IMG/VR virus record: IMGVR_UViG_3300030390_000538
Location: 1-21,337 of that record
Direction: 5' to 3' (one strand)
DNA length: 21,337 bases
Origin: a virus
This document shows positions 1 to 21,337 of the stretch, one piece after another. Below the pieces are notes generated by a model that saw only the letters and a program-made list of their open reading frames with translations, was not told the DNA's origin and ran no database searches. Position numbers and translations under genes: made by a program. Every line of letters starts with the position of its first letter. The stretch's first letter is position 1.

Positions 1-748
1 GAGCCGAAACACTAACATCAAATTTAACATCTTCTGCTTTTCTGAACCAAGACTTTAATGTATGAGCTAAGTGGAATCCACTTTGATAATCGTGATTACT
101 CATACTGTGTAATACATCTACAGGAGCAATTTCTATTAACATCTCTACACATTTAACATAAAGCATTAGGGCAATCTCATAATGTTCCCACCACTTACCA
201 TCTGAGTCTTGAAATGTACCTTTTGTAGTACTTGACATTACATTGTCCGTATGTAGAATATCGTTTCCTATACAAAATAACACCTTATCTATATCAAAAC
301 CCTCAGCCTTTTTTATAAGACCCTGAACCCCCTCTAAAACCCTCATGACAGCAGTTTCACAGTCATATTCCTCTCCTGTTTCTAATGCACTAGCATACTT
401 TCCAATATGAATGTCTGCAGGGTTTATTACAAGTAAATGATTTCCTTTTTCTCTTTTTATTTTTTTATACTCAGGAGAATATCCTTCTATAAATTTATTT
501 ACATTGTCAAATATTTGGTTCTCATCTAAACCACAATCCTCTTTTGTTACTATTGAAAACCTTAAATCTCCACTAGCTGATTGCCAATGTTTTACAGAAA
601 CAACATCTTTTCTATCTATACCTCTCTCAGATAAGTGTATGTCTAAAGCTGTATTATCGTTTATATTATCTACTGAATTTGCTCTATGCTTATATATAAG
701 ATTTTCCTCATCTATAGATAATCTTAATCTTCTTCCGTAATTTTTCAT
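1..748 (-). CDS. Metallophosphoesterase-like protein, C-terminus cut by the window edge
   Basis: Read directly from the minus strand: an ATG at 748 opens a frame of 249 codons without a stop to the window edge. The visible part carries the metal-binding signature of calcineurin-like phosphoesterases: ADIH (D112, H114), GNDILH (G161-H166) and SNHD (N218, H219, D220; the usual form is GNHD/E). The final GHxH-type motif would lie beyond the edge. Residues 1-100 precede the catalytic part and are polar; the first 45 may be a small helical DNA-binding region, but this is weak. Phages often carry such enzymes near nucleic-acid functions, so a nuclease or phosphatase role is possible; the substrate is unknown. 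The gene lies beyond the late-operon terminator and has its own promoter candidate, so it probably belongs to a different transcription unit. Family call fairly sure, function unsure. Confidence 0.75.
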   Translation of the reverse strand, partial: MKNYGRRLRLSIDEENLIYKHRANSVDNINDNTALDIHLSERGIDRKDVVSVKHWQSASGDLRFSIVTKEDCGLDENQIFDNVNKFIEGYSPEYKKIKREKGNHLLVINPADIHIGKYASALETGEEYDCETAVMRVLEGVQGLIKKAEGFDIDKVLFCIGNDILHTDNVMSSTTKGTFQDSDGKWWEHYEIALMLYVKCVEMLIEIAPVDVLHSMSNHDYQSGFHLAHTLKSWFRKAEDVKFDVSVSA

Positions 749-751
749 GTT

Positions 752-782
752 CAAATTTATTAAAAAAAAATACTGATACAAA
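752..782 (-). promoter_or_regulatory. Bacteroidota-type promoter for the phosphoesterase gene
   Basis: On the minus strand TTTG (782-779) is followed after exactly 19 bases by TAAATTTG (759-752), matching the known Bacteroidota primary sigma consensus TTTG-N19-21-TAnnTTTG. The -7 element ends three bases before the ATG at 748, so the transcript would start at or very near the start codon. The -33 box lies inside the T-tract of the preceding terminator. The region is very AT-rich, so a chance match cannot be excluded. Confidence 0.5.
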
Positions 783-815
783 AAAAAAGTGAGAAGTTAT
801 TAACCCCTCACTCTT
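781..815 (-). terminator. Intrinsic terminator ending the structural and lysis operon
   Basis: Two 14-base arms (815-802 and 798-785) pair completely around an AAT loop when read as minus-strand RNA, with three G-U wobbles, and the stem runs into a T-tract (788-780). Read as plus-strand RNA the three wobbles become A-C mismatches and no T-tract follows, so the signal is directional. It lies 53 bases after the holin stop and before the promoter of the next gene. Confidence 0.85.
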
Positions 816-868
816 AACTACTAACTATCCAACAATGAAAACACTCAAAGAAGGATTACAAACATACA

Positions 869-1051
869 CTATTTTTTTGATGAATCAGCTATTCCTTGTC
901 CTAAAATTAAAACTAGAATAGAATGAAATAAATCTGTTGCTGTAGCTTCTCCAACTCCTAAGTAAGTTACGAGTGCAGGAACTACTACTGCTGATATTGC
1001 ATACCAGAATTTTTTACTTTTTAGCATTGCTTTAATTAACCAATCTTTCAT
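869..1051 (-). CDS. Putative holin, 60 aa, two membrane segments
   Basis: A 60-residue protein with a short basic N-terminus (MKDWLIKAMLKSKK), a first hydrophobic segment at about residues 15-32, a short turn (GVGEATA), a second segment at about 41-54 and a polar, basic end (DSSKK). Size, two-helix layout and position directly after the endolysin fit a phage holin, which would open the inner membrane at the end of infection. The ATG at 1051 follows an A-rich stretch typical of starts here and lies 14 bases after the endolysin stop. A longer frame from 1081 would begin with TTG and overlap the endolysin, so it was not chosen. It is the last gene before the operon terminator. No specific holin family was identified, and a second membrane protein upstream (1992-2153) competes for the role. 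Confidence 0.7.
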   Translation of the reverse strand: MKDWLIKAMLKSKKFWYAISAVVVPALVTYLGVGEATATDLFHSILVLILGQGIADSSKK

Positions 1052-1065
1052 TTTCTTTTTTTTTA

Positions 1066-1467
1066 TTAATAATAATGCCAAATAAGTTCTTGGCTTTTGT
1101 TTTTATCTGTGTCCAAATGTATGAAATTTTTACCAATTCCAATACGATTGAAGCCTACTTTTACAGCAGCCTCTATTATTTTATATCTTTCTGAACTACT
1201 TCCAACATGTATATCAGCAGCATTACAGGGTATATTTGTATGGGAAGAATTTTTAACCCCACCTACTTTAGTGTTTTGTTTGGGAGTTCTATACCCTGAA
1301 TTTATTTTAAATGGTACTCCTGCCATCTCTCTAGCATCATCTAATTTTCTAATAAAAGAAAGACACATATTATCTCCTGAACCACTATCACTAGGGCAAT
1401 CAAACTCAGATAAATTAAAATGTTTTATATTCATGTTTCTTAATCTATCATTATACCACTTATACAT
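1066..1467 (-). CDS. Peptidase M15 family endolysin (D,D- or L,D-peptidase)
   Basis: A 133-residue protein with the layout of M15 (VanY/DacA-like) zinc peptidases, which cut peptide cross-links in peptidoglycan. Visible features are an N-terminal FNLSEFDCP segment common in phage members, the substrate-loop motif SGYRTPKQN (residues 57-65), a first zinc ligand in SSH (H76), a second in ADIH (D85), and a third in FIHLD (H117), ending with a C-terminal WHYY. This is close to a minimal M15 catalytic domain, with no separate wall-binding domain. There is no signal peptide, so release would need a holin, and a candidate lies directly downstream. The ATG at 1467 is 8 bases after the previous stop; an internal ATG (residue 12, position 1434) directly before NIKHFNLSEF is an equally credible start. 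Confidence 0.88.
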   Translation of the reverse strand: MYKWYNDRLRNMNIKHFNLSEFDCPSDSGSGDNMCLSFIRKLDDAREMAGVPFKINSGYRTPKQNTKVGGVKNSSHTNIPCNAADIHVGSSSERYKIIEAAVKVGFNRIGIGKNFIHLDTDKNKSQELIWHYY

Positions 1468-1475
1468 TTTTATGA

Positions 1476-1985
1476 TTAGATTTCTTCTTCTGTACCATCA
1501 GTCTCTGCAACACCACCTTTAAATATTGCTACATATTCTATATATGATTCAACTGCAGGTTTATCGCCACCATCAGTTTTTGCTTGAACCTTTACTAAAT
1601 TAGCTAAAGTAAATGATTGCCCTTCACATAAAAAGTCCATATCGTTACCCATAAGAATAAAGCTTGAACCTGGAGAGAGGTGGAAAAATCCTGATTTACT
1701 TGAACTTACATATAGTTGAATTGTTATACTAACAGAATCATCAGTATTTGTTATTCTAAAATAAGTAAACTCATCAATAACCCCTGTCCCTGCAACATCA
1801 GGCAATGCTGCTTGATATTCAAAAACAGATGTAAGCTTAGCACTATTTATAGCCATAACTCTTTGGTCTACCTTTCCGTTGCCATCAAAAGACTTATTTA
1901 TATTATTTCCGTAACTAACACCATTTACTGTTATAGTTTCAGCTATAGAAACATTAAGACTTGTTTGTTGTATTGTTGTTGCCAT
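1476..1985 (-). CDS. Putative small virion protein (beta-rich, 169 aa)
   Basis: Not recognised by family. The protein is 169 residues, with no membrane segment, few charged runs and many Thr, Ser, Val and Ile residues in short alternating stretches (for example SVSITIQLYVSSS and YIEYVAIF), which suggests a beta-sandwich. The C-terminus is acidic (ETDGTEEEI). Such proteins in phage late operons are often capsid decoration or tail-associated proteins, but nothing here decides between them. It starts MATTIQQ in the AAAAATATGGC context shared with several neighbours and lies between a small membrane protein and the endolysin. That position, within the lysis block but with a virion-type composition, is slightly odd. 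Real gene with high likelihood; role is inference only. Confidence 0.6.
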   Translation of the reverse strand: MATTIQQTSLNVSIAETITVNGVSYGNNINKSFDGNGKVDQRVMAINSAKLTSVFEYQAALPDVAGTGVIDEFTYFRITNTDDSVSITIQLYVSSSKSGFFHLSPGSSFILMGNDMDFLCEGQSFTLANLVKVQAKTDGGDKPAVESYIEYVAIFKGGVAETDGTEEEI

Positions 1986-1991
1986 ATTTTT

Positions 1992-2153
1992 TTATTTCTT
2001 TTTTTGTAGTTTGTAAAATTTGTAAATAGTAAACAGTATTGCCAATGTAGTGGATAAGAAAAGAAGAATTTCATTGCATTGACCAATACTTAATCCGATT
2101 ACACCTCCATTTGCAATTAAAACCTCTGTTGTATCTTTCATATTACCCTTCAT
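1992..2153 (-). CDS. Small single-TM protein, holin or lysis-accessory candidate (53 aa)
   Basis: Found by reading the 169-base space between two larger genes. ATG at 2153, two bases after the preceding stop, opens a 53-residue frame ending six bases before the next ATG. The product has a polar N-terminus (MKGNMKDTTEVLIANGG), a weakly hydrophobic stretch (VIGLSIG), a clear membrane segment at about residues 29-45 (ILLFLSTTLAILFTIY) and a basic tail (KFYKLQKKK), so the C-terminus should be cytoplasmic. Its tight fit between neighbours and proximity to the endolysin suggest a lysis function such as a holin, pinholin or holin regulator. A second start at 2141 (MKDTTEV) is possible and would give 49 residues. 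No family was recognised. Confidence 0.65.
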   Translation of the reverse strand: MKGNMKDTTEVLIANGGVIGLSIGQCNEILLFLSTTLAILFTIYKFYKLQKKK

Positions 2154-2154
2154 C

Positions 2155-2646
2155 TTAATTAACTGTTCTGCATACTATTAAGTACACTTTTAAATCACTT
2201 GGTTGTTCTCCTTCTGCAACTGATAAATTAATTACAACCTCGTTATCGTTACCTAAATCATAATCTGAAACAACAACAGGAGAGGATGCAGTTGTTGATG
2301 TTTTTTCTCCTGCATCTATTCTTAATGCAGAAGAAAGTATAGACACTCCTGACTCTTGTATATCTACAGAAATTGCTGAACCTGCAGTTTTAACACTAGC
2401 CCTAACCTCTTTTATTCTGCAATCGTAAGGCATCCTAATATAATCAACCCCATTATTTGTGGCTAATGTACCATCTAATCTCAATATAAAAGTTTGCAAG
2501 GGATAAACCCAACCATAGTTGCCATTTTTATCGTCATAAGAAATGCCGCTTTTCTTACCTATAACCATATTATTTTCTGCAGACTCATATCCTAAGGGAA
2601 AGTGTCTGTTAGCATCTAGTAAATTTTTATGTTCGTTTGCAGCCAT
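2155..2646 (-). CDS. Putative virion protein with C-terminal beta-sandwich (163 aa)
   Basis: A 163-residue soluble protein. The first 55 residues (HKNLLDANRHFPLGYESA and onward to WVYPLQ) look like an attachment or linker region. From about residue 60 a regular beta pattern follows (FILRLDG, YIRMPYDCRIKEVRASV, AISVDIQES, EVVINLSV, LKVYLIVCR), similar in layout to small jelly-roll or head-fibre/decoration domains of phage virions. The 245-aa protein at 12932-13669 has a related-looking stretch (FIAPVDCYVKSINGF against YIRMPYDCRIKEVRA), so the two may share a fold; this is inference from the pattern only. It follows the adaptor-like gene with an 11-base spacer and precedes the lysis block. The exact role is unknown. 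Confidence 0.6.
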   Translation of the reverse strand: MAANEHKNLLDANRHFPLGYESAENNMVIGKKSGISYDDKNGNYGWVYPLQTFILRLDGTLATNNGVDYIRMPYDCRIKEVRASVKTAGSAISVDIQESGVSILSSALRIDAGEKTSTTASSPVVVSDYDLGNDNEVVINLSVAEGEQPSDLKVYLIVCRTVN

Positions 2647-2657
2647 ATTATTTTATT

Positions 2658-3260
2658 TTAACAATTACAATTTGAGTTTCCTTTTACATAGGGATTTCCA
2701 CAGCTATAACATCCATCAACACCATTATAACCATATATACTTTCATAGAATATCATTCCATGATTTTTATATGTATCACTCATGCTCTTAGGTTTATTAT
2801 TAGAAAATGTAGGGTACAATCCTACTTGGTCAGTACCATTCAAAAAATCTACCATATCATTAGCAAATATATCTGCCTTCCTGTATGTGTCTTGTTTAAA
2901 TGTATTATAAGTGTCTTGACTTATTATTCTTGAAAACTCATCTATATTATTAACTACTCCACTAGATGAAATATTGCTCATAATATCATTAACAACCTCA
3001 AATCTAACAAACCAAGATAATGTATCTTCTAGGTAATAGGTCATAAAAGCTTGATTGTCAGCAGTAAGTGTTCCTGTATCATGTTGAAGCTTTAGCTCTG
3101 CATAAAACTTTTCTCCCAATAAAGGTCTTATGTGTGCAAGTTCAGACAATACAATAGTGTTTTCTGAAACTAATACAGGGTCTGTATTTTTATTAGTAAA
3201 AGTTTTGTCAATTACTTCTCCTGCTGTTACTAGCGTTACATATTGTTTAGTATTCCCCAT
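2658..3260 (-). CDS. Probable head-tail adaptor/connector protein with Cys-rich C-terminus
   Basis: This 200-residue gene starts three bases after the portal stop, where phage genomes commonly encode the connector that bridges portal and tail. The body is mainly helical, with a segment (ELAHIRPLLGEKFYAELKLQ, about residues 40-59) followed by further amphipathic helices, as in gp6-type connectors. A region around residues 140-165 (ADIFANDMVDFLNG) looks like another helix. The last 18 residues hold five cysteines in C-x2-C and C-x-C patterns (CYSCGNPY, then NCNC at the very end), which could bind a metal or form disulfides; this is unusual for connectors. Assignment rests on position and helical character, not on a diagnostic motif. 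Confidence 0.5.
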   Translation of the reverse strand: MGNTKQYVTLVTAGEVIDKTFTNKNTDPVLVSENTIVLSELAHIRPLLGEKFYAELKLQHDTGTLTADNQAFMTYYLEDTLSWFVRFEVVNDIMSNISSSGVVNNIDEFSRIISQDTYNTFKQDTYRKADIFANDMVDFLNGTDQVGLYPTFSNNKPKSMSDTYKNHGMIFYESIYGYNGVDGCYSCGNPYVKGNSNCNC

Positions 3261-3263
3261 GTC

Positions 3264-4580
3264 TTATTGCTCTACTGTTATTTCTTTTCTTTCTACCTCT
3301 CCATCTCCATCATCATCTTTCTCCACTACTATTACCTCTCTGTCTGCAACAAACATATCCCCATCCTCTAGCATTGGCAAGTCCTCATCAATTAATGCTC
3401 TTTGTTCGTTTATAGTAAGAACTTGTTTTATATCAACATCATTTGCGTATGAGATTGGTGGTTCGTAATGAATCTTTAAATCTTTAGGGTCATATCCTAG
3501 TTCATTATAAAGAACTGTTCTTATACCATTTAATATTAACTCAGAAGTATCTCTAATTACTGTAGTCATTACCAAGTCATAAGCAATTCTAATCTCACTA
3601 CCAGAGTTATTCATTTTACCTGAACTAACAATACCTGATAATGAAGGTTGCCATCTGTTAGCAGTTATAATATTTTGGTCTGTAATCTGTTGTAAATCAA
3701 TCCAACTTCCTTCTTGGTCATCTTTTATAATCTGAACATTAGCAGGAGATGTATCTCCATTCTTAACTATAAATAGAATTTTACCATTATTACCTTCTCC
3801 TACAAATTTCTTTTGAGCTTCATGAACCATCTTTTGAGCTTCTTCTTCTCCCATATCTCCACTAATCTCAACGATAGCTGAAGGCTGAAATCCATTTAAG
3901 AATTTAGTGTGATTCCATTTTCCAATCTCGTAATCAACACAGATATGCTCTAGTGCTGCTACATAATCAGGAAGTCCGTAAAAGTTAAATGTAGGCTCGT
4001 AATCTTTAAAGTGAATTACAAACTTGTTATGTGCTACTCTAGGGTATATAGGTAGTCTTTTTATTTTTTTATCTTGATTCCAATACTTACACCAATCAGG
4101 GTTTACATAAACCTCTTTCTTGGTTTTTGACATTCTTACAGTAGTTGCATCTAAATGGTAAAGATTTACTCCACCATCATATATAACACACTCCATATAA
4201 GCATTACCAAAAGTATAGTAATCATCTGCTAATTTCTTAAATACATCTCTTAGAGATTCTTTATCAGCATTAACATCTTCAATAAATTCTCTTAATGATT
4301 CGTTTTCACAAACAAATTTAGCTCCACTTGTAAATACAGTCTTTTGAGCCAATACACTCCTATGTGTAGAGGATTTTCTCTTTAACTCTGCCAAATACTG
4401 AGGAAATAAGTTATCATCTCCAAAAGGCACCCAATCGTGATTAAGTGTTTTAAGGTCTTTTACTTCAGTAATACTTGGTGGAACTGTTAAATCAAATACT
4501 CCAAACTCAAAAGTATTACTCTTTTTCTGAGTCTTTCTTGTTACTGAGCTTTTTACTGACTTTGTTGATGCTTTCTTCAT
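3264..4580 (-). CDS. Portal protein
   Basis: A 438-residue protein with the layout of PBSX/HK97-type portals: a basic N-terminal tail (residues 1-22); a conserved-looking entry segment HDWVPFGDDNLFPQYLAEL; a helical region with TFGNAYMECVIYDGG; a mid-region with FYGLPDYVAALEHI; and a loop and stem region with NNGKILFIVKNGDTSPANVQ. Twelve subunits of such a protein form the DNA channel at one capsid vertex. The start overlaps the preceding gene by 65 bases; no other ATG exists before residue 130 or so, so the overlap is accepted. The C-terminus carries a perfect 12-residue EF-hand-like loop (D422-E433) followed by only five residues, reported separately. The portal lies downstream of the capsid gene, the reverse of the usual order. 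Confidence 0.82.
   Translation of the reverse strand: MKKASTKSVKSSVTRKTQKKSNTFEFGVFDLTVPPSITEVKDLKTLNHDWVPFGDDNLFPQYLAELKRKSSTHRSVLAQKTVFTSGAKFVCENESLREFIEDVNADKESLRDVFKKLADDYYTFGNAYMECVIYDGGVNLYHLDATTVRMSKTKKEVYVNPDWCKYWNQDKKIKRLPIYPRVAHNKFVIHFKDYEPTFNFYGLPDYVAALEHICVDYEIGKWNHTKFLNGFQPSAIVEISGDMGEEEAQKMVHEAQKKFVGEGNNGKILFIVKNGDTSPANVQIIKDDQEGSWIDLQQITDQNIITANRWQPSLSGIVSSGKMNNSGSEIRIAYDLVMTTVIRDTSELILNGIRTVLYNELGYDPKDLKIHYEPPISYANDVDIKQVLTINEQRALIDEDLPMLEDGDMFVADREVIVVEKDDDGDGEVERKEITVEQ
3282..3317 (-). other. EF-hand-like calcium loop at the portal C-terminus
   Basis: These 12 codons encode DDDGDGEVERKE, which fits the EF-hand loop at positions 1, 3 and 5 (Asp), 6 (Gly), 8 (Val), 9 (Glu) and 12 (Glu). 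The preceding segment (ADREVIVVEK) is more strand-like than a typical E-helix, and only ITVEQ follows, so a full helix-loop-helix is not seen. Calcium binding is inference. Confidence 0.5.
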
Positions 4581-4806
4581 TAGATGATTTTTTATTAATT
4601 TTCTCTACATAATGAGAGCCATTATCTGCTTCTTCATAAACCCAAGCAAGAATCTCTTGAGTTGCTGTACTCCAATTAACACGCAAACCTTTAAATCTAG
4701 TCGCAGCACCTTCGTATTGTTTTTTAAATCTATATTCAGCCATATTTGTATATATATTAATATGTGGCAAATCTACCACAATTTTTTTAGAATTACAATT
4801 ACACAT
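4516..4806 (-). CDS. Small protein upstream of portal, 96 aa, unknown function
   Basis: Not recognised. The 96-residue frame starts with an ATG placed immediately after the T-tract of the upstream terminator hairpin. It begins with a Cys motif (MCNCNSKK), has a mixed middle part with aromatic residues (YRFKKQYEG, LRVNWSTATQEILAWVYEE) and ends in a Lys/Ser/Asn/Glu-rich tail that overlaps the portal start by 65 bases in another frame. An internal ATG (residue 22, position 4743; MAEYRFKK) has the ATATGGC context shared by most genes here and may be the true start, giving 75 residues. In that case the first 21 codons would be leader. Position beside the portal suggests a head or connector role, but nothing in the sequence proves it. 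Confidence 0.55.
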   Translation of the reverse strand: MCNCNSKKIVVDLPHINIYTNMAEYRFKKQYEGAATRFKGLRVNWSTATQEILAWVYEEADNGSHYVEKINKKSSNEESINKVSKKLSNKKDSEKE

Positions 4807-4851
4807 AAAAAAGATATAAATAGGGGGTGTTCATAACCCCCTATATATCTT
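4807..4851 (-). terminator. Hairpin terminator or attenuator between tail tube and portal group
   Basis: A perfect 9-bp GC-rich stem (4844-4836 with 4828-4820, core GGGGGT/ACCCCC) closes a 7-base loop. It is extended outward by seven further pairs (4851-4845 with 4817-4811) across a two-base bulge. Reading leftward on the minus strand, the stem runs into six T (4812-4807), giving a classical intrinsic terminator. In plus orientation no T-tract follows. It starts ten bases after the tail tube stop and ends exactly at the next ATG, so it would reduce portal-group transcription relative to capsid and tube genes. Confidence 0.82.
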
Positions 4852-4860
4852 AATTTACTA

Positions 4861-5442
4861 CTATGAAGTAGTAGCAGTTAAATCTCCTGATACAACTGTA
4901 ATTGCTCCTGAATAATTGAAAGGTAACTCAAACTGTCTTGCAGTTAATGTTACTGTCAATCCGTTATCATCAGCATAAGCAGAACCTGTTCCTCCTTCAA
5001 TAGAAGTTAAGTTTGCATAAGTTTGATTTCTTGTCCAAGGAGTAGTTGATGCTGATAAATTCTCGTATCTATATGAGAATCCAACTACAAAAATTTCTCC
5101 TGAGTTCATTTCAACCATTGCTACAGGACAAGTATCCTCTAGGTCTGAAAGTTCAGCCATTCTGTTTGCAGTCATATCAGGGATATAGAAAGATAAAGCA
5201 CACTCGTAAGCTGTACTTCCACCTTCTTTTGTTCCTGATATTGCTAATGCTGCAGTTTCGTTTTTGAACTCAAATCTCGCCCAAGGGTTTGTAACTGTAA
5301 GCTCTGTAATAATGTGGGTAGCTGGAGCTACAGCTGGTGAGACAGTTGCGATATTGTCTAGGTCTGTAAGTAGAATTTGTCTAATCCCACCTACTGCGTT
5401 TAAGTCGCCACAATCGACTAATAATCCTGAATCTATTGGCAT
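4861..5442 (-). CDS. Probable major tail tube protein
   Basis: A 193-residue protein with an N-terminal segment (LLVDCGDLNAVGGIRQILLTDLDNI) and a beta-rich body containing short strands (ARFEFKNETAALAIS, CALSFYIPD, CPVAMVEMNSGEIFVVGFSYRYEN). It ends with a strand-rich region around GTGSAYADDNGLTVTLTARQ. This pattern fits tail tube proteins, which build the stacked rings of the tail. It directly follows the capsid gene with a 25-base AT-rich spacer and precedes a strong terminator, so it would be expressed at a level like that of the capsid, as expected for an abundant virion protein. A capsid decoration protein is the main alternative. No Shine-Dalgarno; the ATG sits in an A/T-only context. 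Confidence 0.55.
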   Translation of the reverse strand: MPIDSGLLVDCGDLNAVGGIRQILLTDLDNIATVSPAVAPATHIITELTVTNPWARFEFKNETAALAISGTKEGGSTAYECALSFYIPDMTANRMAELSDLEDTCPVAMVEMNSGEIFVVGFSYRYENLSASTTPWTRNQTYANLTSIEGGTGSAYADDNGLTVTLTARQFELPFNYSGAITVVSGDLTATTS

Positions 5443-5467
5443 TTTATTTTATTTTTTAAATTATTAA

Positions 5468-6583
5468 TTATGATGTTAAACAAACTCCGTAAATCAAGTT
5501 ACTCCATCCGTATTGGAAGCCCATTGTGAAGTAAGAACGAATAAGCATATTATCAGAAACCTCATCATAGAACATTTTTAATTCATTCTCAGGTGCAGTA
5601 ACATCTGTACCAATGAATAAATTAGATGTAGCTGTATAGATAACTCCGTTAGTTGCTTGGAAAGCTGCTGCTCCTGAATCAACTACTGTAAAGATAGCAG
5701 GTAAATCTGCTCCTGTTCTTGCAGTTAAAGCTGTGTCCCACTCATACATAGCAACCACTTCAATACCTCTGTAGAATAATCTTGTTTTTCCTGCTTGTGC
5801 TTCAGAATGTCCATAATCAACTGCTCCTGCTTGTGCAACTAAAGTTAAAGAAGCATAGTAAGCGTTATAAACATTTGGTGTAACAAACATTCTTTTTGCT
5901 GATGCCTCTACTTGCTGTAATTCAGCAGGTGCAGAAGCGAAAGCCTTGTCTAATAATAAAGCAACATCTACAATAGCGATTGTTCCTCCAACTACATTGT
6001 AGTCTGCTGCTGCTCCACCACCTGTTACTCTTTGTAATTTTTTATTGTCTGCAAAGTTTGCATCTCCTGCAAGTAAGTCCCAAAGACCTGCTCCCATAGA
6101 AGTATAAGTACAGTCTGCATTTGCAGGTATTCCTGCTCCTGAAGCCATTCCTGCCCACATATTTCTAACCATATCGTTAGAGATACCGTTTCTAACTCTG
6201 TCAATAATAACTTGAGCTAACTGAGTTCCTGATAAGTCAGGCATATTGATACCATTCTTATAAGACTCTACGATTACTTCTGATTTGAACTCATCCCAAC
6301 ATTGAGTTTGCTTTACAGAAACATTTTCAACTGTTATAGTTTTTTGTACTACTTCAAATGTAGTACCCGTACAACTATTTGCTTGACAACCTGTATTAAG
6401 GGCTGTAATGCTCTTTAAAGATGGTGCCATTAAAATATTTTGCTTGTACTTTACATTTGGATAGATAGTATAATTTCTCATTATATCATCTGAATGGAAC
6501 ATTGGTTCCAATAAAATTTTTGAAGCATAAGTACCATTGTACGCTGCTCCTAAGCCATTTTGTGCTATATCTGTTGCTGCCAT
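5468..6583 (-). CDS. Major capsid protein (HK97-fold type, inferred)
   Basis: A 371-residue, Ala/Gly/Thr-rich protein encoded directly after the prohead protease, the standard partner arrangement. The N-terminus (MAATDIAQNGLGAAYNGTYASKILLEPMF) may be a flexible arm; a Cys pair appears in GCQANSCTG. The middle has KRMFVTPNVYNAYYASL, a stretch of the kind seen in capsid P-domains. The C-terminus (RSYFTMGFQYGWSNLIYGVCL) is aromatic-rich. Length is typical of HK97-type capsid proteins lacking a long delta domain; a separate scaffold may therefore come from the protease gene. No cleavage site could be placed with confidence. The gene starts MAATD in the AAAAATTATGGC context. Assignment rests on neighbour, size and composition. 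Confidence 0.78.
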   Translation of the reverse strand: MAATDIAQNGLGAAYNGTYASKILLEPMFHSDDIMRNYTIYPNVKYKQNILMAPSLKSITALNTGCQANSCTGTTFEVVQKTITVENVSVKQTQCWDEFKSEVIVESYKNGINMPDLSGTQLAQVIIDRVRNGISNDMVRNMWAGMASGAGIPANADCTYTSMGAGLWDLLAGDANFADNKKLQRVTGGGAAADYNVVGGTIAIVDVALLLDKAFASAPAELQQVEASAKRMFVTPNVYNAYYASLTLVAQAGAVDYGHSEAQAGKTRLFYRGIEVVAMYEWDTALTARTGADLPAIFTVVDSGAAAFQATNGVIYTATSNLFIGTDVTAPENELKMFYDEVSDNMLIRSYFTMGFQYGWSNLIYGVCLTS

Positions 6584-6602
6584 AATTTTTTATTTTTTAT
6601 TT

Positions 6603-6980
6603 TTATTTTAAATTCATTTTAGATACAATTCCATTCCAGAATTTAGTATCATTACCTTCTACTTTATTTTCTACTACTACTGCAGGGTCGCCATCTGTAG
6701 ATATTTCAGTTCCCTTTGCACTTGCTTTACTTAATAAAGCGTTAAGTCTTTCTACTTCTTGAGTAAGAGTTTCTTTTTCTCCTGTCAATTCAGCGATAGA
6801 CCCATTAAGTTCAGTAGCACTACTTTCTAAATCTGAAAATTTATTTAAAATCTCAGCCTCATCAGAAATACTAACATCAACTTTTTTTGAATCAACAGAA
6901 TCGTTAGACTCATCACTTTTAACTCTTGCGATAATATCTTCAACTTTCCCATTAAACCAATTTTTTAACTCATCAGTCAT
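6603..6980 (-). other. Possible internally initiated scaffold protein nested in the protease gene
   Basis: An in-frame ATG at 6980 (residue 209, MTDELKNWFNGK) is preceded by an A-rich stretch (AAAAAGTAAAAAA) that resembles the start contexts of other genes here. Translation from it would give a 125-residue, coiled-coil, acidic protein sharing the protease C-terminus, as lambda Nu3 does within gene C. The sequence shows the start and context; use of the start is inference. Confidence 0.4.
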
Positions 6981-7604
6981 TTTTTTACTTTTTAGGTTAT
7001 TACTTAATTTGTTTTTAACTTCTTCATTTGTTATATTTCTAAACTTAGAAACATCATATTTGGCTGCTACTTTAATAGCATCCGAGATAGAATCAATAAA
7101 TCCTAGTTCTAGTGCTTCTTCAGCATTTAACCAAGTTTCTTCATCCATCATTTCTTTTACCTTATCATAAGGTAATTTAGTTTTTTTAACATATATATCA
7201 GCAATCTCTCCACTAATCTTATCTAAAAGATTTGCTGTTTTTTTCATTTCTTTAGCCTCTCCCATTGCTCCACCCCAAGCGTTGTGAATCATAAATAAAG
7301 AGTTCTCAGCCATAACTACATTATCTGCAGCTAAAGCAATAACACTACCCATACTAGCAGCAATACCTTCAATATATACCGTAGTAGTTGCAGTCCTTTT
7401 CTTTATTATATTATAGATAGCCATTCCATCAAATACATCTCCACCCACACAATTAATGTGCAAATTCATTGGGGAGTCCTTAAAAGATTTGATTTCTTCA
7501 ATGAATCCTTGAGCATTTACCCCACCCATTCCTATCTCATCAAAAATATAAACATCAACAACTTTAGATGCTTTTGAATTTATGTTATACCATTTTTCAT
7601 TCAT
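6603..7604 (-). CDS. Prohead protease (ClpP/S14-like) with scaffold-like C-terminal region
   Basis: A 333-residue protein in two parts. Residues 1-180 form a ClpP-like serine protease domain: NCVGGDVFDGMAIYNII (51-67), the nucleophile motif IAASMGS with Ser84, and FMIHNAWG with catalytic His107; an acidic third member is expected near MDEETWLNAEEALELGF (153-169). Residues 209-333 are polar, rich in Glu, Lys and Ser and predicted coiled-coil around 255-295 (LESSATELNGSIAELTGEKE), ending in DTKFWNGIVSKMNLK. Such tails act as scaffold during procapsid assembly in other phages. The protein would mature the prohead and remove scaffold. An in-frame ATG at residue 209 could give the tail as a separate product. 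It is the first gene of the head block after a 55-base gap that holds a possible promoter. Confidence 0.88.
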   Translation of the reverse strand: MNEKWYNINSKASKVVDVYIFDEIGMGGVNAQGFIEEIKSFKDSPMNLHINCVGGDVFDGMAIYNIIKKRTATTTVYIEGIAASMGSVIALAADNVVMAENSLFMIHNAWGGAMGEAKEMKKTANLLDKISGEIADIYVKKTKLPYDKVKEMMDEETWLNAEEALELGFIDSISDAIKVAAKYDVSKFRNITNEEVKNKLSNNLKSKKMTDELKNWFNGKVEDIIARVKSDESNDSVDSKKVDVSISDEAEILNKFSDLESSATELNGSIAELTGEKETLTQEVERLNALLSKASAKGTEISTDGDPAVVVENKVEGNDTKFWNGIVSKMNLK

Positions 7605-7609
7605 GGAAA

Positions 7610-7617
7610 CAAAAATA
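7610..7617 (-). promoter_or_regulatory. Possible -7 promoter element before the head gene block
   Basis: TATTTTTG on the minus strand (7617-7610) matches TAnnTTTG and lies five bases before the protease ATG, within a 55-base intergenic space (7605-7659), larger than most in this operon. No TTTG was found 19-21 bases upstream, so the match is only half of the consensus and could be chance in AT-rich DNA. Confidence 0.25.
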
Positions 7618-7659
7618 ATTTTATACTATGACAATCTTACGAAGTTTTTGGAACAAATT

Positions 7660-7977
7660 TTAATAAGTGATATTTACAGTAGCTCTTTCTTTGATTCTTT
7701 CTTTGTAAACTATGCTCTGAGCCTGTCTTTCTGATATATCATATTTTATAGATAAGTCCATAAAAGTATGGGTTCTATTTCCCTCATTGAACCTAAGCAT
7801 ACAATCAAAATCATATATTATCATATAATTCCTTAATCTTTTTGGCTCTACTATTCCTCTTTCTGTAAGATGTCTTAAAACATCAACAGTAGTTGGTTCG
7901 TGCCATCTTTTTTTTATTTCAGATTCAGCTAACAAAATATACTCGTAAACTATATCAGATTTATTTTGCCTAGACAT
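7660..7977 (-). CDS. Small protein with possible helix-turn-helix (105 aa)
   Basis: Not recognised by family. The start at 7977 (MSRQNKSDIVYEY) is preferred; a longer frame from 8040 would add 21 Lys/Leu/Arg residues that merely mirror the Lys-rich tail of the preceding gene in another frame. The chosen start overlaps the preceding stop by 8 bases, which suggests translational coupling. The 105-residue product is basic and helical. Residues 30-58 (TVDVLRHLTERGIVEPKRLRNYMIIYDF) and 70-97 (HTFMDLSIKYDISERQAQSIVYKERIK) each look like helix-turn-helix units, the latter resembling sigma-like or Mor-like DNA-binding helices. A regulatory or packaging role is possible. Its place between the tape measure and protease genes, just ahead of a possible promoter, is suggestive but not proof. 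Confidence 0.6.
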   Translation of the reverse strand: MSRQNKSDIVYEYILLAESEIKKRWHEPTTVDVLRHLTERGIVEPKRLRNYMIIYDFDCMLRFNEGNRTHTFMDLSIKYDISERQAQSIVYKERIKERATVNITY

Positions 7978-8305
7978 TAGATTTAGATTTCTTAGTTTTT
8001 TTAGACTTCTTAGCTTTACCTTTAATCTCTTTAAATTCATCTAACCTTGCTTTAGCATCTAATCTTTCGCTAGAAATAAAATCAGCTACATTATGAAAGA
8101 ACTTTGAAACTGCCTGTCTACACCCCATACAAGTTTTTTGTTGAGGATTATTAGGGAAGCTTTCGTGCCATAACATAAAGAACAAATCTAATGCTTTATT
8201 GTGGTAAAGATTTCCTGCCATAGATTGTTTATTGGCTTTAGCGAAACTCACAACAGCATCTTTTCTTTCTTCAGTATAGTTTTTGATAATTGATTGGTAA
8301 TCCAT
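7970..8305 (-). CDS. Hypothetical protein, helical with Lys-rich tail (111 aa)
   Basis: Not recognised. The 111-residue protein is mostly helical (YTEERKDAVVSFAKANKQ, ALDLFFMLWHESF) and has one C-x2-C motif (TCMGCRQAV, around residue 60) followed by a helix with FFHNVADFI. The C-terminus is strongly basic (KGKAKKSKKTKKSKSNV), which could bind nucleic acid. Two cysteines alone do not make a zinc site, although two histidines lie nearby (H48, H71) and could complete one. The gene lies between a Cys-rich small protein and a possible helix-turn-helix protein, overlapping the latter by 8 bases; the three may act together. It starts ATGGATTACC in an A/T-only context. Confidence 0.55.
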   Translation of the reverse strand: MDYQSIIKNYTEERKDAVVSFAKANKQSMAGNLYHNKALDLFFMLWHESFPNNPQQKTCMGCRQAVSKFFHNVADFISSERLDAKARLDEFKEIKGKAKKSKKTKKSKSNV

Positions 8306-8323
8306 ATTATTATTATTTAATTA

Positions 8324-8524
8324 TTACTCTTTCCATTTATCCAAAGGACATTGTCCGAAATACTCTTTAGTAAGAGTCGTTTTAGCGTCTAAGAAGCAAC
8401 TACACTTTGCACATCTTGCTCCCTTATTCCATTTAGGATATTTTAACATTGCAAAATTTCTGTAAAAGTCGCATTTTTTACAGGTATCTAATCTATCTTT
8501 CTTTACTTTTTTACTAACAAACAT
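8324..8524 (-). CDS. Small zinc-ribbon-like protein (66 aa)
   Basis: A 66-residue protein with six cysteines in an ordered pattern: C15-x2-C18, C38-x2-C41-x-C43 and C59, within TCKKCDFYR, ARCAKCSCFLD and FGQCPLDKW. This is the arrangement of a small zinc ribbon or treble-clef domain, and it takes up most of the chain; the first ten residues are basic. Similar Cys-rich small proteins occur in tailed-phage structural regions, but I cannot name the function. It follows the tape measure gene by 18 bases and is the first of three small genes before the protease. It may bind DNA, RNA or another protein. The ATG at 8524 has an AAAAAATAAACAA upstream context with no Shine-Dalgarno. Confidence 0.65.
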   Translation of the reverse strand: MFVSKKVKKDRLDTCKKCDFYRNFAMLKYPKWNKGARCAKCSCFLDAKTTLTKEYFGQCPLDKWKE

Positions 8525-8542
8525 TTGTTTATTTTTTAATTA

Positions 8543-11500
8543 TTAAATTGTAGCGTTAGACTCAAGAATACCTACAGTTCTTTGACTACTAGTTATATCT
8601 GACTCAACTACATACACTTTTTTAGATTCATTATTCTGATTTAAGCCTGAAGAAAATTGTTGTGTAGCAAACTGAGGGCTGTTTAGTAATCCCCCATCAG
8701 CAAACTTAACACCCCCACCTGCTTCATTAATAGATGATAGTTGGTTTTTAAACATTGCAGTTGAACGCTTATTTATTACAGCCTCTCCACCCTCTAGTTC
8801 ATTTACTCTACCACCTACAGCAAACTTAACTCCTCCATTAGCATGACTTGCCCCATGAACCATCCCTCCATTTGCAAACTTACTTGCTACTACCCCTCCA
8901 TTTGCGAACTTACCCCCTACTATTCCTCCTTCTTCAAATTTCATTACTTTTTTAACTAATGCCATTGTAGCTACAATAGCCACAAGGTTGATTGGAAAAG
9001 GTAAAGCCATGGCACTTGTTAAAATAGAACTTATTGCTTTTGGTATAAGGCTAAGTGTATTTACTACTGTGTTAGCTAATGTTGCCGTACTATTAACTCC
9101 CTCACTAGTAGCATTTGTAAGATTAGAAGCTGTATCTAAATTAGTAAGACCTGTCTTAGTTGCTGTTGATGCGATTGCCGCATTATCTAAAACTATTCCT
9201 GTTTTTTCAGTAGCATTAGAAACTGCTTTAGCTGCATTTTTCTTTATTTCAGATATAGTTTCTAAATCTGCATTTAATTGAGTTACTGTTGAGATGATAT
9301 TTGAAACTTGAGATATAGCATTACCTACTTCTTTTACTGCATTTAACTTTTCATTATCTCCTGCTAATGATGTTAATGCACTACCAACTCCACTGTAGGC
9401 AGAGATTTGCTGTTGCATTAATCGTTTTTGAGCCTCATTAACAGAAATGTTATTAGCTAAAATACCATTGTTAATATCAATCAATTCCACAGCTCCTGTT
9501 TCGTGTAATTTCTTTCTTGCCAATAGATATTCTAACTCTAAAGAAAGCATTTTATTATCAAATTCTATCTTGCTCATCATAGTAGTTGATTCCTCTAACT
9601 GAAGGGCAAGAACTTTATCGTCAAATGCCTTTTTTTCAACCCTCTCCTTCTCTTTAAGAATTAATTTTTCTTTCTGAAGGCTAAGAGTTAGAGTTTTGCT
9701 TTTATTATCTGCTATAGCCTTTTCATTTCCTTCTCCTTTTTGTAAAATTGCTAATTCATCTTTTAAAAGTGTTTGTTTTATTTCAATTACTTTTTTAGCG
9801 TAATCAAATTCTGTAATTATTTTATCATTTAAAAGAAGTTTTTGGAAATTTATATCTTCAGTAGCTGTAGTTCTTAAATCTTGTAAGGTTTCTGCATTAT
9901 TAGATTTTCTTTGTTTTCTTAAAAGGTCTGCCATTTGTCTATTAGCAATTTCTATACCCTCTTTCTTATTGTTTTCTTGGTCTAAGAAATCTTGAACTCC
10001 TGCAATTTTAGCATCAAGTAATCCTGCGTTAAATAACTTATCATTATCCAACATTGCGTTGTTTTCTCTAAAAGAAACTTCTCTTTTTCTTATCATTTCA
10101 TTTATCTCAAACTGAGCAGCCTTTTGGCCAGGCTTTTCTTTTTTATCAGATTCTCCTGACAATAGGTCTGTTATACTCATACCACCTAGTTTAGCAGATA
10201 TAGTTTCTTCAAGTTCTGCAATCTTAGAATCAAAACTACCACCCTTTATAGATTCTTTAAATTGACTTATAGTCATACCCATTTCTTCTAAAAGTTTATT
10301 AACCTGAACAACCCTTCTTGCCCTAAACTTATCAGCAGCAGAAGGCATTAAATCACTCCAACCTATTTCAAAATTAGATTCAACATCTTTAATTATATTT
10401 GTAATGCTTGAGGAAACTCCAAAAGCGTTTGCAAATCCTGTTTCTAAATTTTTTATCTGCTTTAACAAAAGGTCGCCTTCAACTTCATTTTTCAGGATGT
10501 TAGCTCTCATATCAGTATATATGTTAGCGTATGCCTTTTTGTTCATAGCCTCAATAAGAGTGTTTGTGGCACTCGTTATATCCTCAATACTATCTTTTTC
10601 ATTTACAAGGTCTTTGTTATGAATTCTCATAACCTTATTAATATTAGATATTGCTATTTTTTCATCTTTTTTTAACTGACTATACCTATAACTTAACTTA
10701 GAATTTTGTTTTAAGTCTTTTCCTTCTTCACTTGAGAGCTTAATCATTTCCCCTCTAGTTTGTGCTAAAGATTCTAATTGTTTTTCTAACCCTTTAGTTT
10801 TTTTCTCAGTATCTAACATTGCTTTATCTACATTTTCTAATGTAGTAGGAATAGAAGCTATAACATCTTTAGCTTCAAACATTTTAGAAACGAGAAATCC
10901 TAACGCAACTACTAATGCTCCTACCCCTGTAGTTATAAGAGCAGAAGTAAATGTTCTTAAAGATGCAGTAAGAATTCTAACTCCTGTTGCAGCTCTTTGA
11001 GAAGCTGTCATCATAGTAAAAAATGCAGAACTTGTTGTTGCAGTCCACATAGCTGCTAATTTAGCACCAACAACATAACTTAAGAGTGCTTTTGCTGTCA
11101 ATCCAATCCATTCTCCTGCTAACTTAATATTAGATGTTAATTTAGCCATAGCATCCTCATTCTCTACTAATTTGTTTAAGAATTTAGCTAATGATGAGAA
11201 TGTTTTCTTCAATCCCCCTCCAAAGTTTTTCATAACAGCTATTGCTGCTCCTTGAGCTGCAGATGTAAACTTAAGCATAGACCCTTGTAGAGTGTCCCCC
11301 ACAATATCCGCCATTCTTTCTCCCTCTCCTGACGCTTCTAATAAGCTATCTCTTAATGTTGCTATATCATCAGAACCCTCTAACATAGTACCAAATGCAG
11401 CCACCTGCCTAACATCCATAAAGCCAAGAATATCAGTAAGGTCTGTACCCTCATCTTGTAGTCCTTTAAATGCTATTAACATTTCATCTAAATTAGTTAT

Positions 11501-12418
11501 AGTATGCCCTAATGTTTTAGATAGTTTTGATGATGGGTCTTGCATTTTAAGAAATATATTCCTTAAAGATGTACCTGCGATAGAAGCCTCAATACCTGTA
11601 TCAGAAAGCTTACCCATAATAGCAGCAACTTCCTCTATTTCAAATCCTGCCATAGCTGCAATAGGAGCTACCTTAGTCATACTTGTATTCCACTTCTCAA
11701 TATCTAAAGCAGAACTTGAGAACGCAACAGCCATAACATCTACAACTCTACCTGCTTCACTAGCATCTAATTGAAATCCTCTAATAGAAGCACCTGCAAC
11801 TTGTGCAGCCCTAGCTAAATCTGTACCTGTTGCTGTTGCTAAATCAAGCGTTGCCTCAGTAGCATCTAATATTTCCTGTGCTGTAAACCCTAATTTAGAG
11901 TATGCTAATTGCAATTCTCCAACCTGAGTAGCAGTAAAGAATGTTGAACGACCTAAATCTTCTGCAGATTTGGTTAGTGCTGAGAACTCTGATTCAGTTG
12001 CTCCTGAAACAGCATTAACTTTAGCCATAACAAATTCAAAGTCAGAGAATGTGCTAACTACAGAGCTAACAACCCTGTTAATAGCCCTAAATGCACCAAC
12101 TACAATACCAATAGCAGCAGCCCCTTTAATAAACTGCTTTGCCATTCCATTAGATGATTTTGTAGAATCTCTTGTTGATTTAGCATTACCTACTATCGCT
12201 TTATTTAACTCTCTAAGTTTTTTAGATTTATCGGATATAACCTTTGCATTTTTAGTATATTGTTGAGCAGCAAATTTACCTGCCTTAGTATTTTCTTTTG
12301 TATCTTTTTCAAGAAGTTTAGACTGCTTCCTTAAATTCTTTAACTCATCCTTTAGGTCAGCAACCTTCTTAATGTTTTTAATTTCAACCTCTATCGCTAC
12401 CTTACTTTTTAATGCCAT
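8543..12418 (-). CDS. Tail tape measure protein (TP901-type)
   Basis: The longest gene, 1291 residues. It sets tail length and is later ejected with the DNA. Residues 10-85 are a Lys-rich coiled coil; residues 125-340 match the TP901 core of tape measure proteins, with VNAVSGATESEFSALTKSAE, LGRSTFFTATQVGELQ, and MAGFEIEEVAAIMGKLSD. Residues about 430-515 are hydrophobic (LLSYVVGAKLAAMW to VGALVVALGFLVSKMF), followed by long coiled coil to about 1000, a second hydrophobic segment near 1120-1155 (INLVAIVATMALVKK), and Gly-rich repeats at 1161-1245 of the form KFANGG. With the usual rule of about 1.5 angstroms per residue the tail would be near 190 nm. No lysozyme or peptidase domain was seen. 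It is followed by head genes rather than tail-tip genes, which is unusual. Confidence 0.96.
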   Translation of the reverse strand: MALKSKVAIEVEIKNIKKVADLKDELKNLRKQSKLLEKDTKENTKAGKFAAQQYTKNAKVISDKSKKLRELNKAIVGNAKSTRDSTKSSNGMAKQFIKGAAAIGIVVGAFRAINRVVSSVVSTFSDFEFVMAKVNAVSGATESEFSALTKSAEDLGRSTFFTATQVGELQLAYSKLGFTAQEILDATEATLDLATATGTDLARAAQVAGASIRGFQLDASEAGRVVDVMAVAFSSSALDIEKWNTSMTKVAPIAAMAGFEIEEVAAIMGKLSDTGIEASIAGTSLRNIFLKMQDPSSKLSKTLGHTITNLDEMLIAFKGLQDEGTDLTDILGFMDVRQVAAFGTMLEGSDDIATLRDSLLEASGEGERMADIVGDTLQGSMLKFTSAAQGAAIAVMKNFGGGLKKTFSSLAKFLNKLVENEDAMAKLTSNIKLAGEWIGLTAKALLSYVVGAKLAAMWTATTSSAFFTMMTASQRAATGVRILTASLRTFTSALITTGVGALVVALGFLVSKMFEAKDVIASIPTTLENVDKAMLDTEKKTKGLEKQLESLAQTRGEMIKLSSEEGKDLKQNSKLSYRYSQLKKDEKIAISNINKVMRIHNKDLVNEKDSIEDITSATNTLIEAMNKKAYANIYTDMRANILKNEVEGDLLLKQIKNLETGFANAFGVSSSITNIIKDVESNFEIGWSDLMPSAADKFRARRVVQVNKLLEEMGMTISQFKESIKGGSFDSKIAELEETISAKLGGMSITDLLSGESDKKEKPGQKAAQFEINEMIRKREVSFRENNAMLDNDKLFNAGLLDAKIAGVQDFLDQENNKKEGIEIANRQMADLLRKQRKSNNAETLQDLRTTATEDINFQKLLLNDKIITEFDYAKKVIEIKQTLLKDELAILQKGEGNEKAIADNKSKTLTLSLQKEKLILKEKERVEKKAFDDKVLALQLEESTTMMSKIEFDNKMLSLELEYLLARKKLHETGAVELIDINNGILANNISVNEAQKRLMQQQISAYSGVGSALTSLAGDNEKLNAVKEVGNAISQVSNIISTVTQLNADLETISEIKKNAAKAVSNATEKTGIVLDNAAIASTATKTGLTNLDTASNLTNATSEGVNSTATLANTVVNTLSLIPKAISSILTSAMALPFPINLVAIVATMALVKKVMKFEEGGIVGGKFANGGVVASKFANGGMVHGASHANGGVKFAVGGRVNELEGGEAVINKRSTAMFKNQLSSINEAGGGVKFADGGLLNSPQFATQQFSSGLNQNNESKKVYVVESDITSSQRTVGILESNATI
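8684..8938 (-). repeat. Degenerate KFA-x-GG repeats in the tape measure C-terminus
   Basis: This stretch encodes repeated short units: GGKFANGGVV, ASKFANGGMV, GASHANGGVK, KFAVGGRV and VKFADGGLL. At DNA level the first two are close copies, while later ones are diverged. Such Gly-Gly repeats are common near the C-terminus of tape measure proteins and may mark the region that meets the tail tip. Confidence 0.7.
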
Positions 12419-12427
12419 AATTTTATT

Positions 12428-12928
12428 TTAGCTTATCGTTAATTGTATTGCTTTACTTTGTCCTTCTTCTCCTATTACTGCATCTATCTGCTTTAATATC
12501 TCATCTTCTACCATTTGATTTATTCCCATTGAATCTGCAATTCCAAAAGCATAATCTATAAATCCTGTTCTTCTTGGTGCAACAAGTAAACCACCTGCTG
12601 TGTAGTAATTTTCTCTTAATTCCTTAGTTACCTTCCAAATTCTTTTCTTAGAGAAGTCTAGCCCTTTTAATTGAGTCCAAGCTTTAATATCTTCAAAGGT
12701 AACATCAGGCACTCTACTCTTCCCATCATTAACCAACCACATATATTCAGTATCATTTACAACATCCATATATAAATTACCTCCCCTTTCAGAAACAATA
12801 GTTTCAAAAGATGAATATAGTTTCCTTGAGGCAAGATGCTCCTGAAATACAAGTTCTTGCTGAAGTAACTCAATGTAAAATTCTCCTGCAGTTTTTAATG
12901 CTTTGTCTATTACTTTATATGCTGACAT
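12428..12928 (-). CDS. Putative tail completion/neck protein (HK97 gp10-like), 166 aa
   Basis: A 166-residue soluble protein directly upstream of the tape measure gene (9-base gap). It has an N-terminal helix (YKVIDKALKTAGEFYIELLQ), then LASRKLYSSFETIV, then strands with YMDVVNDTEYMWLVNDGKSR, which resembles the helix-strand pattern and the late Gly turn of HK97 gp10-type head-tail joining proteins. Later segments KRIWKVTKELRENYY and GGLLVAPRRTGFIDYAFGI support a compact domain ending in two helices. The gp10 assignment is inference from this pattern; a plain tail-tip accessory protein is the alternative. A gp10-type protein would normally sit near portal and connector genes, whereas here it is among tail genes, 8 kb from the portal. 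Confidence 0.4.
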   Translation of the reverse strand: MSAYKVIDKALKTAGEFYIELLQQELVFQEHLASRKLYSSFETIVSERGGNLYMDVVNDTEYMWLVNDGKSRVPDVTFEDIKAWTQLKGLDFSKKRIWKVTKELRENYYTAGGLLVAPRRTGFIDYAFGIADSMGINQMVEDEILKQIDAVIGEEGQSKAIQLTIS

Positions 12929-12931
12929 TAT

Positions 12932-13669
12932 CTATATAGGTTTAAAGTATTTAGGTAAATTAAATTCATTGGGATTACTTACCGTATTATCATATCTATT
13001 GAAAGCCTGACTAACTGTATTTAGCTTAAAGTCATCTAGGGTAGCTTGATTATCTATAGTTTCAAAAATCATAGTAAAAGTTGCTTGAATATTTGCACAA
13101 GCATCTCCTGCCCTTTTTATAGAAACAATAACACCTTCTTTAGCTAAAATCTTATAAAGCTTATCGCCAACTTTAGAATCTGTAGAACCATCTATAGCTA
13201 ACGCATTTGAATTGTTAGAAGCACCGAACACAAAATCTTGACTGAAAAGTAATGTCATTATAGTATTTGCACTTCCTATAGTAGTAGGTTTAGACCAAAC
13301 ACTTATAGTGAAAGTTTGTTCAGCTTTACAACTAGCTCCCCCTGCAGTATTTATAAAGCCATTAATGCTTTTTACATAACAATCAACAGGTGCAATAAAT
13401 TGAGAATGTCTAGGAACGAAATTATTATTTTGACTTGAACCATTTGTTATTACTGATAATGAGTCAATGCTAAATTGAGATGTGTGATTATAGTTGGCTA
13501 AATAATCGTTGCTACTTCTTTCTCCGTTTGCAAGTCTAATTACAACTGTTTCACAAAATTGCATAGGAACTGAAGTGGCTAGACTAAATTCAGATACAGT
13601 TATTAATCCTGAATTTAGAGCTACTCCGTTGCTTCTTGTATTTATATTTGTTATTCTATTTCTAGGCAT
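12932..13669 (-). CDS. Putative tail-associated virion protein (245 aa, beta-rich)
   Basis: Not recognised by family. The 245-residue protein is rich in Asn, Ser, Thr and Val and has short alternating strands throughout: QFCETVVIRLANGE, FIAPVDCYVKSINGFINTAGG, TFTISVWSKPTTIG and ATFTMIFETID. This suggests one or two beta-sandwich domains. The stretch around FIAPVDCYVKS resembles the 163-aa protein at 2155-2646. It lies between the 1091-aa tail-tip candidate and the gp10-like gene, with 12- and 3-base spacers. A role as a receptor-contacting or tail-fibre-like component is plausible from location and fold type, but no repeat, collagen-like or fibre trimerisation motif was seen. Confidence 0.5.
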   Translation of the reverse strand: MPRNRITNINTRSNGVALNSGLITVSEFSLATSVPMQFCETVVIRLANGERSSNDYLANYNHTSQFSIDSLSVITNGSSQNNNFVPRHSQFIAPVDCYVKSINGFINTAGGASCKAEQTFTISVWSKPTTIGSANTIMTLLFSQDFVFGASNNSNALAIDGSTDSKVGDKLYKILAKEGVIVSIKRAGDACANIQATFTMIFETIDNQATLDDFKLNTVSQAFNRYDNTVSNPNEFNLPKYFKPI

Positions 13670-13681
13670 ATATTATTTATT

Positions 13682-16600
13682 TTATCCGTAAGCACCACCA
13701 TCATCAAGTATTGGCCCTCCAGGGCCTCCACCAGAGCCTCCACCACTGCCACCTGATAATGTATTATTTATCCAAACACCTGATGTAGGGAGTACTGAAC
13801 CCTCTCCTGGATTAAACTGATGTAACTCAACTTTTGTAGGCTCGTTTAGATGTGGCTTAAAATCAACAACCCTTATTATTTTGTAATAACAGCCATCAAT
13901 GTAAACCATTTTTCTAAAGTCTAATTTAGTTATATCTGTTATTTTTAAATCTATAAAACAAACCCTTAATTTAGGCCTTGCTTTTAACCCCTCTATCATA
14001 GACTCATAATACCTAGAATATAAACCTCTACCAACTTGATTTCCAACTGTAGAATATATATTTGTTGCAGGGTCATAGTCTTTAGCCCAATAATTACCAT
14101 AACTCAATCCAAACTGATTAGAATAATCGTATCTATTAACAAATGTTGCAGAGCAATATCTCGCATTATTAACATAAACATTACCATTTCCCTGAAAATC
14201 AGCTTGAGGTATTCCGGTAACATCTGCTACCTGAACTTTTTTTCTGTTAAAATTAAATGCGTTTACTGTCTGACTTCCATTTTCAACATTAAAGCCCTGC
14301 CATAAAGGGTCATGAGGTGACGGCATTATCATTTGATTGTAATATAATAGTCTAGGCTTGAATTGATACCCCTTTGGAGAACGGTACCAATAATCATTAG
14401 CCCATAAAGACGCAGAGTAAAAGTTCAATCCCCACAGTTCGGTTTCTCCTGCTCCGAAATTTTGAGATTCATAAGTACCTGCAAAGAAAGGATTTTCAAA
14501 TATAGTTTCTCCTGCAGGGTATGTTCTAGGAAGGTCTACCTGTTTAGGGTACATATCTCCTATATTATCAAAGTACACTTCACTCATCCTTTTAACCTGA
14601 GAATCTTTATCGTCAGTTTTATACTTAAATATTAGTTTTCTAGTCCAATCATTCTGTATAAAACTTTGAACATCTGATAAATTTCTCGCTAGTTTATGAG
14701 TCCAATCAATAGCATCTCTAGGTGGTAAATAAAAATCAGGATATGGTTCTGTAAAAACAGTTTTAGAAGATTCTTCTGTATAAAATTGCAAGTTAAAGGA
14801 ATGTGCAACACCCTTAACAAACTCAATTTGCTTTTGGTCTTTTGGAAAAATATCTTCTAGGTTATATTCTCCACCCCAAACAGGAGTGTCAGGACTATCT
14901 AATTCTATTGAAACAGCACCATTTGAGGCAGTCCAATCATTATACGCTGTTCCAAATAACTCTACCTGAATATTAACATTTGTTACACCTGTATAGTTTG
15001 AGTTAGGACTCTGAATCTCAAATATAGGTGCCATACCAAAAGTAAGCCTTATTTGGTCGCCTTCGTTAAAGTAAGCTGTAAATGAGTTTGTAGGAAGTGT
15101 TCCTCCATAAGATATTGTTTGATTTGAATTTTTAAACCCACCCAAAGCTGTTGCACTTTGATTATCAACAGAAGATATTGGATAAAAATTTGAGTTAGCT
15201 ACCACTTTCTTCTCTACAACTATATTAGCATACATTGTAAGGCCTGTATTGCTTGAACCAAAACTACCACTTCCACTCCAATCGCTTTGTTGCCAATTAA
15301 AGAAATACATTATGTTCTGTGTTGTTATAGTATAGCGACCTGCAGTAGGTACTGTCCAAAAATTTCCTACTGCTGCTGTAGTTATCTTTAAATCCTGCTG
15401 ATTACCCTGTGTAGTTGTTATAACATTGGGTGCAGGTTGAAATCTAGCACTACCATCTCCTGAACCACAAGTACCTCCAAATCTTATAGGGTCATAAGGA
15501 GTTTGATTAGTAAACTCAAAATTAATAAGTCCACCTTGATTTACAACAGCGGTTCCAACATTTGCAGTTTCATCAAAAATCTTTAAATTTGCTTGAGTTG
15601 CAGAACAAGTGCTGTTGTCTAAAAAATTACCTAAATAACTATTGGTTTGGTGCCTTATAGCTGAATTATTGTAAAGAAAGTTAGGACTAGCGTATAATAA
15701 CCTTTTAAATTCATTAGACTCTACAAAAGCAGATGACAGTTTATAACCTGCATCATTAAATATTTTATGCATCATGTTGTATATCCAAACAAGAGGCCTC
15801 CAATCCATAACAGGAACAGCGTTAAATTGGTTGGTGCCTAAAAATCCTGTTTGAGAAATATTGTAACTAACATTATTCATATAATCAATCTCCCATTGCT
15901 CTCTAAATAGTTGGAATCCATTTCCGAAATCAATTCCTGTTTCATTTACTTGTCCATAACTAGCTAAAGGGTAAACTACAGGGGAATCATTAACTACTCC
16001 AGTAGACCTTAAAGTAGCATCAGCTTGACCCCAACTACTTGTAATTTCTTTAGCACTTAATTTTAGGTTAGTAGAGTTCGCCAACTGCAATTCGCTAAGA
16101 TATTTTCCATCCATTTCTGTAGACCAAGAAAGATTATCTCCTAAGAAAACACAGGAATATGATATTGGCTTATCATTTAATCTTTCAACATCTTGAAGTT
16201 GAAGCAATCCTTGTAAAGAATATAAATTTCCAACCAAAATCCTGCAGGAGATTTTATCGTATAACTGAGCATCTTGATGAGTAGAGTTAGGAATTCCAAA
16301 GTTTTTTAAAACTATATTATTATTTTTTGTGGCAGGAATCTGAAAGGTTTTGCTGTATGCTCCTTTTCTAGCATCAATATTAGCAGGGTCATTAACAGAG
16401 AAAGTCAATGCTAATGGAAAATCTTCTGTAGTTGAAGCGTCTAAAACTCCAAATACAGAACTCTTGTCTGTCGCTGTCCTGTAAACCCTTATGTAAGATA
16501 ACTTAAGTTTTACTCCATCATTTGTATAAAGACTTAATTTAGTTAGATTAGAAGAACCTTGAACCCAATTTGTTGTATAATACCCATAATCAGTACCTGT

Positions 16601-16957
16601 TCCTGGAGCAAGTGAAGGTACAATGGTACTGCTTAACACAGATATATTTGCATTACCTGCTCCGTGATTAGCCAAAAGTAACTGACCATTTCTGTTATAC
16701 TCTTTAACTGCAACTTTTACTTGATACTCATAACCCTCTACAAAAACACAAGGAATAGTAGCTCTAGCAGCACCATTACCTGTAGTGGTTTTCTCCATCT
16801 TTCCTGCTGTAAAAGTAAATGGTGCGGCAGTCGGCTGTGCTGCAGGAGGAGTCGTCCAACCTGTAGAATTAGAGAACTCAGAATTAGAAAGCATTTGCTC
16901 TCCAATCCTTACATTTTGCCTGTTTTGTAAAAGTTCAATACTTATATCCTTAGCCAT
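13682..16957 (-). CDS. Large tail-tip/baseplate hub-like protein with N-terminal carbohydrate-binding-like module
   Basis: A 1091-residue protein, the second longest. Residues 1-20 (MAKDISIELLQNRQNVRIGE) are followed by a module (about 22-160) that looks like a CBM4/9-type beta-sandwich: it opens with LSNSEFSNSTGW, has YEYQVKVAVKEY, and closes with LKLSYIRVYR. The next segment (DFPLALTFSVNDPANI, then YSKTFQIPATKNNN, to about 220) looks like the start of the tail-tip core. The long middle is beta-rich with many aromatic and Asn residues. Towards the end are strands with RVCFIDLKITDI and a Gly-rich tail (SGGGSGGGPGGP) ending DDGGAYG. Size and place among tail genes suggest a tail-tip or hub component that may touch the cell surface. 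The hub role is inference; the module is a pattern match by eye. Confidence 0.6.
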   Translation of the reverse strand: MAKDISIELLQNRQNVRIGEQMLSNSEFSNSTGWTTPPAAQPTAAPFTFTAGKMEKTTTGNGAARATIPCVFVEGYEYQVKVAVKEYNRNGQLLLANHGAGNANISVLSSTIVPSLAPGTGTDYGYYTTNWVQGSSNLTKLSLYTNDGVKLKLSYIRVYRTATDKSSVFGVLDASTTEDFPLALTFSVNDPANIDARKGAYSKTFQIPATKNNNIVLKNFGIPNSTHQDAQLYDKISCRILVGNLYSLQGLLQLQDVERLNDKPISYSCVFLGDNLSWSTEMDGKYLSELQLANSTNLKLSAKEITSSWGQADATLRSTGVVNDSPVVYPLASYGQVNETGIDFGNGFQLFREQWEIDYMNNVSYNISQTGFLGTNQFNAVPVMDWRPLVWIYNMMHKIFNDAGYKLSSAFVESNEFKRLLYASPNFLYNNSAIRHQTNSYLGNFLDNSTCSATQANLKIFDETANVGTAVVNQGGLINFEFTNQTPYDPIRFGGTCGSGDGSARFQPAPNVITTTQGNQQDLKITTAAVGNFWTVPTAGRYTITTQNIMYFFNWQQSDWSGSGSFGSSNTGLTMYANIVVEKKVVANSNFYPISSVDNQSATALGGFKNSNQTISYGGTLPTNSFTAYFNEGDQIRLTFGMAPIFEIQSPNSNYTGVTNVNIQVELFGTAYNDWTASNGAVSIELDSPDTPVWGGEYNLEDIFPKDQKQIEFVKGVAHSFNLQFYTEESSKTVFTEPYPDFYLPPRDAIDWTHKLARNLSDVQSFIQNDWTRKLIFKYKTDDKDSQVKRMSEVYFDNIGDMYPKQVDLPRTYPAGETIFENPFFAGTYESQNFGAGETELWGLNFYSASLWANDYWYRSPKGYQFKPRLLYYNQMIMPSPHDPLWQGFNVENGSQTVNAFNFNRKKVQVADVTGIPQADFQGNGNVYVNNARYCSATFVNRYDYSNQFGLSYGNYWAKDYDPATNIYSTVGNQVGRGLYSRYYESMIEGLKARPKLRVCFIDLKITDITKLDFRKMVYIDGCYYKIIRVVDFKPHLNEPTKVELHQFNPGEGSVLPTSGVWINNTLSGGSGGGSGGGPGGPILDDGGAYG

Positions 16958-16960
16958 ATT

Positions 16961-19090
16961 TTAATTTCTTTGAGTTACAACTGCGTGTGAGTGTGTGTAT
17001 TCAAAAGTCATTGTTACTAAACCTTTAGATTCATCATAAATATCCGTATTAGAATTTGTAATTATAATTGGAGCATATTCCATGTTATTTGGAGTCCTAC
17101 CACCAGCATTAGAGCCATCTTCTAAATCGCTAACACTTCTATAATTTATTCTCCCAAAAAGCCCTGTATTATCCATTACAACTGTTAAATAATCCGTCCA
17201 AACATTAGGGGAGGTAAGTATTTCTCGCAACCAATTTGCTTTAACTAAACTTAAAGGAAGTGTAGTTACTTTTCCTGACTTTGTAGCATTAACATTTAAA
17301 ACCTCTAAGCCTCCTTTGTGATTCATACTATGACCCATGTAATCTGATTGAAAAGCCCCTGTAGTCGTTAGGTTATTGCCAGGATATGGGTTTTTAGTAG
17401 CCGACCTTGCATACCTTGTATCAAAACGGTTAGGCTCTTTTCTTTGTATAACATCTTTTTGAGAATTATAGGTTATGGATTTTTGACCTTTTATGGTGTA
17501 GCTATCAATTCCCCCACATTTATTTAGCCAATATATTCTAAAGTAATTATCTTGATTGGTAATTCCCATACTAGTACTCCTAAAACCTTTACATCTTATA
17601 GGATTTGGTAATGTGCTTTGGTCGCTTCTTAGTTCCGTATAATAAATACCTGCATAAGCATCTCCACTATTTGCTAAAGGAGTATTTAGTTGCTTTCCAC
17701 TTCTGTCTATCTTAAAATAACGAAGTTCTGATAGTCTTTTTTCAACACCTGTACCATTTCCCTGAGTTGTTGATTTAATCATAAGATAAACAGCATAAAA
17801 ATGAACATCATCATTTAAAAATAGAGAAGTCTTATCAGAAGGATTACCTAAATTATCAATCATATCCCTTGTATATGTTGTTCCTGACATTTCCCAAGTT
17901 TCTTGCACAGCAGATGTATCCAACACACAATTTGCATTTATATAAACAGGAGATACATTCTGTGAACACATCCTGTAATGGCTTCTAGGCCAAATACCAT
18001 TTATTCCATTTATTGTTTCTTTTCCCTTTAAATTTTGAGTCCAATCAAAAAGCCTTGCTTTTCTTATTTGATTTCCATTAGCATCTCTAGCTGAAACTTC
18101 CATCCAAGCATCTTTTGTTAAATCAGAAGTGTTATTGGCATTATACTTTGTTTCTCCTGCGGCTGAATCAAATCCAGCATTATATATAGAATAATTATTT
18201 ATAGTCCCTTGAACCCATTGCAGAAACTCTGCAGCCTCATCCATTCTTACTAATTTACTATTCCCTCTTGTGTTAAAACCGCCTCCACCCCAATATCCAT
18301 TTTTAGCATTTGTCATAAAGCTTCTAACATATCTACTACTAGTACCCCAACCTAAGTGAGTAAAAACAGCCGCATTATTTCTGTAACCTGCTACATCTGC
18401 AATATCATAATCAGGAGCATTATTTATTATTGCGATAGTACTGATGTTAAGAATACTACCTGCCTCAGTAGCCTCTCTAATAATACCATCTCCGTCAATT
18501 ATCTCGCACCTTATATTAACCTTAATTTTTCTATATGAACCGTTCTTTGTAACTATAAATTGGTCTTGCCAAACACTCTGAAATCTATTTCCTTGTTGTT
18601 CTGCACCACCATTTAATCCACCAAAGAATGTGCTAGTAGTAGTCCCCTTTCCATGTGGGGTCAAAGAATAGCTTAATAAATCTTTACAAATTTCACTAAT
18701 ATCTACTGTAAATATATGCCCTAAAGAGTTTGAAACTCCATCTCCACCATCTACCCTATCTGTTTGGCTTATATTTCTTATATCTCTTGATTTTCTTATT
18801 GAACCTACTAAAGTCCAATCATCAGGCCATGTAGCTCCTGATGTTTCGCTAATTTGGTAAACATCAAATATAACATTTACTATATCTCCATTCGGAGAAC
18901 TATAATTAGCAGGGCTAGGCTCTTGGTTTTCGTACAATCCATTCCAATGAACACTTACTATTATAGGTGAATTTACAGACCATTGGTTCTGATAAGAACC
19001 TACATAATTTCTTTGTCTATTAAATGATGAATCAACCTGACCGTAAGGCTCTTGACCCATTTGTAATGCTCCGTTTATTCCGTATGCCAT
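16961..19090 (-). CDS. Large tail-associated structural protein, unknown family (709 aa)
   Basis: Not recognised by a named family. The 709-residue protein is soluble, without signal peptide or membrane segment. It is rich in Asn, Gly, Tyr, Trp and Ser, as is usual for extracellular beta-structured virion proteins. Strand-like stretches include SPIIVSVHWNGLYE, GDIVNVIFDVYQIS, VHFYAVYLMIKST and LVTMTFEYTHSHAVV near the C-terminus. It lies between the terminator-LamG gene and the 1091-aa gene with three-base gaps on both sides, so the three are probably translated from one message and may form one tail-tip complex. A distal-tail or baseplate role is inferred from position alone. No enzymatic motif was found. 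Confidence 0.55.
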   Translation of the reverse strand: MAYGINGALQMGQEPYGQVDSSFNRQRNYVGSYQNQWSVNSPIIVSVHWNGLYENQEPSPANYSSPNGDIVNVIFDVYQISETSGATWPDDWTLVGSIRKSRDIRNISQTDRVDGGDGVSNSLGHIFTVDISEICKDLLSYSLTPHGKGTTTSTFFGGLNGGAEQQGNRFQSVWQDQFIVTKNGSYRKIKVNIRCEIIDGDGIIREATEAGSILNISTIAIINNAPDYDIADVAGYRNNAAVFTHLGWGTSSRYVRSFMTNAKNGYWGGGGFNTRGNSKLVRMDEAAEFLQWVQGTINNYSIYNAGFDSAAGETKYNANNTSDLTKDAWMEVSARDANGNQIRKARLFDWTQNLKGKETINGINGIWPRSHYRMCSQNVSPVYINANCVLDTSAVQETWEMSGTTYTRDMIDNLGNPSDKTSLFLNDDVHFYAVYLMIKSTTQGNGTGVEKRLSELRYFKIDRSGKQLNTPLANSGDAYAGIYYTELRSDQSTLPNPIRCKGFRSTSMGITNQDNYFRIYWLNKCGGIDSYTIKGQKSITYNSQKDVIQRKEPNRFDTRYARSATKNPYPGNNLTTTGAFQSDYMGHSMNHKGGLEVLNVNATKSGKVTTLPLSLVKANWLREILTSPNVWTDYLTVVMDNTGLFGRINYRSVSDLEDGSNAGGRTPNNMEYAPIIITNSNTDIYDESKGLVTMTFEYTHSHAVVTQRN

Positions 19091-19093
19091 ATC

Positions 19094-20296
19094 TTAATAT
19101 ATTCTATATTTTTTGTTTAAGTAGTCTTGTATCTTTGATAATTCAAAGTCTGTTATTTTTCTTTCATAAATAATTACTTCTTGAATAGAAGAACTTAAAA
19201 AGTTTTTATTAATCTCAGAAGGAGGTAAAAGGCCATCAGAATCTGAAGTGCAACCTAATGTAAATTTAGCCTGTTCAAAAAGCTCAGTTAAATTAAAGGC
19301 TCCATCATAATCGTCTATATTGCTTCCGAATTGTGAATCTTTATAATCAAATTCCATTCCTTTATTCAGTTTTCTTAGTGATGCTATGTGAAATTTACCT
19401 AAAGTAGGGGTACCTGCAGAAGCAGATAAAACTGATGTCCCATCACTTACTTCTACTTTGTAGTGTCCTGTTGCACTTGAACCCATTGACAGATAAGCAC
19501 CACTAGATAGTTCAAAATATCCAAAAATATTTTCATTTACTTTTTTTATCATAGACACCTCTATTATTGTAAATTCAGAACTTCCTGCTGCTGTGGTTCC
19601 TGTAACGAAGTTGTTTACTGACTTTAAAAGGTCGCTAGTACCATTGAACTTCATCATTGTTTTTTCTGAAGCCCCACCATAACTAAATCTTTTTGGTTGA
19701 TTTTCTTTTACTCCTTGAGCAACATCATTATTATTTCCTGAGCCATCTCCAACAGAACTTACTTTCTTAGTAGGTATGCTAAATACAACATTACTGTCAG
19801 CTCTCAACCAAGTAACAAGATTGCTAATTTGGTTAGGATATGTAGATTGAGGTCTAAAGCACTTGCTTAAAACCCTCCAAGTAAATGTCATTTTTATTTG
19901 TATTAATTGGTCGTTTGCAACTTCTTTATTTCTTTCTATACTAACACTTTCATCTTCAAGGAAAGCTAATATAGGTGCATTAGCTTGATAATTTTTTAAG
20001 AAGCTATCTAGCCACTCTGTACCCAAGTCTTGTAGGTTTTCCCATCTTTGCTCAATAGATTCATTTGCCTGAGCAGTTCTATTATACAAATCAGAAAAAT
20101 AAACCTCAAAAGTGTAATTTTCCCAACCATTATTTAACCCCACCTCAGGGAATACTGATGTTGGAGGAGTTATTAGTAGTGATGGGTATTGAGTATTGTG
20201 ATTATCATTAAATTCCTCTGTATATCCAAAGAACTTATCCCCATAAGTCCATTTGCTTTTCATTACAGTAACTATATCTGTTAGTTTTATTGCCAT
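19094..20296 (-). CDS. Tail-terminator-like domain fused to a LamG/concanavalin-like domain
   Basis: A 400-residue protein that appears to be a two-domain fusion. Residues 1-148 look like a tail terminator or tail completion protein: a helical start (IKLTDIVTVMKSKW), then strands with QYPSLLITPP, YTFEVYFSDLYNR, a helix with EQRWENLQDLGTEWLDSFL, and a last strand QIKMTFTWRVLSKCF. Family members are normally about this length, so the domain seems complete. Residues about 158-400 look like a LamG/concanavalin-type jelly roll: LVTWLRADSNV, FTIIEVSMIKK, GHYKVEVSDG, and the closing IQEVIIYERKITDFELSKIQDYL, typical of LamG_3-like domains. A Gly/Asn-rich turn (VGDGSGNNND) follows the junction. The LamG part probably decorates the tail and may bind surface glycans. 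The LamG call is firmer than the terminator call. Confidence 0.65.
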   Translation of the reverse strand: MAIKLTDIVTVMKSKWTYGDKFFGYTEEFNDNHNTQYPSLLITPPTSVFPEVGLNNGWENYTFEVYFSDLYNRTAQANESIEQRWENLQDLGTEWLDSFLKNYQANAPILAFLEDESVSIERNKEVANDQLIQIKMTFTWRVLSKCFRPQSTYPNQISNLVTWLRADSNVVFSIPTKKVSSVGDGSGNNNDVAQGVKENQPKRFSYGGASEKTMMKFNGTSDLLKSVNNFVTGTTAAGSSEFTIIEVSMIKKVNENIFGYFELSSGAYLSMGSSATGHYKVEVSDGTSVLSASAGTPTLGKFHIASLRKLNKGMEFDYKDSQFGSNIDDYDGAFNLTELFEQAKFTLGCTSDSDGLLPPSEINKNFLSSSIQEVIIYERKITDFELSKIQDYLNKKYRIY

Positions 20297-20300
20297 ATTT

Positions 20301-20540
20301 TTAACTTACTTGATTTGGGTTTGAGATTTTCTCACTAACCTTTGATTCGTACTCGTTTTTTGCTGAAATCCAACTTAAATAAGTCAAAACCTTGTATAAA
20401 TTCGTTTCTTTTACGCTTTCTACATTATTCATTCCATCTATTTTAAATATACCCTTCTCTGCAAGAACATATAAGCTGTTAAGCCATCCGAAAGGCTTTA
20501 TGTATATGTTATAAAGTCCTTTTGTTTTTACAGCCATCAT
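20301..20540 (-). CDS. Small protein paired with the upstream gene; tail assembly chaperone second frame candidate
   Basis: A 79-residue protein starting ATGATGGCT. The first ATG overlaps the upstream stop as ATGA; the second ATG (20537, MAVKTKGLYNIY) also fits and is the more usual type of start here. The protein is helical with aromatic residues: GLYNIYIKPFGWLNSLYVLAEKG, then NLYKVLTYLSWISAKNEYE, and a polar tail. It has no membrane segment long enough to be convincing. In siphophages a second, shorter frame after a first chaperone frame, upstream of the tape measure, encodes the T part of the G/GT chaperones. Pairing, overlap and relative frame fit, but no family motif is visible. Translational coupling to the upstream gene is likely. 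Confidence 0.5.
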   Translation of the reverse strand: MMAVKTKGLYNIYIKPFGWLNSLYVLAEKGIFKIDGMNNVESVKETNLYKVLTYLSWISAKNEYESKVSEKISNPNQVS

Positions 20541-21223
20541 TCCTTCTCTTTTTTCTCCAAATACATATTGGAAGTTTTTAGCAATCTCTTGCTTTGTATG
20601 GTCAAAAAAAAAGCGAACTCATATACAATGTCCATAGTTAATTTTTTAAATATTTTAGTTTTATCAGGTATATCCTCCTCATCATAATCCTCATCTATTC
20701 TTCTACATAATATAGCCATTTGCTCAGGCAAAACATCAAATCTTCCATTTTTAGTATGCTCAATAGTCATATCAAGCTGAGTAGATTCAATAAAATCTCC
20801 GTAAGTGTTTTTTCTTAAAGCCTCAGAAGGAAAATAATAAGTTTCTCCATCTAAATCAAAAGATTTAATTCCTTTAGGCTTATATTCTTCTGTGAGAATA
20901 CCAACAGCTTCTATAACCTTGTTTACTTGATTTAAGTCTACCTTTTTTATGTCGTCATTATTAAGACCTGTCATAAAGCAAAAAATATCTCTGTTTAAAG
21001 ATATGTTGTCTATAAATTCCACATCATTAATTATTTTATCTAAATCACTAGATTCAGAATATTTTTTATTGTGGTGTTCTTTTTTTAATTCAGTATTTTT
21101 TTGATGTTTGCTTATTATGGAGCATAGTTCTGCCCAATATTCAAGCGTTATGTCCTTCCATTCAGTTGGAATTACAACATCTATCTCATCATTTTGATGA
21201 GTTATGCCAATAGTTATGCTCAT
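20537..21223 (-). CDS. Putative tail assembly chaperone, first frame (228 aa)
   Basis: A 228-residue acidic, helical, soluble protein. It starts with short strands (ITIGITHQNDEIDVVIPTEWKDITLEYWAEL), followed by a polar linker (KHQKNTELKKEHHNKKY), then helices around DIFCFMTGLNNDDIKKVDLNQ, YYFPSEALRKNTYGDFIESTQ, and VYEFAFFLTIQSKRLLKTS. This type of small-domain-plus-helices protein next to a short overlapping frame, upstream of the tape measure, suggests the gpG-type tail assembly chaperone. The last codons include six consecutive A bases, and the following gene begins in the -1 frame, so a fusion by frameshifting is conceivable. It begins two bases after the upstream stop with no Shine-Dalgarno. 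Function is inference; alternative is an unrelated structural or assembly factor. Confidence 0.45.
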   Translation of the reverse strand: MSITIGITHQNDEIDVVIPTEWKDITLEYWAELCSIISKHQKNTELKKEHHNKKYSESSDLDKIINDVEFIDNISLNRDIFCFMTGLNNDDIKKVDLNQVNKVIEAVGILTEEYKPKGIKSFDLDGETYYFPSEALRKNTYGDFIESTQLDMTIEHTKNGRFDVLPEQMAILCRRIDEDYDEEDIPDKTKIFKKLTMDIVYEFAFFLTIQSKRLLKTSNMYLEKKEKE

Positions 21224-21225
21224 TT

Positions 21226-21337
21226 TTATTTTCTAGTTAGTTTTAGTATTTTTTTTTGCATATCTTCTTTATTTTGAATATCCTCTAAAATATCTGTTGT
21301 TTCTCCTACAAAATCAACTGTTTTATCAAATAAATCT
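21226..21337 (-). CDS. C-terminal end of an unidentified protein, cut by the window edge
   Basis: The last 36 codons of a gene that enters from the right edge, read directly from the sequence and ending in TAA two bases before the next ATG. The visible tail (DLFDKTVDFVGETTDILEDI and onward to KLTRK) is polar and helical with a coiled-coil-like pattern and a basic end. Too little is visible to assign a family. Its tight spacing to the 228-aa gene shows that the operon continues beyond the window. Confidence 0.6.
   Translation of the reverse strand, partial: DLFDKTVDFVGETTDILEDIQNKEDMQKKILKLTRK

Follow-up and report, generated by a model that had tools for sequence, protein, structure and literature searches.

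In the window, by which we mean the whole 21,337-base virus record analysed here, the gap between a tail-tube-like gene and the next start codon is filled by a GC-rich hairpin followed by six T residues. This element is probably a leaky intrinsic terminator that would close a unit composed of a promoter, the protease gene, the capsid gene and the tube gene. A U-tract that runs straight into the next start codon would be an unusual layout of a known type of control, and a termination step is its most likely function to judge from the sequence.

The hairpin and the late genes

The late genes of the window lie on the minus strand and follow one another, in gene direction, from the protease through the capsid, the tube-like protein and a 96-aa MCNC protein to the portal. 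The features that bear on the argument are these:

7610..7617, minus strand: candidate Bacteroidota -7 promoter box TATTTTTG, 5 nt before the protease ATG
6603..7604, minus strand: ClpP-type head maturation protease, 333 aa (PHROG 94, E 2.1e-73; Pfam CLP_protease)
5468..6583, minus strand: major capsid protein, 371 aa (predicted HK97-type fold, best E 5.4e-7; position after the head protease)
4861..5442, minus strand: tail-tube-like protein, 193 aa, by predicted fold; the gene ahead of the hairpin
4863-4855, minus strand: stop region of the tube gene, TAG TAG TAA, read from the sequence
4811..4851, minus strand: whole hairpin, with outer stem 4851-4844 / 4818-4811 and a 2-nt bulge at 4820-4819
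4821..4843, minus strand: GC-rich core stem-loop, with arms 4843-4836 / 4828-4821 (8 bp in the minimum free energy, MFE, fold) and loop 4835-4829
4807..4812, minus strand: T6 tract adjoining the ATG at 4806-4804; the MFE fold pairs its first two T
4516..4806, minus strand: 96-aa MCxC protein (ORF call), its ATG abutting the T-tract
3264..4580, minus strand: portal protein, 438 aa (Pfam Phage_portal PF04860, E 1.3e-18; PHROGs)

The capsid model has a mean pLDDT of 61, and the product of 4861-5442 can be called tail-tube-like at the level of the fold only: its predicted structure gives weak PDB matches to phage tail proteins and matches to viral models up to E 1.5e-12. Neither this 193-aa protein nor the MCxC family has a PHROG or Pfam match. 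Searches with tblastn found no cultured relative of the capsid, of the tube from two clades or of the MCxC protein, and an alignment of the tube against genome contigs, made for prophage or host copies, gave zero relatives. With capsid and tube assigned by predicted fold, the hairpin lies after the capsid-tube pair and inside the late operon. That the host belongs to the Bacteroidota is suggested by the TAnnTTTG box, by the A-rich contexts of the start codons and by a distant match of the window portal to the portals of Nonlabens phages (24-25% identity).

The sequence-only reading had described a hairpin with a GC core, outer pairing and six T that touch the ATG of the next gene, and the minus strand carries exactly this arrangement (T6 at 4812-4807, ATG at 4806-4804), with the core measuring 8 bp in the MFE fold. 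That reading had also taken the next gene to be the portal, which proved mistaken, as the 96-aa ORF comes first and the portal start overlaps its end. Its central proposal, a leaky terminator after capsid and tube, is still the best explanation and has comparative support, with the correction that the portal is not the gene that immediately follows. Its suggestion of a control point released by an antiterminator or by translation of the tube gene gained no support. The hairpin fills the gap from the tube-like gene to the next ATG with 16 bp and then T6, and the T-tract is found on the sense strand only. The 63-nt stretch has an MFE of -20.8 kcal/mol (z -3.6), with 1 of 200 shuffles equally good, and the element (-18.0) is the strongest hairpin with at least five T on either strand of the window, a value that none of 100 whole-window dinucleotide shuffles reached (best -16.1). 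It is the first listed of 9 terminator-like sites in the window, the total number of such sites being near chance (mean 7.4). Directly 3' of the GC core, the U-rich stretch is broken up (TTTATATC) ahead of T6, which counts against a terminator.

The further statement that the region has almost no other strong hairpins is roughly right, but a canonical terminator-like hairpin with a run of nine T is present at 785-815 (minus strand), after a 70-aa ORF ending at 869. A second small hairpin, at 4763-4780, was rejected: it lies in coding sequence (VVDLPH) and is missing in some relatives. On the minus strand at 1986-2154 there is also a 169-nt gap of conserved length, which was dropped as a regulatory region because a short ORF that aligns among relatives lies in it, at about 50 codons under the usual ORF cut-off.

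The upstream boundary of the proposed unit is suggested by the promoter-like box. TAnnTTTG is present in 64 of 65 distinct relatives, the exception being L108, and its distance to the protease ATG is exactly 5 nt, or 4 nt in L114. A conserved block was also seen further upstream of this box. In Flavobacterium johnsoniae, many promoters have 4 or 5 nt between the -7 box and the transcript start (PMC6847099), and with this spacing the box would therefore predict a leaderless protease mRNA. Because the box stands ahead of the protease, the hairpin would close a likely unit of promoter, protease, capsid and tube.

A promoter directly downstream of the hairpin, which the sequence-only reading had recognized would make termination irrelevant, is not indicated by the box: none of the 91 distinct members of the family described below has a TAnnTTTG match from -40 to +20 relative to the MCxC start. 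Matches do cluster at +260 to +310 of that start, near the beginning of the portal gene, but a promoter there was rejected, since the codons of the portal motif N-T-F-E-F-G account for them and the free codon position varies; apart from them, neither a gap nor a promoter box was found before the portal. The same search bears on the idea that TATCTTTT, directly before the ATG, is itself a -7 box for a leaderless MCxC mRNA. The stretch does resemble TAnnTTTG, and a leaderless-type spacing of that box exists before the protease gene. However, the box is absent from the interval where it would have to lie, its final G is nearly invariant in F. johnsoniae (PMC6847099), and the TATCTTTT stretch pairs with AGATA and changes together with it (GC to UA) in the L145 group, so we regard the chance of a promoter here as next to negligible.

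Conservation of the element among relatives

Relatives were collected in three scans of viral contigs with tube queries, which gave 66, 80 and 80 confirmed loci that overlap, the second scan keeping the best 80 of 100 and the third the best 80 of 303. A filter for the MCxC ORF (motif and length) was passed by 181 sequences, window included, some of them second fetches of one contig; 17 loci were left out because they end before the MCxC gene, are incomplete or are unlike the filter. The 181 sequences, from scans limited in this way to their best loci, reduce to 91 distinct gap sequences, and all 91 contain a counterpart of the element, with tube stop, short spacer, complementary arms, T-tract and ATG TGY. 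Sorted by sequence, the gaps form clade F (n=42, with the window in it), clade A (n=26) and clade B (n=23). In nearly all members the element starts about 10 nt after the tube stop and ends 0-9 nt before the ATG.

The stability of the hairpin differs greatly among clades. Clade F hairpins are GC-rich, with a median of -21.2 kcal/mol and a median z of -5.0, so that the fold exceeds chance in the clade as it does in the window. The AT-rich hairpins of clades A and B are weak, with medians of -10.8 and -10.2 kcal/mol and z of -1.25 and -1.0 (weakest -5.2). They can be drawn with AAAGATA/TATCTTT as the outer stem, ATAGG/CCTAT as a second stem, a hairpin inside these and GUAA(A) recurring in single-stranded form.

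Base pairing appears to have been conserved in evolution in clades F and A. In the clade F core, 4 of 7 pairs have changes on both sides, and 93.2% of core cells are paired, compared with 39-69% in slid controls. The numbers of double-change cells and the covariation score exceed those of shuffles (reached by 0 of 500 and 2 of 500), whereas the numbers of changed pairs and of pair types do not (reached by 290 of 500 and 456 of 500). In L108 the core letters have been swapped out and pairing is still kept; loops change freely, as in the GAAA loop of L054-L062, and the outer stem AGATA/TATCT is kept in relatives. Clade A has both-side changes in 3 of 17 pairs, including the GC to UA change in the outer stem of the L145 group. 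For clade B, covariation on a hand-given structure was not above shuffles, and the case for structure there would be only that the arms remain complementary. The counts for clades A and B were made on hand-given structures because RNAalifold, run on MAFFT alignments, put the outer stem out of register and yielded little for these two clades.

Their position, the shared outer stem and the matches of a covariance model built for clade B (R3) suggest that the F, A and B elements are one family. R3 has its best match at this gap in each of 34 whole contigs (E 3.7e-17 to 0.023), including all 17 contigs of clade F (E 3.9e-7 to 0.023), part of the score on clade F coming from the shared T-tract and start codons. 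Model R1 matches this gap strongly in 17 clade F contigs and gives weaker matches about 700 nt upstream in A/B contigs, which pointed to a hairpin in the capsid gap. At the gathering score, no curated covariance model of Rfam 15 matched the window or 14 clade A/B loci.

In the gap between the capsid gene and the next gene, clades A and B have a strong hairpin (-16.4 to -22.6 kcal/mol) with two to six T and a 25-32 nt leader in 48 of 48 parsed rows, out of 49 (1 of 23 clade B rows was unparsed). In clade F, no hairpin was found in 29 of 30 distinct capsid-tube gaps, which are 27-38 nt long, nor by the automated parse in its 11 parsed rows (31 of 42 were unparsed); one member, L014, has both hairpins. 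The strong hairpin with T after the capsid in A/B suggests that high-copy genes repeatedly end in sites of this kind and, taken with the site before the MCxC gene, that a strong hairpin with T would stand where expression passes from the capsid, or from both capsid and tube, to the genes that follow.

The T-run is itself a distinctive property of the site. Of 41 elements, 19 have a run of at least six T within 25 nt before the start, as against none of 487 other gene junctions (longest run, in 41 sequences of at least 8 kb, with junctions from a simple ORF caller). Its length is 3-7 in clade F and 6-10 in 22 of 23 members of clade B. Among the 26 members of clade A, 12 have no run longer than 3, which leaves the U-tract after the stem unconvincing there, unlike T6 in the window, and this is the chief finding against reading the element as a terminator and nothing more.

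Termination, translation and sensing

If the element is a leaky terminator, RNA polymerase would make the GC core and stall on the weak A/U-rich stretch behind it, and most polymerases would stop within the U-tract, just ahead of the next ATG. A minority would read through, giving transcripts that encode MCxC, the portal and proteins further on. In such read-through RNA, the hairpin and U-tract would occupy the ribosome-binding region, which has none of the usual A-rich start context, and low translation from the first MCxC ATG would therefore be expected. Capsid and tube are generally high-copy proteins and the portal a low-copy one. We infer that termination occurs, how efficient it is, that some polymerases read through and what this does to protein levels from several comparative observations which seem to support this course of events: the compensatory changes, the T-run enrichment, the promoter-like box, the capsid-gap hairpins and a similar hairpin in Nonlabens phage P12024L. 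Against it, the weak forms of clades A and B, with z about -1 and three T in 12 of 26 clade A members, are poor for an intrinsic terminator, and they would leave room for a different or a further role of the RNA itself.

A role in translation is suggested by the MCxC start itself. A at -6 is present in 0 of 42 clade F starts and in 4% of those in B, compared with 58% of other starts and 98% of tube starts, T occupies -6 in 100% of clade F, and the start region has a mean pairing of 0.61-0.70 against 0.34 at tube starts; clade A is milder, with A at -3 in all and at -6 in 42%. Structure and missing A at -3/-6 reduce initiation in F. johnsoniae (PMC6847099). The hairpin could thus bridge the tube stop and the MCxC start and block or couple initiation of MCxC, and perhaps of the portal, while transcription continues; it does fill the whole gap in nearly all members, and in contigs with two tube genes it follows the second and so stays with the MCxC start, the gaps between the first and second tube genes being short and empty. 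Tandem pairs of tube-like genes were seen in L116, L121, L125, L126, L130, L131 and L167. Translational control does not explain the long T-runs, such as those of clade B, nor the capsid-gap hairpins with T-runs (L132, L139 and L194 among them), which are followed 25-32 nt downstream by an ordinary A-rich start. As the sole function it is possible but rather unlikely; being compatible with termination, it may act together with it.

The MCxC protein has M1, C2, C4 and M22 invariant across 34 aligned relatives. The context of the Met near residue 22 is rich in A (A at -12 in 98%, at -6 in 85%), so two in-frame MCxC starts are possible. This is only a lead, because these A-rich bases are at the same time codons for conserved residues.

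Placed behind the most expressed genes, a hairpin that is stable and conserved, with loops free to vary, would also fit a site of RNA processing or a 3' stabiliser that protects the end of the capsid-tube mRNA, or is cut by an RNase, without termination; the T-run has no explanation there, and we consider this very unlikely. A protein-binding or sensing RNA element, of which the simple hairpin of the window would be a reduced form, is suggested by the invariant CGUAAAA of clade A, the recurring GUAA of clade B and the single strong copy per contig, always in this gap. Yet the clade of the window is without the motif and its loop varies freely, and the conserved letters elsewhere may reflect recent shared descent, which makes this proposal highly improbable as it stands. 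A historical version is unlikely as well: an ancestral structured regulatory RNA of the A/B form would have stood before MCxC, binding a phage or host protein or sensing virion assembly to set MCxC-portal output, and in the clade of the window it would have decayed into, or been replaced by, a simple GC hairpin keeping the terminator or roadblock part.

If leaky termination is what the element does, an uncultured marine phage group would set the ratios of its virion proteins by hairpin-and-T steps within a single late operon, with the strong step placed after the capsid in some clades and after capsid and tube in others. Comparing clades would then allow a test of how terminator position relates to protein copy number. 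A U-tract abutting the ATG would also be a space-saving means of reducing the next gene's transcription as well as its translation.

Comparison with known systems

Terminators after the major coat genes, with read-through to low-copy genes, are known from filamentous and phiX174-type phages. Those are small ssDNA phages that differ from the window phage and have no homology to it. We found no report of the present element in the literature covered, which includes few subscription papers, nor in the available text of PMC5592923, PMC6847099, PMC10994844, PMC9723704, PMC6316719 and PMC5313236. The siphophage SPP1 has predicted stem-loop terminators at the borders of its late-gene clusters (PMC6316719), comparable to the one proposed for the window; SPP1 is an unrelated phage with a Firmicutes host.

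A further comparison is the cultured flavobacterial phage P12024L (Inhavirus, P12024S/L), where a GC hairpin with a run of seven T lies after the tube-type gp03 and before gp05 and the portal gene. This hairpin was read from the sequence in our analysis and is absent from the record annotation. Unlike the arrangement in the window, a gene on the opposite strand lies between the hairpin and gp05, which has a separate start, and the P12024L hairpin may therefore serve convergent transcription. In the same genome (NC_018272; L198 150-695 and 3954-4553), paralogous tube-type gp03 and gp09 flank the portal gene.

The closest parallel in function would be phage T7, in which the hairpin terminator T-phi comes directly after the major capsid gene 10, and genes 11 and 12 are expressed only by read-through (PMC5592923). 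In both phages a hairpin site would close a unit containing the capsid gene, with later virion genes downstream. T7 has its own single-subunit polymerase, and in it the capsid alone precedes T-phi, whereas the window has a box of the cellular promoter type, a tube gene inside the unit and a T-tract touching the next ATG, and there is no homology between the two. A leaky terminator after the major capsid gene is thus known from T7, and what appears to be new is the layout in which the U-tract leads into the next start codon.
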